A stretch of 64,000 nt of DNA from Acidobacteriota bacterium (lineage in GTDB: Bacteria > Acidobacteriota > Vicinamibacteria > Vicinamibacterales > JAKQTR01): assembly GCA_026393755.1 (NCBI GenBank), contig JAPKZO010000040.1, forward strand, positions 103,311 through 167,310, written 5' to 3'. The notes below the pieces were generated by a model, which was not told where the DNA came from, made no database searches, and worked only from the letters and a program-made list of their open reading frames with translations. Of this stretch, positions 1 through 64,000 are shown piece after piece; within the stretch, counting starts at the first letter, position 1, and each line of letters starts with the position of its first letter. The translations under genes were made by a program, and so were the position numbers.

Positions 1-729
1 GCGGCGTACGGGATCGTCATCGGGCGCCGAGTCGAGCGCGTGAAACAGCCGTTTTCGCTGCGCGAGGTGGCGGCGGCCAGCTGGGGCGCGAAATGGGAGC
101 TGATGCTGCCAGTGGTGATCGTTGCGCTCTTCGTGACCGGTTTCGCGACGATGCTCGAGGCGGCTGCGGCGGCGCTCGCCTACGCGATCATCGTCGAGTG
201 CTTCATCACGCGCGACATTCACATCTTCAAGGCGCTGCCTGAGGTGCTGCTGAAGGCGGCCGCGCTGATGGGGGCCGTGCTGATCCTGCTCAGCGTCGCG
301 ATGGGGCTCACCGGCTACCTGGTCGATGCCCAGATTCCCGACCTGCTGCTCGATTGGGTCAAGACGAACATCCACTCGCAGGTCATGTTCCTGCTGGCGC
401 TCAACGTGCTGCTGCTGGTGCTTGGCAGCGTGCTCGAGATCTACTCGGCGATCATCATCCTGGCGCCGATCATCGCGCCGATGGGCGCGGCGTTTGGCGT
501 CGACCCGCTGCACCTGGGCGTCATCTTCCTTGCCAACCTGGAACTGGGGTTCCTGTTCCCGCCGGTTGGCCTCAACCTGTTCCTTGCGTCATCCCGGTTC
601 AACAAACCGCTGACCAGCCTGTATCGGCACGTGGTACCGTTCCTGATCATTACCGGCATCGGCGTGCTGCTGATCACCTACACCGATTCGATGTCGCTCG
701 GCGTGCTCAGACTGCTTGGCAAACGGTAG
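1..729 (+). CDS. dctM: TRAP transporter large permease (DctM), 3' part
   Basis: The reading frame is open to the window edge, so the N-terminal half is missing; 242 residues are visible. It is very hydrophobic, with several predicted membrane helices. It aligns by eye with the DctM half of the fused permease at 16359-18287: both have an AKWE segment, GFAT followed by EAAA, a helix ending in QIP, and the closing pattern LELG-PPVG-NLFL-RFNKP. Those residues are typical of the DctM family, which forms the transport channel of tripartite ATP-independent transporters and is driven by an ion gradient. Its periplasmic binding protein and any DctQ part must lie upstream of the window. The next gene starts 9 bp after the stop, suggesting one transcript. 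A GTG at 40 is an internal codon, not the start. Confidence 0.9.
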   Translation, partial: AAYGIVIGRRVERVKQPFSLREVAAASWGAKWELMLPVVIVALFVTGFATMLEAAAAALAYAIIVECFITRDIHIFKALPEVLLKAAALMGAVLILLSVAMGLTGYLVDAQIPDLLLDWVKTNIHSQVMFLLALNVLLLVLGSVLEIYSAIIILAPIIAPMGAAFGVDPLHLGVIFLANLELGFLFPPVGLNLFLASSRFNKPLTSLYRHVVPFLIITGIGVLLITYTDSMSLGVLRLLGKR

Positions 730-738
730 GGAATCACT

Positions 739-3267
739 ATGCGATCCAGACACTTTCTCGCGCTCGCACTCGCGTCTGCGGTGCTCGTTGTCTCCGGCGT
801 CGTGTCGGTCGCCCAGAAGGGACCTGCCGCACCAGAGTGGCCGGGATCGCTCGGCAAGGGCGTGACGCTGCTCCCGAACGGCTGGAAGATCGCGCCGGCG
901 GGGAAGCACATGGCGGTCGGCGACCTTCCGCTCGCCATGGTGGAGTCGCCGGACGGCAACTACCTGGTCGTCACCAACAACGGGTACGCCAAGCCTACGC
1001 TGACGGTGGTGGATCTCAAGCGCGCCTACGTGAGTTCGAGGACGACGCTGGAGCATGCCTGGCTCGGGCTCGCCTGGCATCCCGACAAGCGGCGCGTCTT
1101 TTCGTCGGCCGCAGGACAGACGGCGGTCACCGAACTGTACTGGACGCCTGGGAAGCTGGCGCCCGGCTCGCTGTTCGCACTCGGGCGCGACACGCAGCGC
1201 CCGCAGCCGGGCATCAACCGGCCCGAGCCGGTGGAACAGAGTTTCGTGGGCGGCATTGCGATCGCCCCTGATGGCCGCACGCTCTACGCGGTGCACGTGC
1301 TCGGCGAAGCGCTGACGATGCTCGATCTGAAAGCCGGGCTGGTCCGGCGGACCGTGGACGTCGGCGCCGAACCCTACACGTGTGTCGTATCGGCTGATGG
1401 CAAGTTCGTGTACGTGTCGGTTTGGGGCGGCGCGAAGATTCTGGTCTTTGACGCGGCCACGCTCGACCCGCGCGGCGAGATTCGTGTGGGTGAGCATCCC
1501 AACGCGATGGTGTTCTCGAAGGACGGCCAGCGGTTGTTCGTCGCGTGTGCCAACACAAACGCGGTCTGGGTGATCGACGTCGCGTCGAAGAGCGTCAAGG
1601 AGCAGGTATCGGTGGCCCTGTTCCCGGATGCCCCTCCGGGAGCGACGCCCAACGGCCTTGGCCTGTCGCCCGACGGCAATCGCCTGCTCGTGGCCAACGC
1701 CGACAACAACGCCGTCGCCGTCATCAACACGAGCGATCCCCAGCGCAGCGCGGTGGAGGGATTCATCCCGACGGGCTGGTATCCGACCGCCGCGATGTTC
1801 AGTCAGGACGGCGCCCGAATCTACATCCTGAGCGGGAAGGGTCTCGCCTCGCTCGCCAATCCGCGCGGAAGCCATCCGGGCGTGCCTGGCTTTGGCGATG
1901 GACAGTACAGCGGCGCCATGCTGCAGGGTTCGTTGTCGATCGTGCCGGTTCCAGATCAGGCCACGCTTCAGGCCATGACGAAGAGCGTCTACAGCCTGAC
2001 GCCGTTCACGAGTGCCTCGATCCTGGCGCCCGCGTCGGCTCCGGTGGCGTCACCGATTCCGAAGAAGGTCGGGGACGTCTCCCCCATCAAGCATGTCTTC
2101 TACATCATCCGGGAGAACCGCACCTACGACCAGATTCTCGGAGATCTCGAACGCGGCAACGGCGACCCGAACCTGGCGCTCTTCGGCGAAGACGTCACGC
2201 CCAACGCCCACGCCCTGGCGCGCGAGTTCGTCGTCCTCGATAACTTCTACGTGGATGCACAGGTCAGCTACGACGGGCATGCGTTCTCGACCGGCGCCTA
2301 CGCGACCGACTTCGTCAACAAGATCTGGCCCACCAACTATGGCGGGCGGGGTGCGAGGTACCTGAGCGAAGGCGGCGGCAAGATGCGTAACGCCTTTGGC
2401 AACGTCACGGCACCGCTGAACGGCTACATCTGGGATGCGGTCACGCGGAAGGGACTGAGCGTTCGAAGTTACGGAGAATTCGTCGAGCGCGGCGCCGAAC
2501 CGGAACAGGAGAAGGACACCGGAATAGGCGAGGTCAAGGCCACCGTGCCCGGACTCAAGGGGCTGGTGCATCCGAACTACCCGCCCTACGACCTGACGAT
2601 CCCGGACAGCAAGCGTGCGGATATCTGGCTCGAGGAATTCACGCGGTTCGACAAGAGCGGCACGCTGGCCAGCCTCACGATCATTCGTCTGCCCAACGAC
2701 CACACCGCCGGCACCCGTGCGGGCTACCCGACGCCCCGAGCAATGGTCGCGGAAAACGACGTGGCCCTGGGCCGAATCGTCGAGGCCATCACCAACAGCT
2801 CATTCTGGAAGGATTCGGCGATCTTCGTCCTCGAGGATGACGCACAGGCCGGGCCGGATCACGTGGACATGCACCGTTCCATTGCGCTGGTCATCAGCCC
2901 GTTCACGATGCGCCTGGCGGTCGACAGCACGCTCTACACGACGTCGGGGATGTTGCGGACGATGGAACTAATCCTCGGCCTGCCTCCGATGAGCAACTAC
3001 GACGCGGGGGCGACGCCGATGTACAACGCCTTTCAGACGGCGCCGGTCCTGACGCCGTTCAAGGCGAGGCCGGCGCGCATCGACATTCGGGAGAAGAACG
3101 CGGTCAACGCGTGGGGGGCAGCGGCCTCAGCGCGGATGTATCTGGCGGAAGCCGACCTGGCTCCGGAACAGGAACTGAACGAGATTATCTGGCGATCGGT
3201 GAAGGGCCCGACCAGCGTCATGCCTCCCCCCGTCCGGGCGGCGTTTATCCGCGCCCTGCCACAGTGA
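739..3267 (+). CDS. Exported YncE-type beta-propeller / phosphoesterase fusion
   Basis: 842 residues. A signal peptide (about 1-25, ending SVA-Q) sends it to the periplasm or beyond. Residues about 50-420 form repeated propeller blades of the YVTN/YncE kind, with phrases such as SPDG and DGQRLFVA. From about 450 a phosphoesterase domain of the phospholipase C/acid phosphatase AcpA type follows. It shows the metal-binding RENRTYDQ stretch (about 457-464), SYDGHAFSTG, PNDHTAG and the acidic LEDDAQAGPDHVD (about 698-710). The substrate cannot be read from sequence; phospholipid or phosphate-ester cleavage is the family expectation. It sits 9 bp behind a TRAP permease gene, so it may release or monitor what that transporter imports; this link is inference. 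The start follows a GGGAA element. Confidence 0.85.
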   Translation: MRSRHFLALALASAVLVVSGVVSVAQKGPAAPEWPGSLGKGVTLLPNGWKIAPAGKHMAVGDLPLAMVESPDGNYLVVTNNGYAKPTLTVVDLKRAYVSSRTTLEHAWLGLAWHPDKRRVFSSAAGQTAVTELYWTPGKLAPGSLFALGRDTQRPQPGINRPEPVEQSFVGGIAIAPDGRTLYAVHVLGEALTMLDLKAGLVRRTVDVGAEPYTCVVSADGKFVYVSVWGGAKILVFDAATLDPRGEIRVGEHPNAMVFSKDGQRLFVACANTNAVWVIDVASKSVKEQVSVALFPDAPPGATPNGLGLSPDGNRLLVANADNNAVAVINTSDPQRSAVEGFIPTGWYPTAAMFSQDGARIYILSGKGLASLANPRGSHPGVPGFGDGQYSGAMLQGSLSIVPVPDQATLQAMTKSVYSLTPFTSASILAPASAPVASPIPKKVGDVSPIKHVFYIIRENRTYDQILGDLERGNGDPNLALFGEDVTPNAHALAREFVVLDNFYVDAQVSYDGHAFSTGAYATDFVNKIWPTNYGGRGARYLSEGGGKMRNAFGNVTAPLNGYIWDAVTRKGLSVRSYGEFVERGAEPEQEKDTGIGEVKATVPGLKGLVHPNYPPYDLTIPDSKRADIWLEEFTRFDKSGTLASLTIIRLPNDHTAGTRAGYPTPRAMVAENDVALGRIVEAITNSSFWKDSAIFVLEDDAQAGPDHVDMHRSIALVISPFTMRLAVDSTLYTTSGMLRTMELILGLPPMSNYDAGATPMYNAFQTAPVLTPFKARPARIDIREKNAVNAWGAAASARMYLAEADLAPEQELNEIIWRSVKGPTSVMPPPVRAAFIRALPQ

Positions 3268-3301
3268 CGGTGGGCCCTGACGACGACCGGTAGCCTCCCC
3301 T

Positions 3302-3379
3302 AATTACTCCCGGAGTAATTGCGCCCCCGGTAATTACTCCGGGAGTGATTACAGTTCTGTAATTACTCCGGGAGTGATT
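3302..3379. repeat. Palindrome triplet A (three 19-bp palindromes, about 30-bp period)
   Basis: Three near-identical palindromes of the form AATTACTCCSGGAGTRATT lie at 3302-3320, 3332-3350 and 3361-3379. The first is perfect, with 9-bp arms around one central base. Starts are 30 and 29 bp apart, and the linkers are 11 and 10 bp. The triplet lies just after the stop of the propeller/phosphoesterase gene, between convergent genes. It could be a terminator-like or REP-like element, or a set of phased protein-binding sites. The same 30/29 spacing recurs in a second triplet at 3661-3738. Confidence 0.85.
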
Positions 3380-3660
3380 GGCTTGAAGGAAGAGGCGGGT
3401 CGGCGAGCGGGCCCGTACAGAAGAATAGCCCACCGCCTGATCCCCCAACGCTGACGGGCCCCCATCCGTCAACGCCAGAGCCCAAACGGTGGGCCGATGG
3501 CTTGATCTTACGCAATCGGAATGCCAGCGGCACGCCGCGCGCCGTCTATGTTTTCAGGCCTGATTCGGAGCGCCACCCGCACGGGTCTTCGACCACCGGT
3601 GCGGAATTCCGGCGCCGAGCCTGTCAAGTGCCGAACCTCCGGTAATCGCGCCGTCGCGGC
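3380..3660. other. Non-coding spacer between the palindrome triplets
   Basis: I see no supported gene here: the open frames that cross it lack a ribosome-binding site and resemble nothing I recognise. Near 3633-3645 the sequence CCTCCGGTAATCGC resembles the linker plus left arm of a repeat unit. It may be a decayed seventh copy just ahead of triplet B. Confidence 0.5.
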
Positions 3661-3738
3661 AATTACTCCGGGAGTGATTTCGCCTCCGGTAATCACTCCC
3701 GGAGTGATTTCGCCGCCACAATCACTCCGGGAGTGGCC
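3661..3738. repeat. Palindrome triplet B, overlapping the end of an RND gene
   Basis: Copies lie at 3661-3679, 3691-3709 and 3720-3738. The last has a decayed right arm (GGAGTGGCC). Start-to-start spacing is 30 and 29 bp, as in triplet A. The first linker (TCGCCTCCGGT) matches triplet A's first linker (GCGCCCCCGGT) at 9 of 11 bases, so the two triplets are related as whole units in the same orientation. The stop codon of the RND permease (3693-3695, minus strand) lies inside the middle copy, and the last copy encodes part of that protein's C-terminus. Confidence 0.85.
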
Positions 3739-6700
3739 AATTGGGCCGTGCCACGCCGCCACACCTGTTTCAGCCACACGGCGACATCGTCGACCAGCGT
3801 GTAGATGAAGGGCAGAATGACGAGGGTCAGAATGGTGGATGTCGTCAGGCCGCCGATGACCGTCCGCGCCAGCGGGTAATAGTAGGCTCCGCCGACGCCG
3901 GATGACCCGACCGCCAGCGGCACGAGACCGAGGATGGCCGTCGCCGCGGTCATCAGGATGGGCCGCATCCGTTCCCGGCCTCCCTGCAGGATGGCGTCGG
4001 CGCGCGACAGCCCTTCCCGTCGCAACTGGTTGACGTGATCGACCAGCACGATCCCGTTCTTCACGACGATGCCCATCAGGATCAGCAGGCCAATCTGGGA
4101 CATCAAGCCGAACGGAGTGCCGGTGATGAGGTCGAACCACACGGCGCCAAACAGCGCAAAGGGGATCGAGACGAGAATCGCGATCGGATGCGCGATCGAC
4201 TCGAACAGCGCCGCCATCACCAGATAGACCAGCGCAAGCGCCAGCAGCATGTTGACCAGCATCTGCTGATTCTGCTGTTCCTGGTCCTGCATGTTCTGTC
4301 CAAACGCCCAACTGTAGCCGGCCGGCAGCGCCATGTCGTTCATCGACTTGCGCATCAACTCCTGTGCGGCGCCGAAGTTCTTGCCTTCGTAGGTGCCCCT
4401 GACGGTAAGGCGGGTGCGGCGTTCCTCGCGCTCGATGGACTTGGGCCGGCGGACGATGGAGAAGTTCGCGAGCGTGCCGATCGTCTGGCTGCGATCGCCG
4501 CCCAGTGTGATGTTCCGGAGGTCGTCGGCCCGCTGCATGTCCTCGCGCCGCAACGACAGCACGACGTTGACTTCCTTGTCGCCGGCGCGGTACTTGCGGA
4601 GGCGCGTGCCGCTGAGCATGAACCCAAACGTCTGGGCAAGGTCGCCCGGCGCCAGGTTGTAGCGCGCGGCGCGTTCCCGGTCGAGGGAGACCTGGACCTC
4701 TTCGCGCCCCTCTTCGCTCGACGACTTCACGTCCTGCACGTTGGCAATCGCGGCGAGCCTCGCACTCGCGTCGGCCGACAACCGTTCCAGCGTCTTCATG
4801 TCGTCGCCGAACAGGCTCACCTCGAAGCTCGTCGTGCTGCCGCCCGCCTGGGCATCCTCGCCGCCGAAACGCAGCCGAACACCGGGCAACTGGGGCAGCC
4901 AGCTCCGCAGGGTCTTTCTGAATTCTCTGGCCTCGCGGTCGTTCATGTCCTTCCGGTTGAGCGTGATGGTCGTTTGCGCGGTGTTCTCGCCGTAGTACGA
5001 GTAGACCGATTCGAAGCTGATGTCCTGTTCGTGGCGGTAGAGGGCGTCCTCGACCCGGGCGACGCTGGCCTCCGCGTCTTCCTTGAAGTGGAAGTCCTGG
5101 AAGTCGTACTGAATGAACAGGCGATCGTTCCGGCCGCCCGTCTCCATGGCCGTTTCGAGGCCCAGCATGAACGGTCCGGCGATGCTCGCCAGCACGAGCA
5201 GCGTCGCACCGAACGTGAGCACCCGATGACGGAACGTCCAGGTGATGACCGACGCGTACCGATCAGTGAGCCAGACAATCCAGCGCGGGTTGTGCCAGGG
5301 GCGGCGGCTCAGCATCCGGGATCCCATCAGCGGGATCAACGTCAGCGACACGAGCAGCGAGCAGAAAATGGTGAGCGTGATGGCGATGCCGACTTCGGCC
5401 AGCCACACCTGGAGTTCGGTCTTCTCTCCGACGATCAACGGCAGGAACACGATCGCGGTCGTCGCCGTCGCGGCCACCACGGCCATCGCGACAGCCGACG
5501 TGCCACGAATGGAGGCCTGCTTGGCGTCGGCCGACTTCTCGTGATACCGGAAGATGGATTCAAGCACGACGATGGCGTCATCGACGAGCAGGCCCACCCC
5601 CAGCATGAGCCCCATCATCGACAGGATGTTCAGATTCTTGCCGAGGAAGTACAGCACCGTGCAGCTGGCGACGATGGAGATGGGGATTGCGAGGCTGACG
5701 ATAAACGTCGTGTCCGCGCGGCGTAGAAACAGGTACAGCACGACCACGGCCAGCAGGCCCCCGACGGCGCCGGCTTCGGTCAGTCCGTTGATGCCCTTGA
5801 GGATCTCCTCGGCCTGGTCCTGGAACACGAACAGCGTGATGCCCTTCAGTTGGGGATCGGCGGCGATATCGGTCTTGATGAGGCGTGTCACCGCCGACGC
5901 CACGTCGACCGTGTTGGCTGTCGGCTCCTTCTGTACGGTCAACGCGACGGCGAACTTCCGATTCAGATGGCGGCCGAAGTCGATCAGGGGCTCTTCGTAC
6001 GTAATCGCCGCGACATCGCGCAGGCGAATGGGTCCGACGGTCCGGATCTCCGGCATGCCCGTCTGGCCAGCTGCCAGTCCTGCCTGGCGGATCGCGCGCG
6101 AGTCACCCGGCGAGACAGGCAGATTCGCAATCGCCTCGAGGTCCTCGAACGCGCCGAACGTCCGCAGGTAGAGCACCTTGTTGGCGTCGACCATTTTGCC
6201 GATCGACACGTTCAGGTTGCTGCCCTGCAGTTGCTGCAAGAGGACGCCGACGTCGAGGCGATGGGCCTTGATCCGATCGAGGATGAGCTCGATCTTCACC
6301 TCGCGCGGCGACACGCCGTTCAGTTCGACGCGGGCGACACCGGGAATCCGGCGAATGGGATTGATGACCCGCTGCTCCAGCAGATCGTAGTTGCGCGACA
6401 GATCGATGCCCGGCGCAGAGACGCGCGCCTCGACCACCGGCATCTGGGCAGTGTTGAATGACTGGACGTTGATCCGTTCGACGTCGGCGGGCAGGTCTTT
6501 GCGAACCTGGTCGATCTTCTCGCCCACCTTGAGCCGGATCATGTCCACCGACTGCCCCCAGCTGAACTGGAGCTGCAGCTGGGCCCCATCCGCCCCCGCC
6601 GTTGAGGTCAGCTTCTTGACGCCCGATAGCGTCGCGAGCGCGCCTTCGAGCGGCTTGACGATCTGGCGCTCCACCTGGGACGGGCTGGAATTCGGATACG

Positions 6701-6848
6701 GCACGTCGATCGAAATGGTCGGCACGTCAATCGTCGGCAGAAACGCCAGCGGCAGCCGTGTCATCGCGACCGCGCCCAGGACAACCAGGCTGACAAGCCC
6801 CATGAAGATCGTCACGGGCCGGTGGACCGACAGTTCAGCCAGACGCAT
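3693..6848 (-). CDS. RND efflux permease, HAE type (second of two)
   Basis: 1051 residues, the usual size of an AcrB-like inner-membrane pump. It begins with MRLAELSVHRPV ahead of the first membrane helix. The proton-relay pair is present as LLVDDAIVVLE in TM4 (about 421-422), and the TM10 lysine is in GIVVKNGIVLVDH (about 930). The Asp pair points to the hydrophobe/amphiphile exporters rather than the metal-exporting CusA branch. It starts 4 bp after the stop of the other RND gene, with AGGAG as ribosome-binding site, so the two are co-translated. The family pumps drugs, bile salts or lipids from periplasm or membrane through an adaptor and a TolC-like channel. The last 13 or so residues are encoded by the palindromic repeat, so the C-terminus looks secondarily altered. 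Confidence 0.92.
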   Translation of the reverse strand: MRLAELSVHRPVTIFMGLVSLVVLGAVAMTRLPLAFLPTIDVPTISIDVPYPNSSPSQVERQIVKPLEGALATLSGVKKLTSTAGADGAQLQLQFSWGQSVDMIRLKVGEKIDQVRKDLPADVERINVQSFNTAQMPVVEARVSAPGIDLSRNYDLLEQRVINPIRRIPGVARVELNGVSPREVKIELILDRIKAHRLDVGVLLQQLQGSNLNVSIGKMVDANKVLYLRTFGAFEDLEAIANLPVSPGDSRAIRQAGLAAGQTGMPEIRTVGPIRLRDVAAITYEEPLIDFGRHLNRKFAVALTVQKEPTANTVDVASAVTRLIKTDIAADPQLKGITLFVFQDQAEEILKGINGLTEAGAVGGLLAVVVLYLFLRRADTTFIVSLAIPISIVASCTVLYFLGKNLNILSMMGLMLGVGLLVDDAIVVLESIFRYHEKSADAKQASIRGTSAVAMAVVAATATTAIVFLPLIVGEKTELQVWLAEVGIAITLTIFCSLLVSLTLIPLMGSRMLSRRPWHNPRWIVWLTDRYASVITWTFRHRVLTFGATLLVLASIAGPFMLGLETAMETGGRNDRLFIQYDFQDFHFKEDAEASVARVEDALYRHEQDISFESVYSYYGENTAQTTITLNRKDMNDREAREFRKTLRSWLPQLPGVRLRFGGEDAQAGGSTTSFEVSLFGDDMKTLERLSADASARLAAIANVQDVKSSSEEGREEVQVSLDRERAARYNLAPGDLAQTFGFMLSGTRLRKYRAGDKEVNVVLSLRREDMQRADDLRNITLGGDRSQTIGTLANFSIVRRPKSIEREERRTRLTVRGTYEGKNFGAAQELMRKSMNDMALPAGYSWAFGQNMQDQEQQNQQMLVNMLLALALVYLVMAALFESIAHPIAILVSIPFALFGAVWFDLITGTPFGLMSQIGLLILMGIVVKNGIVLVDHVNQLRREGLSRADAILQGGRERMRPILMTAATAILGLVPLAVGSSGVGGAYYYPLARTVIGGLTTSTILTLVILPFIYTLVDDVAVWLKQVWRRGTAQLATPGVIVAAKSLRE

Positions 6849-6852
6849 GGCC

Positions 6853-9800
6853 CTACTCCTTGCCGGCCGCGGCGGGCGCGATCGTCCTGCGATCCAGGAC
6901 GAAGTACATCGTCGGAATCACAATCAAGGTCAGCACGGTCGAGACCGCGAGGCCGCCGATCACGGTGACCGCCATGGGGGCGCGGATCTCGGCTCCCTCG
7001 CCGAGGCCGAGCGCCATCGGGATCAAACCAAGGATGGCCGTCGCCGTCGTCATCAGAATCGGGCGCAGCCGGACACGCCCGGCCTCGATCAGCGCGTCGT
7101 GCGTCGACAGGCCTCCCCGGCGGCGCTGGTTCACGTGGTCAATGAGGACGATGGCGTTCTTCACGACGATCCCGGCCAGCATCACGACGCCAATCAGGAC
7201 GATGACGCTGACGCGGTGACCGGTCGCCACCAGAGCGGCCACCACACCGACGGCGCCCATGGGAATCGAGAACATGATGATGAGCGGGTGCAGGAGCGAC
7301 TCAAACTGCGCCGCCATAACGAAGTAGACGAGGAACACCGCGAGGCCAATCGCCAGATACAGGCTGCGGAACGACGTGCCGATCTCGAGATTCTGGCCGC
7401 CCATCTTTGCCGACACCCAGCCAGGCAGGTTCGAGGCGGCGACGGTCCGCTCGATGTCGGCGGTGACGCCTCCCAGATCGCGTCCCTGGAGGTTGCCCGA
7501 GATGATGACCGCGCGCCGCTGGCCGACGCGGCGGATCTCGCTCGGCCCCGTCGCCAGTTCGGTCGAGGCCACCGCTCTGAGCGGAATGGCGACTCCGTCG
7601 CGCCGCTGGACGATCATGCCCACGACGTCGGTGACCTCGTCGCGGGACGCATCCGACGCCCGGACGAGCACATCGATTTCGCGGTCGCCTTCGCTGATCC
7701 GGGTGGCCACCTCGCCCTTGACCTTCGTTCGCAGCGTCTGCGACACAGATTCCGGCGTCAACTCCAGGCGCGCCAGTTGATCGGGCTTGAACCGGATACG
7801 AACCTCCGGACTGCCCGCCTCCGACGACGAGGTCACGTCGGCCAGGCCCGGGATGCCCTGCAGGCGAACGACGGTCTGGCCGGCCACGCGACGCAGGTTC
7901 TCGTAGTCGTCGCCGTAGAGTTCAAGCTCCACCGGCGTCTTGAACGTGAAGAACGACGGCCGGCTGAATGTGCTCGTGCTGTCGGGGAACCGTTCGAGGG
8001 TGTTGCGGATCTGTTCGATGCCGGCTTCCTCTCCGATCTTGTCGCTGCGATTGCGCATCAGCACGAGCAGTTCGCCGACGTTTTCTGCGCGCGAGCCCTG
8101 GTCGGCACCGCCGAGTCCGCCCCCCGCCGTTGAGAACACGTTGGCCACTCCGGCCACCTGTTTCGCGCGCCGGGCCAGATCAGCGAGCACGCGGTCGGTC
8201 GCCTCGATCGGCGTGCCCTCCGGCAGCTTCACCTCGAACGAGAATTCGCCCTGCGACATGGGCGGAATCAGCTCGACGCCCAGGCGGCTGACGCCGGCCA
8301 TCGACAGTGCGAACAGCAGCGCGGCGGTCCCGAGCACGCTCCAGGGATGCCGCAGGGCACCGGCAATCAGGCGCGGGTACACGCGATAGACCGCCGCCTC
8401 GGTCCGTTCGAATGCCTTCAGGAACGGCCACATGATCCAGCCGACCGGCGTGAAGATGAGCGAGGCGAGGCGTCGGGCGCCGCGCACCAGCAGGATGGGA
8501 ATCGTGTAGAACAGGAACTGCCGGCTCTTCGCCAGGCGCCCGGCCGGCACAGCGGCCGGCTCGAGCGGGACGGCCGCGCCAAACCTGGCGGTCAGCATGG
8601 GGATGAGCGTCAGCGAGATCACCAGCGACGCGAGGATCGAGATCGACACGGTCAGCGCCTGGTCCTTGAACAGTTGGCCGCCGACGCCCTCGACGAACAC
8701 GATCGGCAGGAACACCGCCACCGTCGTCAGCGTCGACGCCACCACCGCACCCTGCACTTCGCCAGTGCCGTCGATGGCCGCCTGGAGGACGCTCTTCCCC
8801 GCCTCGCGATGCCGCGCGATGACCTCCAGCACGACAATCGAATCGTCGACGAGCAGCCCGATACCGAGCGCCAGTCCGCCGAGCGACATGATGTTCAGCG
8901 ACAATCCCATCTGGTGCATGATGATGAAGGTCGCGACCACCGAAATCGGAATGGACAGCGCGATGACCGCCGTGCTGCGCGCCTCCCGCAGGAAGAAGAA
9001 GATGACGAGGATGGCGAGCAGGCCTCCCTGCCAGCCGTTGTTCACCACCTCGCTGATCGCGCCTTCGATGAAGGTGGACTGGTCGAAGATGGTCGCCAGC
9101 GTCATCCCGGCGGGCAGCGTCTTCTGAATGCGCGCCAGTCTGGCCTTGACTGCCCGCGCGACCGCGACGGTGTTCGCATCGCCTTCCTTGTAGATGTTCA
9201 GGCTGACGGATTCCTGGCCGTTGATGCGCGCGATGACCTCGCGATCCTTGTGGCCCCATGCGACGTCGGCCACATCGTGCATGACGACCTGGCGGCCGCC
9301 AACCTCGCGCACGATCGTCTTTGCCACGTCCTCGACGGTCTGGAACTCGTTGAGCGTCCGTACGAGGTAGCGGGCTTCGTGCTCGTAGATGCTGCCGCCC
9401 GCCAGGTTGACGTTGTTGCGGGCCAGTGCGGCCATCACGTCCTGCACGGTCAGGCCGAACGACGACAACCGCGATTCGTCCACCCGGACCTCGATCTGGC
9501 GTTCGAGCCCGCCTTCGACCTTGACCGACGCGAGGCCGTCAATCGACTCGAGGTCCTTCTTGACCTGGTCCTCGGCAATCCGACGCACCATCGCCAGGTC
9601 GCCTGTGCCAGACACACCAAGCCGCAGAATCGGGTCGCTCGACGGATCAAACCGCAGGATCGCAGGCTTCTGCGCGTCGCGCGGCAGCGTCACCAGGTCG
9701 AGCTTCTCGCGCGCGTCGAGCGTCGCGAGATCCATGTTGGTCTTCCAGGCGAACTCGAGCGTGACCTGCGACAACCCCGAACGCGAGCGGCTCGTCAGCC

Positions 9801-10035
9801 GCTGCACGCCCGAAATCACGCCAACCGCCTCTTCGACGGGCCTGCTGACCAGGCTCTCGACTTCGGACGGCGCCGCCCCGGGGTACTTGGTTTCGATGGT
9901 CAGTGTCGGATAGGAAATCTCCGGCAGCAGGTTGACCGGCAGCCGCGAAAACGACACCACGCCGAAGATGGCGACCGCCACGACGAGCATGCCGACGGCA
10001 ACCGGACGACGGACGGAGAGAGTCACGAGGCTCAT
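6853..10035 (-). CDS. RND efflux permease, HAE type (first of two)
   Basis: 1060 residues with the RND architecture: N-terminal helix after MSLVTLSVRRPV, two large periplasmic loops and two blocks of membrane helices. Diagnostic residues are the Asp pair in LLVDDSIVVLE (about 396-397) and the lysine in GIVVKNAIVLIDH (about 959). It is clearly paralogous to the gene that follows it, but the two are not near-identical. It lies between the adaptor gene (56-bp gap upstream) and the second permease (4-bp gap downstream). This one-adaptor, two-permease order resembles MdtABC of enterobacteria, where the two permeases form a mixed trimer; whether that happens here is inference. No outer-membrane channel gene is visible nearby, so a TolC-like partner must be encoded elsewhere. 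Confidence 0.92.
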   Translation of the reverse strand: MSLVTLSVRRPVAVGMLVVAVAIFGVVSFSRLPVNLLPEISYPTLTIETKYPGAAPSEVESLVSRPVEEAVGVISGVQRLTSRSRSGLSQVTLEFAWKTNMDLATLDAREKLDLVTLPRDAQKPAILRFDPSSDPILRLGVSGTGDLAMVRRIAEDQVKKDLESIDGLASVKVEGGLERQIEVRVDESRLSSFGLTVQDVMAALARNNVNLAGGSIYEHEARYLVRTLNEFQTVEDVAKTIVREVGGRQVVMHDVADVAWGHKDREVIARINGQESVSLNIYKEGDANTVAVARAVKARLARIQKTLPAGMTLATIFDQSTFIEGAISEVVNNGWQGGLLAILVIFFFLREARSTAVIALSIPISVVATFIIMHQMGLSLNIMSLGGLALGIGLLVDDSIVVLEVIARHREAGKSVLQAAIDGTGEVQGAVVASTLTTVAVFLPIVFVEGVGGQLFKDQALTVSISILASLVISLTLIPMLTARFGAAVPLEPAAVPAGRLAKSRQFLFYTIPILLVRGARRLASLIFTPVGWIMWPFLKAFERTEAAVYRVYPRLIAGALRHPWSVLGTAALLFALSMAGVSRLGVELIPPMSQGEFSFEVKLPEGTPIEATDRVLADLARRAKQVAGVANVFSTAGGGLGGADQGSRAENVGELLVLMRNRSDKIGEEAGIEQIRNTLERFPDSTSTFSRPSFFTFKTPVELELYGDDYENLRRVAGQTVVRLQGIPGLADVTSSSEAGSPEVRIRFKPDQLARLELTPESVSQTLRTKVKGEVATRISEGDREIDVLVRASDASRDEVTDVVGMIVQRRDGVAIPLRAVASTELATGPSEIRRVGQRRAVIISGNLQGRDLGGVTADIERTVAASNLPGWVSAKMGGQNLEIGTSFRSLYLAIGLAVFLVYFVMAAQFESLLHPLIIMFSIPMGAVGVVAALVATGHRVSVIVLIGVVMLAGIVVKNAIVLIDHVNQRRRGGLSTHDALIEAGRVRLRPILMTTATAILGLIPMALGLGEGAEIRAPMAVTVIGGLAVSTVLTLIVIPTMYFVLDRRTIAPAAAGKE

Positions 10036-10090
10036 GGCAGACCCCGGGTGGAGACTCAGGCGTTATTGGTGAAGGCGACGGGGCCGCGCC

Positions 10091-11197
10091 TTACAGGCCG
10101 GCCTTCTGCACGTCGACGCGGGCGCCGTCTTTGAGGCTGCCCTGGCCGGCGATGATCACGGACTCACGGCCGGAGAGCCCGGCGGCCACTTCGATGCGGC
10201 CATCGCTGGGAAATCCAAGCGTCACCTTGCAGCGCCTGGCGCGCGAACCCTCGACCACGAACAGGTAGTCGGCCGAGTCCTCGCGGACCACGGCGCCCTT
10301 CGGCACGAGCAACGCATTCGCGTGGGTGTCGGTGACGATCCGAACCGTCGTGAACGATCCCGGTCTCGCCGCCGGCGTCAGCGACAGGGCTTCGACTGTC
10401 ACTTTGATTGTGCCCGTGCTGGTATCGACGACCGGGCTAATCTTGGTCACACGCCCGGGGAGACGCTGGCCGCCTGCCGCATCCAGGACCAACTCTGCTG
10501 ACTGGCCGAGACGGAGGCCCGCCACATCTTTTTCCGGCAGGAACACCCGAGCGACGAGCGGGGACATGTTGGCGACGGTGAACAGCTTCTCGCCGGGCTT
10601 GATGTGCCGGCCCTGCACGACGGCGCGATCCACGATGCGTCCGGCGAACGGCGCGAGAATCCTCGTGTAGCTGATCGACAGCGCCGCACTGTCGACGTCG
10701 GCCTGGGCGAGGTCGTTCGTGCTGCGCAAGCGCTCGAAGTCCTGCTGGCTGATCAGCTGATCCTGATGCGACCGCTGGGCCCTCTCGTACTCACGCTTCG
10801 AGGCCTCGGCCTTGAGGCGTGCCTGCTGGAGCGCGATCTTCTTGTCGGCATCGTCGATCTCTGCCAGCACCTGCCCCTTGGCGACGTTCGCGCCTTCGTC
10901 GACGAGCATCCGCACGACCAGACCGTCGGTCTTCGCCAGCACGTCGGCCTGCTGTTCGCTCTCGAGTGTCGATGACGCGCTCAGCGCGGCCGACACCGTG
11001 CCGCGTCGCGGCGCCTCGACCTGCACGGGCACAGCGACTTCCTGCCTGGCCGGCGCCGTGGCCGCTGCCGGAGTCTGGCCGTTGGCGGCTACCTTGCCGA
11101 CGAGCATGAAGCCGCCGACCACGCCAATGATGACGACGACCAGGACGCCTCCGCCCAGTACATACCGTCTCACTCGCCGTTTGGTTTCGATCGTCAT
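10091..11197 (-). CDS. RND periplasmic adaptor (membrane fusion protein)
   Basis: 368 residues from the preferred start. A hydrophobic N-terminal anchor (about 11-35) tethers it to the inner membrane. A split biotinyl-lipoyl domain (DGLVVRMLVDEGANVAKGQV and, later, PFAGRIVDRAVVQGRHIKPG) flanks an alpha-hairpin, followed by beta-barrel and membrane-proximal domains. It should bridge the two RND permeases encoded downstream to an outer-membrane channel. I chose the ATG at 11197 because GGAAGGA precedes it at good spacing. An ATG 12 codons upstream (11233) has no such site. It is the first gene of the efflux operon. No regulator gene is adjacent, so control of the operon is not evident apart from a small palindrome at 11292-11303. 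Confidence 0.92.
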   Translation of the reverse strand: MTIETKRRVRRYVLGGGVLVVVIIGVVGGFMLVGKVAANGQTPAAATAPARQEVAVPVQVEAPRRGTVSAALSASSTLESEQQADVLAKTDGLVVRMLVDEGANVAKGQVLAEIDDADKKIALQQARLKAEASKREYERAQRSHQDQLISQQDFERLRSTNDLAQADVDSAALSISYTRILAPFAGRIVDRAVVQGRHIKPGEKLFTVANMSPLVARVFLPEKDVAGLRLGQSAELVLDAAGGQRLPGRVTKISPVVDTSTGTIKVTVEALSLTPAARPGSFTTVRIVTDTHANALLVPKGAVVREDSADYLFVVEGSRARRCKVTLGFPSDGRIEVAAGLSGRESVIIAGQGSLKDGARVDVQKAGL

Positions 11198-11438
11198 GGC
11201 GTGTCCTTCCAGCCGCGAAGCCTTTCGATTCATGAATTCGGCATCAAGTACGGGGTACTACGGCCCAGGGGGAGCGCTGGTTACAGAAGGTGACGGATCC
11301 GTCGGACAGATTGTTCCTTCCCGGACGCGGCAGCCGCGTTGGGGTGGCATCCGGCATCCAGAAAGGTGAACTGGCTGTCCGCCTCCGCGCGAAGCGCTAT
11401 GGCGAGACCTCGACGAAGCTCAAGGAGCGAAGTCGGGG
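11198..11438. other. Upstream region of the efflux operon
   Basis: No gene is supported here. The only structured element I see is the 12-bp perfect palindrome GACGGATCCGTC at 11292-11303, about 95 bp upstream of the adaptor start. It could be an operator for a regulator encoded elsewhere, but a single 12-bp palindrome is weak evidence. I could not identify a convincing sigma-70 promoter. Confidence 0.35.
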
Positions 11439-11458
11439 ATTCCGGCGTACGCCGGAAT
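11439..11458. repeat. Perfect 20-bp palindrome, REP-like
   Basis: ATTCCGGCGTACGCCGGAAT is a perfect 20-bp palindrome. It resembles the short dispersed palindromes (ATTCC-GG-centre-CC-GGAAT type) found in many copies in many bacterial genomes. Only one copy is in this window, so its dispersed nature is inferred from resemblance, not seen. Confidence 0.6.
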
Positions 11459-11469
11459 GACGGATCGAG

Positions 11470-11495
11470 TTGGGGCACGGCATGCCGTGCCCCAA
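11470..11495. repeat. Perfect 26-bp palindrome, REP-like
   Basis: The half-site TTGGGGCACGGCA is followed directly by its exact reverse complement, giving a 26-bp perfect palindrome 11 bp from the previous one. It is downstream of the methyltransferase stop (11555, minus strand) and could act as its terminator, although no T-run follows. It looks like a second dispersed repetitive element. Confidence 0.6.
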
Positions 11496-11554
11496 CCGGC
11501 GCGAGCGCTCGGCGCCCCGTCGGATCCAGGGAACCGCACACCGCGGGCGGGGCG

Positions 11555-12277
11555 TCAGGACGCGTGGACGATGAACCGGCCGGACTGCGGCCGGTTGATC
11601 AGCAGGGCCTTCAGTTGCTTGAGTGGGCGAAGCGAGGGCCGGTGCTTGATGATCTGATGCTGGAAGCCGGCGGATCGCAACATCTGCTGCGCGCATTCGA
11701 TCGTGGGAATGGCGCAGAACTCGTATTTCCCGCCGCCGGCGAGACTGTCTCCGGGAAAGAAGCTGATAAGAGGGTACCGCCCGTGCATCGCCGGAACGAG
11801 CACGTGCGTTTCGCAGACCAGGGTGCCGGCGGTGACGCGGCGCACGCAGTCGAGCACTTCAATCGGCGAGCGGAGATGATAGAGGACGCCCAGCATCAGG
11901 ACCAGATCGAAGCGTCCGACGACGTCCGGATCCAGATCCTCTGCCGCCATCCGCAGGTGCTCGACCTTCGAGTTCAGCGCCGAATGCGCCAGGAGGAAAC
12001 CATCCTTGCCGTGGTGATCCCAGGCGTAGGTGTCGATCGCGAGCACCCGCGCCGCGCCGCGCCGCTCGCATTCGAACGAGAAGAAGCCGTCCCAGGCTCC
12101 GATGTCCAGGACGCTCTTGCCGCGAAGGTCATCGGGCAGCGACAGAAAGCGCACTCGCCGTTTGTAGCGGAAGCGGACATGCCGCTCGGGCCGGGTGATG
12201 ATGCCATGGCCGAGATCGATCGGGTGGCACCACTTGATCGACGCGGCGCGCGCTTTAAGATCTTCCGCCTCGTTCAC
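11555..12277 (-). CDS. DUF1698/CmoB-like SAM-dependent methyltransferase
   Basis: 240 residues. The segment WCHPIDLGHGIITRP (about 16-30) resembles the substrate-side motif of the CmoB/DUF1698 family. It is followed by the SAM-binding motif VLDIGAWDG (56-64), an acidic IDTYAWD strand, and LVLMLGVLYHLRSP, typical of class I methyltransferases. CmoB modifies wobble uridine in tRNA, but many relatives act on small molecules or glycans, so the substrate is open. I chose the GTG at 12277 because a GGAGG site lies about 10 bases upstream. Longer versions of the frame would run back into the preceding gene. It lies 67 bp behind the ArnT-like gene on the same strand, so a role in modifying a lipid or sugar is possible. 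Confidence 0.8.
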   Translation of the reverse strand: MNEAEDLKARAASIKWCHPIDLGHGIITRPERHVRFRYKRRVRFLSLPDDLRGKSVLDIGAWDGFFSFECERRGAARVLAIDTYAWDHHGKDGFLLAHSALNSKVEHLRMAAEDLDPDVVGRFDLVLMLGVLYHLRSPIEVLDCVRRVTAGTLVCETHVLVPAMHGRYPLISFFPGDSLAGGGKYEFCAIPTIECAQQMLRSAGFQHQIIKHRPSLRPLKQLKALLINRPQSGRFIVHAS

Positions 12278-12344
12278 GTGTGATCGTCCTCCGAGACAGA
12301 ACCGTACCACACCTGAGACCTTCGCGATTAGCGCGGAGGCTCCC

Positions 12345-14039
12345 CTACCGGACGTCGCCGCTGGCCACCACGACCAGATTGGGAAGCGGTGCCGTGGTGA
12401 TGATGTCGCGCAGTTGAGCGTCGAAGCGCGGCGAAGAGGCCAGAACAAACGTGGGCGCCCTGAGCAGGGGTTTGATCCGCTCGTACTCCTCCTGCGTCAT
12501 CAGGCAGTACGCGGGAGAGCCGCCCGCAAAGAACTCGGATACCGTCGGCACGTCGAACATCTGGTCGACGTGCCGCTGGAGATAGAACACGACACTCGGT
12601 GTGGCCACGAGGTACGTGCCGATGCGGGAGCCCGGCGCCGCAACCTGCTGGATCGCCCGGGCCAGATGAGCCACGGGCTTATAGCGTTCGAAATCGGGCA
12701 GCGCCCAGAGGACCAGCATCCAATGGCCGACAATCACCGCCGCGCCGATCGCAGCGCACGCGGCCGTGGCGGACCGCCTGGCCAGCGCGACGAGCGCCAC
12801 CACGGAGGCGATCGCCAGCACGACGCCTGTGGCCGTCGCCCCCTCCACGTGGATGCGGGCGCCAGCGCCGCCGGCCACCCACACGATCGCGCACCCCAAC
12901 GCAAGCAGCACGATCCCAATCAGGCCCACGCTCCACGTGGTCACGGCAGTCAGCCGGGGCGACAACCCCTTCCTGAACATTCCGTCCAGCACGCCGCCGA
13001 CCAGCGCCGCGGCCGCCACCACGCAAGGCAGGATGTACAGATCCTGCTGCGCCTTCGAGAGCGAGAAGAACGCGACAATGACGACGATCCACAGGCCCAG
13101 CAGCAGGCGGACGGTCTCCTGCCCGATCGGCAGCGTCACGCCGCCGTCGCCAGGATGATCGGAGCGGGCGCGCCACAGGCGCCTCCAAGGCACAAGGGCG
13201 AAGCCGGCCGGCAGCAGGAGCGACCACGGGAAATAGAGATCCGCGAAGAGGACCGGCAGATAGAACAGCGGCCCTCGGCTCGGCGCGCCGACGCCCTCGG
13301 CGTACCGGGCCAGATTCTCGCGCATCAGAAACGTTGCGATCGCGTCCCACCCATGCTGGGAGTACAGCAGCGCGTAGTACGGGACGACGATCAACGAGAC
13401 CACGGCGACGCCGGTCGGCAGCATCATCCGCGTGATCGTCATCAATCGCCGTGACGTGATCAGGTAAACCAGGAACACCAGTGCCGGCAGGGCAATCGCG
13501 ATGGGGCCCTTCGTGATCACGCCCAGGCCCGTCGCCACGTACATGGCGAGCAGCCACCGGCGCCGTCGCTGCGGCTGCGATTCGGCCAGCACGAAGAACA
13601 GCAGCGTCAGGCCCAGGAACATCGCCGTGTACACGTCGATGATGATGCGCCTGGAAAACAGCAGGAATCGCGGCGTGGCCGCGAGCGTCAGCGCGGCGAC
13701 GAGACCCGCGCTGGTTGAACATGCCAATCGGCCCAGCACGAACGCGGCTGCGAGAATCACGAGCGCGCCGGCCGCGATTGGAACCCGCGCGGCGGTCAAC
13801 GATACGCCGAAGATGCGGTAGGAGGCGGCGACGGCCCAGTACGAAAGCGGCGGCTTGTTGAGCCGCGGCTCGTAGTTGAAGGTGGGATTGACGTAGTCGC
13901 CCGCCTCGATCATCTCGCGGGGCGTCTCGGTGTAGAATGCCTCGTTGGCGTCGATGATCGACGTCGCGCCGAGATTCAGGACGTATGGCAGGATGGCCGC
14001 CGCAATCAGCAGTATCAGCGCCAGGCGCCTCGAACGCAT
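12345..14039 (-). CDS. ArnT/PMT-like membrane glycosyltransferase
   Basis: About 564 residues and highly hydrophobic, with roughly a dozen predicted helices and a soluble C-terminal tail. After the first helix comes IIDANEAFYTETPREM (Asp30, Glu33) and then EPRLNKPPLSYW. These match the catalytic periplasmic loop of GT-C enzymes of the ArnT/PMT type, which use polyprenyl-phosphate sugars as donors. ArnT itself puts aminoarabinose on lipid A; here neither sugar nor acceptor can be read. I start it at ATG 14039. An ATG nine codons upstream is possible, but neither has a clear ribosome-binding site. A TACGAT hexamer ends 6 bases before this ATG, so a leaderless transcript is possible. Confidence 0.82.
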   Translation of the reverse strand: MRSRRLALILLIAAAILPYVLNLGATSIIDANEAFYTETPREMIEAGDYVNPTFNYEPRLNKPPLSYWAVAASYRIFGVSLTAARVPIAAGALVILAAAFVLGRLACSTSAGLVAALTLAATPRFLLFSRRIIIDVYTAMFLGLTLLFFVLAESQPQRRRRWLLAMYVATGLGVITKGPIAIALPALVFLVYLITSRRLMTITRMMLPTGVAVVSLIVVPYYALLYSQHGWDAIATFLMRENLARYAEGVGAPSRGPLFYLPVLFADLYFPWSLLLPAGFALVPWRRLWRARSDHPGDGGVTLPIGQETVRLLLGLWIVVIVAFFSLSKAQQDLYILPCVVAAAALVGGVLDGMFRKGLSPRLTAVTTWSVGLIGIVLLALGCAIVWVAGGAGARIHVEGATATGVVLAIASVVALVALARRSATAACAAIGAAVIVGHWMLVLWALPDFERYKPVAHLARAIQQVAAPGSRIGTYLVATPSVVFYLQRHVDQMFDVPTVSEFFAGGSPAYCLMTQEEYERIKPLLRAPTFVLASSPRFDAQLRDIITTAPLPNLVVVASGDVR

Positions 14040-14045
14040 GGCGTC

Positions 14046-14051
14046 ATCGTA
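14046..14051 (-). promoter_or_regulatory. Possible -10 box for a leaderless ArnT-like gene
   Basis: TACGAT on the minus strand, with 6 bases between it and the ATG at 14039. This spacing would place the transcript start at or next to the start codon. No good -35 box is visible, so it is only suggestive. Confidence 0.3.
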
Positions 14052-14299
14052 CCACCGAAGGGTCACGCGCCAGGCCTCTGGCCGCGCCGCTCGCGCGCAT
14101 CGGCCGAACCGGCACGGGCGCCCCGCCTCAGCCGAGCAAGGGTCTCAGGACATGACGCCGCCCCTTCGATCGGGCGAGCCTGAGCCGCTATTGGTTCCGA
14201 TGACGCATTTCCTACTGGCGTAACTTCTCGGCCCGCTTGCTTGAGTACAGGCTAGGGGAGGGTGTCGTGGCAACAACAACTCAAGGGGATAACGCCACC

Positions 14300-15259
14300 A
14301 TGGTTGATGCTCGTTGTTCGCCCAGCCGGCCGCGTGCAGGCGGCCAGGCCGGCCGGATTGGTGTCCTGGGCGTCGTCTGCCTGGCGCTGGTGCTGCCGGG
14401 TTGTTCGATCAAGAGAATGGCCATTAAGACGGTGGCCGACTCGCTTTCGGAAGGCACGTCGTCGTTTGCGACCGATGACGATCCCGAGTTGATCAAGGAC
14501 GCGCTCCCCTTCGGTCTGAAGACGCTCGAGGGGCTGCTGGCCCAGCTCCCGACGCATCGGCCCCTGCTCCAATCGGTGGCGGCGGGCTTCACGTCGTACT
14601 CGGCGGCCTTCATCCAGCCGGAGATCCGCGGGCTCGAGGACGTCGACCTGGACCGCGCCCGCGAAGTGAAGGTCCGCGCACGCCGCATGTTCATCCGGGC
14701 ACGCGACTACGGCCTCCGTGCGCTCGAGGTCGGCTATCCCAACCTCCGGCAGAAACTGATGCAGGACCCGAAAGCGGCACTCGCGAAGACCGTGAAGAAA
14801 GACGTGCCCGATCTCTACTGGACCGCGGCCGCGTGGGGCTCGGCGATCTCGCTCGGCAAGGACCAGATGGATCTGATCGCCGACGTCCCGATCGTGGACG
14901 CGTTGATCCACCGGGCGCTCGAGCTCGACGAGCGGTGGGACAACGGCTCGCTCACCGAATTCATGATCGCGTTCGAGAGCCGCGGCGACGCCCAGGGCGG
15001 CAGCCTGGAACGTGCGCGCACGTACTTCGGTCGGACGATGGAGTTGGCCCAGGGGAAGCGGATTTCACCCCTCGTCTCGCTGGCCGAGAACGTCTCGATC
15101 ACGAACCAGAATCGCGCCGAGTTCGAGAAGTTGCTGGACGAGGCGCTCGCCTTTGACTCCGACAAGTATCCGGAGACGCGGCTCGTCAACCTGCTGGCGC
15201 AGAAACGGGCCCGCCAGCTCAAGGCGCTGGCCGGGTCGCTCTTCCTGGAGGAGAAGTAA
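14300..15259 (+). CDS. tatT: TRAP-associated lipoprotein TatT
   Basis: 319 residues from ATG 14300. A hydrophobic stretch ends in the lipobox LVLPGC (Cys35), so the mature protein is a lipid-anchored periplasmic protein. The rest is alpha-helical and resembles the TatT family, a helical-repeat protein that in Treponema binds the TRAP substrate-binding protein. The match rests on the general pattern (about 320 residues, GLKTLEGLLAQLPTHRPLL, LYWTAAAWG) and on context: the DctP gene follows after 3 bp. An earlier in-frame start at 14237 would add residues before the signal sequence. The ATG at 14300, with AAGGGG upstream, gives a more normal signal peptide. Confidence 0.82.
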   Translation: MVDARCSPSRPRAGGQAGRIGVLGVVCLALVLPGCSIKRMAIKTVADSLSEGTSSFATDDDPELIKDALPFGLKTLEGLLAQLPTHRPLLQSVAAGFTSYSAAFIQPEIRGLEDVDLDRAREVKVRARRMFIRARDYGLRALEVGYPNLRQKLMQDPKAALAKTVKKDVPDLYWTAAAWGSAISLGKDQMDLIADVPIVDALIHRALELDERWDNGSLTEFMIAFESRGDAQGGSLERARTYFGRTMELAQGKRISPLVSLAENVSITNQNRAEFEKLLDEALAFDSDKYPETRLVNLLAQKRARQLKALAGSLFLEEK

Positions 15260-15262
15260 ATA

Positions 15263-16339
15263 ATGAGACGCACCGCTCTGCTGCTATCCATTTGCGCCGC
15301 CACGCTTGCACTGGCGATTGTCGTTCCGGCGGGCGCGCAGGCTCCGACACAACTCAATATCAAGGTCGGCACGCTCGCGCCCGAAGGCACTCCGTGGTAC
15401 GACGTGATCCAGGAGGTCGGCGCCAATTGGAAGAAGGCCTCCGGCGGCACGATCAGCCTCACGATCTTCGGCGGCGGCGTCCAGGGCGACGAGCCGGCCA
15501 TGGTCAGCAAGATGCGAATCGGCCAGCTTCAGATGGGCGCGTTTACCTCGGTGGGGCTCGAGACGATCACCAAGGAGATGAGCGCGCTGTGGATTCCGCT
15601 CCTCTTCCGGAACTACGACGAGCTCGACTACGTGCGCGGCAAGATCGATGCGCGCCTGGAGAAGGCGCTTGGCGACAAGGGCTTCGTCGTCCTCAACTGG
15701 GGTGACGCGGGATGGGTCAAGTACTTCGCGAAGAAGCCCATTCCGAATCTCAAGGCGCTTCAGGAGCTGAAGCTGTTCACGTGGGCCGGCAACTCCGAGT
15801 CGGAGGAGATGTACAAAGACGCGGGATTCAAGATCGTCCCGCTCGCCGCGACCGACATTCTGATGAATCTGCAGCGCAACATGATCGAGGCGTTTCCGGC
15901 GCCCGCCACCGCGGCACTCGCCAACCAGTGGTTCGGTCTGGCCAAGAACATGATGGATATCAAGTTCGCGCCGATCGTTGGCGCCACCATCATCACGAAG
16001 GCGGCGTGGGACAAGATCGACCCGTCGCTCAGGCCGACGCTCCTCAAGCTTGCGCGAGAGACAGGCACCAAATTCACTCCCAAGATCCGCGGGCTCGAGA
16101 CCGAGGCCATCGACGCGATGGTGAAGCGGGGGTTACAGATCCAGAAGTTGACGCCGCAGGCAGAGCAGGAATGGCAGCAGACGGCCGAGAAGTTCTATCC
16201 GAAGATCCGCGGCACGATCGTCCCCGCCGACCTGTTCGACGAAGTCAAGCGCCTCGTCATGGAGTACCGCGCGCAGAAGAAGCCGGAACCGGCCAAGAAG
16301 CTGGAGCCGGCGAAGACGCTGGAACCCGTGAAGAAGTAG
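15263..16339 (+). CDS. dctP: TRAP transporter substrate-binding protein (DctP family)
   Basis: 358 residues with a signal peptide (about 1-26, ending AGAQA). The mature part begins LNIKVGTLAPEGTPWYD, typical of DctP-family solute receptors, which bind carboxylates or related compounds in the periplasm and hand them to the membrane subunits. A long helix-rich C-terminal half includes AFPAPATAALANQWFGLAKN. The extreme C-terminus is a low-complexity tail of repeated K-x-P/EPAKK units (about 335-358), outside the normal fold. The gene starts 3 bp after tatT, with GGAG upstream, and precedes the fused membrane subunits. The TatT partner suggests a substrate handed over between lipoprotein and receptor, possibly a hydrophobic one; that is inference from Treponema work. 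Confidence 0.9.
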   Translation: MRRTALLLSICAATLALAIVVPAGAQAPTQLNIKVGTLAPEGTPWYDVIQEVGANWKKASGGTISLTIFGGGVQGDEPAMVSKMRIGQLQMGAFTSVGLETITKEMSALWIPLLFRNYDELDYVRGKIDARLEKALGDKGFVVLNWGDAGWVKYFAKKPIPNLKALQELKLFTWAGNSESEEMYKDAGFKIVPLAATDILMNLQRNMIEAFPAPATAALANQWFGLAKNMMDIKFAPIVGATIITKAAWDKIDPSLRPTLLKLARETGTKFTPKIRGLETEAIDAMVKRGLQIQKLTPQAEQEWQQTAEKFYPKIRGTIVPADLFDEVKRLVMEYRAQKKPEPAKKLEPAKTLEPVKK

Positions 16340-16358
16340 GCGACCAGAGGAGCGACCT

Positions 16359-18287
16359 GTGACTACGCCGTCTTCAGCGCCGGCCGCCGTCGGGGCGCCG
16401 CGCCCTATGCTCGTATCGCGCGTGTTCCACGGTGTTGAGAACGGCGTCGGCATTCTCGCCATCCTCGCCATGGCGGTCCTGCCGATTGCCGAAATCGTCG
16501 GCCGCCATTTCTTCGGACAAGGTGTGTCGGGCTCGATCACGTGGGTGCAGCACCTGACCTTGTGGGTCGCCTTCGTCGGCGGCATCATCGCGGCCCGCGA
16601 CCGGCGCCACCTCGCGCTGGCCACAACCACGTTCCTGCCCGCGACGGTCCGGACGTATGCCGATCTGGTCGCATCGGCGGTGGGCTGTTCTGTCGCCGCG
16701 GTCCTCGCGTGGGCGGCCTACAGCACCGTGGAGACACTGCGGCCGGACACGACCGTGTTGTCCGGGGGCGTCGCGATCTGGGTGATGTACACGATCATGC
16801 CGATCGGCTTTGCCCTCATCGCCATCCGACTGTGGTGGCAGTCGGGACTGCGGCCGCCGCACAACGAATTTGAGAGCGAACCGGCGATCGCGTATGCCCC
16901 AGCCGTGGCCTGGACGAGGCGCGCCATCGTCCTCGCGGTCGTGTTCGCCGCGTTCAGCCTGGCCTCGGTGCCCGAGGCATCGGTGGCAGCGTGGCGCTGG
17001 CCGCTGGTCGCCGTGGTCATTGGTGCGACGATCCTCGGCGCTCCCATCTTCGTCCTGCTCGGCGGTCTCGCCGTGGTGCTGTTCTACGCCGACGCGGGGA
17101 CGTTTACGCCCGTGCGGGACGCCATCATGTCGGTGCCGACCGCCACGCTGCAGATCGCGAGCCAGGACACGCTGCCAACCATCCCGCTCTTCACGCTGGC
17201 CGGCACGCTGCTCGCGAGTGGTGGGACGCCGGAGCGACTGGTGCGCGTGTTCCGCGCCATGGCGGGGTGGCTGCCGGGCGGCACGGCTGTCGCCGCCGTC
17301 CTGGTGTGTGCGTTCTTTACGACGTTTACCGGGGCATCGGGTGTCACGATTCTGGCGCTCGGCAGCCTGTTGCTGCCGGTGCTGATGAGGGACCGCTACT
17401 CCGAGCGATTCTCGCTGGGCACGGTCACCGCCTCAGGCAGTATTGGCCTGCTCTTCCCGCCGAGCCTCCCCATCATCCTGTACGGTGTGCAAGCCCGCAC
17501 GCCGGTCAACGAGATGTTCTACGCGTGCATCCTGCCGGGCCTGGTTCTGGTCGGTCTGGTGGCGGCGTACTGCATCCGCGAGGGCGTCGTCGAAGGGGCG
17601 ACGTGGAAGCGAGTAGACCCGCGCGAGATCGTCGCGTCGCTGTGGGCGGCCAAGTGGGAGATCGCGCTGCCGGTCGTCGTGTTCGTCAGCCTGTTCGGCG
17701 GGTTCGCCACGACGGTCGAAGCCGCGGCGCTCACGGTGCTCTACACGCTGTTCATCAAGTGTGTCGTGTATCGGGACGTGAGCGTGCGACGCGAGTTGCC
17801 GAGGATCCTGACGGAATCCACGATTCTCGTGGGCGGCGTGCTCATGATCCTCTGCGTGGCGATGGGGTTCACCAACTACCTGATCAACGCCCAGATTCCG
17901 AAGATGGGCGCCGACTGGGTGACAGCTGGCATCGAACAACGGTGGGTGTTCCTGCTGATCTTGAACGGCTTCCTGCTGATCGTCGGATGTCTGATGGACA
18001 TTTTTTCGGCGATCTTTGTGGTGGTGCCGCTGATCCTGCCCGTGGCGGCCCGCTTCCAGATCGATCCGCTCCACCTGGGCGCGATCTTCCTGATCAACCT
18101 CGAACTCGGCTACCTGACGCCGCCTGTCGGGATGAACCTGTTCCTTTCGTCGTTCCGGTTCAACAAGCCCATGCCCCAGATCATCCGCGCCGTGCTGCCG
18201 TTTATGTTGGTGCAGCTCGCGGCGGTGCTGCTCGTGACCTTCTTCCCGTGGCTGAGCGCGGGTTTCGCTCACTGGTGGGCGCAGTGA
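16359..18287 (+). CDS. dctQM: Fused TRAP membrane subunits DctQ-DctM
   Basis: 642 residues. The N-terminal part (about 20-165) is the four-helix small subunit DctQ, with EIVGRHFFG, SITWVQHLTLWVAFVGG and AARDRRH typical of it. From about 190 the large DctM channel subunit follows, ending with LELGYLTPPVGMNLFL-RFNKP. Fusions of the two are well known in TRAP systems. Start: GTG at 16359 with GAGGAG six bases upstream, 19 bp after dctP. It is the third gene of a TatT-DctP-DctQM operon and completes an ion-gradient-driven uptake system. The DctM half is paralogous to the partial gene at the left edge of the window. Confidence 0.93.
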   Translation: MTTPSSAPAAVGAPRPMLVSRVFHGVENGVGILAILAMAVLPIAEIVGRHFFGQGVSGSITWVQHLTLWVAFVGGIIAARDRRHLALATTTFLPATVRTYADLVASAVGCSVAAVLAWAAYSTVETLRPDTTVLSGGVAIWVMYTIMPIGFALIAIRLWWQSGLRPPHNEFESEPAIAYAPAVAWTRRAIVLAVVFAAFSLASVPEASVAAWRWPLVAVVIGATILGAPIFVLLGGLAVVLFYADAGTFTPVRDAIMSVPTATLQIASQDTLPTIPLFTLAGTLLASGGTPERLVRVFRAMAGWLPGGTAVAAVLVCAFFTTFTGASGVTILALGSLLLPVLMRDRYSERFSLGTVTASGSIGLLFPPSLPIILYGVQARTPVNEMFYACILPGLVLVGLVAAYCIREGVVEGATWKRVDPREIVASLWAAKWEIALPVVVFVSLFGGFATTVEAAALTVLYTLFIKCVVYRDVSVRRELPRILTESTILVGGVLMILCVAMGFTNYLINAQIPKMGADWVTAGIEQRWVFLLILNGFLLIVGCLMDIFSAIFVVVPLILPVAARFQIDPLHLGAIFLINLELGYLTPPVGMNLFLSSFRFNKPMPQIIRAVLPFMLVQLAAVLLVTFFPWLSAGFAHWWAQ

Positions 18288-18316
18288 CGCGGACCTGAAG
18301 GCTCTCGACGCCGCCG

Positions 18317-19366
18317 ATGCTCGACTACCTTCCGACCGTAGGGCTCGCCGTCGTGATGGGCCTCACGCTGATCCTGCCCTTCTCCGTCAGGCGCGTGGAG
18401 CAGGAGTTGGAGGCCTTCCTTCTTGTGATGGGGCTCACCGCTGTCAGCCTGTCCAACGTGTGGAGCGTGCACCTGGTTCGAGAAGCCCTTGTCGAACCGC
18501 TGGCCATCACCGCCGCGGTGGCTGGCGTCGGCTGGCTGTTTCGCTCACTGCGCCCACATCTGAAGGGCTGGCTGGCGTTCCTGATCGCGAAGTTCGGACT
18601 GAGCGGGGCGGTGTTCACCATCGTTGTCGTACTCGGTCTCGGTTCCGGCGTGCTGACCGCGATCGTGGCGGCGACGATCCTGGCGGAACTGGTTACGCTC
18701 CTGAAGCTGGACAGGAAGTTCGAAATACAACTCACCGTGTACGCCTGCTACGCCATTGGTCTTGGCGCCGCCCTCACGCCGATAGGCGAACCGCTTGCCA
18801 CCATTGTCGTGGCCAAACTCAAGGGCCCGCCCCATGACGCGGGGTTCTGGTACCTGATGCAGCACATAGGCCTGTGGGTGGCGCCAGGTGTGTTGGCGGC
18901 GGCTGCCTTAGCCGCGCGAGGGGCCGGAGCCGCTGTCGCAGGATCGAGGGGCCTGGCAGAAAGCGGCCACGAGACGGGCAGAGACATCCTGATGCGAGCA
19001 CTTCGGGTGTATGCCTTCGTGATGGCCCTCATCTTCCTGGGTGCCGGCCTCAGGCCGCTGGCTGAGCGCTTCGTGGCCAGGATGCCGACCTGGGCGCTCT
19101 TCTGGGCCAATTCGGTCTCAGCCATCCTCGACAACGCCACGTTGGTGGCGGCGGAAGTGACGCCCGCCATGACAGATCGGCAGATTACGTTTGTGCTGAT
19201 GGGCCTGTTGATTTCGGGAGGGATGCTCATCCCCGGCAACATCCCGAACATCATCTCGTCAGCCAAACTGGGCATCAAGTCGCGAGAATGGGCCAGGGCG
19301 GCCCTGCCGTTCGGCGCGTTGCTGATGCTGGTCTACTTCGTTCTGATGTCGCTGCTGGTGAAGTAA
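18317..19366 (+). CDS. DUF1646 family membrane transporter
   Basis: 349 residues, about ten hydrophobic helices. Conserved-looking polar motifs sit in the membrane: LTPIGEPLATIVVAKL (about 153-168), SAILDNATLVAAEVTPAM (about 267-284) and GMLIPGNIPNIISSAKLG (about 300-317). This layout fits the DUF1646 family, which is related to ion antiporter-like permeases and whose substrate is not established. It follows the TRAP operon by 29 bp on the same strand and may belong to it. A cation exporter next to an ion-driven importer could help restore the driving gradient, but that is speculation. The ribosome-binding site is weak. Confidence 0.75.
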   Translation: MLDYLPTVGLAVVMGLTLILPFSVRRVEQELEAFLLVMGLTAVSLSNVWSVHLVREALVEPLAITAAVAGVGWLFRSLRPHLKGWLAFLIAKFGLSGAVFTIVVVLGLGSGVLTAIVAATILAELVTLLKLDRKFEIQLTVYACYAIGLGAALTPIGEPLATIVVAKLKGPPHDAGFWYLMQHIGLWVAPGVLAAAALAARGAGAAVAGSRGLAESGHETGRDILMRALRVYAFVMALIFLGAGLRPLAERFVARMPTWALFWANSVSAILDNATLVAAEVTPAMTDRQITFVLMGLLISGGMLIPGNIPNIISSAKLGIKSREWARAALPFGALLMLVYFVLMSLLVK

Positions 19367-19417
19367 GGCGCACGCAGACCAGCCAAGGAAGGGTGATGGG
19401 TTGCCCGCGGGCGTCTT

Positions 19418-19849
19418 TCAAGCCGCAGATAGCTCCGGCGGCATCGTCACCGGAATCACCTGTCTGCCGTGACGCCGATAGACGAGGAAGTCGCTGTCAA
19501 GGGTCACGACTGCACTGCTATCGTCCAATTCGGTCATCCGTACTAAACACGCGTCAGCCAGCGACATCGGCACGTTGGCGTACTTCGTCATCAGCGTGGC
19601 GAGTGACTTTGCATGGGGTGACACCTGAAAGGCCACCACCAGCACACCGCGCTCAACCAGCTTCAGGACCGCGGCAGCGCCTCCGGGTGCATCCCGCAAC
19701 AAGAAACAGGCTTCTGCCAGTACCGGTTCGCACGTGGAGATGGGCGGCTCGAGTTCACTCAACCGTGTCTTCGCCCACAGGTGAAAGCGATCCCGGCGGT
19801 TCAGGCTGGCCACCAGAGGTCCGGTGTCGATGAGCACCCGGGCCGTCAC
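19418..19849 (-). CDS. vapC: PIN-domain toxin (VapC-like)
   Basis: 143 residues. The PIN fold is marked by acidic residues in order: VLIDTGPLVA (Asp8), an Asp/Glu in the LAEACFLL helix, SLADACLVRM, and VVTLDSDFLVYRR. VapC toxins are Mg-dependent ribonucleases that cut tRNA or rRNA. The start overlaps the stop of the upstream ribbon-helix-helix gene by 4 bases (ATGA), the standard antitoxin-toxin layout. Some free-standing PIN proteins are not toxins, but the partner gene makes the toxin call likely. It is convergent with the DUF1646 gene. Confidence 0.85.
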   Translation of the reverse strand: MTARVLIDTGPLVASLNRRDRFHLWAKTRLSELEPPISTCEPVLAEACFLLRDAPGGAAAVLKLVERGVLVVAFQVSPHAKSLATLMTKYANVPMSLADACLVRMTELDDSSAVVTLDSDFLVYRRHGRQVIPVTMPPELSAA

Positions 19850-20082
19850 TTCCCAAACCCCTCCAGGCGCTTCTTGTTGTGCGACAAGTCGGCGGGTCCT
19901 TCGACCGAGCCAATCAGATCAGCGGCACGCGCCAGGCACGAGTCGGGATGGGCGGATCCCTCGTCCAGAAAACGCTCGAGCGCCTCGCGGATCAGGCCGG
20001 ATCGGCTCGCGCCCCGACTCTCCGCCAGACGGGCGAGCCGCTGTTCGAGCACGTCCGGCACCTTCAACGACATGGTAGTCAC
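19846..20082 (-). CDS. vapB: Ribbon-helix-helix antitoxin (VapB/CopG-like)
   Basis: 78 residues. The N-terminal half (MSLKVPDVLEQRLARLAES, then SRSGLIREALERFLDEG) is a CopG/Arc-type ribbon-helix-helix DNA-binding motif. The C-terminal tail is polar and probably wraps the toxin. I chose the GTG at 20082 because GGAGAAG lies six bases upstream. An ATG at 20073 is too far from it. Antitoxins of this type repress their own operon, and paired repeats lie just upstream at 20099-20133. Confidence 0.82.
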   Translation of the reverse strand: MTTMSLKVPDVLEQRLARLAESRGASRSGLIREALERFLDEGSAHPDSCLARAADLIGSVEGPADLSHNKKRLEGFGK

Positions 20083-20098
20083 GGCGGTCTTCTCCCGG

Positions 20099-20133
20099 GT
20101 ATTACCAATACGTCATCACGGTATTACACCGTG
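20099..20133 (-). promoter_or_regulatory. Candidate operator/promoter of the vapBC pair
   Basis: Two GTATTAC repeats start 22 bp apart (20099 and 20121), about two helical turns. The second sits inside an inverted repeat CACGGT-ATTAC-ACCGTG (20117-20133). On the minus strand TTGACG (20141-20146) and TAATAC (20121-20126) resemble -35 and -10 boxes, though the 14-bp spacer is short. Ribbon-helix-helix dimers commonly bind such closely spaced repeats. Confidence 0.5.
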
Positions 20134-20338
20134 CTGGCGACGTCAAGCCCGGCACGCGGTGGGTCATACATACGTATACTGTCTCCGCTTGGTCCGACCG
20201 TGAGCCGATCCGGCACTCGATTTCGCATGTTCTGACAGGATGGCGTGGCGATCGGGGCTGGCGTCGGCGCGGGAATTGGCCTAATCGTGGACCTGGTAAT
20301 GTAGCAGGACCGGGCGGCGGTGTAATACTGAGGTCGAC

Positions 20339-21226
20339 ATGAGTAGACAGACGCTTCATCCCGTCTTCTTCGCGGCGCTCTTCTGCGTCGTGATTCCCGC
20401 GCTTGCCGCTGCCCAGGCGCCTTCGTCGAACGAGCAGGCCCAGCCGTCCAGTGTCCAGCGCGTCATCCGCGATCAGCTTGCAGGATCGATCAACGAACCC
20501 GGCCTGCAGAACACGCTGGAGGTGTCGTGGCTCAAGCCGCTGTCCCGTTCCAGCCATCCGCTGCTCGCCGACGCCCACTTGTCGGCGGGCCTGGTCAGCG
20601 TGACAACGCCGTCGGCGGCCAGACTGGGAGGATGGGTCGAGTACTCGCCGCTTTCCATCCTTGATGTGCGCGCCGGGATCGAGCCGGGGGTCTACTTCGG
20701 CGCGTTCAGTTCGCTGCTGAGCTTTGGCGCCTACTCCGATCCGTATGACCGGCAGACCCGAAACGCGCGCCACGACCTCAAGTCCGGGAAGGGGCTGCGG
20801 GCCTACGCCGAGCCGGCCGTGAAACTGAAAGTGGGACCGGTCGTGGCACGGGTCGGCGCAGAGTTCGAGCGATGGTCTTCGAGCGCGGCGGGGCCCCTGT
20901 TCTACGAGCCAACACGCGACACTCTGCTGAAGGCCGAAGGCGACTACATGATGACGCTGACCAGCGTCGCGATGTACCAGCGGGCGGCCGCGCCAGGCGG
21001 CCTGGTGGGGGCTGGGATCATCCATAACTTCACGCGCGTGTTCGACGCCCCAGCGGGCAACCGCAGCGAGCGTCTCGGCCTGATTGGGTTCCGCGAGTTC
21101 GGTTCGCCCCACCTGCGACTGCCGCACGTGCGCATCACGGCGGTCGCCTGGCGCTACCTGGAAGATCCGTCCAAACGCAACCAGTGGGGCGCCGCCCTCC
21201 TGATCGACTTCCGAACCGGAAAGTAA
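20339..21226 (+). CDS. Exported protein of unknown function, barrel-like
   Basis: 295 residues. A clear signal peptide (about 1-25, ending AAAQ) is followed by alternating hydrophobic/aromatic strands such as GGWVEYSPLSILDVRAGIEPGV and NQWGAALLIDFR, which suggests an outer-membrane beta-barrel. I do not recognise a named family. The start is supported by GAGG five bases before the ATG. A TATACT hexamer at 20175-20180 might be its -10 box, but no -35 box is evident and the leader would be about 150 bases. It is flanked by the toxin-antitoxin pair (divergent) and an exported glycosidase gene on the same strand, 139 bp downstream. Confidence 0.65.
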   Translation: MSRQTLHPVFFAALFCVVIPALAAAQAPSSNEQAQPSSVQRVIRDQLAGSINEPGLQNTLEVSWLKPLSRSSHPLLADAHLSAGLVSVTTPSAARLGGWVEYSPLSILDVRAGIEPGVYFGAFSSLLSFGAYSDPYDRQTRNARHDLKSGKGLRAYAEPAVKLKVGPVVARVGAEFERWSSSAAGPLFYEPTRDTLLKAEGDYMMTLTSVAMYQRAAAPGGLVGAGIIHNFTRVFDAPAGNRSERLGLIGFREFGSPHLRLPHVRITAVAWRYLEDPSKRNQWGAALLIDFRTGK

Positions 21227-21365
21227 CGACCAGGTCACGGCGAACAGGCTGAGTCGTCCGATGGGCCCGTGACGACGGGCCGAACATCAACTTCATCGTC
21301 ATCTGGCGCTACAATGCGACGACTGGAATCTCATCCGGCTGCCCCGTTTCCGACTGGATCGCCAC

Positions 21366-24095
21366 ATGATGCACCGATGCGCGCGACAGACCCTGCTGCT
21401 GGCAGTCCTGGCCCTCACGCTCCTGCCCTCCCTGGGTGAACTCGACGCGCAGAGCCAGACGCCGCCACCCACCGCTCCGCCGGCAGCCGCCGCAACGCCA
21501 GCGACCATCCCTCGTTTCGCCCGAGAGGCCAACCCTATCTCGCTTTCGGGCGTCGCACGTCCCACCCGCTACATGGAGGCATCGGGCCGCAAGGCCGCAC
21601 TTCTCGGGCGAGAGGATGGCAGCTTCGAAGCGTGGGTGTACCCGCTCAAGGTGCTGCAGGACTTCGGATTGTCGTTCGGCGTGCCTGCGTACAAGGACCC
21701 GATCGCGGGCGCCAGTCTGGCCAACTCGGTAGACATCCGTCCCGAGGCGTCGACCGTGCGGTATTCGCACGCGGCGTTTACGGTGGATGCGACCTGGCTT
21801 GTGCCGCTCAATGAGCAGGGCGCGCTCGTGCTGCTGGACGTCCGGACATCGGTGCGTCTGAGGCTGGCGGTCACATTCAGTGTCGATCTGAAACCAATGT
21901 GGCCGGCAGCCCTTCACGGACAGTACATCGCCTGGGACAACGCGCTGAAGGCGTACGTCGCCGGTGAGGGCAGCGGGACGCACGCCGCCCTCATCGGATC
22001 GCCGTTCGGCGTCAATCCGTCCGAGCAGCCGACGCCCAATCTGCCGGGCGCGCCTACGCAGTTCGCCATTGAGATCACACCGGAGACGGCGGCCAAAGGC
22101 CTCGTGCCGATCGTCATTGCCGCCAGCCCCGACGGGTTGGCTGCCGCCACAGCGACGTACAAGAAGCTGCTCGCAAACGCCGCTCCGCTCTACGCCGAAT
22201 CCGAGCGGCACTATCGCAGGATCCGGGAGGAGCTCACCAGCATCAATACGCCGGACGATCGCCTTGATCTCGCGTTTGAATGGGGGAAGGTTGCCCTCGA
22301 CAAGGGCTTCGTCTGCAATCCGCGCCTCGGGTGCGGCCTGATGGCCGGCCTCGGGCCCTCGGGCACGGGTGAGCGCCCGGGCGCCGGCTGGTTCTTCGGC
22401 GGTGATGCGTCCATTAATTCGTGGGCGATGACCGCCTACGGCGACTTCTCCACGGTCAAGCAGACACTCGAGTTCCTCCGCAAACGTCAGCGCGCCGACG
22501 GCAAGATGATGCATGCGCTATCGCAGGGCGGCGGCTACGTGAAGTGGTTCGAGGAGTACCCGTACGGCTACGCTCACGCCGATGCGACCCCGCTCTACAT
22601 CACGGCGGTGCGCGACTACGTGAGGGCGAGCGGCGATGTGGCGCTGGCCAGGATCTTCTGGCCTTCGATCAAGCTGGCGTACGACTACTGCGTGTCGACC
22701 GACGAGGACGGCGATGGCCTGATGGACAACACGAAGGCCGGGCCCTCCGCAATGGAAACGGGGGCGCTTCGTCAGCGCGACATCTTGACCGATGCCTTTC
22801 TCGGTGCGGCGTGGACCGAAGCGGCCGATGCGGTTGCGGAGCTGGCCGGGATCACCGGCGATCCGTTTGTCTCCAAGGCCCGCGACGCCGCCATCAAGGC
22901 TCGGACGTCCCTCAATCTGCGCTTCCTCGACGACGAGCGCCGCCGCATCTACGTCGCGTACATGAAGGACGGCAAGGGCCGGGCCGAACCGACCGCCTGG
23001 ACCGGCTTCGCACTGGGGCGCGGGGTGTTCGACAACCGGCGCGCGGCCGTCGAGGGCGCGCTCGACGAACTGGCTGGCGCCGGGATCGGCGCCGACTGGG
23101 GGGCACGGACGCTGTCGATCGACGGCGCGCTCTACGATGCCTCGAGCGACAACAACGGTGCGGTGTGGCCGTTCCTGTCAGGGTTTGCGGCGCTGGGACT
23201 GTACGCGAACAGCCGGCCCGACGCGGCGTGGGACTATCTGGACGGCACGGCGGATCTGGCGTTTCTCGAGTCGCGCGGGTACATGGCCGAACGCTTCTCT
23301 GGCGATCGCGCGCGATCGATGGACTCCGCGGTGCCGCATCAGCTCTCGGCGACGACCGGATTGGTCTCGACGCTGCTCCGCGGGCTGGTTGGCCTTGATG
23401 CGCTGCCGGCGCAGACGGTCGATGGGAAGGCGGTCGGCGAACGGCTTCTGATCGCGCCGCAGCTGCCGCCGGGCTGGGGCTATCTCCGCCTGCGCAATGT
23501 CCGCTGGCACGACATCACGGCGGACATTTCGGTGATCCGTGACGAGACGGGATACGCCGTGTCGGTGGTTCCCAAGGGCGGAGCGCTGCCGCTCGAGGTG
23601 TCCTTCACGCTGGAGCCTGGCGCCGAAATCGCGGCGCGCGGCCAGGGGGGCAAGTCCATCGCCTCGAGTGCCGACGTCTCCCGAGGCCCCCGCGGCTGGA
23701 CGGTGCAGCTGGCCACCGGCCCGACGACGTATGCGGTGAACGTTCTGCCGGGCATTCAGGTGGTCCCGATTCAAGCGCCGATGCAGCTGGGCGATGAGGC
23801 GTCGCGCCTGCGCGTCATCGATGCGCGGCTCAATGGAAAGATCTACACGCTCCGCGTGGAAGGTCGCCGTGGGCGCAGCTATCGTGTGCGATTGTCCGCC
23901 CCGTTCGTGATTGAACGTATCGACGGCGCGCTCATCGACAGGTGGCAGGGCGCCACGAATCCGAACCTCGCGTCGGCGCGCATTCTTCAGATCGACATTC
24001 CCGCCGCCGACGCTGCCTCGGCTGGAGCCGCCAGCCGCCGGAGCGATTGGGCCACCCGGGACGTCGTCATCACGATTGGCGCGAGGCTGAGGTAG
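21366..24095 (+). CDS. Exported amylo-alpha-1,6-glucosidase-like glycoside hydrolase
   Basis: 909 residues with a signal peptide (about 1-29). The N-terminal third is beta-rich. The middle (about 310-690) is an (alpha/alpha)6-barrel like those of debranching enzymes and GH15/GH63/GH78-type enzymes. Typical segments are GAGWFFGGDASINSWAM, WFEEYPYGYAHADATPLYI and DGLMDNTKAGPSAMETGA, with acidic residues suited to catalysis. The C-terminal third is a beta-sandwich. Its location outside the cytoplasm argues against glycogen turnover and for breakdown of an external or own surface glycan. The exact linkage cannot be told from sequence. A TACAAT hexamer at 21310-21315 is a possible -10 box. Confidence 0.78.
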   Translation: MMHRCARQTLLLAVLALTLLPSLGELDAQSQTPPPTAPPAAAATPATIPRFAREANPISLSGVARPTRYMEASGRKAALLGREDGSFEAWVYPLKVLQDFGLSFGVPAYKDPIAGASLANSVDIRPEASTVRYSHAAFTVDATWLVPLNEQGALVLLDVRTSVRLRLAVTFSVDLKPMWPAALHGQYIAWDNALKAYVAGEGSGTHAALIGSPFGVNPSEQPTPNLPGAPTQFAIEITPETAAKGLVPIVIAASPDGLAAATATYKKLLANAAPLYAESERHYRRIREELTSINTPDDRLDLAFEWGKVALDKGFVCNPRLGCGLMAGLGPSGTGERPGAGWFFGGDASINSWAMTAYGDFSTVKQTLEFLRKRQRADGKMMHALSQGGGYVKWFEEYPYGYAHADATPLYITAVRDYVRASGDVALARIFWPSIKLAYDYCVSTDEDGDGLMDNTKAGPSAMETGALRQRDILTDAFLGAAWTEAADAVAELAGITGDPFVSKARDAAIKARTSLNLRFLDDERRRIYVAYMKDGKGRAEPTAWTGFALGRGVFDNRRAAVEGALDELAGAGIGADWGARTLSIDGALYDASSDNNGAVWPFLSGFAALGLYANSRPDAAWDYLDGTADLAFLESRGYMAERFSGDRARSMDSAVPHQLSATTGLVSTLLRGLVGLDALPAQTVDGKAVGERLLIAPQLPPGWGYLRLRNVRWHDITADISVIRDETGYAVSVVPKGGALPLEVSFTLEPGAEIAARGQGGKSIASSADVSRGPRGWTVQLATGPTTYAVNVLPGIQVVPIQAPMQLGDEASRLRVIDARLNGKIYTLRVEGRRGRSYRVRLSAPFVIERIDGALIDRWQGATNPNLASARILQIDIPAADAASAGAASRRSDWATRDVVITIGARLR

Positions 24096-24110
24096 CGGGG
24101 AATCCTGTGT

Positions 24111-24140
24111 TTGACCCCCCGGAAAACGGCGTGCTACGCT
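24111..24140 (+). promoter_or_regulatory. Promoter of tRNA-Leu
   Basis: TTGACC (24111-24116) and TACGCT (24135-24140) are separated by 18 bp, which fits a sigma-70-type promoter. The transcript would start near 24147, about 60 bases before the tRNA. It is the best promoter-like sequence between the glycosidase and the tRNA. Confidence 0.6.
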
Positions 24141-24207
24141 CTGGATGAGCGCCGGATCCGGGAGAGGGAGATATTGGACGTTCCACCCGGAACGCGCAGC
24201 CGTTCTA

Positions 24208-24294
24208 GCGAAAGTGGCGGAACTGGCAGACGCACTGGACTTAGGATCCAGTAGCCGAAAGGCTGTGGGGGTTCGAATCCCCCCTTTCGCACCA
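24208..24294 (+). tRNA. tRNA-Leu (anticodon UAG)
   Basis: 87 nucleotides including an encoded CCA end. Acceptor strands GCGAAAG (24208-24214) and CTTTCGC (24284-24290) pair fully. The anticodon stem CTGGA/TCCAG encloses the loop CTTAGGA with anticodon TAG at 24242-24244, reading CUN leucine codons. The long variable arm (GTAGCCGAAAGGCTGT region) is typical of a class II tRNA. The T-loop GTTCGAATC follows. Confidence 0.97.
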
Positions 24295-24373
24295 GGCCCG
24301 TTCCAGCGTCATCGCCCCGTTGCGGCCCGGCCGGCCGCCTAATCTGTCCATGTCCGACACCGATACATAGAAG

Positions 24374-25663
24374 ATGAAGACCGAGTTTGTCGAGGTGACC
24401 CAGACGCTGAAGCGTCTTGCCATTGAACTCCCGAGTGACGTTGTGGACGCCGAAATCGCGCGGGTCACCGCCGCGCTGGGCCGCCGCGCGAAGATTCCGG
24501 GGTTCCGCCCGGGCAAGGTGCCCACAAGCATCGTGTGGCAGCGGTTCAAGGATGACATCCTGCGCGAGGTGGCCCACGAACTGGTACCTGGCGCAATCGA
24601 TCAGGCGCTGCGCGAACGCGATCTGGAACCGGTGGCGGTGCCCGAGGTCACTGATGTGGTCGTCAACGCGGGGCAGCCGCTGAGCTTCACGGCGACGTTC
24701 GAAACGGTGCCGTCGTTCGACCCGGGCGAGTACCGCGGCATTGGGTTGCGGAAGAAGGCGGCGGTCGTTGAAGAGGGAGCCATCGATGAGGCGCTGGAGC
24801 GTCTGCGTCAGCGTGCGGCGCGGTTTGAGCCGATTGAAGGCCGGGCGCTCGCGTTGCACGACTGGGCCAGCGTCGACCTCGCTCGCCAGGTGCCGGCGGG
24901 CGCGTCGGGCAAGCCCGGCCGGGAGAAGCACGACAACGTCACGATCGAGATCGGCGCACCGGCCAACCCCCCGGGGTTTGACGACGAGTTGACGGGGCTC
25001 GAGGTCGGCGCCCAGAAGACGTTCGTGATTCACTTCCCCGCCGACCACGCCGCGAAGGAACTGGCGGGCACGGAGGTCGAGTACACGGTCGCGCTCAAGA
25101 GCATCAAGGAGCGCGTCGTGCCGGCGCTCGACGACGACTTCGCGAAGGACCTGGGAAGCTTCGAGACGCTGGCGGACTTGCGTGAACGTGTGCGCCACGA
25201 CCTGCAGCATGAAGCCGACCACGACTCAGACCGGGAGGTGCGCAGCGACCTGCTCGGCGATCTGGCCAAGCGGGTGCCGTTCGACGTGCCGGTCGCGCTG
25301 GTCGATCAGGAGCTGGATCGGCGGCTCGAAGAATTCGTCCGGCGGCTGGTGGACCAGAAGATCGATCCGAACAAGACCGGGATTGACTGGCAGGAATTCC
25401 GGAACGGCCAGCGCGAGTCCGCGATCGATGCGGTCAAGGCGACGATCGCGCTCGACGAGGTCGCCCGGCGCGAGACGGTCGCGGTCAGCGACGAGGACCT
25501 CGATCAGGAAGTGCAGCGCTACGCGGACAGCAGCGGCCGCTCGGCGGCGGCGGTGCGCGCGCATCTGGAGAAAGACGGCGGGCTCGGGCGCCTGCGGGGC
25601 GGGCTGCGGCGCGAGAAGACGGTTGAATTCCTGCTGGCCAACGCCAGCATCACGACGGTGTAG
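24374..25663 (+). CDS. tig: Trigger factor
   Basis: 429 residues, normal for this ribosome-associated chaperone and prolyl isomerase. The ribosome-docking signature IPGFRPGKVPTSIV lies at about 40-53. The FKBP-type isomerase domain is about 150-245 and the long helical substrate-cradling domain fills the rest. It meets nascent chains at the exit tunnel. It is followed by clpP, clpX and lon in the classic tig-clpP-clpX-lon order, which couples folding to protein quality control. The gap to clpP is 77 bp. The start ATG is preceded by AGAAG. Confidence 0.96.
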   Translation: MKTEFVEVTQTLKRLAIELPSDVVDAEIARVTAALGRRAKIPGFRPGKVPTSIVWQRFKDDILREVAHELVPGAIDQALRERDLEPVAVPEVTDVVVNAGQPLSFTATFETVPSFDPGEYRGIGLRKKAAVVEEGAIDEALERLRQRAARFEPIEGRALALHDWASVDLARQVPAGASGKPGREKHDNVTIEIGAPANPPGFDDELTGLEVGAQKTFVIHFPADHAAKELAGTEVEYTVALKSIKERVVPALDDDFAKDLGSFETLADLRERVRHDLQHEADHDSDREVRSDLLGDLAKRVPFDVPVALVDQELDRRLEEFVRRLVDQKIDPNKTGIDWQEFRNGQRESAIDAVKATIALDEVARRETVAVSDEDLDQEVQRYADSSGRSAAAVRAHLEKDGGLGRLRGGLRREKTVEFLLANASITTV

Positions 25664-25740
25664 TCCTTCGATGCCCGGGTGCCGAAGGCCCTGGGCCCTA
25701 GCGGGGATTGACGATGAATCGCACTTCTGGAGATGAGCGC

Positions 25741-26343
25741 ATGCAGCTGGTGCCCATGGTCGTCGAGCAGACGAACCGCGGCGAGCGGGCCTACGACATC
25801 TTCTCGCGGCTGCTGAAGGACAACATCATCTTCATCGGGACGCCGATCGACGACCAGATCGCGAACCTGACGATCGCCCAGATGCTGTTTCTGGAGGCGG
25901 AGGATCCCGAGAAGGACATCCTGCTCTACATCAACAGTCCTGGCGGCTCGATCACGGCTGGCCTGGCGATCTATGACACGATGCAGTTCATCCGTCCCGA
26001 CGTCCAGACGTACTGCCTCGGGCAGGCGGCGTCGATGGCGTCGGTGCTGCTGGCGGGCGGGGCGAAGGGCAAGCGATTCTCGCTCCCGAACTCGCGCATC
26101 GTGATTCACCAGCCGCTGATGCAGGGGCTGGCCGGGCAGGCGACCGACATCGAGGCGACCGACATCGACATCGCCGCGCGGGAACTGCTGCGCATGCGGG
26201 AGAACCTGAACTCGATTCTGGTGCACCACACCGGGCAGCCGATGGAGCGCATCCAGCAGGACACGGAGCGCGACTACATCCTGCGGGCGGAGCAGGCGAA
26301 GGAATACGGTATCATTGACGACGTGATCCGAAAGCGCACCTGA
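25741..26343 (+). CDS. clpP: ATP-dependent Clp protease proteolytic subunit
   Basis: 200 residues from ATG 25741. The serine-protease triad is Ser98 (GQAASMAS), His123 (IVIHQPL) and Asp178 (DTERDYIL). ClpP forms a double heptamer that degrades proteins fed by ClpX. I chose ATG 25741 because GGAG stands eight bases before it and [10 protein letters not shown] is the usual beginning. ATG 25714 is a longer option and could encode a short propeptide. Odd point: the spacing from His to Asp is 55 residues rather than the 49 I count in E. coli ClpP. Most of the difference comes from a tandem [10 protein letters not shown] duplication at residues 134-143, near the handle helix. clpX follows after 7 bp. 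Confidence 0.96.
26140..26169 (+). repeat. In-frame 15-bp tandem duplication within clpP
   Basis: GCGACCGACATCGAG at 26140-26154 is repeated as GCGACCGACATCGAC at 26155-26169, with 14 of 15 bases identical. It encodes [10 protein letters not shown]. The frame is kept and the catalytic residues on both sides remain intact. Confidence 0.9.
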
Positions 26344-26350
26344 GGCCGGC

Positions 26351-27601
26351 ATGGTCAAGAAGAACGGCGAATCCGAAGTGCTCCGCTGCTCGTTCTGCAA
26401 CAAGGATCAGAACGACGTCCGCAAGCTGATTGCGGGGCCGACGGTGTATATCTGCGACGAGTGCGTGGAAGTCTGCAACGACATCATCGCGGATGACAAC
26501 CGCTACGAGCACAAGGGCGCTCCGCGGACCACGCTGCCGACTCCCCCGGAGATCAAGAAGTTCCTCGACGACTACGTCATCGGCCAGGAACGCACGAAGA
26601 AGAAGCTGGCGGTCGCCGTCTACAACCACTACAAGCGCATCGAGATCCAGAAAGTCGCGCGCACCAAGCACGACATCGAGCTCTCCAAGTCGAACATCCT
26701 GCTCATCGGCCCCACCGGCACGGGCAAGACGCTGATGGCGCAGACGCTGGCCAAGATGCTGTCGGTGCCGTTTGCCATCGTGGACGCGACGACGCTGACC
26801 GAAGCCGGCTACGTCGGGGAGGATGTGGAGAACATCATCCTCAAGCTGCTGCAGGCGGCCGGCGGCGACATCGAGAAGTGCCAGCAGGGCATCATCTACA
26901 TCGACGAGATCGACAAGATTTCGCGCAAGGACGAGAATCCGTCGATCACGCGCGACGTGTCGGGCGAAGGCGTGCAGCAGGCGCTGCTGAAGATCCTCGA
27001 GGGCACGGTGGCGAACGTGCCCCCGCAAGGCGGCCGCAAGCACCCGCACCAGGAGTTCTACCAGGTCGACACGACCAATGTGCTGTTTATCTGCGGCGGG
27101 GCGTTCGTGGGCCTCGAGAAGGTAATCGAGCGGCGCATCGGCAAGAAGACCCTCGGCTTCAGGGCCGACGTCAAACCGCACGGCGGGCGCGATCTGGGCG
27201 GGACGCTCGAGCGCATCGAGCCGGAAGATCTCATCAAGTACGGGTTGATCCCGGAATTTGTCGGCCGGCTTCCGGTGGTCGGGACGCTGCACGAGCTGGA
27301 CAAGGCGGCGCTGGTCCAGATCCTGACGCAGCCCAGAAACGCCATCACCAAGCAGTACCAGAAGCTGTTCGAGTACGAGAACGCCAAGCTGCGCTTCACC
27401 GAAGACGCCCTGGAGGCGATCGCCGAGGGCGCGATCCGGCGCAAGATGGGCGCCCGCGGCCTGCGGATGATCATCGAGGACTTGATGCTGGACCTGATGT
27501 ACAGCCTTCCGGGCCAGAAGAAGGTGCGCGAGTGCGTCATCAGCCGGGAAGTGGTCGAGCAGAAGGCTCAGCCGATGATGCTCATGGAAAAGGCGGGATA
27601 G
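26351..27601 (+). CDS. clpX: ATP-dependent Clp protease ATP-binding subunit ClpX
   Basis: 416 residues. The N-terminal zinc-binding domain has Cys13, Cys16, Cys35 and Cys38. The AAA+ module has Walker A GPTGTGKT (about 120-127) and Walker [10 protein letters not shown] (about 180-188). IGF-type pore and ClpP-docking loops are expected in between, and I see KKTLGFRAD at the usual docking-loop position. ClpX unfolds tagged proteins and feeds them to ClpP. The gene follows clpP by 7 bp, and its stop codon TAG overlaps the GTG start of lon by one base, so clpX and lon are translationally coupled. Confidence 0.97.
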
Positions 27602-29997
27602 TGGAAATCTATGAAACGCTCCCCATCGTGCCATTGCGGGACCTTGTGGTCTTCCCGCACATGATGGTGCCATTCGTGATCGGCCGGCCGGCGTCCATCA
27701 AGGCGCTGGAGCACGCGCTCGAGAAGGACAAGCGGGTGTTCCTGGCGGCGCAGCACGACGCCCAGGTGGACGACCCGCAGCCCCAGGACATCTTCACGAT
27801 GGGCTGTGTGGCCAACGTGGTGCAGAGCCTCAAGCTGCCCGACGGCAACGTGAAACTGCTGGTTGAGGGCGCCGACCGCGGCCGTGCCATCGAGTGGAAG
27901 GAAGACAAGGGCTTCTACCGCGTCGTCGTCAAGGTCCTGCCGCGCCACCGCGATGCGGCCGGCGACGTGGAAGGCGCGATGACCCGCGTGGTGTCGCTGT
28001 TCGAGCAGTACGTCAAGCTGTCGAACACGCTCCAGTACGATGCGATGATCGCGGCGGTGCGCGTCGATGACCCGGGCCGCCTGTCGGATACGATTGCGGC
28101 GCACCTGGCCGTCGGCGTCGACGAAAAGCAGAACCTGCTCGAGATGATCTCGCCGCTCGAACGGCTCAACCGGATCGCCGCCATCCTCGAAACCGAGGTG
28201 GACAAGCTCCAGGTCGACCGCCGAATCCAGACGCGGGTCAAGAAGCAGATGGAGAAGGCGCAGAAGGAGTACTACCTCAACGAGAAGATGAAGGCGATCC
28301 AGAAGGAACTGGGCCGCAAGGACGAAAAAGGCAACGAGGTCGACGAGCTCAAGAAGAAGATCGAGAAGTCGCGGATGCCGAAGGACGTCGAGGAGAAGGC
28401 GATCCAGGAACTGAAGCGCCTGGAATCGATGCCGCCGATGTCGGCCGAGGCGACCGTCTCGCGCAACTATCTCGACTGGCTCGTCGCGGTGCCGTGGCAC
28501 AAGAAGTCGAAGGAGAGCCGCGATCTGAAGCGGTCGGAACAGATCCTGAACCAGGACCATTACGGGCTCGACAAGATCAAGGAGCGCATCCTCGAGTTCC
28601 TGGCCGTTCGCGCGCTGGTCAAGAAGCCCAAGGCCACCATCCTGACGCTGGCCGGCCCTCCCGGCGTCGGCAAGACGTCGCTGGCCAAGTCTGTGGCGCG
28701 CTCGATGAACCGGCAGTTCGTCCGGTTGTCGCTTGGCGGGGTCCGAGACGAGGCGGAGATTCGCGGCCATCGCCGCACGTACATCGGCGCGTTCCCTGGC
28801 CAGATCATCCAGATGATGAAGAAGGCCGGCACGCAGAACCCGGTCTTCCTGCTCGACGAAGTCGATAAGATGTCGATGGACTTCCGCGGCGATCCGTCGG
28901 CCGCCCTGCTGGAAGTGCTCGATCCGGAGCAGAACCACACGTTCCTCGATCACTACCTCGACGTGGAGTACGACCTGTCGAACGTGATGTTCATCTGCAC
29001 CGCCAACGTGCTGCACACGGTGCCCCAGGCGCTGCGCGACCGGATGGAGACGCTGCACCTGCCCGGGTACACCGAACAGGAAAAGACCGAGATCGCCAAG
29101 CGGTTCCTCGTGCCAAAGACGCTTGAGGGCACCGGCCTGCTGCCGGCCAACGTCACCTTCACCGACGATGCCCTCAAGACGGTGATCCAGCGCTACACGC
29201 GGGAGGCGGGCGTCCGCAGCCTGGAACGCGAGATCCAATCCATCTGCCGCAAGGTCGCCCGGCGCGTCGTCGTCGAGGGCAAAGCGTACATCGAAGAGAT
29301 TTCGCCGGAGAAGGTCACCCAGTTCCTCGGCGTGCCAAGGTTCCGGCCGACGATGGCCGAGGAGAAGAACGAAATCGGCCTCGCGACCGGTTTGGCGTGG
29401 ACCGAAGTCGGCGGCGAGATCCTCGTCACGGAGGCGACGCTCATGTCCGGGCGCGGCCGCCTGACGCTCACCGGCAAGCTGGGCGACGTGATGCAGGAAT
29501 CGGCGCAGGCGGCGCTGAGCTACGTGCGGTCGAAGGCGGAGGAGTTCGGCATCGACAAGGATTTCCACCGGCGCAGCGACGTGCACATCCACGTCCCGGA
29601 GGGTGCGATCCCGAAGGACGGGCCGTCGGCCGGCATCACAATGGCGACCTCGCTCGTGTCGATCCTGACCAGGGTGCCCGTGAGGCGTGACGTTGCAATG
29701 ACCGGCGAGATCACGCTGCGGGGCAAGGTGCTGCCCATCGGGGGCGTCAAGGAAAAGGTGCTCGCGGCTCATCGCGCCGGGATTTTCACGATTATTCTGC
29801 CGAAGGACAACGAGAAGGACCTGGCGGATATTCCCAAAGACGTGCTGGACATCCTGAGTGTCTACCTCGTCGACACCATGGACGACGTATTGCGGATTGC
29901 GCTGGCCGGTCCCGTGCCCGGCCGTCCGCTGCCCGCCTCCGAGATCGAGCCCGTGAAGATTGGGCCTTCGGCCGGAGATGAGCGGGTGACGCATTAG
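27601..29997 (+). CDS. lon: ATP-dependent protease Lon
   Basis: 798 residues, starting at the GTG that overlaps the clpX stop (TAGTG). AAGG a few bases upstream serves as ribosome-binding site. It has the N-terminal substrate-recognition domain ([18 protein letters not shown]), a coiled-coil region about 190-290, Walker A GPPGVGKT (352-359) and Walker [12 protein letters not shown]. The C-terminal protease domain has the Ser676/Lys719 dyad in PKDGPSAG and GGVKEK, spaced exactly as in E. coli Lon. It degrades damaged and regulatory proteins in the cytosol. Longer open versions of the frame run inside clpX and are not real. Confidence 0.96.
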
Positions 29998-30147
29998 TCG
30001 CCTTCGCCCTGAGCCTCTCGACAGTGCTCGGAGCTTCCTGAGCGCAGTCCAAGGCCCGTTGCCAAAGGGCGTCGGCGCTCAAGACCGGATCAGGCGCTGA
30101 CGGCTGGCGAAGATTCAACCGATTCGCCAGAACGTCACCACGGGTGC

Positions 30148-30777
30148 ATGGCCATATTGAGAATCACGGCGGCGGAGTTCGTGACCAGCGCCGCAAGCGC
30201 CGGCGATCTGCTGCAGACGAGCCTTGCGGAACTGGCGATCGCGGGTCGATCCAACGTCGGCAAGTCGACGCTGATCAACGTGCTGGCTGGCCGAACGCTG
30301 GCCAGGACCAGCGCGGCCCCGGGGAAGACCCGGCTGGCCAACTACTACCGGTTGCAGCCCTCGCGCGGCCCGGCGTTCCACCTGGTGGACCTGCCGGGCT
30401 ACGGCTACGCGCGCGGGGCGCGAGACGGACAGACGTTTGACACGCTCGCCCGGGAGTACTTCTTCGGGGATGTCCAGGGCGCCTGGATCCGGCCGGCGAT
30501 CGCCGGGGTGATCCTGCTCGTCGACGCCCGTCACCCGGGCCTGGACTCGGATGCTGAAGCCTTCAGGTGGTTCGGCGCGCAGGGATGCCCACTGCGCCTG
30601 GTCGCCACGAAGGCCGACAAGCTGTCGCGCGCCGAGCGGCAGCGGACAACGCACGCACTGACGCGGGCGTTTGGAACAAGCGCGCTGATGGTTTCAGCGC
30701 CAGGTGGCGAGGGCATCGATGAGCTGTGGACATGGATAGCGCAACAACTGGATCAGTGGACACTTCGCAAGCCGTAG
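30148..30777 (+). CDS. engB: Ribosome biogenesis GTP-binding protein EngB/YsxC
   Basis: 209 residues. TrmE-Era-type GTPase motifs in order: G1 GRSNVGKS (33-40), G3 DLPGYGYA, G4 TKADK, with the family-typical [12 protein letters not shown] between G1 and G3. EngB acts late in assembly of the large ribosomal subunit and is usually essential. It lies 150 bp after lon and overlaps the start of rho. The stretch before it (29998-30147) shows no gene. It often follows lon in bacterial genomes, which supports the call. Confidence 0.94.
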
Positions 30778-32036
30778 ACGTCGAGAAGATCGACCTCGCC
30801 TCACTGAAGGCCATGAACATCGCGGCGCTGACCGGCGTCGCCAAGCAACTCGATCTGCCGGGTGCGACTGGCATGCGCAAGCAGGATCTGATCTTCCAGA
30901 TCCTCAGAGCGCGGAGCGAGCGCAATGGCCTGATGTTCTCCGAAGGCGTCCTCGAGACGTTGCCTGACGGCTACGGATTCCTCCGGGGGCCTGACTACAA
31001 CTACCTGCCTGGCCCTGATGATGTGTATGTGTCGCCTTCCCAGATCCGGCGATTCGAACTGCAGACCGGCGATACCGTGTCGGGCCAGATTCGGCCGCCG
31101 CGCGAAGGGGAACGCTACTTTGCCCTCGTCAAGGTGGACGCGGTCAACTTCGATTCCCCGGAGCGCAAGAAGGAGAAGGTCTTCTTCGAGAACCTGACCC
31201 CGCTCTACCCCGAAGCGAAGTTCAATCTCGAACACAATCCCGAGGAGATGTGCACGCGGGTTATCGACCTGATGGCGCCAATTGGCAAGGGCCAGCGCGC
31301 GCTGATCGTGGCCCCGCCCCGCACGGGCAAGACCATGCTGCTGCAGGCGCTGGCCGGCAGCATCATGGCCAATCATCCGGAAGTGTTCCTGATCGTGCTG
31401 CTGATCGACGAGCGGCCCGAAGAAGTCACCGACATGCAGCGCTCGGTCCGGGGCGAGGTGGTGTCGTCAACGTTCGACGAGCCGCCGCAGCGCCACGTCC
31501 AGGTGGCGGAAATGGTCATCGAGAAGGCCAAGCGCCTCGTGGAGACCGGCCGTGACGTCGTCATCCTGCTCGACTCGATCACGCGGCTCGCGCGGGCGTA
31601 CAACACCGTAGTGCCGGCGTCCGGCCGAATCCTGTCTGGCGGCGTCGACAGCAACGCCCTGCAGAAGCCCAAACGGTTCTTCGGCGCGGCGCGCAAGATC
31701 GAGGGCGGCGGCTCGCTGACCATCGTTGCCACCGCACTCATCGACACGGGCTCACGAATGGACGATGTGATCTTCGAGGAATTCAAGGGCACGGGCAACC
31801 TCGAGATTCTGCTCGACCGGCAGCTGTCAGACCGCCGCGTGTTCCCGGCCATTGACATCCGCAAGAGCGGCACGCGCAAGGAAGAACTGCTGATTGAGAA
31901 GGATATCCTCAGCAAGGTCTGGGTCCTCCGCAAGGTGCTCGATCCGCTCTCGGCCGTGGACGCGATGGAGTTGCTGCTCGGGAAGATGTCCAAGACCCGC
32001 ACGAATGCGGAGTTTCTGGGAGCCATGAACCGCTAG
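30732..32036 (+). CDS. rho: Transcription termination factor Rho
   Basis: 434 residues. The N-terminal helical domain ([19 protein letters not shown] and [14 protein letters not shown]) precedes the cold-shock-like RNA-binding domain ([28 protein letters not shown]). The RecA-type motor has Walker A APPRTGKT and downstream [15 protein letters not shown] with the Q/R-loop residues [22 protein letters not shown] split across it. Rho loads on untranslated RNA and removes RNA polymerase. The start overlaps the end of engB by about 46 bp. GTG 30726 is a two-codon-longer alternative; neither has a strong ribosome-binding site. Confidence 0.96.
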
Positions 32037-32075
32037 CGGCGTGTCTGGGCACACGCCCGAAGGGTTGAAACACGT

Positions 32076-32111
32076 CGGGCGGTGAAGCGCCCCAAGACGC
32101 TCCACCGCCCG
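32076..32111. terminator. Hairpin between convergent rho and TonB-receptor genes
   Basis: A 14-bp stem (CGGGCGGTGAAGCG with CGCTCCACCGCCCG, one G-T pair) encloses an 8-base loop. It sits 40 bp after the rho stop and 82 bp before the end of the convergent receptor gene. There is no T-run, so it is not a canonical intrinsic terminator. It may block readthrough in both directions or be an RNA-stabilising 3' hairpin. A smaller hairpin, CGTGT-CTGGGC-ACACG, lies at 32040-32055. Confidence 0.55.
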
Positions 32112-32192
32112 TGAACTTCGCCTGTTCAGTCGTCAGTGTTCAGCCAACGGCAAACCCGGCCTTACCCATCTTCTAACTCTCGAGTCGTCCGA

Positions 32193-35100
32193 CTACCAGC
32201 TGACTCTGAACGCCAACTGCACGCGGCGGCCCGACAGCTGCGTGCCGGTGACCTCGAAGTTGGACGACGTGTTGTTGACCCCCTGCCCCTGTACTGGGGC
32301 AAAGATGTCCGTGTTGAACGCGTTGAATACCTCAGCGCGGAAGTCAAAGACCACGCGGCCTCTGATCGGGAACTGCTTCGCCAAGCTCATGTCGACGTTC
32401 CAGTACAGAGGCGACGTGATCACGAGGCTGCGCGTGCCGCAGGTTCCGTACGTCGTCGAAATCGATTCGATACAGGTTGCGCTCTGTGCCGGCGCGATGT
32501 ACCGGCCAGTCGGCACGCCCTTGGAGTAGCCGGTTGGATCCGTCGCGCTGTAGCTGAAGGCCAGGACCGTGTTGTCGATCACGTCCTGGGGCAGCATCCA
32601 CACCTTCCCGGCCGCGTCCACCCGGTACTTGTACATGCTCTGCAGGTCCTTCGCGGTCATGCCGACCAGGCGGACGTTGCCGAAGTCGATGAGCCGACCG
32701 CTCTGGATAGAGCCGAGGCCCTGCCACTGCCAACCGCCGAGGACGGCGTTGACCAGCGGGCTGGCATTGCTGAGGAACCGCTTGCCGCGACCGAACGGCA
32801 GCTCGTAGATCCAGTTAGCCTTGACCGCGTGCTCAATCCCACCGGAGCTCCCCGTCTGTCGGGTCGGAAGGCGATCCACGCGAAACGAGTAACGGCTCGA
32901 TCCCCACGATCGGCCGAACGCGTAGCTCACGTTCACCTGCAGCCCCGAGGACATGCGGCGCCGGAGTTCGAGTTGCATCGCGTTGTACTTCGTGTACCCG
33001 CCGTTGCCGGTGACGTTGGCCGAACCCACGTCAGGATTGACCACCCAGAAGTTGCGAGGCAGTCCCGCAGCAATACCGTTGGCCTTCATCGTCGTGTTCC
33101 CGAGCCCGTAGCTCCCCGTGCCTGCCGCGGTGAAGGGGTTGGGGTTGGTGAGCGCGAGGTAGTTGTAGTAGTTCGAACTCGAGAAGTTCGACGACGTGTA
33201 CTTGGTGGTGTCTGTCGCATTCGCCGCAGGCAACCCCTGGAAGAACGCCAAGTAGATCGGCAGCGGCGAGGTGCCAGGACCCGTGTACTTGAACGTGTTG
33301 CCCTTGCCGTTGGCGATGTTGTACTGCAGGTTCGCCTGCGCCAGCTTGAACTCATTGAGGAAGCCGTTGTCGATGATGTCCCGCTCGTTATAGTTGTACG
33401 CGGTCCATCCTTCCTTGCTGCGTGTGCCGATATAGCGCACCGACACCGATGTGGTCTTGCTGACCGCGCGCTGGTAGCCGACCGTGTAGGTCTGGGCGTA
33501 CGGGATCTTGAGATTCGGATCGAAGATGTTGACCGAATTCGAGATCAACGCGTTGATGGGATACACGCGCGCAGCGGGAATCACGAGGGGGTTGGTCGGC
33601 GGGCCCAGGCGAGACGTCTGGGAGAACAACACCGGCATTCCGCTGAGCGTCTGGCCTGGCACGCCGTTCGGGTCGGTCAGGTTCCCGTTGCTGTAGTTGC
33701 GGTTTGTCGTCGTCGACACACCGGGATTGGAGCCGACCACGCCGGTGAAGGCGCTCACGCCAGGTCGCTCGAACGCGACGGAGTACCCGCCGCTAATCGA
33801 CGAATCGCCGCTCTCACCCAGAAGCCGGCGCAGGAAGCCCTTGGACGCGCTCGGCGTCCAGTTGAAGCCGATGCTCGGCGCGATGTTCGCGTACTGGGTC
33901 TTGAACATCTCCTGACCCTTCTTCAACTCCTGGTAGCAGGGTGAAGCGGTCACGCACACTCGCGACGAACCCGGCGTGGAGCCGGCAACGCCGTTCAGCA
34001 CGCCCGGCTGGAAGAGATAGCCCAGATTGGGCCCGGCCCCGACCGAGCTGGCAACAAAGCCCGGCGCGACGCCGGTGATGCCCCAGATGTCCGCCATCGT
34101 AGCGGTCGTGTAACTGTTGTTCAGGGCGCTCATCGGGAATTCCAGCGCGTATCGCACGCCGGCGTTGACCGTCAGGTTCGGCTTGACGCGCCACGAGTCC
34201 TGCGCGAACAGGTCCAACTGTCTCAACTGCGCGCGAGAATACCCTTTTCCAAGATACGAATACGCGTTGGTGTTTTCGTCGAGTCGAACGTTGCCGTTGA
34301 TGGCACTGACTTCGCCGATGAGCAAGGCATACAGGGTCTGCGCTTTCGCGGCGTCGGTGCTGTTCAACGTGGTGGTGCCAAACACACCATTAAATCCGTC
34401 TCCCGGAACGGAGTTAATCGAGATGGCCGGGGCCAGGGTCTGCATCCATCCCCAATAGTCGATCTGGGTCCAGGTGCCTCCAAACGACACAGAGTGCTTG
34501 CCCTTGATCCAGGTGACGGTGTCGTCAAAACTCCGGACCGGGGCGTTGCGCGCCTGCTTGGTCGGGATGGCGCCGGGGTTGGCGGCGTTGGTGGGGATGC
34601 TGACGGTAAAGCCGTTTGTATTGGCAATCGGGCCGGTGAGCATGTCCTTCGTGTAGGTATCGAAGAACAGGACGTTGCCGCCGCTGCCGCCGTAGCGCGC
34701 TTCGTTGACGAGCGACTTGCCAAACACCGAACGCAACGAAGCGGAGTACTGGTAGCGCGTCGAGCTCTGGCCCATGGTGAGCGGGAACCCGGGGTACTGT
34801 TGCTCGTAGTGGTTGGTCGTGTCGGGGAAGCTGCTGTTAGTCGACGAGTTGGTAATCAGCGACAGACGATGGTTCTGCGTCAGGTTGTAATCCAACCGAA
34901 TGGTCGGGAAACGATTGAGCACCGTAGAGTCCTGCTGGAACTTGATGGTCTGATACTGGGGGTCCATCGACCCGGTGGGCAAGACGATCTTGCAGGTCGG
35001 GCACGTGGTCGAGGCGTTCATGTCGGCCAGCAGCTTGGTCATGGTCGGATCGGCCGTGTAGGGTAGGCCCATCCTCGCGGCTTCCGTCCAGACGTTGTAT

Positions 35101-36128
35101 TCGGTCGGATTGGCAGCGGTGCCCAACTGGAGAAAGCCCTGCAACATGCGGGGATTGAGCATCGTCCTCGAAAGATCGACCGCGCCCGGCGAGCGGTACT
35201 CTTCGTAGTTGACAAAAAAGAACAATTTATTGCGCAGGATCGGGCCGCCCAGTCGTCCGCCCGGCTGATACAGCGTGAGGGGAGTCTTCGTGACCCCGTC
35301 GCGAATGTTGAAGTACGTGTTCTGGTCGAGCGCATCGTTGCGGTAGTAGAAGTAGGTACTGCCGATGAACTTGTTACCGCCCGATCGAGTGGTAAATCGC
35401 ATCTGGACCGCGCCCTGACCCGAGGAGTCTGCCGCGGCGCCAGCGCTCGAGAAGGTCATTTCTTCCATGGCGTCGAGTCGCGGGCTGACCAGTGCGAAGA
35501 AGCCGTCGGTCAGCTTGAGCGTGTTGTCCTGGACGTTGACGCCGTCGATCGTCATGTTGATCTGGCCCTGCGGCAACCCGTTGACGTTGGAGTTGCGCAC
35601 CGAGCTGGCCACATCGACGCCCGGCATCGTGCCGACGAAGTTGGACAGGTCGCGGCTGTTGAGCGGCAGGTTGGTGATCTGCCTGACGTTGAGTGTGGTG
35701 GAAACAGCCGAGTTGACCGTCTGGACGATCTCGGCGCCGCCGGTGACAACCACGGTCTCTTCGATTTTGCCGACTTCGAGAATGGTGCGGACCGAAGCGG
35801 GAGTGCCGGCGTTCACGGGAACCTCGGGCACAACGTGGGTCTTGAAGCCCATGAGCGCGACGGTCACGCTATAGATGCCCGGGCTGACGCCAGGTACCGA
35901 GAAGGTGCCGTTGGCGGTAGTGACCGTCGTGTAGACGGTGCCCGTGGCGTTGTTCTTGACGGTGACGTCGGCGCCAGGCACGGCGGCGCCCGATGCGTCA
36001 ACGACGGTGCCGTTGACCGATGTCGTCGTGCCGCTCTGCGCGTATGCGAGCGAACTCGCTGCGGCGAGCATCGCCAGCAGCACCACGATTCGAACCATCC
36101 AGGTCCTCGTATTGCCTTCGAACCTCAT
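32193..36128 (-). CDS. Oar-like TonB-dependent receptor with carboxypeptidase-regulatory domain
   Basis: 1311 residues. A signal peptide (about 1-30, ending AYAQ) is followed by a carboxypeptidase-regulatory-like beta-sandwich (about 35-115; VNGTVVDASGAAVPGADV and GTFSVPGVSPGIYSVTV). A plug domain follows (about 120-240; IEETVVVTGGAEIV, with NLPLNSRDLSNFVG), then a long beta-barrel ending in a C-terminal aromatic residue (RVSW). Such receptors are large, numerous and mostly uncharacterised in Acidobacteriota; substrates are usually glycans or siderophore-like molecules, but none can be named here. GGAGGAGGAG before the ATG gives a strong ribosome-binding site, suggesting high expression. It stands alone on its strand; no SusD-like partner or regulator is adjacent. 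Confidence 0.9.
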   Translation of the reverse strand: MRFEGNTRTWMVRIVVLLAMLAAASSLAYAQSGTTTSVNGTVVDASGAAVPGADVTVKNNATGTVYTTVTTANGTFSVPGVSPGIYSVTVALMGFKTHVVPEVPVNAGTPASVRTILEVGKIEETVVVTGGAEIVQTVNSAVSTTLNVRQITNLPLNSRDLSNFVGTMPGVDVASSVRNSNVNGLPQGQINMTIDGVNVQDNTLKLTDGFFALVSPRLDAMEEMTFSSAGAAADSSGQGAVQMRFTTRSGGNKFIGSTYFYYRNDALDQNTYFNIRDGVTKTPLTLYQPGGRLGGPILRNKLFFFVNYEEYRSPGAVDLSRTMLNPRMLQGFLQLGTAANPTEYNVWTEAARMGLPYTADPTMTKLLADMNASTTCPTCKIVLPTGSMDPQYQTIKFQQDSTVLNRFPTIRLDYNLTQNHRLSLITNSSTNSSFPDTTNHYEQQYPGFPLTMGQSSTRYQYSASLRSVFGKSLVNEARYGGSGGNVLFFDTYTKDMLTGPIANTNGFTVSIPTNAANPGAIPTKQARNAPVRSFDDTVTWIKGKHSVSFGGTWTQIDYWGWMQTLAPAISINSVPGDGFNGVFGTTTLNSTDAAKAQTLYALLIGEVSAINGNVRLDENTNAYSYLGKGYSRAQLRQLDLFAQDSWRVKPNLTVNAGVRYALEFPMSALNNSYTTATMADIWGITGVAPGFVASSVGAGPNLGYLFQPGVLNGVAGSTPGSSRVCVTASPCYQELKKGQEMFKTQYANIAPSIGFNWTPSASKGFLRRLLGESGDSSISGGYSVAFERPGVSAFTGVVGSNPGVSTTTNRNYSNGNLTDPNGVPGQTLSGMPVLFSQTSRLGPPTNPLVIPAARVYPINALISNSVNIFDPNLKIPYAQTYTVGYQRAVSKTTSVSVRYIGTRSKEGWTAYNYNERDIIDNGFLNEFKLAQANLQYNIANGKGNTFKYTGPGTSPLPIYLAFFQGLPAANATDTTKYTSSNFSSSNYYNYLALTNPNPFTAAGTGSYGLGNTTMKANGIAAGLPRNFWVVNPDVGSANVTGNGGYTKYNAMQLELRRRMSSGLQVNVSYAFGRSWGSSRYSFRVDRLPTRQTGSSGGIEHAVKANWIYELPFGRGKRFLSNASPLVNAVLGGWQWQGLGSIQSGRLIDFGNVRLVGMTAKDLQSMYKYRVDAAGKVWMLPQDVIDNTVLAFSYSATDPTGYSKGVPTGRYIAPAQSATCIESISTTYGTCGTRSLVITSPLYWNVDMSLAKQFPIRGRVVFDFRAEVFNAFNTDIFAPVQGQGVNNTSSNFEVTGTQLSGRRVQLAFRVSW

Positions 36129-36353
36129 GCAACTCCTCCTCCAAGAAACCGATGTCGGTTCTGCGGTCGCCTCCCGCGACTGCCCAACCTGACATCTCGT
36201 GCCATCTATCCCGGAGGCGCAGACAGCGACGCCAACAGCCCCCCGGTTCCCCCCGCTATGGTCGTGAGTCTTCAGAACAATGAGAGAGACGCGCCCGAAT
36301 ATCCTGCCAACGTTACGCTATGCCGCCGCGTCAGTCAAGAACTCAACGGGGGG

Positions 36354-36359
36354 TAGAAT
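36354..36359 (+). promoter_or_regulatory. Possible -10 box for a leaderless aldo/keto reductase gene
   Basis: TAGAAT with only 6 bases (GCCTGG) to the ATG at 36366. No Shine-Dalgarno sequence lies in that gap, and no good -35 box is seen. A leaderless or near-leaderless transcript would explain both. Confidence 0.35.
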
Positions 36360-36365
36360 GCCTGG

Positions 36366-37331
36366 ATGATGTACCGGACATTCGGACGATTGGGCTGGCA
36401 GGTGGCCGAGGTGGGATTTGGCACCTGGGGCATGGGTGGATGGAGCGGATCCGACGACGGCCAGTCGCGCGCGGCGCTTCGGCGCGGGCTCGAGCAGGGC
36501 TGCAATTTCCTCGACACGGCGCTCGTGTACGGCAACGGTCGCAGTGAACGGTTGATTCGAGACGTCCTGACGGACTGGACGGGCCCCCGCCCGATCATTG
36601 CGACCAAGATTCCGCCGAAGAACGGGCGCTGGCCCGCCAGCCGATCCACGCCTCTCGACGCCGCGTTTCCGCCGGACTACATCCGCGAGGCCACCGAACG
36701 CAGCCTGACGAATCTCGGCGTCGACCAGGTCGATCTCCAGCAGTTCCACGTGTGGACCGACGCGTGGGCGGACGACGACCGATGGGTGCGAGCCGCGGCG
36801 GCATTGAAGGACGAGAAACTCGTCAGGGGCATCGGCATCAGCCTGAATCGCTGGGAGCCGACCAACGTCATCAAGGCCCTGCGAACCGGCATCGTGGACG
36901 CGGTGCAGGTGGTCTACAACATCTTCGATCAGGCTCCGGAGGACGAGCTGTTTCCGGTCTGCCGGGAACTCGACGTCGCCATCATTGCCCGTGTGCCGTT
37001 CGATGAAGGCAGCCTGACCGGCACGATGACGGAGCACGACACGTGGCCGGAGGGCGACTGGCGCAATCTGTATTTCACGCCCGCCAATCTGCGCAAGACG
37101 CTGGCTCGGGTCGACCGGCTCAAGACGGACATCCCGGCCGGTCTGGATCTGCCGGAGACGGCGCTGCGTTTTACGCTGCACGACCCGTTGGTCAGTACCG
37201 TCATCCCAGGGATGCGAACCGTGACGCACGTCGATCGCAATCTGGCGGCAGGAGACGGCCGACCGTTTCCTCCAGCGCTGCTCGCCGCGCTGCGGCAGCA
37301 TCGATGGGATCGGACAACGGAGATCCCGTAG
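36366..37331 (+). CDS. Aldo/keto reductase
   Basis: 321 residues. The TIM-barrel reductase family is recognised by LGWQVAEVGFGTWGMGG at the start and the catalytic tetrad Asp50, Tyr55 (LDTALVYGNG), Lys81 (IIATKIPP) and His128 (QQFHVW). These enzymes reduce carbonyls with NADPH. The substrate is unknown. The C-terminal IPGMRTVTHVDRNL is the usual cofactor-binding end. The next ATG, one codon later, is an equally likely start. It is divergent from the TonB receptor and 129 bp upstream of rpmE. Confidence 0.9.
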   Translation: MMYRTFGRLGWQVAEVGFGTWGMGGWSGSDDGQSRAALRRGLEQGCNFLDTALVYGNGRSERLIRDVLTDWTGPRPIIATKIPPKNGRWPASRSTPLDAAFPPDYIREATERSLTNLGVDQVDLQQFHVWTDAWADDDRWVRAAAALKDEKLVRGIGISLNRWEPTNVIKALRTGIVDAVQVVYNIFDQAPEDELFPVCRELDVAIIARVPFDEGSLTGTMTEHDTWPEGDWRNLYFTPANLRKTLARVDRLKTDIPAGLDLPETALRFTLHDPLVSTVIPGMRTVTHVDRNLAAGDGRPFPPALLAALRQHRWDRTTEIP

Positions 37332-37420
37332 GAGCGCGAGAGGACGATTTCCTCCGCGGCCCCGCGGCACCAGGCAGTTGGGCCCTGCATGCTCGATGCT
37401 GGCGTTTTCTGCTGGCCCGC

Positions 37421-37429
37421 TGGTATACT
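37421..37429 (+). promoter_or_regulatory. Extended -10 promoter of rpmE
   Basis: TGGTATACT is an extended -10 element (TG-N-TATACT). It lies 31 bp upstream of the rpmE start and lacks a good -35 box, as extended -10 promoters often do. It gives a leader of about 25 bases that contains the AAGGAG ribosome-binding site. Confidence 0.55.
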
Positions 37430-37460
37430 CGATAGTTCCGGACGTCCCGAAGGAGCCAGT

Positions 37461-37736
37461 ATGAAGGAAGGTATCCACCCGAAGGTCTACGAGGTCGAGG
37501 CGCGCTGCGCATGTGGCGCGACCTGGAAGACACGCTCCACCAAGCAGGAGCTGCACCTCGAAATCTGCTCAAGCTGCCACCCGTTCTTTACGGGCCGCCA
37601 GAAGATCCTGGACATCGAGGGCCGCGTCGAGCGCTTCACGAAGAAGTTCGGCGCCCAGACGGTCGAATCCCGCAAGAAGGCTGCCGCAGCAAAGGCCACC
37701 CCGACCAAGAAGGCCAGCAAAGAAGCGTCTGCCTGA
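37461..37736 (+). CDS. rpmE: 50S ribosomal protein L31
   Basis: 91 residues from ATG 37461, which has AAGGAG five bases upstream. It starts [22 protein letters not shown] and continues with [16 protein letters not shown], so the zinc-binding cysteines (Cys16, Cys18, Cys37, Cys40) of the C+ form of L31 are present. It bridges the two ribosomal subunits. The last 20 or so residues are a Lys/Ala-rich extension longer than in E. coli L31. It is convergent with the exonuclease gene, 44 bp away. Confidence 0.95.
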
Positions 37737-37780
37737 GTCCTGCGCAGCAGGTGCTCCGTCGGATAGACGATTTGACGGGC

Positions 37781-39253
37781 TCAGTCGTGGGTGAGCGTCG
37801 CCTGGTCGGAACGCTCTTCCTGTCCGGTCTGCCGCTTCCTGTCCAGCCTCGCCAGCCGGTGCCGCAACGCGTCGATCTGGACCGGGTCGCGCTCGGATTC
37901 CAGCGCGTGCAGAACGAACGCCCGCGCGGCGTCGAGATCCCGGCTCCGGTGTTCGTGGTGAATCGCGAGCGCGCGTCGGGCTTCCTGCGCGAGCGGCTGT
38001 CCCGCGCCGGCGTCGAGCATGCCGTGCCAGGCTTCGGCCGCGGCGGCGTAGTGGCGTTGGCGGCGGCGATGCACGGCCAGATGATGGAGCGCTTCCGCGC
38101 GGACTGTGCGATCGACGGATCGCGTATCCCAGGGCCCGGGGTCCAGCCCTGCCGCCCGTGCGAAATGCGCCTCGGCTTCCCCGCTTCTCCCGAGGCGCTC
38201 GTAGATCTGCCCCATGGCCAGCGCCTCGTGTGGGGACGCGACCGCCTCGGTTCCGCCGTCCACCATCCGCATCCCGAGCGCTGTCAGCGCCGCGAGCGAG
38301 ATCACGTCCAGCCGGTTGTGTTCGAACACCGGTTCCAGCGGTCGCAGGTCCCCGGTGCGCAGGTAGCTGAAGTAACGCGAGGGGATCTCTGATCCAGGCA
38401 CGTCGCCAACGCGACGAACGCCCAGGATGGCTTCCTCAAGTGCGCCGAGCGAGCAACTCGACTGGTCGAGCGTGTCTCCCCTGTGGCCTTCGTGCCGGCC
38501 AGGACCCGAGCCGACGCGTCTCCTCCAGAGTCTCCGCGCCGGGTACAGCATGTCGAAATGCGGCATCTCGCCAAAAGGTGACGAGAGGCGATGGAACAGG
38601 TATCGGGTGTCGATGAGCGGCACGTCGAAGCTCCGCCCGTTGAACGTCACGAGGCCGCCGAACTGCTCAGCGAGCGCGGCGAGGCTGACGAGCAGTTCGT
38701 GTTCCGCGTGGTATCCGGCCAGAAAGTACTGAACGACGTGAAATCCCTCACTGTCCAGAGAGCCGCAGCCCGCAAGAAACGCGATGGTGCCTGCGCCGCC
38801 GCTCAAGCCCGTGGTTTCGAGATCGAAGAACAGCAGCGGACCCTGCGTCGGGACCGTTGGTCGTCTACGGTCGTCGACAAGGGATCGGCTGGCTCCGAAC
38901 TGCAGATCTAGGGGGCGCTCGGGCCTGGGTCCGCCCGCCGCGCGCTCGTCGGCCGCTAGTACCGCGAGGGCTGGCAGACAGCGGCCGATGGTCTCCGCAT
39001 AGTGCCCCAGGGTTTGCGTGCCGTGGTACCGCTCGAGATCGTAGTGCCGCTCCATCACCACGCAGCCGGTGGGAACCTCGGACCCGACCGGCACAGCCTC
39101 ATCCAGCTCGTACCGCCGCGTAGACGAGGACTCGCCCGCAGGGAGGTCTTCGTCACCGACTGGGCGAACGAGGTCTCGCGCGGCGCCCGGCGTCGGACTG
39201 TTCCGCAAGAGATCCCTCAGTCGGGACGAAAGACGGGACGAGTCGCCTGGCAT
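37781..39253 (-). CDS. mrfB: MrfB-like RNase H-fold exonuclease with TPR tail
   Basis: 490 residues. The DEDD-type exonuclease core shows FFDLETTGL (Asp144, Glu146), NGRSFDVPLID and HNRLDVISLA, the expected metal-binding acidic residues. The family is YprB/MrfB, whose members carry a C-terminal helical TPR-like region, seen here after about 340 (EALAMGQIYERLGRSGEAEAHF split over helices). In Bacillus subtilis MrfB works with the helicase MrfA to remove mitomycin-type DNA damage. Here the gene starts 3 bp after the stop of an MrfA-type helicase, so the pair is conserved as an operon. An N-terminal extension of about 135 residues precedes the nuclease and has no recognised fold. Confidence 0.85.
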   Translation of the reverse strand: MPGDSSRLSSRLRDLLRNSPTPGAARDLVRPVGDEDLPAGESSSTRRYELDEAVPVGSEVPTGCVVMERHYDLERYHGTQTLGHYAETIGRCLPALAVLAADERAAGGPRPERPLDLQFGASRSLVDDRRRPTVPTQGPLLFFDLETTGLSGGAGTIAFLAGCGSLDSEGFHVVQYFLAGYHAEHELLVSLAALAEQFGGLVTFNGRSFDVPLIDTRYLFHRLSSPFGEMPHFDMLYPARRLWRRRVGSGPGRHEGHRGDTLDQSSCSLGALEEAILGVRRVGDVPGSEIPSRYFSYLRTGDLRPLEPVFEHNRLDVISLAALTALGMRMVDGGTEAVASPHEALAMGQIYERLGRSGEAEAHFARAAGLDPGPWDTRSVDRTVRAEALHHLAVHRRRQRHYAAAAEAWHGMLDAGAGQPLAQEARRALAIHHEHRSRDLDAARAFVLHALESERDPVQIDALRHRLARLDRKRQTGQEERSDQATLTHD

Positions 39254-39256
39254 TCC

Positions 39257-41701
39257 CTACAGCTTCCCCAGAATCGCCAGGGCCACGTCCTTCGCTTTCG
39301 GGCCCGCGTCACCGAGCGGGCCCACGCACGATGGGCACCCCGACTCACACGGACAGCTCGCGATCAATTCGCGCGTCCGGGCGATCAGATCATCGTGCAT
39401 CCGGTACAGCGGTTCGCTGAAGCCGATGCCGCCGGGGTAGTTGTCGTAGATGAACACGCGCGGCTCATCGCCGTCAGCGACCGACGACGACCACGAGGCG
39501 GCAGGCACCGCTGCCGGCTGAGCCTCCGCGTTCGGTTCGGTGGCCGGCCCGATCGACACGCCGATGTCGTGCCCGTCGCACATCAACAGCAACTGCGCGA
39601 TCTGCCGCATGGCATACGACAGCCCGACGATGCCGTCGCGCCGGTCATCGGCGCTCCACCTCAACGTCGTCATCAGCTCGCGGGGCACGGTGAGCCAATA
39701 CGCGGTTGTATGCATCTGGCGTTCCGGCAGGTCCAGCTCGCCCGAGCCCACGTTCTCGTTCGTGTAGAACTTGATCTTCTTAAAGCCGACGACGCGCGAC
39801 ACGACGTGAACGTCGCCATGAGCCGGCAGCGCCCGCGGGCGTTCGCCTGACGCGGTGAACACGTCGAGCACGGTGACGCGGCTGTACGTGATGGCGTCGG
39901 TGTAGTAGTCGCAGTCGATATGCCGCACGAAGGCCTTGCGCCCCACGAAGTCCAGCTCCTCCACCTGGAAGAGCCGGCCCTCGACGATGTAGATCGCCTT
40001 GGGATGGAGAATCTCGAGCGCCGTGTTGAAGTCGGTCTCGCCGATGACGCGCGTCGTGTCGGTCTTGTCGACGACGACGAAGTTGTCCGACGAGATCGAG
40101 CGGAGGCTGATGGCGTTGGCCGGATATGACTCGTTGGTCCAGTGCCACTGCCCCGCCGTCTCATCGCCCCCGGGCGGGCGGCTCAGGTGCACGAGGCCTC
40201 CCTCGGCGAGCACGCCGAGAATCTCCTGCAGATTCTCGTGCCCGAACGTCTCGGTCACGGTGAACGGCAGTTCGAATGCCGCGCACTTGACGTGGTCGAC
40301 CAGAATCTGGAGGTTGTCGGGGTTGACCAGCGCGTGTTCCGGCGACGCATCGAAGAAGTACGACGGATGACGCACGACGAACTGATCGAGCGGCGCACTG
40401 CTCGCCACCATCACCGCGGCCGATCGGCTCGCCCGCCGCCCCGCGCGGCCGGCGCGCTGCCATGTCGAGGCAATCGTCCCGGGATAGCCCGCCAGCACGG
40501 CCACGTCGAGTGCGCCGATGTCGATGCCCAGCTCCAGGGCGTTGGTCGACACGACACCACGCACGGATCCGTCGCGGAGGCCCTTCTCGATCTCGCGGCG
40601 CCGCTGTGGCAGGTAGCCTCCCCGATAGCCGCGAATCACGTCGGACGCCCCTGGTTCGCCGTCGTGGGCCTCCTTCAGGTACCTCGTCAGGATCTCGGTC
40701 GAGAGTCGGCTTTGCGCGAAGACAATGACCTGCAGGCCCTTGTTCAGGAAGTCGAGCGCAACCGCCCTGGTCTGCGCGATGTACGAACGCCGGATGCCCA
40801 GCTGGCGGTTGACAATCGGTGGATTGACGAAGACGAAGTACTTCTCGCCGCGCGGCGCGCCGCTCTCATCGACCAGCGCGAAGGGCTGCTCGACCAGGGC
40901 TTCGGCCAGTCCCAACGGGTTGGCGATGGTGGCCGACGAGCAGATGAACGTCGGCGACGATCCGTAGTGCTGGCAGATGCGCCGCAATCGCCGCAGCACA
41001 TTGCCGAGATGACTGCCGAACACCCCGCGGTAGGCGTGCAGTTCGTCAATCACGATGTAGCGCAGGTTCTCGAACAGCTTCGCCCACCGCGGATGGTGCG
41101 GCAGAATGCCCGAGTGCAGCATGTCGGGGTTGGTGAGCACCACGTGGGCGCGGCCCCGGATCGCGCGACGGGCGTCAGGCGGCGTGTCGCCGTCGTAGGT
41201 GAAGACGCCGACCTCGACATCGGCAGCCTTCGCGATTTCCTGCGACAGCCGATCCAGTTCCGCCAGCTGATCCTGCGCGAGCGCCTTGGTGGGAAACAGG
41301 TACATCGCCCGGCACGAGGGATCCGCCAGGATGCCGTTCATCACGGGCACGTTGTAGCAAAGTGTCTTGCCCGAGGCGGTCGGCGTCGTGACGACCACGT
41401 GGCGCCCGGCCAGCGCGTGTTCGATGGCCCGGGCCTGGTGCGTGTAGAGCTGCTCAATTCCCCGGCTCGCCAGCGCGGCCCGAAGACGCGGGTCGATGCC
41501 GGCCGGAAAATCCTCGTAGCGCGCCTCCTCCTCCGGCACCCGACGAACGGCGGTGATGAAGGCATCAGGGTTGTCAGGGCGGTCAACGGGCCATGGGCCT
41601 GGCACCACGGCCTGCAGGGCCCGCTCGAGGGCGTTGTCCCGGCGCGCTTCGCTCCGCCCGCTCAGGCCGGTCGTTTCAGAGGGAAGCGGCATGTCGGACA
41701 T
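39257..41701 (-). CDS. mrfA: MrfA-like DEAD/DEAH-box helicase with DUF1998 domain
   Basis: 814 residues from ATG 41701. Walker A is PTASGKT (107-113), the Walker B box is VIDELHAYRG, and helicase motifs V-VI appear in LELGIDIGALDVAVLAGYPGTIAS / WQRAGRAGR (about 450-480). The C-terminal DUF1998-type domain ends with four cysteines in CPCESGCPSC, a zinc-binding cluster typical of MrfA/YprA helicases. MrfA is a 3'-5' DNA helicase that partners MrfB in repair of bulky or crosslinked lesions. Longer frames run into the neighbouring methyltransferase gene; this ATG lacks a good ribosome-binding site, and ATG 41692 is an alternative. It follows the methyltransferase by 101 bp on the same strand. Confidence 0.88.
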   Translation of the reverse strand: MSDMPLPSETTGLSGRSEARRDNALERALQAVVPGPWPVDRPDNPDAFITAVRRVPEEEARYEDFPAGIDPRLRAALASRGIEQLYTHQARAIEHALAGRHVVVTTPTASGKTLCYNVPVMNGILADPSCRAMYLFPTKALAQDQLAELDRLSQEIAKAADVEVGVFTYDGDTPPDARRAIRGRAHVVLTNPDMLHSGILPHHPRWAKLFENLRYIVIDELHAYRGVFGSHLGNVLRRLRRICQHYGSSPTFICSSATIANPLGLAEALVEQPFALVDESGAPRGEKYFVFVNPPIVNRQLGIRRSYIAQTRAVALDFLNKGLQVIVFAQSRLSTEILTRYLKEAHDGEPGASDVIRGYRGGYLPQRRREIEKGLRDGSVRGVVSTNALELGIDIGALDVAVLAGYPGTIASTWQRAGRAGRRASRSAAVMVASSAPLDQFVVRHPSYFFDASPEHALVNPDNLQILVDHVKCAAFELPFTVTETFGHENLQEILGVLAEGGLVHLSRPPGGDETAGQWHWTNESYPANAISLRSISSDNFVVVDKTDTTRVIGETDFNTALEILHPKAIYIVEGRLFQVEELDFVGRKAFVRHIDCDYYTDAITYSRVTVLDVFTASGERPRALPAHGDVHVVSRVVGFKKIKFYTNENVGSGELDLPERQMHTTAYWLTVPRELMTTLRWSADDRRDGIVGLSYAMRQIAQLLLMCDGHDIGVSIGPATEPNAEAQPAAVPAASWSSSVADGDEPRVFIYDNYPGGIGFSEPLYRMHDDLIARTRELIASCPCESGCPSCVGPLGDAGPKAKDVALAILGKL

Positions 41702-41802
41702 GGTACTAGGCCGCTGGAAATCGATCAAGAGGCGAAAGGCGAAGGTTGGGGCGAATATCCGCGAGAACCGGCGATTCTGAATCCTCCTGAAGATGTTTTC
41801 AG

Positions 41803-43422
41803 TTAGCCCCTGCCAAACAGCTCCCGGTTCTCGCCAACGGTCGACTCTGCCTTCGGCGCCCGCTTGTAGGTGATGCTGGTCTGTGCGGGTGGACGGTCGA
41901 TGCTCTTCCCGGTCAGCAGGTTCTCCACCGTGAGGATCTGCAACCGTGCGTGCTTGCCCCACGGCGAGGAGTAGAAACCCGCGCTGGCGCATTCCTTCCG
42001 CATCGGCATCGTCGGCTCATCCATGCACAGCAGGACTCCGATCTCGGCCTTCTCGCGTTCCAGGACACCACGAAGATCGCGGAGTTGAGAAACGGTCACG
42101 TGTCCCGCCTTCACCGACAGGATGATCTGCTTCGTCTTCGACGTATCGCCTTCGTGGAAGTAGATGCGTCCATCGATGCCTTTGTCCGCGCCCCTCTTGC
42201 CTTCGACTGGTCTGGCGCCCACGAGCCCGAGCGCCCACCACTGGAACTGGTAGGGGTCATCGTGGGCGAGTTTCAGCGCGTCGGGAAGGGACACTGGCTC
42301 ACCGATAACCTCGTATTTCGCCCGGGAGCCAAACGCATCTGCCAGCCGGTGGCGGATCAGGCTGATCGCCAGCGTCGTGATGTCGATCCCGATCCAGCGT
42401 CGCTGCAGCTTCTGCGCGGCGGCAATCGTCGTCCCGCATCCGCAGAATGGATCAAGCACGACGTCACCTTCGTTGCTGCTGGTGGCCACAATTCTCTCCA
42501 ACAGCGCCACCGGCTTCTGTGTCGGGTAACCGAGCCTCTCGGCGGACAGGTTGTGCATGATTTTGACGTCGGTCCAGATGTCACCAAGTGGCACGCCGGG
42601 TAAGTCCTCGGGATACAACTTCAGCCGTGGCATCCCGCCTTTCTTCTTGGGCCAATGAATCCGTCCTGCCGCTTCGAGGCCGTCCATATGTTCCTGTGTC
42701 ATGGCCCAGCAGCGAGAAGCCGGAGGCGTGATGCCCTTCCACGCGTAGATTTGCCCGCTCGACGCGCGGTCCATTCCTGCGGTCAAGTCACGTCGCGCGT
42801 AACGCCGACCTTCTGCATCGATTTGGTCAAAAAACGTGTCGAGATACTCCTGGTCGTACGGCAGGTACTGTTGGTTCCACGTCCACTTGTCTCCTCTGGT
42901 ATAGAACAGCAAGCGGTCTTGAATGATGCCGTAGCGTTGAAGGACATTCGCGTGGGACGAGGTACGCTTCCAGACGACTTCGTTTCTGAACTGCTGCGGT
43001 CCAAAGACCGCGTCCAGTAACATCTTCAAGTAGTGCGCTGAGGTCGGGTCGCAGTGGAGATAGAGGCTGCCTCTGGGCTTCAGCACACGCCTCAGCTCCA
43101 CGAGTCTGGGCGCCATCATGGCGAGGTAGGCCATCATGTTGCTGTCACCCAGGAACGTCCGGAACGCCTGCATCGCCTCGGACACCTTCCCCCCGGATTC
43201 GACAACCTCTTGACAGGCCCGTGCCGCGCTGTCGTCCCACTTCCACGTATCTTCGAACGCCTTGATCTGCGACGCCGCTTGGATGCCGTCCCGCTCAGCG
43301 AATAGCACGTTATAGCTGGCGTTCGAATTGAACGGGGGATCGAGGTAGACGAGATCCACACTCTCGTCGTCGATGTGGCGGCGGAGTACGTCCAGGTTGT
43401 CGCCGTAGTACAGCTTGTTCAT
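41803..43422 (-). CDS. DNA methyltransferase with C-terminal nuclease-like domain
   Basis: 539 residues. The catalytic motif IV DPPF (28-31) precedes the SAM-binding motif I VVLDPFCGCGTT (about 320-331), the order of beta-class DNA methyltransferases. DPPF suggests N6-adenine methylation. YPTQKPVALLERI is also typical. From about 395 a second domain follows, with GADKGIDGRIYF and KTKQIILSVKAGHV, resembling a PD-(D/E)xK (Mrr-like) nuclease core. However, the usual Glu/Gln before the Lys is Ser (SVK), so cutting activity is uncertain. No separate restriction gene or specificity subunit is adjacent. It may be an orphan modifier, a self-contained restriction-modification enzyme, or a partner of the MrfAB pair downstream. 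There is no ribosome-binding site; a TATAAT box lies just before the start. Confidence 0.88.
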   Translation of the reverse strand: MNKLYYGDNLDVLRRHIDDESVDLVYLDPPFNSNASYNVLFAERDGIQAASQIKAFEDTWKWDDSAARACQEVVESGGKVSEAMQAFRTFLGDSNMMAYLAMMAPRLVELRRVLKPRGSLYLHCDPTSAHYLKMLLDAVFGPQQFRNEVVWKRTSSHANVLQRYGIIQDRLLFYTRGDKWTWNQQYLPYDQEYLDTFFDQIDAEGRRYARRDLTAGMDRASSGQIYAWKGITPPASRCWAMTQEHMDGLEAAGRIHWPKKKGGMPRLKLYPEDLPGVPLGDIWTDVKIMHNLSAERLGYPTQKPVALLERIVATSSNEGDVVLDPFCGCGTTIAAAQKLQRRWIGIDITTLAISLIRHRLADAFGSRAKYEVIGEPVSLPDALKLAHDDPYQFQWWALGLVGARPVEGKRGADKGIDGRIYFHEGDTSKTKQIILSVKAGHVTVSQLRDLRGVLEREKAEIGVLLCMDEPTMPMRKECASAGFYSSPWGKHARLQILTVENLLTGKSIDRPPAQTSITYKRAPKAESTVGENRELFGRG

Positions 43423-43431
43423 TCTGCCGGG

Positions 43432-43437
43432 ATTATA
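43432..43437 (-). promoter_or_regulatory. Perfect -10 box just ahead of the methyltransferase gene
   Basis: TATAAT on the minus strand with 9 bases to the ATG at 43422. Transcription would begin within a few bases of the start codon, giving a leaderless message, which agrees with the absence of a Shine-Dalgarno sequence. No consensus -35 box is visible 16-18 bp upstream. Confidence 0.5.
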
Positions 43438-43550
43438 CCGTCGTCATCAGCCGGGACGGGTGTGGGGTTGCCAAAGACATACTGACCAGAGAGAGCGTCA
43501 CGCTTCGACTCAGTGACTTCGAGGTGGGCCGACCGACGTGCGCCCGGGGT

Positions 43551-44330
43551 TTAGAACAGCGACCGTGACTGGCACCCGTCGACAACGATGCTCGCCCCGC
43601 TTACCCAGCTGGCCTTCGCCGAAGCGAGGAACGCGACGACCGCGCCGACCTCCTCGGGCGTCCCGAAGCGGCCAAATGGCAGCTCGCGCTCGACGAACTC
43701 GGCAATCCCGGCGGGGTCGCTCTGCTGCCGCTTCCACCACGATCCGCCGGGGAACATCGTCGACCCTGGCGCGATGCTGTTGACGCGGATATTGTCGCGC
43801 GCCAACTGCTGCGCGAGCGACTTGGCGAGGCTGATCTCGGCGGCCTTCACGGCGTTGTACGTCATCCGGCCGCCGGTCTCGCGGCCGAAGATCGACGCGA
43901 TCATCAGGATGACGCCGCCGCCGCGCCGACGCAGATGCGGCACGACGGCTCTCGACGCCCGAATGGCCGGGAACATGGTCTGATCGAACGCTTCACGCCA
44001 GTCGTCGTCCGTGGTGGCCAGCAGGTCCCCGCCGCGCGCCAGCCCCACGTTGTTCACCAGGATGTCGATCCCGCCGAAGTGAGTCACCGTGCCATCGACG
44101 ATCGTCGCGACGCCCTGCGGCGTCGCCACGTCGGCCTGGATCGCATGGACGCGCGCCGCGTCCCCGCACCGCAGGCGCAACTGCCGGGCGGCGGTCTCGA
44201 GCGGATCGGCGCTCCTCGCGCACAGCGTGACGCGGCAGCCCTCGATCGCCAGCGCCGTCGCGCTCGCGAGGCCCAGACCCCGGCTCGATCCGGTGACGAT
44301 AGCGACTTTGCCGGTCAGTTCAAGATCCAT
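43551..44330 (-). CDS. Short-chain dehydrogenase/reductase
   Basis: 259 residues, standard length for a classical SDR. The nucleotide-binding TGSSRGLG (13-20) and NNVG are present, as are the catalytic Ser146 (MIASIFG), Tyr158 and Lys162 (YNAVK). The C-terminal SIVVDGCQSRSLF is the usual end. It catalyses NAD(P)-dependent oxidation or reduction of an alcohol or ketone; the substrate is unknown, and 3-oxoacyl-ACP reductase-like enzymes share this pattern. It lies 66 bp downstream of nrdJ on the same strand, but I see no functional link. Confidence 0.9.
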   Translation of the reverse strand: MDLELTGKVAIVTGSSRGLGLASATALAIEGCRVTLCARSADPLETAARQLRLRCGDAARVHAIQADVATPQGVATIVDGTVTHFGGIDILVNNVGLARGGDLLATTDDDWREAFDQTMFPAIRASRAVVPHLRRRGGGVILMIASIFGRETGGRMTYNAVKAAEISLAKSLAQQLARDNIRVNSIAPGSTMFPGGSWWKRQQSDPAGIAEFVERELPFGRFGTPEEVGAVVAFLASAKASWVSGASIVVDGCQSRSLF

Positions 44331-44396
44331 GGGTGCTCGCCCAGCCTAACGACGCACGAGAACGCGCGGGAGAACGGCTTCCTCCGCGGCGATGCC

Positions 44397-47213
44397 CTAC
44401 GCGCACCCGCTGGTCGACCCGCAGTTGGCGCATTTGTAGCAGCTGCCGCTGCGCACCATGATGGCCCCGCACAGATTGCACGGGGGCGCGTCCTCCTGAT
44501 TCTGGATGGTCGACATGACGGTGGCCCGCGTGCCGGTTGCGATCTCGGCGGGGGCGCCGAGGACGACCAGCTTCAGTTGCTCGCCCTCCGTGCTCTTCGA
44601 CGGGTTCTGTGCGCCCGGCTCAGGCGTGTTCACACCCGCCCGGAACTGGGCTTCGGCGGACAGGAATTTCGTGGCCAGCCAGCGGAACACGTAATCGACG
44701 ATCGACTTGGCGAAGCGCACCTGCGGGTTTTTCGTCATGCCCGACGGCTCGAACCGCATGTGGCTGAACTTGTCCACGAGCACCGGCAGCGGCACGCCGT
44801 ATTGCAGCGCGTAGGAAATGGCCTGGGCGAAGGCGTCCGCAAATCCGGAAATCGTCGATCCTTCCTTGGCCATGACGAGGAACAGTTCGCCGGGCATGCC
44901 GTCGTCGTAGAGGCCGACGGTGATGTAGCCCTCGTGTCCCTGAATATCGAACTTGTGCGTGATGGCCTGGCGCTCTTCGGCCAGTTTTCGCCGCACGATG
45001 TGGGGTGCGGACTTGGCCGCGACCGCGGCGGCGGGCGTCTGAGTCTTGTCCTTCGACGTGGTGAGCGGCTGAGTGCGCTTGCTGCCGTCGCGGTAGATCG
45101 CGATGGCCTTCACGCCCATCCGCCACGACTCGAGATACGCCTGGGCGATGTCCTCGGTGGTCGCCTCTTTCGGCACGTTCACCGTCTTGGAGATGGCTCC
45201 GGAGATGAAGGGCTGGACGGCGCCCATCATCCTGATGTGGCCCATGTAGTGGATCGAGCGCTGTCCCTTGGCCGGCTTGAAGGCGCAGTCGAACACCGAC
45301 AGGTCCTTCTCTTTGAGGTACGGCGCGCCCTCGATGGTCTCGTTCCTGTCGATGTGGTCGATGATGGCCTTGACCTGGGCATCGGTGTACCCGAGATGGG
45401 TGAGCGCAGCCGGCACCGTCCCGTTGACGATCTTCATCGAGCCGCCGCCGACGAGGTTCTTGTACTTGACGAGCGCGATGTCGGGTTCGATGCCCGTGGT
45501 ATCGCAGTCCATCATGAAGCCGATGGTCCCGGTCGGCGCGAGCACCGTGGCCTGGGCGTTGCGGTACCCGAACTCCTCGCCGATCTCGATCGCGTCATCC
45601 CAGGCGGCTTGGGCCGCATCGAAGATGTCGTTCGGGACGAGCGCAGACGCGACATCGCGCAACGCGTCGCGGTGCTTGCGCATGACGCGCAGGAAGGGCT
45701 CGCGGTTGGGCTCGTACCCGGTGAAGGGGCCGCCGGTGTCACGGCTGATGCGGGCGGACTGGGCGTACCCTTCTCCGGTCATCAGCGCGGTGATCGCCGC
45801 CGCGTACGCGCGGCCCCCATCGCTGTCATACGGCACGCCGCGCGACATCAGCAGGGCGCCGAGATTGGCGTAGCCCAGGCCCAGCGGACGGTAGTCGACG
45901 CTGTTGCGCTCGATGGCTTTGGTCGGGTAACTGGCGTTGCCCACGATGATGTCCTGGGCGGTGGTGAACGTCCGCACCGCCGCCCTGAAGGCCACGACGT
46001 CGAACTCTTCCCGCCGGTCGACGAACTTCATCAGATTGATCGACGCCAGGTTGCACGCCGAGTCGTTGAGGAACATGTACTCCGAACACGGGTTCGACGC
46101 ATTGATGCGGCCGGCGGCCGGGCAGGTGTGCCACTGGTTGATCGTCGTGTCGAACTGCATCCCCGGATCGCCGCAGATGTGGGTGGCGTCAGCGATCATC
46201 TGCATCAGGTCGCGCGCCTTGTAGGTGCCCATGATCGTGTCGGGGTTGGTCACGGCCCGCGTGTGCCACGGCCCGTCATCCACCACCGCGCGCATGAACT
46301 CGTCGGTCGCACGCACGCTGTTGTTGGAATTCTGGAAGAACACCGACGCGTAGGCCGGTCCGGTGAACGACCCGTCGTAGCCCGCGTCAATCAGCGCCCA
46401 GGCCTTGCGCTCCTCTTCGACCTTGCAGGTGATGAAGTCCACGATGTCCGGGTGCTCGGCGTTCAGGATGACCATCTTCGCCGCGCGGCGGGTCTTGCCG
46501 CCGGACTTGATCACGCCGGCAAAGGCGTCGTAGCCCTTCATGAAGGACACCGGCCCCGATGCCGTGCCCCCGCCTGCGACGACCTCGCGCGACGATCGCA
46601 GCGACGACAGGTTCGTCCCGGTCCCGGATCCGAACTTGAACAGCATGCCTTCGGTCTTCGCGAGCGTCAGGATCGAGTCGAGCGTGTCGTCCACCGAATT
46701 GATGAAGCAGGCCGACATCTGAGGGTGCTTCTCGATGCCGCAGTTGAACCAGACCGGGCTGTTGAAACTGCCCTTCTGATACACCAGCAGGTGCTTCAGG
46801 TCGTCGCTGAAGGCCTGGAGGGCCTCCTCGGTCGCAAAGTACTTCTGCGCGCGGGCCCACCCGGTGATCGTGTCGACCACGCGCCCGATCAACTGCCGGA
46901 CGCTCGATTCGCGCTCGCTGGCACCCACTCTCCCGCGGAAGTACTTCGACACGACGATGTTGGTGGACTGCTGCGACCAGGACTTCGGCATCTCGACGCC
47001 GCGCTGCTCGAACACGGTCTCGCCGCGGTCGTTGGTGATCACCGCATCGCGGGTGTCCCACACGATCTCGTCGAACGGATCGCGCCCGGGCGCCGTGAAG
47101 AACCTCGAGTACTCCATCCCCGGCGCCGGCGTCGCGTCATGCCGCGTGACGTCGCTCCGCGGATCAACCCCTTCGGAGCCCACCGCCCTGGTGTCCTGCG
47201 CCCCTTGCTGCAT
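44397..47213 (-). CDS. nrdJ: Adenosylcobalamin-dependent ribonucleotide reductase (class II)
   Basis: About 938 residues, the size of the long NrdJ form. Active-site features include SACFINSVDD, NPCSEY (radical and proton-transfer Asn, Cys and Glu) and PTGTIGFMMDCDTTG. The C-terminus carries the paired-cysteine motif CNLCGAIMVRSGSCYKCANC, a zinc or redox module typical of this type. It makes deoxyribonucleotides using B12 instead of oxygen, so it works with or without air. I start it at ATG 47213, which has GGAGG four bases upstream; ATG 47228 is a slightly longer alternative without such a site. A roughly 300-base leader and two NrdR-like boxes lie upstream, so NrdR repression is likely. Confidence 0.94.
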   Translation of the reverse strand: MQQGAQDTRAVGSEGVDPRSDVTRHDATPAPGMEYSRFFTAPGRDPFDEIVWDTRDAVITNDRGETVFEQRGVEMPKSWSQQSTNIVVSKYFRGRVGASERESSVRQLIGRVVDTITGWARAQKYFATEEALQAFSDDLKHLLVYQKGSFNSPVWFNCGIEKHPQMSACFINSVDDTLDSILTLAKTEGMLFKFGSGTGTNLSSLRSSREVVAGGGTASGPVSFMKGYDAFAGVIKSGGKTRRAAKMVILNAEHPDIVDFITCKVEEERKAWALIDAGYDGSFTGPAYASVFFQNSNNSVRATDEFMRAVVDDGPWHTRAVTNPDTIMGTYKARDLMQMIADATHICGDPGMQFDTTINQWHTCPAAGRINASNPCSEYMFLNDSACNLASINLMKFVDRREEFDVVAFRAAVRTFTTAQDIIVGNASYPTKAIERNSVDYRPLGLGYANLGALLMSRGVPYDSDGGRAYAAAITALMTGEGYAQSARISRDTGGPFTGYEPNREPFLRVMRKHRDALRDVASALVPNDIFDAAQAAWDDAIEIGEEFGYRNAQATVLAPTGTIGFMMDCDTTGIEPDIALVKYKNLVGGGSMKIVNGTVPAALTHLGYTDAQVKAIIDHIDRNETIEGAPYLKEKDLSVFDCAFKPAKGQRSIHYMGHIRMMGAVQPFISGAISKTVNVPKEATTEDIAQAYLESWRMGVKAIAIYRDGSKRTQPLTTSKDKTQTPAAAVAAKSAPHIVRRKLAEERQAITHKFDIQGHEGYITVGLYDDGMPGELFLVMAKEGSTISGFADAFAQAISYALQYGVPLPVLVDKFSHMRFEPSGMTKNPQVRFAKSIVDYVFRWLATKFLSAEAQFRAGVNTPEPGAQNPSKSTEGEQLKLVVLGAPAEIATGTRATVMSTIQNQEDAPPCNLCGAIMVRSGSCYKCANCGSTSGCA

Positions 47214-47518
47214 ACATCCTCCGACCATGCAACGTGACCCTGGCCCCGACAGGCCCGTTGCCTACGACACTCAACCGGTGGTTGGTGACTGCGGCACGGA
47301 GTCGCCACCTGCGACATCCGATAACCGCGTGACCAGAATGGCCAGCCCGCCCTTCGATCGGTTTCCCTTCATCACGTGCGACCACCTGCAGCCCGCTCGG
47401 GCTGCTGACGTCCCGGGAACCCATGCCGATCCTCGGTACGAACACGCCGTTCTGCCCTGATCTTACACTGGCGAGAAGCTGGGAGATTCTCGCGCACCCG
47501 CTCCGATGTCGAGCGGAC
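47214..47518 (-). other. Long 5' leader of nrdJ
   Basis: About 300 bases without a gene between the likely promoter and the start codon. It contains at least two stable hairpins: GCGAGAA/TTCTCGC with a 9-base loop (47471-47493) and CAGCCCG/CGGGCTG (47389-47404). Its length and structure suggest a regulatory leader. I looked for cobalamin-riboswitch landmarks and did not find them convincingly. Confidence 0.5.
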
Positions 47519-47548
47519 AATATGCGCTGTGCCGGCCGATCTTGTCAA
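47519..47548 (-). promoter_or_regulatory. Likely nrdJ promoter
   Basis: On the minus strand a perfect TTGACA (47543-47548) is followed after 18 bp by CATATT (47519-47524). Transcription would start near 47512. It is the best sigma-70-like promoter in the 551-bp gap upstream of nrdJ. Confidence 0.6.
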
Positions 47549-47556
47549 GCACAATT

Positions 47557-47604
47557 ACACCACATATAGTGCCCGTTGTTTAGGTTAGACGCAATATACT
47601 GTGG
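47557..47604 (-). promoter_or_regulatory. Tandem NrdR-box-like sites
   Basis: ACACCACATATAGTGC (47557-47572) and ACGCAATATACTGTGG (47589-47604) each match the 16-bp NrdR-box consensus as I recall it (acaCwAtATaTwGtgt) at about 13 positions. Their starts are 32 bp apart, about three helical turns, which is the spacing known for paired NrdR boxes. They lie just upstream of the nrdJ -35 box. NrdR represses ribonucleotide reductase genes when dATP is plentiful. The nrdR gene itself is not in this window. Confidence 0.7.
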
Positions 47605-47764
47605 ATTGTGGCGCATTTTCATTTATTTCGCCATTTATTCGCTTTTCTGGTCCTTCCATAAGGTATATGGCGCTCGCCGCGGCACTTCCATGGCGGTCGG
47701 CCGTCGCCAGCCGGGCGATGCCAGGTCTGGCCGTGGCGCCACCGCATGATAGAGTCACTGGATT
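47605..47764. other. AT-rich spacer with short direct repeats
   Basis: This stretch is much richer in A and T than its surroundings. It contains the tandem pair CATTTATTTCGC (47620-47631) and CATTTATTCGC (47632-47642). It may serve as an UP-element-like or regulatory region for nrdJ on one side, or as the promoter region of the CPBP gene on the other. No gene is supported. Confidence 0.4.
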
Positions 47765-48526
47765 GTGCAGGAGCCTGTTTCGGCCTCGGATCCCCTCGTT
47801 CCCGCCGCTCAGCCCGTGACGTCACCGTGGCGGGCCGCGCGGGCTGCCGCGCTGGCTGAGGTCGTGCTGACATCAGGGTATCCCACGCAGGTGTCGATCG
47901 GGCTGCTCCTGGTCTGGGCCGGCATGGATCCACGCGTTCCAGATGGCCGCCTCTCGATGCCGTTCGTGGTGACGCTGTGGCTGGTGGATTCAGTCGTGCT
48001 GGTTGGCCTCATCGTCGCCCTGCTCCGGCTGCGCGGCGAGCGCCTCGGCGCGTTGCTGTTCGGTACCCGGTCATGGCTGCGTGAGGCGGGGCTGGGTCTG
48101 GCGCTGGTGCCAGTGGTCTTCGGACTGGTGATCGGGATGCTGGCGGTCGTGCGCTATTTCTGGCCGGGCCTGCACAATGTGGCGGTCAATCCGTTCGAAG
48201 ATCTGATAGGGTCGGGCCGTGATGCTGCCATTCTCGCCGCAGTCGCCGTGCTGAGCGGCGGCATCAAGGAAGAACTTCAGCGGGCCTTCGTGCTGCGCCG
48301 CTTCGAGCGCTATCTCGGCGGTGCGCGCGTCGGGCTTGTCGTCTTCAGCGTGGCCTTCGGCGCGGGACACTTCATTCAGGGATGGGACGTGGGCGTCGTC
48401 ACGACGCTGCTCGGCCTGTTCTGGGGCATTCTCTTCCTCAAGCGCGGAAGCTTCACCGCCTCCGCCGTCAGTCATTCTGGCTTCAATGTGGCGCAGATTA
48501 TCCAGTTCGTGGTCGTCGGATCGTAG
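47765..48526 (+). CDS. CPBP-family intramembrane metalloprotease
   Basis: 253 residues with about six to eight helices. The family motifs are visible: GGIKEELQRAFVLRRFE (the EExxxR-type motif), FGAGHFIQGWDVG (conserved His) and AVSHSGFN (second His). Members related to Rce1 cleave prenylated or other membrane substrates; bacterial roles are diverse and the substrate here is unknown. Start: GTG at 47765, without a strong ribosome-binding site. Its 3' end overlaps the next gene by 41 bp, so it may be the first gene of the glycan operon, although its link to glycan assembly is only positional. Confidence 0.82.
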   Translation: MQEPVSASDPLVPAAQPVTSPWRAARAAALAEVVLTSGYPTQVSIGLLLVWAGMDPRVPDGRLSMPFVVTLWLVDSVVLVGLIVALLRLRGERLGALLFGTRSWLREAGLGLALVPVVFGLVIGMLAVVRYFWPGLHNVAVNPFEDLIGSGRDAAILAAVAVLSGGIKEELQRAFVLRRFERYLGGARVGLVVFSVAFGAGHFIQGWDVGVVTTLLGLFWGILFLKRGSFTASAVSHSGFNVAQIIQFVVVGS

Positions 48527-49943
48527 CGCCAGAGGGATCGCGCTCCTTCTGCTGGTCGCCGCCCTGTCGGCGCCGGCCGTCACGACGAGGCTCTATGCCG
48601 CCGATGAGATCGAGGCGTTCTCGTTTCTCCGATCGCTCTGGTTCGATCACGACGTGTCGTTTGACAACGAGTACCGCCACTTCTACGACAGCCGCGTCAT
48701 CACCGACAAAGGTTTCCGGCGGACGTTTCTCGAGTTGACCACGGAAACCGGGCTGCGCCTCAACTTCAGCACGATCGGCTGCGCGCTGCTGTGGGCGCCG
48801 TTCTATGCCGTCGCCGATGCCGGCGTTCGCGTCGCCCGCGCGATGGGGCACGCGGTCGAGGCAGACGGATACTCGAGGCCGTACGTCGCGGCAGTGTGCT
48901 ACGGATCGGCCTTCTACGGAGTGATGGCGCTGGTGCTGGGGTTTGCCATCGCCAGGCGCCTGCTGCGGCTGGGCGGGATCGCGGATGCGGGATCGGCGGC
49001 CGCCGCCACCTGGGCGGTGTGGCTCGGAACACCGCTGCTGTTCTACATGTACGTCGCGCCGGCGTTTACGCACGCGGTCTCCGCGTGTTCGGCTGCGGTG
49101 TTCGTCTGGGCCTGGCTGAGAGTGCGGGAGCGCTGGTCGCCACGCGGCCTGGCCATGCTCGGAGTGCTGGCCGCGATCATGGCCATGGTCCGCGAGCAGG
49201 ATGCCTTTCTTGCGTTGGGACCCGGACTCGATTTCGCGTGGTCGCTGCGCCGGCGTCCCGCCCCCCGGCTGCTCGCGTCAGCGCTCGCCTTCACCGGCGC
49301 ATTCGCCCTCACGTTCCTTCCTCAAGCCGCGGCGTACCTGGCGCTCAACGGACGGCTGGGCCCGTCGCGACTGGTCAGCCGGAAGATGAGCTGGACCGCG
49401 CCGCACGCGCTCGACGTACTGCTGTCGCCACTCAATGGCTACGTGGCCTGGACGCCGCTGGTGCTGCTGGCGATGACGGGCTGGGTGATGATGCTCACCT
49501 GGCGCCGCTCCGGCACAGGCACGGATCAGGATGCGCATCGGCTGCGCTGGCTCGGCCTCTGTGTGGCGGTGATGGCGCTCTCGCAGATCTACATCGCCGG
49601 ATCGGTCGAGAGCTGGACGGTCGCCGGGGCGTTTGGCCAGCGCCGTTTCGTCGTGCTGACGGTGCTGCTCGTGGTCGGCGTGGCGTTCGTGCTCTCCCGG
49701 GCGCCGACGCGGCTCGCGCGGGTCGCACTTTCACTCGTCGTGGTGGCTGGCGTCTGGTGGAACCTCGGACTGATGGTCCAGTTCGGCGCCGGCTGGATGG
49801 ACCGCCAGCATCTCGATCTGCGAAAGAACGCCTACAATACCTTTGTCACCGTGCCGCAACGACTGCCGGAGATCAGCTATCGCTATCTGTTCGAGCGGCA
49901 GAGCTTCTATCGGAACGCCACGGTGCCAGACGGAACGCGCTGA
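48486..49943 (+). CDS. GT-C-like polytopic membrane protein
   Basis: 485 residues, about ten to twelve helices. After the first helix comes YAADEIEAF (Asp40, Glu41), which resembles the catalytic acidic pair in the first periplasmic loop of GT-C glycosyltransferases. The rest shows no motif I can name, so the family assignment is tentative. I start it at ATG 48486; longer frames run deep inside the protease gene with non-coding composition. It overlaps that gene by 41 bp and is followed after 18 bp by a GT4 gene. Probable role: transfer of a sugar from a polyprenyl carrier on the periplasmic face, or polymerisation. Confidence 0.7.
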   Translation: MWRRLSSSWSSDRSARGIALLLLVAALSAPAVTTRLYAADEIEAFSFLRSLWFDHDVSFDNEYRHFYDSRVITDKGFRRTFLELTTETGLRLNFSTIGCALLWAPFYAVADAGVRVARAMGHAVEADGYSRPYVAAVCYGSAFYGVMALVLGFAIARRLLRLGGIADAGSAAAATWAVWLGTPLLFYMYVAPAFTHAVSACSAAVFVWAWLRVRERWSPRGLAMLGVLAAIMAMVREQDAFLALGPGLDFAWSLRRRPAPRLLASALAFTGAFALTFLPQAAAYLALNGRLGPSRLVSRKMSWTAPHALDVLLSPLNGYVAWTPLVLLAMTGWVMMLTWRRSGTGTDQDAHRLRWLGLCVAVMALSQIYIAGSVESWTVAGAFGQRRFVVLTVLLVVGVAFVLSRAPTRLARVALSLVVVAGVWWNLGLMVQFGAGWMDRQHLDLRKNAYNTFVTVPQRLPEISYRYLFERQSFYRNATVPDGTR

Positions 49944-49961
49944 CACACAAGACGGGGTCCA

Positions 49962-51158
49962 TTGCGCATTCGGTACTTCGCGGACATTCGCTTCCCGCTG
50001 GAGCGCGCCAATGGCGTGCAGACGATGGAGACGTGTCACGCGCTGGCACGCCGGGGCCACAGCGTGCACCTGGTTGTCCGGCCCGATCGGATGACACCCG
50101 GGCGCGACCCGCTCGCGTACTACGGCCTGCCGCCGATCGGGGCGCTGCGCATCGAACAGGTCGCGACTCCGCGCCAGATTCAGGCGCGGCGCCTGGCGTA
50201 CCTCGCGCTCGCGCTCCGACGCACCTGCTGTTCGCGCACGACGGACGTCGTGCTGACCCGCGACCTGGGTCTGGCGGCACTGATTCTCGCGCTCCCCGCG
50301 CGCTGGCGTCCGCCAGCCGTATATGAGTCGCACGGCTTCGCCCCTGCCGTCAGCGCCGAGATGCACACGCTCCACGCGGACGCGCCACGGTCCGGGCACG
50401 CGAAGCGCCGCCGCCTCGACGCCCGCGAGCGCCGCGTGTGGCGCCGGGCCGACGCGTATGTCGCGATTACCGCCGGGCTCGCGCGCGAACTGGAGCAGCG
50501 CTTTGGGCAACGTCCCAGGCTGGCCGTCATCCCGGACGGCACGCGTCTGCCCGCCGGAGGCTTCGCGGTCGAACCCGCGCGGCGCGCTCCCGATGCTGCA
50601 CCCGTCGTCTGCTACGCGGGTCACCTGTACCCGTGGAAGGGACTCGACGTGCTGGTCGGCGCACTCGGCCAGTTGGCCGGCGTGCGTTTGCTCGTTGTCG
50701 GCGGCCTCGAGGGCGAACGTGACCTCGCCAGAGTGAGAACGCTGGCCGAACAGGTCGCGCCCGGTCGCGTGGAGTTTGCGGGTATGGTCGAACCGCCGCG
50801 TGTCGCAGCCCTTCTCCAGAAGGCCGACGTGCTGGTGATTCCAAATCTGCCAAGCCGGATATCTGCCGCCTATACCTCTCCGCTCAAGCTCTTCGAGTAC
50901 ATGGCTTCCGGACGCCCGCTGGTGGCGTCCGATCTGCCGGCGCTCAGAGAAGTGCTCCGCCCCGACGACAACGCGGTCCTGGTCGCTCCGGGCAGCATCG
51001 ACGCCCTCGCCGCAGGCATCCGCCGCGTGCTCGAAGACGCCGCGTTCGGGGCGAGACTGGCGGCGACGGCGCGCCGGGACGCCGCCGAGTACACGTGGGA
51101 CAAGCGGGCCGAGCGGCTGGAGGCGGCCCTGGCGTCGGCGGTGGAGACACGGGCGTGA
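49962..51158 (+). CDS. GT4-family glycosyltransferase (1)
   Basis: 398 residues, two Rossmann-like halves (GT-B fold). The N-terminus MRIRYFADIRFPLERANGVQ fits acceptor-side GT4 enzymes. The C-terminal half has VVCYAGHLYPWKGLDVLV and the nucleotide-sugar EX7E region SPLKLFEYMASGRPLVASDLPALREVL. It transfers a sugar, retaining configuration, in the cytoplasm. Start: TTG at 49962, with GGGG upstream. The next gene overlaps its stop by 4 bases (GTGA). The sugar donor cannot be told from sequence. Confidence 0.88.
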   Translation: MRIRYFADIRFPLERANGVQTMETCHALARRGHSVHLVVRPDRMTPGRDPLAYYGLPPIGALRIEQVATPRQIQARRLAYLALALRRTCCSRTTDVVLTRDLGLAALILALPARWRPPAVYESHGFAPAVSAEMHTLHADAPRSGHAKRRRLDARERRVWRRADAYVAITAGLARELEQRFGQRPRLAVIPDGTRLPAGGFAVEPARRAPDAAPVVCYAGHLYPWKGLDVLVGALGQLAGVRLLVVGGLEGERDLARVRTLAEQVAPGRVEFAGMVEPPRVAALLQKADVLVIPNLPSRISAAYTSPLKLFEYMASGRPLVASDLPALREVLRPDDNAVLVAPGSIDALAAGIRRVLEDAAFGARLAATARRDAAEYTWDKRAERLEAALASAVETRA

Positions 51159-52222
51159 TTTCATCGCGATTGCTGACCCTGGTCCGGTGCCCCGATTGCG
51201 GCGGCACACTCACCGGTCAGCCCGAACTGGTGTGCACGGCGTGCGGCCGCCGATGCGCGACATCAGCCGAGTATCTGGTGCTGCACCCCGGGGTGAGCTA
51301 TGCCGAACAGACCAAGTACCTCGACGAGGCGCTCCACGATGACGCACGGCACGAACACGTGTCGCCGCCGCTGTTGTCGGCGAAGATCCGCAATGACATG
51401 CTCCGCCAGTTCCTCTCTCCGGGGCCATCCGATACGGTGATTGACCTCGGGTGCGGCAGCGGCAAGGTGCTCGTCTGGAACGCCGGCACAGGCGCGTACC
51501 AGGTGGGCATCGATGTCAGCCCGTACTTCGCGCGGGAGGCGTCGGCGGAGATCGATCTGGTGCTCGGTGATTTGCGCCGGCTGCCGTTTGCCGCCGGCGC
51601 GTTCTCCAAGGGCTACGCCCTCGACGTGTTCGAGCACATGTCGCGCGAGACGCTGGTCGACGTGCTTCGCGAAGCAGCCCGCGTGCTGACGCCTGACGGC
51701 GCGTTATTCGTTTACAGTCACGTCCGGAAGAACTCCCGGCTGGCACGCGGTCTCAAGGCGGTCAACGCGCTGGCCCGCTGGTTCGAGCGGCGCGGCTTGA
51801 TGGATCTGTCGCGGGAGCGGCTTCGAAAATCCGATCACCTCAATCCCCTGGTGGACATCCCCGACCTCGAGGCGATGGCCGCGTCCGCCGGGTTCCGGAT
51901 CGTGCGCATCAGGTACTACACGCCGGCTGTCGGGGCGGTGGTCGAGAACATCGTGATGAGACTGGTCGAGCACTGGCTCTCCAGGCGAGCGTCTCAGCGT
52001 GCGGCCTCAACCGGCCACGCGATCGCAGCGGCCGAAGCCTCCCGTCAGGCGCGGTCTGACGCCAGGGCGCACGTGGATGGCCGGGGTCTGCCCTACGCGG
52101 CCCTGCGCCTGGCCACGTGGGCGATGAAACTCGACGTCCTCCTCTTTGGCCGCGTCCGCTCGGGCCCGTTCTTTGCCCTTCTGGCGAAGGATGGCGCGAG
52201 CGGCGAAGATCGGCGCTCATGA
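51155..52222 (+). CDS. SAM-dependent methyltransferase with N-terminal zinc ribbon
   Basis: 355 residues from GTG 51155, which overlaps the previous stop by 4 bases. Near the N-terminus CPDCGG and CTACGRRC form a zinc-ribbon-like pair. The class I methyltransferase core has VIDLGCGSGKVLVW, GIDVSPYFA and DVFEHMSRETLVDVLREAARVL (motifs split along the protein). The C-terminal 60 or so residues are amphipathic and may touch the membrane. In this setting it probably methylates a sugar of the growing glycan or a lipid-linked intermediate; that is inference from context. The next gene overlaps its stop by 4 bases (ATGA). Confidence 0.82.
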   Translation: MISSRLLTLVRCPDCGGTLTGQPELVCTACGRRCATSAEYLVLHPGVSYAEQTKYLDEALHDDARHEHVSPPLLSAKIRNDMLRQFLSPGPSDTVIDLGCGSGKVLVWNAGTGAYQVGIDVSPYFAREASAEIDLVLGDLRRLPFAAGAFSKGYALDVFEHMSRETLVDVLREAARVLTPDGALFVYSHVRKNSRLARGLKAVNALARWFERRGLMDLSRERLRKSDHLNPLVDIPDLEAMAASAGFRIVRIRYYTPAVGAVVENIVMRLVEHWLSRRASQRAASTGHAIAAAEASRQARSDARAHVDGRGLPYAALRLATWAMKLDVLLFGRVRSGPFFALLAKDGASGEDRRS

Positions 52223-53412
52223 AGATCCTGTACGTGGCGCTCGACCAGCGCGTGCCTGGCACCACGGGCGGGTCGGTCCATGTGCAGTCGGTGGCCGCCG
52301 GCCTGGCGGCCCTCGGTCACGACGTTGATGTGCTCACCACACCAGGCAGCGGCCCGTTCCCAACCGGCCGGGCTAAGTGGCATGCGATGTCCCCGCCGCT
52401 CGGGATGCGCCACCTGCGCGCCCTGCGCGCCGACGCGGTCGCCCGGATGGCCCGCCGCGTAACCGCCGACGTCGTCATCGAGCGCTACCACAACTTCGGC
52501 GGTGAAGGCATCCGAGCGGCCGACGCCGTAGGGGCGCTGGCCGTGCTCGAAGTCAATGCCCCGGTCATCGATTACCCGGGATCGCCCAAAGCGTGGCTCG
52601 ATCGTCTTCTTGTCGTCGAGCCGATGCGCCGATGGCGCGACTGGCAGTGCCGGCACGCCGATCTGCTCATCACGCCGACCGCCGCCATCGTTCCCGCGTT
52701 CGTGGAGCCGGATCGCATCGTGGAGATCGAGTGGGGCGCCGACACAGATGCGTTCAAGCCGGGCGCCGAGGGCCCGTTGCCGTTCACCAGAGAACCGGGT
52801 TCCGTCGTTGCGGTATTCGCCGGAGCGTTTCGTCGGTGGCACGGAGCCATCGATCTGGTCCGTGCCGCCCGCGCCTTGCGCGAGCGCGGACAGCGCGGTC
52901 TTCAGGTTGTGCTGATCGGGGACGGCCCCGAATGGTCGCGCGTCAAGGAAGCCGCTTCTCAGGTGCCGGGGATTGTGCTGACCGGCGCGATTGCGCACGA
53001 TCAGATGCCGGCGTGTCTGGCTGCCGCCGACATCGGCGTCGCTCCATTCGATCTCGAGACGCATCCGCCGCTTCAGCTCGCGTTCTACTGGTCACCGCTC
53101 AAGGTGTTCGAGTACATGGCAGCGGGCCTTCCCGTGGTGGCACCGGCGATTCCCCGCCTCGCCAGCATCGTGAGGTCAGATCACGAAGGTGTGCTCTACA
53201 ATCCCCGTGAGCCCGGCGGTCTGGCCGGAGCGCTCGAGCGCCTGGTCGAAGACGCCGGGTTGCGGCAGACGCAGGGGCGCGCCGCCCGCGAGCGCGTGGC
53301 GGCTTTGTACAGCTGGAAGGCCCATTGCCGGCGACTCGACGAGGCGTTGATCTCGGCGCTCGACGCCCGTCTGGCGTCGGGCCACCCGCCACGGGGCAGG
53401 CACACGTCCTGA
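52219..53412 (+). CDS. GT4-family glycosyltransferase (2)
   Basis: 397 residues from ATG 52219. The N-terminus MKILYVALDQRVPGTTGGSVHVQ has the Gly-rich acceptor-side loop. The donor half has VAVFAGAFRRWHGAIDLV, VVLIGDGPEW and YWSPLKVFEYMAAGLPVVAPAI (EX7E-type). It acts in the cytoplasm as a retaining glycosyltransferase. It overlaps the previous gene by 4 bases and the next by one (TGATG), so the whole group is translationally coupled. The sequence APFDLETHPPLQLAFYWSP before the donor motif is unusually long for the family but keeps the fold. Confidence 0.87.
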   Translation: MKILYVALDQRVPGTTGGSVHVQSVAAGLAALGHDVDVLTTPGSGPFPTGRAKWHAMSPPLGMRHLRALRADAVARMARRVTADVVIERYHNFGGEGIRAADAVGALAVLEVNAPVIDYPGSPKAWLDRLLVVEPMRRWRDWQCRHADLLITPTAAIVPAFVEPDRIVEIEWGADTDAFKPGAEGPLPFTREPGSVVAVFAGAFRRWHGAIDLVRAARALRERGQRGLQVVLIGDGPEWSRVKEAASQVPGIVLTGAIAHDQMPACLAAADIGVAPFDLETHPPLQLAFYWSPLKVFEYMAAGLPVVAPAIPRLASIVRSDHEGVLYNPREPGGLAGALERLVEDAGLRQTQGRAARERVAALYSWKAHCRRLDEALISALDARLASGHPPRGRHTS

Positions 53413-54677
53413 TGCGCATCCTCATCGCGACCGACGCGTTTCCTCCCCGCTGCGGCGGCAGCGGCTGGAGCACGTACGAGCTGGCGCGTGGATTGCGCCG
53501 GCGCGGCCACGATCTGGCCATCGTCCAGCCGCGCCCAGGGCAGGCGGCCAGCGGCACACGCGAATACGACGGGTTCCGGATCGAGGAGATGGCCGCGGCC
53601 GCGCCCGCCGTGCCGTTTCTCAGGAACGTCTTCAAGAACGAGCGGCTGTGGGCGCGACTCGCCGAGCGCATCGGGGAAGTGGCGCGAGCCTTCCGCGCCG
53701 ACATCATCCACGCGCAGCACGTCCTGACCGCTCCAGCCGCAGTGGTGGCCGGACAGGCGGCGGGGATCCCTGTCGTGTGCACCGTGCGCGACTACTGGCC
53801 CGTCTGCTACTGGGCGACGCTGATTCACGATCCGCGCGCGGCCACGCTCTGCCCGGCCTGTTCGCCGGGCATGATGACGCGGTGCGTGCGACCACGCGCC
53901 GGAGCGATGTGGCCGGCGGCCCTGCCGTTCATTCCGTACATGCGCGGCAACCTCCGGCGCAAGCAACGGTCCCTGGCGCGTGCCGACGCCATCGTCGCGG
54001 TCGGTTCGAAGATGGGACGGGATCTGGCGGCACGGTCCGATCGGTTGCGGCACGCCCGCATCGAAGTGATTCCGAACGCGGTGGACATCAACGGCCTGCG
54101 GGCCGCGGCTGCCGGCGCGGCCGCGCCGCTTGGAGAGCCATACGCCGTGTTTGTCGGCAAACTCGAGCTGAACAAGGGGGCGGCGTTCCTGCTGCCGGCT
54201 GTCGAGCGGGCGCATCTGCCCTGGCCGCTGGTGGTGGTGGGCGACGGGGCGCTGCGCGGACAGATCGAGGCCGAGGCCCGGCGGCTCGGGCGGGACGTGC
54301 GAGTCACCGGGTGGCTTGGGCGTGACGAGGCGCTGGCGTGGCTGGCGCATGCGTCTCTACTGGTGTTTCCGTCCTACGGCCCCGAGTCGTTGAGTCGCGT
54401 CCTGCTCGAGGCGTGCGCGCTCGGCGTGCCGGTCGCGGCGATGGCGACCGGCGGCACGCCCGACATCATCGAGCACAACGTCACCGGTCTACTCTCGGCC
54501 ACGCCCGACGAACTGGGCGACCATGTGGCGCGCCTCGTCAGCGACAGGACGCTGGCCGATCGGCTGGCGGCCGACGCGCGTGACCACATCGAACGGCTCT
54601 TCGACGCCTCGAGCGTCGCGGCGCGCACCGAGGCGCTCTACGCGGACGTCCTCGCAGCGAGAGGCCCGCGTGTCTGA
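53412..54677 (+). CDS. GT4-family glycosyltransferase (3)
   Basis: 421 residues from ATG 53412. It begins MRILIATDAFPPRCGGSGWST, typical of GT4 acceptor domains, and has VFVGKLELNKGAAFLLPA, LVVVGDGALRG and the EX7E region PESLSRVLLEACALGVPVA in the donor half. An insert of about 60 residues between the halves carries DYWPVCYWATLIHDPRAATLCPAC, with several cysteines. This is reminiscent of the zinc-like Cys insert seen in some GT4 subgroups. The next gene begins 8 bp before its stop. Confidence 0.87.
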   Translation: MRILIATDAFPPRCGGSGWSTYELARGLRRRGHDLAIVQPRPGQAASGTREYDGFRIEEMAAAAPAVPFLRNVFKNERLWARLAERIGEVARAFRADIIHAQHVLTAPAAVVAGQAAGIPVVCTVRDYWPVCYWATLIHDPRAATLCPACSPGMMTRCVRPRAGAMWPAALPFIPYMRGNLRRKQRSLARADAIVAVGSKMGRDLAARSDRLRHARIEVIPNAVDINGLRAAAAGAAAPLGEPYAVFVGKLELNKGAAFLLPAVERAHLPWPLVVVGDGALRGQIEAEARRLGRDVRVTGWLGRDEALAWLAHASLLVFPSYGPESLSRVLLEACALGVPVAAMATGGTPDIIEHNVTGLLSATPDELGDHVARLVSDRTLADRLAADARDHIERLFDASSVAARTEALYADVLAARGPRV

Positions 54678-55944
54678 CCGCGCCACGTTCCCGGAGGGAC
54701 TGAGGGTCGCCGTGCTGAGCCGGTCGGTCTTTCCCCTGCACGGCGTGGGCGGCCTCGAGCGGCATGTGTACGATCTGGTGGCCGCACTGGCCAGGCGCGA
54801 TGTTCGCATCACGCTCATCACGCGCGAAGGCCGGGATCCGGTCTCTCTCGGCGCGCTCGACGATCCGAGAGTCACCATCCGGACGATTCCGTATCGGACG
54901 TTTCCTGGAGCCAATCGCCGGGGCACCACGATTCTCGACCGATCGACGGCGTATCCGTTGTTCGGCTACCGGGCAGGCAGGGCAGCAGCTGCCCTCGTCG
55001 ATGCTCGTCAGGTCGATCTCGTGTACGGCCTTGGCGCCAGCACGCTCGGCTACGCGATCGCGCGCAGCCGGCGAAGGCTAGAGACCCGGCCGTTCGTCTT
55101 CAATCCACAGGGGCTGGAGGAATTCGGCGGCATGGACGGTTCGTACGGCGGCCGGCGCGCCAAGCGGATCGGCTACGCGCCGTTGCGCTGCGCCGTCCGG
55201 ATCTGCTCGAACGCGGCCGACCGCGTCATCGCCACGGACCGGGCGATCGAACCCGCCATCGCCCGTCACCTCGGCGTCGGTCCCGATCGGATGCGCCTGG
55301 TCCCCAACGCGATCGATCTCGCCGGCTGCGAGGCGCAGGCGACATCTGGCGATGGAGAACAGATTCGGGCCCGATACGGCATTCTCCCCGAGGAGACCGT
55401 GTTGCTCAGCGTCGGACGGATTGAACGCAACAAGGGCTTTCACGTGCTTGTCGATGCCCTGGCCGCAATGCGGGATCTGCCGTGGCGCTGGGTGCTCGTG
55501 GGCGACGGGCCGCTTCGTGTGGAGCTCGAAGAACGCGTACGCGGAGCGGGGCTGGCGGATCGAATGCTGCTGCTCGGGCGGCTCGACGACCGTGCGCTTC
55601 ACGCGTGGTACGAAGCGGCCACGCTCTTTGTCCATCCCACGCTCTACGAGGGCAGCTCGATCGTGACGCTCGAGGCGATGGCGCACCGCCGAGCCGTGGT
55701 CGCCAGCCGCGCCGGCGGACTGCCAGACAAAGTGCGGGACGGACACACCGGCTGGCTCGTACCGCCGGGGAATGCGCAGGCTCTGGCCACGACGTTGCGC
55801 GTGGCACTGGCAGAGCCGGGGCGTCTGTCTGAAATGGGTCTGGCCGGACGAGCCCTGGTTGACGCAGAATTCTCCTGGACCACCGTGACCGACCGCCTGC
55901 TGGCGGTCTTCTCCGAACTGCTGTACGAGACGAGGTCGTCGTGA
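54670..55944 (+). CDS. GT4-family glycosyltransferase (4)
   Basis: 424 residues from GTG 54670, which is preceded by GAGG five bases upstream and overlaps the previous stop by 8 bp. RVAVLSRSVFPLHGVGGLERHV is the acceptor loop. LLSVGRIERNKGFHVLVDAL, WVLVGDGPLR and PTLYEGSSIVTLEAMAHRRAVVAS mark the donor domain with its EX7E glutamates. It is the best match to the textbook GT4 pattern of the four. Donor and acceptor are unknown. The following gene overlaps its stop by 4 bases (GTGA). Confidence 0.9.
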   Translation: MSDRATFPEGLRVAVLSRSVFPLHGVGGLERHVYDLVAALARRDVRITLITREGRDPVSLGALDDPRVTIRTIPYRTFPGANRRGTTILDRSTAYPLFGYRAGRAAAALVDARQVDLVYGLGASTLGYAIARSRRRLETRPFVFNPQGLEEFGGMDGSYGGRRAKRIGYAPLRCAVRICSNAADRVIATDRAIEPAIARHLGVGPDRMRLVPNAIDLAGCEAQATSGDGEQIRARYGILPEETVLLSVGRIERNKGFHVLVDALAAMRDLPWRWVLVGDGPLRVELEERVRGAGLADRMLLLGRLDDRALHAWYEAATLFVHPTLYEGSSIVTLEAMAHRRAVVASRAGGLPDKVRDGHTGWLVPPGNAQALATTLRVALAEPGRLSEMGLAGRALVDAEFSWTTVTDRLLAVFSELLYETRSS

Positions 55945-57476
55945 CCGAACGAGAGTGGCGAGAAGCGTCCGACATCAAGCCGTCCGCGCTGGCCCTGGTG
56001 CTGGTGGTGGCCATCGGGTTCGCGCTCCGGGTGTGGAACATCGGCTCTGGCGTGCCGTTCGCGGTCGGCATCGACGAGCCCGCGATCATGTCGACGGTCG
56101 TGCGCATCCTGAAGTCAGGCGACTTCAATCCCCACTTCTTCGAATACCCGACGGGCGTCGTCTACTTTCAACTGGGCGTCGCCGTCGTCCAGTTCCTGCA
56201 TGGGGCGATGCGCCATGCCTGGTACGCCGTCGAGCAGGTCGGTATGGCGGATTTCTATCTGTGGGGCCGGATCGCCACGGCCACTCTGGGGACGGCCACG
56301 ATTCTGCTCCTGCACCAGGTGGGAATGCGCTGGGGAGCGCGCCATGCGTTGTTGGCCGCCGGATTGTTCGCCGTGATGCCGCTCCAGGTGCGCGAAGCGC
56401 ATTTTGCGCTGACCGACACGCCGCTGGTTTTCTGTGTCACGCTCACGCTGCTGCTGTCGCTGCGCGCGCTGGAGAAGCCAACGACGCTCGCCTTCGTCCT
56501 GGCGGGGGCCGCGGCGGGCCTCTCGGCTGGCGTGAAGTACAACGGCCTCTACGCGGCGATCCTGCCGCTGACAGCGGCGCTGATGGCGCAGGCGACGCGC
56601 CAGCGTTCACTCACCAACGTCGTGCTGGTCGCCGGTTCGTCGGTGGCCGCCTTCTTTGTCACGACGCCGTACGCCATTCTCGATCTGCCGAATTTCCTCA
56701 ACGGATTTGGGACGCAAACGCGGGCGTTCGTACCCAGGCAGCCTGGCGGCAAGTCCACGGCCGTCATCTATGCCGAGCACCTCGTGGCGAATCTCGGCTG
56801 GCCGGCGTTCCTGCTGGCGATCGCCGGATTGGTGTTGAGCGTGGTGCGCATGTTCCGTGGCCCTGTTCATGCGCGGTGGGTGATGCTGGTGGCGTTCCCG
56901 GTGCTCTTCTTCAATCTCATTACGGGATGGAGTTTCCTCTTCGCGCGGTACGCGCTGCCGATCGTGCCTTTCATGTGCCTGTGGGCGGCCATCGCCACCA
57001 TCTCCGGCGTGAGCCTGCTGCGCCGGTTCGACATCCCGCGCGTGGTTCGCACGACACTGATCGTGGGACTGACCGTCGCGGCGCTGCTTCCGCCGTCGGT
57101 GAAGTCGGTGCGGTGGGTACGAGGATTCGGCACGAAGACGACGCAGGCGCTCGCCTACCAGTGGCTGACTCACAACGTGTGGTTTCAGTCGAAGGTCGTG
57201 TCAGAGGCCAGGGGACTGGATCTGCCGCCTGAGCGCTACAAGTTCACTGCGGTCAGGTCGCTGGCGGACCGCGACCCGGCCACCTTTCTCGCGGACGGCA
57301 CCGAGTGGATCGTGTTGTCGTCGGACGCGTGGGGCGGTTCGGCCCAAGCGGGTGGAGTGCGGCCGGCGCCCGCGGCCTACGCCGGGCTTGAGGCTGGCAG
57401 CACCGAGGTCAAGGTCATCGAACCGACGCCTGCGAACCCCGGGCCCGTCATCCGCATTCGGAAGGTGTCGAGATAG
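55941..57476 (+). CDS. GT-C/PMT-like membrane glycosyltransferase
   Basis: 511 residues, about twelve predicted helices. The first periplasmic loop holds VGIDEPAIMSTVV (Asp45, Glu46) and then HFFEYPTGVVYF, the acidic catalytic loop and partner motif of GT39/ArnT-like enzymes. It likely uses a polyprenyl-phosphate sugar as donor outside the inner membrane. Start: GTG at 55941, overlapping the previous gene by 4 bases. It is the last gene of the operon; the convergent periplasmic-protein gene ends only 3 bp away, leaving no room for a separate terminator. Together with the GT-C-like protein at the operon start, it gives the cluster two extracytoplasmic sugar-transfer candidates. Confidence 0.83.
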   Translation: MTEREWREASDIKPSALALVLVVAIGFALRVWNIGSGVPFAVGIDEPAIMSTVVRILKSGDFNPHFFEYPTGVVYFQLGVAVVQFLHGAMRHAWYAVEQVGMADFYLWGRIATATLGTATILLLHQVGMRWGARHALLAAGLFAVMPLQVREAHFALTDTPLVFCVTLTLLLSLRALEKPTTLAFVLAGAAAGLSAGVKYNGLYAAILPLTAALMAQATRQRSLTNVVLVAGSSVAAFFVTTPYAILDLPNFLNGFGTQTRAFVPRQPGGKSTAVIYAEHLVANLGWPAFLLAIAGLVLSVVRMFRGPVHARWVMLVAFPVLFFNLITGWSFLFARYALPIVPFMCLWAAIATISGVSLLRRFDIPRVVRTTLIVGLTVAALLPPSVKSVRWVRGFGTKTTQALAYQWLTHNVWFQSKVVSEARGLDLPPERYKFTAVRSLADRDPATFLADGTEWIVLSSDAWGGSAQAGGVRPAPAAYAGLEAGSTEVKVIEPTPANPGPVIRIRKVSR

Positions 57477-57479
57477 GAT

Positions 57480-58121
57480 TCAACGGGCGGGCAGGTACAG
57501 TTCGTTCACGTCGGCCCTTCGGCGAAGGCGGGCGAGCCAGGCGTCGATCGCCTGGGCGCGGCGGACTTCCTGAAGGCTTTCCTGCACGAGATCCCTGGCT
57601 TCCTCCAGTGTGAGCTGGCGCCCGTCGCGCATGAATCGAGTCGGGTTGGCTGAGTAGTGGAGCCGCAGTTCCTCGTCGGTCCCTGGCAGGATCGACTCAA
57701 ACCGCGTTCGCAGGTATTGCTGCACGCGGACGGTATCGCGCACAAACCGCCTCGCGCCGTCTTCGTCAAGCCCGAGCGAGGACAGCGCCGCCGCCACGCC
57801 TTTTCCGCCCGCAAGCTTCTTGCGAATCTCCGAGAACACGGGATCGGCCGCGGCCACATCGGCGTCGGGCGTCTCGTACCGATTGATCTCGTCGAGCACC
57901 AGTTGGCGATCGACCAGCCACTGCATCGCGACGGTCACCGGATCGCCGGCATCACGGGTTTCCACCAGACCGAACAGGATGGCGGTGCGCGCGTCAGACA
58001 GCGTGATCACTGTACCGGACACGACGGCGATGACACGGTCCAGCAGTTCGCTCGCGCGGACCTCCGCGATTCCGGCCACCAGCACCAGCCCGACCGCGAA
58101 CGCGCGCGCACGACGGTTCAT
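57480..58121 (-). CDS. SurA-N-like periplasmic protein
   Basis: 213 residues from ATG 58121, which has GGAG six bases upstream. The signal peptide (about 1-23, ending EVRA) is followed by SELLDRVIAVVSGTVITLSDAR. This is the typical start of SurA N-terminal chaperone domains. The remainder is helical, with a late segment (QLTLEEARDLVQESLQEVRRAQAIDAWLARLRRR) like the C-terminal SurA helix. No parvulin prolyl-isomerase domain is present, so it would be a chaperone-only form. It is 13 bp downstream of the Omp85 gene on the same strand and probably helps deliver unfolded outer-membrane proteins to it. The longer frame starting inside the Omp85 gene is not credible. Confidence 0.8.
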   Translation of the reverse strand: MNRRARAFAVGLVLVAGIAEVRASELLDRVIAVVSGTVITLSDARTAILFGLVETRDAGDPVTVAMQWLVDRQLVLDEINRYETPDADVAAADPVFSEIRKKLAGGKGVAAALSSLGLDEDGARRFVRDTVRVQQYLRTRFESILPGTDEELRLHYSANPTRFMRDGRQLTLEEARDLVQESLQEVRRAQAIDAWLARLRRRADVNELYLPAR

Positions 58122-58134
58122 GTCCATCTCCGAC

Positions 58135-61056
58135 TCAGAAGGCCTGACCGATGCTGATGTGGAGCGCCAGACGGTGCTCAGAAAACGTCCCGAACGATTG
58201 AAGCGCGCCCAGTTTGAATCCGACGTCCACCCGCAGAGGCCCGACCAGCGACTTGTAGCGGATGCCAAACCCGGCAGAACTTCGCAGATGCGTCAGACTG
58301 AGGTCGGTCACCTCGCTGAACACGTTGCCACAATCAACGAACGCCGCCACACCAAGATCACGCCACAGCGCCATCCGCAATTCGCTGTTCAGAATGATCT
58401 CCGCGTGCCCCCCCTTCGGCGTGCCGTCCCGGTCGAACGTGTCGGGCCGTCCGAGTCGATCGAGCTGGAACCCGCGCACCGTCGTGTCGCCGCCGGCAAA
58501 GAACCGTTCATTGGCGGGCAGGTCACGGACACTCTGGTACGTCGGTTGGCCATCGGAGTCCAGGACAGGCTGGCCGCCCGCGTCGAGCACCTTGACCGTG
58601 CGGCGAAAGCCGGTCCCCAGCCCCAGCCGGGCGCCAGCGGCCAAGACGATGCGTCGGCTGGTGGGCAGTTGCCGGTAGATGAAGGCCTGGCCGAACAGTT
58701 TCGCGAACCCGACCTCGGATCCGATCTGCCGCAGGGCCAGGTCTCCGCTGGCGCTCACCAGCTTCCCTTTTCCGGGATCGAGCGCATCGTCGCGCGTGTC
58801 GCGCACCGCGGACGCCGACAGGATCGACAATCGCACCTGCGGGAACAGGCGGTCGATAAGCGGTCGGTCGATCGCGTTGATCTGGTCGTCGAAAATCTCA
58901 TTGCGCTCGAATGAGTACTGGCCGAGCAGACTCCAGCCGCTGGCCAGCCGTTCGCCGATGTCGATCCGCGCCGAGCGGCGCCTATAGCGGAAACTGGTGC
59001 GGCTGGCCTTTTCCAGCACGGCCGAGACCTGCAGATCGGCCCGCGTATTGAGGAACCGTGGCTCCCGGTACGAGCCGATGACGCGGTACTCGAGGTTGGT
59101 GGCCGTGATGGTGACCGGGGTCGCCAGCGGGTCCGCCGCGGTGATCGTGCCGTGCCGCCTGAATGACACGCGGCTGAACAGGTTGACTGATCGGTTCTTG
59201 CCCCAGAGATTCCGGCGGCCGATCTCGACGAAGGCGCGGGGCGCGAATTCGTTGGTCTCGACTTTCTGGAACTCGACGCCGCCGCCATAGCCCAGCGTCA
59301 TGGCCGCTGACTCCTCGACTGTCACCAGAACGTCACTCCGCCCTTCCTGACCGTGCTGCAGTTCCGAAATGGTGACGCGCCGGAAGAGGCCGAGAGCCGC
59401 CAGTTTCCGCTGGCTCTGTCTGACGCGTTCGTCGCCGAGTGGTTCGCCGGGCCGAATCTCGAGCTCGCGTCTGATGGTGGCCTCGCTCACGCGCTGGTTG
59501 CCCACCACGAGGATTCGATCGACGATGACTTTGGGCCCCTCCTGGATGACGAATCGGACGGGAACGTCAGCACCCGTGTCGGCCGGCGGTGGATCGACAC
59601 GGACATGGGCCCGCCGGAATCCCTGATTGAGGTACTCGGTCTCCAGCCGGTCACGGTCCTCATCGATCACCGGTTGGTAGTAGGGCCCACCCTCGCGCAG
59701 CGTCAGGACCGCGCGCAGGGCGGTCTCGGACAGTTGATCTCGCCCCGCGAACGTGATGCTCCGCACGGTTCGACACGGCCCTTCGTTGACGGCCACCGTG
59801 ATCGTGACGGCGCGTTCGCCTGCAGTCGATCCCGAAACGACAAGGCTCGGGTTGATGCCGACGCTCGCATACCCTAGCTGCCGGTACACAGTCTTCAGAG
59901 CCTCCAAATCAGCGTCGAGCTGTCCCCTGACAAACGGCTGCCCCCGCACGATCTTGATGAACGGCTTCAGGACACTCTGCGCCACGGCCGCGGTGCCCGT
60001 AATCGTGACGTCCTCAGCCACGCGATACAGCGGCCCGCGTCTGATGGTGAATTCGACCTTCAACCGGTCGTTCGACTCGCTCACCGTGACCTTCGCCGAG
60101 GCGTCCCCGTACCCGCGAGCCTTCCAGTACTCCTTGATGCGCCCCTCCGAGTCTTCGAGCAGATCCTGGTCGACCAAGGCCTCGCGCTCGATGGGGACCA
60201 GTTCGGCCTGCACGGCCGGCGGCAGCGGGTCGCCGGCAAACACCAGCGACACGAGCAGGCCTCTCGTCACGGTGACGGCCAGATCCACTGCGTCCCGACT
60301 GCTGTTGATGTTGGAGTCCGAGACGACCTTGGCTTGGAAGTAGCCTGCCTTCCGCAGGCCGGCGGCGTAGGCGTCGAGTTGGCGCTTCAGAGCGGCGGGC
60401 TGGTACTCGGCCCCCTCCCGGAGGTTCAGTTGCTGGCGCAGCGCGTCCACCACGTCGGCCGGAGAACCACTGAACCGGACTGTCCTGAGGCGGGCCCTGG
60501 CCCCGGCGGTAACCTCGAACACGAGGTCTCCGGCGCCTGCCTCGACATCACCGAAAGGCACTGGCTTCACCACCGCCCGCAGGTACCCCTCGCCCGCGTA
60601 GAAGTCCTCGAGCGTCCGTGCGATATCGATGCCTCGCCCCACAGGTGGGGTCGCACCGAATCGCTCGGTGACGACGCCGAGCAAGGTCGTTTCCGAGAGG
60701 CCCAGCGATCCCCGGAAGACGATCCGCTGGAGATCGCGCAGCGGGAACAGCGTGACATCCACGCGCACGCCGGCGCCATCGGCGGTGGCCTCGACCCGGA
60801 CATCGAGATAGCGCCGCATCCCCATGATGTGGGTAATCGTGTCGCGGACCGCCTTCATCGAGAGCGGATCGCCGCGATGAATATCCAGCAGGGCGTTCAG
60901 CTGTTCGTCCTCGACCGCGCGGCCTGCCAGGACGATGCGAACATCTGACACGGGGAGACCCACCCAATGCGACACGTCCTGTGCCTGGGCGCGCGAAACC
61001 GGCGTGACCGAGAGCGCGAGCGCCAGGGCGGCGGTCCAGCCGACGCGGCAGGCCAT
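58135..61056 (-). CDS. BamA/TamA-family Omp85 protein with about seven POTRA repeats
   Basis: 973 residues from ATG 61056; the signal peptide ends about residue 26 (AQAQ). By eye I divide the periplasmic part into seven POTRA-like units: about 27-106, 107-185, 186-266, 267-341, 342-426, 427-507 and 508-582. Each has the strand-helix-helix-strand-strand pattern, and the later ones carry signatures such as ILVVGNQRVSEATIRREL. Residues 583-973 form the 16-strand barrel, with FAGGDTTVRGFQLDRLG (the Omp85 loop-6 VRGF motif) and an aromatic C-terminus (GQAF). The start overlaps the tamB stop by one base. Proteobacterial BamA has five POTRAs and TamA three, so this is larger. It folds or inserts outer-membrane proteins; because of tamB it may combine BamA and TamA roles. 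A GTG two codons upstream is an alternative start. Confidence 0.88.
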   Translation of the reverse strand: MACRVGWTAALALALSVTPVSRAQAQDVSHWVGLPVSDVRIVLAGRAVEDEQLNALLDIHRGDPLSMKAVRDTITHIMGMRRYLDVRVEATADGAGVRVDVTLFPLRDLQRIVFRGSLGLSETTLLGVVTERFGATPPVGRGIDIARTLEDFYAGEGYLRAVVKPVPFGDVEAGAGDLVFEVTAGARARLRTVRFSGSPADVVDALRQQLNLREGAEYQPAALKRQLDAYAAGLRKAGYFQAKVVSDSNINSSRDAVDLAVTVTRGLLVSLVFAGDPLPPAVQAELVPIEREALVDQDLLEDSEGRIKEYWKARGYGDASAKVTVSESNDRLKVEFTIRRGPLYRVAEDVTITGTAAVAQSVLKPFIKIVRGQPFVRGQLDADLEALKTVYRQLGYASVGINPSLVVSGSTAGERAVTITVAVNEGPCRTVRSITFAGRDQLSETALRAVLTLREGGPYYQPVIDEDRDRLETEYLNQGFRRAHVRVDPPPADTGADVPVRFVIQEGPKVIVDRILVVGNQRVSEATIRRELEIRPGEPLGDERVRQSQRKLAALGLFRRVTISELQHGQEGRSDVLVTVEESAAMTLGYGGGVEFQKVETNEFAPRAFVEIGRRNLWGKNRSVNLFSRVSFRRHGTITAADPLATPVTITATNLEYRVIGSYREPRFLNTRADLQVSAVLEKASRTSFRYRRRSARIDIGERLASGWSLLGQYSFERNEIFDDQINAIDRPLIDRLFPQVRLSILSASAVRDTRDDALDPGKGKLVSASGDLALRQIGSEVGFAKLFGQAFIYRQLPTSRRIVLAAGARLGLGTGFRRTVKVLDAGGQPVLDSDGQPTYQSVRDLPANERFFAGGDTTVRGFQLDRLGRPDTFDRDGTPKGGHAEIILNSELRMALWRDLGVAAFVDCGNVFSEVTDLSLTHLRSSAGFGIRYKSLVGPLRVDVGFKLGALQSFGTFSEHRLALHISIGQAF

Positions 61057-64000
61057 CACCGGAACACCCGTCGCACGCGCACGTCGAGCGCGTAGGTCTT
61101 GTCTTCGTTCTGGGTGAGAATCCACGACAGCCGGTCCGACTGGTCGTATTCGAGCATGATGACCTGGTCGCGCGCCGACGCCGTCAGGCTGCGGGAGTAC
61201 GTCACGTACGCGCGGTCGGAGATGCGCTTGCCCACCGTGAGGCGCGCGCCGGGCGCGAACCGCGTGGTCTGCTGCGCCGGATCCGCCAGCATCGGCGTGA
61301 TCTGGAACGTATCGACACCGAAGGTCTGCTCCACGACCTTCTGGACGTTCGAGGAAATCCGCCCCGCGAGCATCCGCGCCGCGCGCGACTGGATCAACGT
61401 CTGCTGCGCGGCATTCGGCGCCTGCAGGGCCCGCAGTTCCGCATCCTGCGTCGGCCGAGCTTCACCGAGCAGCATCGACAGAATGTCAACTTCGGGCAGT
61501 GGCGGATCCGACGACATTTCGTAGTCGAACCGCTGCATGTGGCCGCGCACCCTGAGCGTGACGCGGTAGGTCTGTCCGGGCGCCCGCGCGCTGGTCTCGG
61601 CCTCCACGTCAAAGTACGGATCAAGCTTGCCGGGATTGACGAAATCGAACGTGCCGCGCGTCACCAGGTAGCGGCGGCCCTCAAACCACACGTCGCCGCG
61701 TTCGATCTCGGCGCCGCCGTAGACGAGCGGGCGGTCGAGCGTGCCGCGAAGCGTCAGATCCGCGCTCGACGTGATCCGCCCGAGATTGTTGTTGATCTCG
61801 AGCGAGGAACGGGCCACCAGCTGGATGTTGAATCGCAGGGGGAACGCCGTCCCGGCGGATGCGCCTGACGAAGGCGCCGCGCCGCCGGCCAGGTTCAGCT
61901 CGCCCTCAAGGTCTATGCGTTTCGTATACGAGGCACGACGAACCGTGACGATGCCGCTGAGTAACGGGTCGCCGATGCTGCCGCGCAACGCCAGGTCGGC
62001 ATCGACCAGCGACCGCAATCCGTCCGGATACCGCAACTCCATCGATTCGCCGCTGGCCGTCACATCCAGTACGGAGGGCCACAGTCCGTTCAGCAGGATA
62101 CGGCCGGCGAACTTCACGTTTCCGCCGCCCACCTTCGCGACGACCTCGTCAAACCGGATGCTGTTGCCGGCGAACGTGATCGGGCCGTTGAGATTCTCGA
62201 TGGCATGCGGCAGGAACATATTTCGAAGCCGCCCGTTGTCGAGAATCGCGCTGCCGCCGATCTGGGGGTGATCGATGTCTCCCGTCACATCGGCGGTGAG
62301 TTCGGCGCGTCCCGATCCTCTGATGTTCCCGGAGAACATCTGCAGGATGCCAAGATTGGCGTCGCCTCTGGCGTGGATCCCGATCTGGCGTCGTGCGAAG
62401 TCCACGGTCCCGGACACGCCAAGCCGGGTCTCGTCGCCGGTCAGGTTGAACTGGTGGACCTGGACCGTGCTCTGACCGACGCCGATGTCGATGACGCCGT
62501 CGTTCCGGAGCGAGTAGTCGAAGAGGCTCAGATCGACCTTGTCGACGACCGCGCGCGCGACAATCCCGTCGAGGTTCCCGAGCGTGCCGCTGATGCGAAC
62601 GGTGCCGCTCACAATCGCCCTGGCAAACGGCGACAGGTTCGCCGCAAAGAGCCGCGCGTACGGATCCAGGGACGTGTCGGTGACCCTCAGCGTGATGTCG
62701 CCCGGATAACTGAAGGATCGGCGGTTCACCGTGCCGGCCATTGAGGCCCCGAGCCGCGTCGAGCCCGCCTGCAACTCGAAGTTGACATTGTCGCCGCGCA
62801 TGCCGATCTTGCCGGTCACGAGGTCGGCGAGCCCCTCGTCGCCGACGTACAGGTCGCGAATGTGGCCGGTGACGTCGTACTCCATGTTGAGGAACACGCC
62901 GCTTCCGCCGGCCTTGAAGTCGATCAGGCCGGTCGGCGGCGCCAACGGAAAGCGCAACGCGTCGACGGTGTCGACCGGAATCTGGCGCCCCTCCGCGCTG
63001 AACGAATACGAGCCGGCCCAGGTGATGTGGGCGGCGCCGGTGATGAGCCCGGTCCCCTTCCGGAGCTCGAGGCCGTCGAACCGGGCGCCAGCACCTTCGA
63101 AGCGAATGGCGGAGGTGGCACTGTCGAATCTCTCGCCGTACGTCTCGGCCGACGAGACATCGGCGCGGCCGAAGCCGAAGGGCTCCAAGTACGCGCCGTA
63201 GAGGTGGAATTCGCCCGAGAGCCCTCCGTTCATCGGATACTCATCGAGTTCGAAGAAATGCCGCACGTCAATCAACGGCCACTTGTGGGTCGTGAACCGC
63301 GCGTTGATCTGCTCGCCTCCGTCCGGACGCGGGAACCCGAGCGAGAACCGCCCCTCGATGCGCATCTCGGCAATGCCCTTGCGAATCACCGCGTCGGCGA
63401 TGTCGGCATAAGAGTTCTCGTAGATCACGTGGCTCTGCGCGGTGCCCCACTCGACGTCCCAGGCGCGCATCCGGCGCCCGGCCATCATGCCCTCGATCCG
63501 CGGCTTCCAGATGGCATTCAGCAGAACACCGTCAAACGTCCCCACCCCGCCGACTTCGATCGGCCTGGTCTTCGAGCCGAACGCCGTCAGGATGCCGGAC
63601 AGCAGGGAATCACTCTCCTGCCAGTCCGAACTGGTCACGTGGAAGGGAAGGATCGAACGCAGCCCGTAGGCGGTTCGACCCCTGAACTCGACGTAGCTCG
63701 CGCGGGTCGCCAGATGGCTTGGCGCCAGATCGACCCATTCGGGCCCGAACGTGTAGTGGACTTCGCCGCCGAACGGCACGTGCCCGAGCGGGGGAAACGG
63801 ATCGCCGTACACGTGGGCGAACGAGGGCTCAGGCAGCACCGCGGGAAGGGCCCGGCCCCGGAGCGTCACGCGCGGCGGCGCCTCAACGGTCACGTCGCCG
63901 AATCCGGAGTGCCCGGAGTACTTCCCGATCGCCCACTCCATCAGATTTCGTCCCGTCGCGCGGCCCGCGAACCGAATCCCGTCAAACTCCATCGCGTCGG
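61056..64000 (-). CDS. tamB: Translocation and assembly module protein TamB (5' end missing)
   Basis: The frame is open to the right edge of the window, so the N-terminus with its membrane anchor is missing; about 980 residues are visible. The protein consists of long runs of short beta strands with few charged breaks (repeated VTLRGR, ISGTLGN, VSGTVDFA-type phrases), as in AsmA/TamB bridge proteins. The C-terminal DUF490/TamB domain is recognisable from GDVWFEGRRYLVTRGTFDFV and SRSLTASARDQVIMLEYD. TamB spans the periplasm and, with an Omp85 partner, moves lipids or proteins to the outer membrane. The Omp85 gene starts on its stop codon (TGATG), so the two are translationally coupled. Confidence 0.9.
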   Translation of the reverse strand, partial: DAMEFDGIRFAGRATGRNLMEWAIGKYSGHSGFGDVTVEAPPRVTLRGRALPAVLPEPSFAHVYGDPFPPLGHVPFGGEVHYTFGPEWVDLAPSHLATRASYVEFRGRTAYGLRSILPFHVTSSDWQESDSLLSGILTAFGSKTRPIEVGGVGTFDGVLLNAIWKPRIEGMMAGRRMRAWDVEWGTAQSHVIYENSYADIADAVIRKGIAEMRIEGRFSLGFPRPDGGEQINARFTTHKWPLIDVRHFFELDEYPMNGGLSGEFHLYGAYLEPFGFGRADVSSAETYGERFDSATSAIRFEGAGARFDGLELRKGTGLITGAAHITWAGSYSFSAEGRQIPVDTVDALRFPLAPPTGLIDFKAGGSGVFLNMEYDVTGHIRDLYVGDEGLADLVTGKIGMRGDNVNFELQAGSTRLGASMAGTVNRRSFSYPGDITLRVTDTSLDPYARLFAANLSPFARAIVSGTVRISGTLGNLDGIVARAVVDKVDLSLFDYSLRNDGVIDIGVGQSTVQVHQFNLTGDETRLGVSGTVDFARRQIGIHARGDANLGILQMFSGNIRGSGRAELTADVTGDIDHPQIGGSAILDNGRLRNMFLPHAIENLNGPITFAGNSIRFDEVVAKVGGGNVKFAGRILLNGLWPSVLDVTASGESMELRYPDGLRSLVDADLALRGSIGDPLLSGIVTVRRASYTKRIDLEGELNLAGGAAPSSGASAGTAFPLRFNIQLVARSSLEINNNLGRITSSADLTLRGTLDRPLVYGGAEIERGDVWFEGRRYLVTRGTFDFVNPGKLDPYFDVEAETSARAPGQTYRVTLRVRGHMQRFDYEMSSDPPLPEVDILSMLLGEARPTQDAELRALQAPNAAQQTLIQSRAARMLAGRISSNVQKVVEQTFGVDTFQITPMLADPAQQTTRFAPGARLTVGKRISDRAYVTYSRSLTASARDQVIMLEYDQSDRLSWILTQNEDKTYALDVRVRRVFR

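Follow-up and report, generated by a model that had tools for sequence, protein, structure and literature searches.

A probable NrdR operator upstream of the core promoter, and a candidate leader RNA, before nrdJ in the order Vicinamibacterales

NrdR loaded with ATP is reported not to bind DNA (PMC9110341, PMC12176259), and binding is described as requiring dATP together with ATP or ADP (PMC12051234, PMC9110341, PMC12176259). With these nucleotides, according to two of the reports, the protein assembles into a tetramer, which binds a pair of boxes and bends the DNA (PMC9110341, PMC12176259). The DNA-contact residues given for NrdR of Streptomyces coelicolor are D15, R17 and the arginines at positions 26-29 and 37 (PMC9110341). 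NrdRs are said to bind best with linkers of 15 to 16 bp (PMC12051234), and the boxes are said to overlap the site of RNA polymerase (PMC12176259). Here we describe a box pair before the class II ribonucleotide reductase (RNR) gene nrdJ of a member of the Vicinamibacterales (Acidobacteriota), together with its promoter and leader, and compare them with the corresponding regions of 60 relatives of the same order.

The nrdJ gene and its paired boxes

The window, the whole stretch of DNA that was analyzed, is 64 kb long and contains a single RNR gene of the type concerned here, preceded by a ribosome-binding site:

44397-47228, minus strand: nrdJ, encoding a B12-dependent RNR of class II (943 aa when counted from the first ATG)
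47218-47222, minus strand: ribosome-binding site GGAGG, for the likely start codon at 47213

The nrdJ product scored 1397.9 bits against the curated model NF005122 for B12-dependent RNR (cutoff, 859) and is the sole match to PF02867 in the 4.43-Mb genome, a count that leaves out the anaerobic NrdD. The in-frame second ATG at 47213, which lies 4 bp past GGAGG, is a likelier start codon than the one at 47228; a similar arrangement of GGAGG and start codon, GGAGGATGCATGCAGG, is found in a relative (L030). The divergent gene at 47765-48526 would encode a CPBP-type membrane protein, judging from weak NCBIfam matches below the cutoff.

The single ATP-cone protein of the genome is NrdR, with a score of 190.9 bits against TIGR00244 (cutoff, 124.65). 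Its gene is located on a different contig from nrdJ (L001:1354-1812, place C12:4388). When residue numbers are read by eye, the protein harbors D15, R17 and arginines 26-29 and 37 at the S. coelicolor numbers, and a lysine at position 12, where S. coelicolor has arginine.

Two 16-bp sites lie upstream of nrdJ. They were scored against the NrdR consensus ACACWATATATWGTGT:

47604-47589, minus strand: distal NrdR box CCACAGTATATTGCGT, 13/16 to the consensus, at a position conserved in relatives
47572-47557, minus strand: proximal NrdR box GCACTATATGTGGTGT, 13/16, with a core that fits a published search expression

The box starts are 32 bp apart on the minus strand, which leaves a linker of 16 bp. 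Both boxes are palindromic and show the conserved C/G and the central AT of NrdR sites. These two boxes are the only sites in the 64 kb that score at least 13/16, and no other pair of 12+12 or better occurs there at 31/32 bp. Dinucleotide shuffling of the surrounding 160 bp (5000 times) and of the intergenic region of 536 bp (1500 times) never produced a 13+13 pair; the G+C content is 46% in these 160 bp and 65% in the window. The core of the proximal box satisfies the search expression published in PMC12051234, the distal box deviates from it at one position, and the 16-bp linker is within the range of 15 to 16 bp given in the same source. The first-pass annotation had described two 16-bp sites with about 13 consensus positions each, 32 bp apart and thus at the three-turn spacing typical of NrdR operators, just upstream of a TTGACA-18-CATATT promoter for nrdJ. 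The box scores and positions, the published linker range and a -35 hexamer 8 bp past the proximal box all bear out this description.

The scan for further box pairs that it had suggested, carried out over the whole genome with the pair pattern, returned three matches: the pair at nrdJ, one within long overlapping open reading frames (L142) and one within an open reading frame of 172 aa (L141). A looser, published-style pair pattern with one mismatch allowed gave 95 matches per strand of the genome, against 73 and 57 in the control, and was discarded as too loose.

The annotation had also let its proposal stand or fall with the presence of nrdR in the genome and with conservation of the boxes in relatives. 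The gene is present, as described above, and the boxes are conserved. A NrdJ match was obtained in 59 of the 60 relatives and an ATP-cone match in all 60. Usable upstream regions were available for 56, as G016 has no NrdJ match and the start of the gene is missing in G012, G037 and G045. A pair sum of at least 20 at 31/32 bp was found before nrdJ in 53 of these 56, against a shuffle mean of 0.2, and among spacings of 20 to 47 bp the mean pair score was highest at 32. The three with a lower sum are G040, G038 and G056; the contig of G040 ends before the operator, which was found on a neighboring contig. A looser count that took the best of seven spacings was positive in nearly all relatives, and 53/56 is the controlled count. 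For column conservation, half-motifs, leaders and promoter distances, G022, G040 and G049 were excluded, leaving a set of 53 relatives in which several columns of the proximal box are invariant. Our results indicate that the two boxes very probably form one NrdR operator for nrdJ, and dATP-dependent control of the gene would be the best reading of it.

There are three further observations. A box pair 32 bp apart lies upstream of nrdR in G041 (L118:2106-2153), which suggests self-control of nrdR in that genome. At L179, box-like halves about 280 bp before nrdJ seem to be about one helical turn closer than usual. Repeats of GCGAA or of a AAATAGGGC-like type recur at 47605-47660 and at the same place in relatives from several families of the order.

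Promoter geometry, the inter-box element and the action of NrdR

The predicted promoter of nrdJ lies beyond the proximal box:

47548-47543, minus strand: predicted -35 hexamer TTGACA, 8 bp beyond the proximal box
47524-47519, minus strand: predicted -10 hexamer CATATT, after an 18-bp spacer, with a predicted transcript start near 47512

A promoter resembling TTGACA-17/18-CATANT follows the proximal box in 53 of the 56 relatives, and no TTGACA promoter was recognized in G022 and G049. TTGAC is present in 53/53 anchored promoters, where the anchoring itself favors TTGAC, and the -35 follows the box at a distance of 8 bp in 33 of them, of 9 bp in 12 and of 7 bp in 8. Anchoring searched 6 to 15 bp past the box, a procedure that favors the presence of a promoter but not so narrow a distance. 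The nrdJ operator therefore stands wholly upstream of the -35 hexamer without overlap of the predicted promoter, whereas the usual, not universal, NrdR operator overlaps the site of RNA polymerase.

The same measurement was made outside the order on 61 of 80 named nrdJ loci; 18 had been set aside as members of the order (NrdJ identity of at least 71%) and L192 had been dropped for too little upstream DNA. The pair sum was below 22 in 38 of the 61, and the other 23 have strong pairs. Hexamers beginning with TTG and matching TTGACA at 5/6 positions or more were sought in a stretch that began 30 bp ahead of the distal box and extended 60 bp beyond the proximal one. Such a -35-like hexamer lies at 6 to 9 bp in 12 of the 23, at 10 to 11 bp in 3 and at 18 bp, about one helical turn beyond 7 to 8 bp, in 3 others, with none of these in 5. 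The fixed upstream placement is shared by nrdJ promoters from other phyla, in contrast to the promoters of nrdA within the order.

The nrdA promoters were inspected in G058, G047, G038 and G013, four relatives that have this class Ia gene. The nrdA genes also carry box pairs, at 31 bp, and in G058, G047 and G038 the best -35/-10 combination is inside the pair; the pair of G013 is doubtful, with its second box inside a riboswitch. Since the promoter is inside the pair at nrdA and downstream of the pair at nrdJ, NrdR would cover the promoter of nrdA only and would sit upstream of that of nrdJ. Three of the four (G013, G058 and G047; L136, L137 and L138), which are also carriers of nrdJ, have a cobalamin riboswitch (RF00174) before nrdA.

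Simple promoter occlusion is not indicated at nrdJ, because the operator is wholly upstream of the -35 hexamer. Its position upstream of the core promoter in a fixed helical phase suggests that NrdR probably contacts RNA polymerase or bends the DNA from there and does not cover the promoter. With ample dATP, NrdR would occupy the operator and the transcription of nrdJ would be lowered; when dATP drops, NrdR would release it. NrdR binding, the nucleotide switch and repression as the direction of control are what we infer for nrdJ. This placement raises the question of whether NrdR always blocks a promoter or touches RNA polymerase from upstream.

A further conserved element lies between the boxes:

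47579-47594, minus strand: inter-box element TTGCGTCTAACCTAAA, with the order-level form TTGCGnnTGnCCTAAA, from which this copy is off at one position

The exact TTGCGnnTGnCCTAAA is found in 21 of the 60 relatives, once in each and always before nrdJ (20 at the mapped nrdJ, and G040 by way of its neighboring contig), and it overlaps the distal box. Column conservation in this part of the operator covers TTGCG, within the distal box, followed by nnTGnCCTAAAA. TTGCG and, in the spacer, CCTAAA occur together in 34 of the 53 relatives, are both missing in 15 and are found singly in only 4 (Fisher p 1.9e-9, ignoring shared ancestry). Use of the element as the site of a second protein or as an aid to bending is in either case possible. 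In the first case, another regulator would use it to compete or cooperate with NrdR, at nrdJ only, a proposal compatible with our preferred explanation. Restriction of the exact motif to nrdJ, with no second place in any of the 21 genomes, and the co-occurrence of the two half-motifs speak for it, but it would be unusual for a regulator to have only one target, the motif might instead help NrdR to bend DNA, and the copy in our genome is imperfect. Moreover, no NrdR box is seen in the inspected flanks of 12 loci with the motif outside the order (L144-L155), so the motif appears there without a link to NrdR. We hold a second regulator to be possible, with the balance somewhat against it. In one genome, G294 (L153, L156-L164), the 16-base motif was counted 12 times, and the 10 listed places are identical and repeat-like.

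The conserved TTGCG could also belong to a second, weaker promoter beneath the boxes, with TTGCG of the distal box as its -35 and the proximal box as its -10; NrdR would occlude this promoter, and TTGACA/CATATT would escape control. The -35 of nrdA in relatives does coincide with that portion of the distal box, and nrdRJ of Propionibacterium acnes is reported to have two promoters, one of them overlapped by the boxes (PMC3848588). The hexamers are poor, however, as a spacing of 17 gives CACAAT in many relatives and better ones need 19 to 20, and CCTAAA in the spacer is left unexplained. We regard a second promoter as unlikely.

Another possibility is that NrdR activates nrdJ from its helix-phased upstream site, like class I activators, and represses nrdA by sitting on its promoter where both genes exist. 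The 7 to 9 bp between box and -35 in 53/53 relatives, the distances outside the order (6 to 9 bp in 12/23, and one helical turn on, at 18 bp, in 3/23) and the nrdA promoters inside the pair in G058, G047 and G038 would all suit this arrangement. In Pseudomonas aeruginosa, moreover, NrdR is reported as an activator of topA, and nrdJa was lower in an nrdR mutant under one condition (PMC4409342). RNR genes nevertheless rise on deletion of nrdR in most reports, according to PMC9110341, raising RNR synthesis at high dATP makes little sense, and repressors that act from upstream are also possible. Activation of nrdJ by NrdR is the less likely direction, and we consider it quite improbable. Chance likeness of the boxes in A+T-rich intergenic DNA, which the low local G+C content might suggest, can be dismissed as extremely improbable, given 0/5000 shuffles of the same stretch and a conservation across the order that already refutes chance.

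A candidate regulatory leader RNA

The preferred reading, repression by NrdR from upstream, concerns transcription. The transcript from the predicted promoter would begin with a long leader in which two hairpins are recognized:

47214-47512, minus strand: predicted 5' leader of nrdJ, about 300 nt, from the predicted promoter and the start codon at 47213
47471-47493, minus strand: leader hairpin H1, GCGAGAA / UCUCCCAGC loop / UUCUCGC, supported by covariation
47236-47255, minus strand: candidate second hairpin of the leader, H2, with GGCCU / GUCGGGGCCA / GGGUC; the copy of this genome is weak

H1 is located close to the start of the predicted leader, with its loop around UCCCAG, and hairpins of this type are present in nrdJ leaders of relatives (for example, L003:4561-4602 and L011:2967-3008). 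In 41 of the 53 leaders (11 lack the CCC[AG]G anchor, and G011 was dropped), the mean stem score is 7.85, against 5.33 when the 3' arms are swapped among leaders (standard deviation, 0.29; maximum of 1000, 6.16); the rows of G027, G036, G038 and G051 have a poor anchor or a poor stem. Changes on both sides are found at all 8 pairs of H1 in a subset of 16 rows, which was chosen for agreement on the best register and so favors pairing; the test on 41 rows is less biased.

A model built from these 16 rows, R1, matches our own H1 at 37.6 bits (E 6.4e-5), where this copy is itself a training row. Among 66 loci searched, R1 reached E<=0.1 in 12 nrdJ leaders outside its training set (for example, L168, L018, L027, L037 and L174). 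Across 60 whole genomes at the same threshold, its 16 matches at nrdJ are exactly its 16 training rows, and it has 9 matches at other places (E 0.0048-0.072), about the number expected by chance.

When all 256 four-letter loops were scanned, CCCA and TCCC ranked first in the first 75 nt of the leaders, and GGGG led in the remainder (z 8.8 from 25 shuffles). This suggests that the UCCC loop pairs with a GGGG loop. Hairpins with a GGGG loop and a score of at least 7 are present in 25 of the 53 leaders, against 7.75 in shuffles, and in relatives they are often located, by eye, just before the ribosome-binding site. H2 of our genome is not significant alone, as shuffles reach its score in 40%. When whole leaders were folded to a consensus, one family at a time, they yielded no single shared structure other than H1 and, as judged by eye, H2. 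The leader may control the translation of nrdJ, and its hairpin is a candidate regulatory RNA.

No Rfam family was matched by the leader in the window stretch or in the relatives' stretches examined. Two known RNAs were considered and rejected. The Rfam nrdJ RNA, RF03034, gave 0 matches at E<=1 in 47100-47900 of the window; it was also found in 0 of the 60 relatives, where the control genomes were silent too, so that this zero is weak alone. RF03034 does match L255, from Streptomyces sp. BHT-5-2, at 60.7 bits, and R1 has no match in L255 or L256. A cobalamin riboswitch before nrdJ was likewise rejected, since RF00174 matched neither the window stretch nor those of 20 relatives at E<=1.

These results raise the possibility that nrdJ of this order is under two layers of control: NrdR on an upstream operator that is helix-phased, does not overlap the promoter and holds an extra motif, specific to nrdJ, between its boxes, and a new leader RNA whose UCCCAG loop pairs with the GGGG loop of a hairpin often near the ribosome-binding site. 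Transcription and translation would then be set separately, and the same NrdR would occlude the nrdA promoter where class Ia RNR is present. We put this combined scheme forward tentatively, as a possibility short of an even chance. No earlier description of the two layers together was found in the open-licence literature. The operator would place a nucleotide-sensing switch on what is apparently the sole PF02867 RNR of the cell, in a little-studied order.

Comparison with known systems

The nrdRJ operon of S. coelicolor is similar in that a class II RNR gene is preceded by boxes about three helix turns apart, and the D15 and R17 described for its NrdR fit the numbers of our protein (PMC9110341). 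The boxes there are described as lying upstream of the start site and overlapping it, with nrdJ next after nrdR (PMC9110341), whereas here they are upstream of the -35 hexamer and nrdR is on another contig. In nrdHEF of Streptococcus pneumoniae, as here, both the -35 and the -10 are reported to lie downstream of the last box, but this is a class Ib RNR with three boxes and linkers of 24 to 26 bp (PMC12051234). Two boxes, functional by mutation, are also described before nrdJ of P. aeruginosa; they differ in that NrdR box 1 of nrdJ overlaps the -10, and topA of that organism has a single box and is activated (PMC4409342).

With regard to the leader, the Rfam nrdJ RNA RF03034 is likewise a two-hairpin RNA adjoining nrdJ, but its sequence and loops differ from those of the order. 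Leader control of RNR by RF00174 before class Ia nrdA, as reported for P. acnes nrdAB (PMC3848588), is paralleled by the riboswitch before nrdA in 3/4 relatives, with no counterpart found before nrdJ. As an NrdR operator, the box pair before nrdJ belongs to a known kind, of which it represents a variant by virtue of its placement, its inter-box element and the leader that follows.
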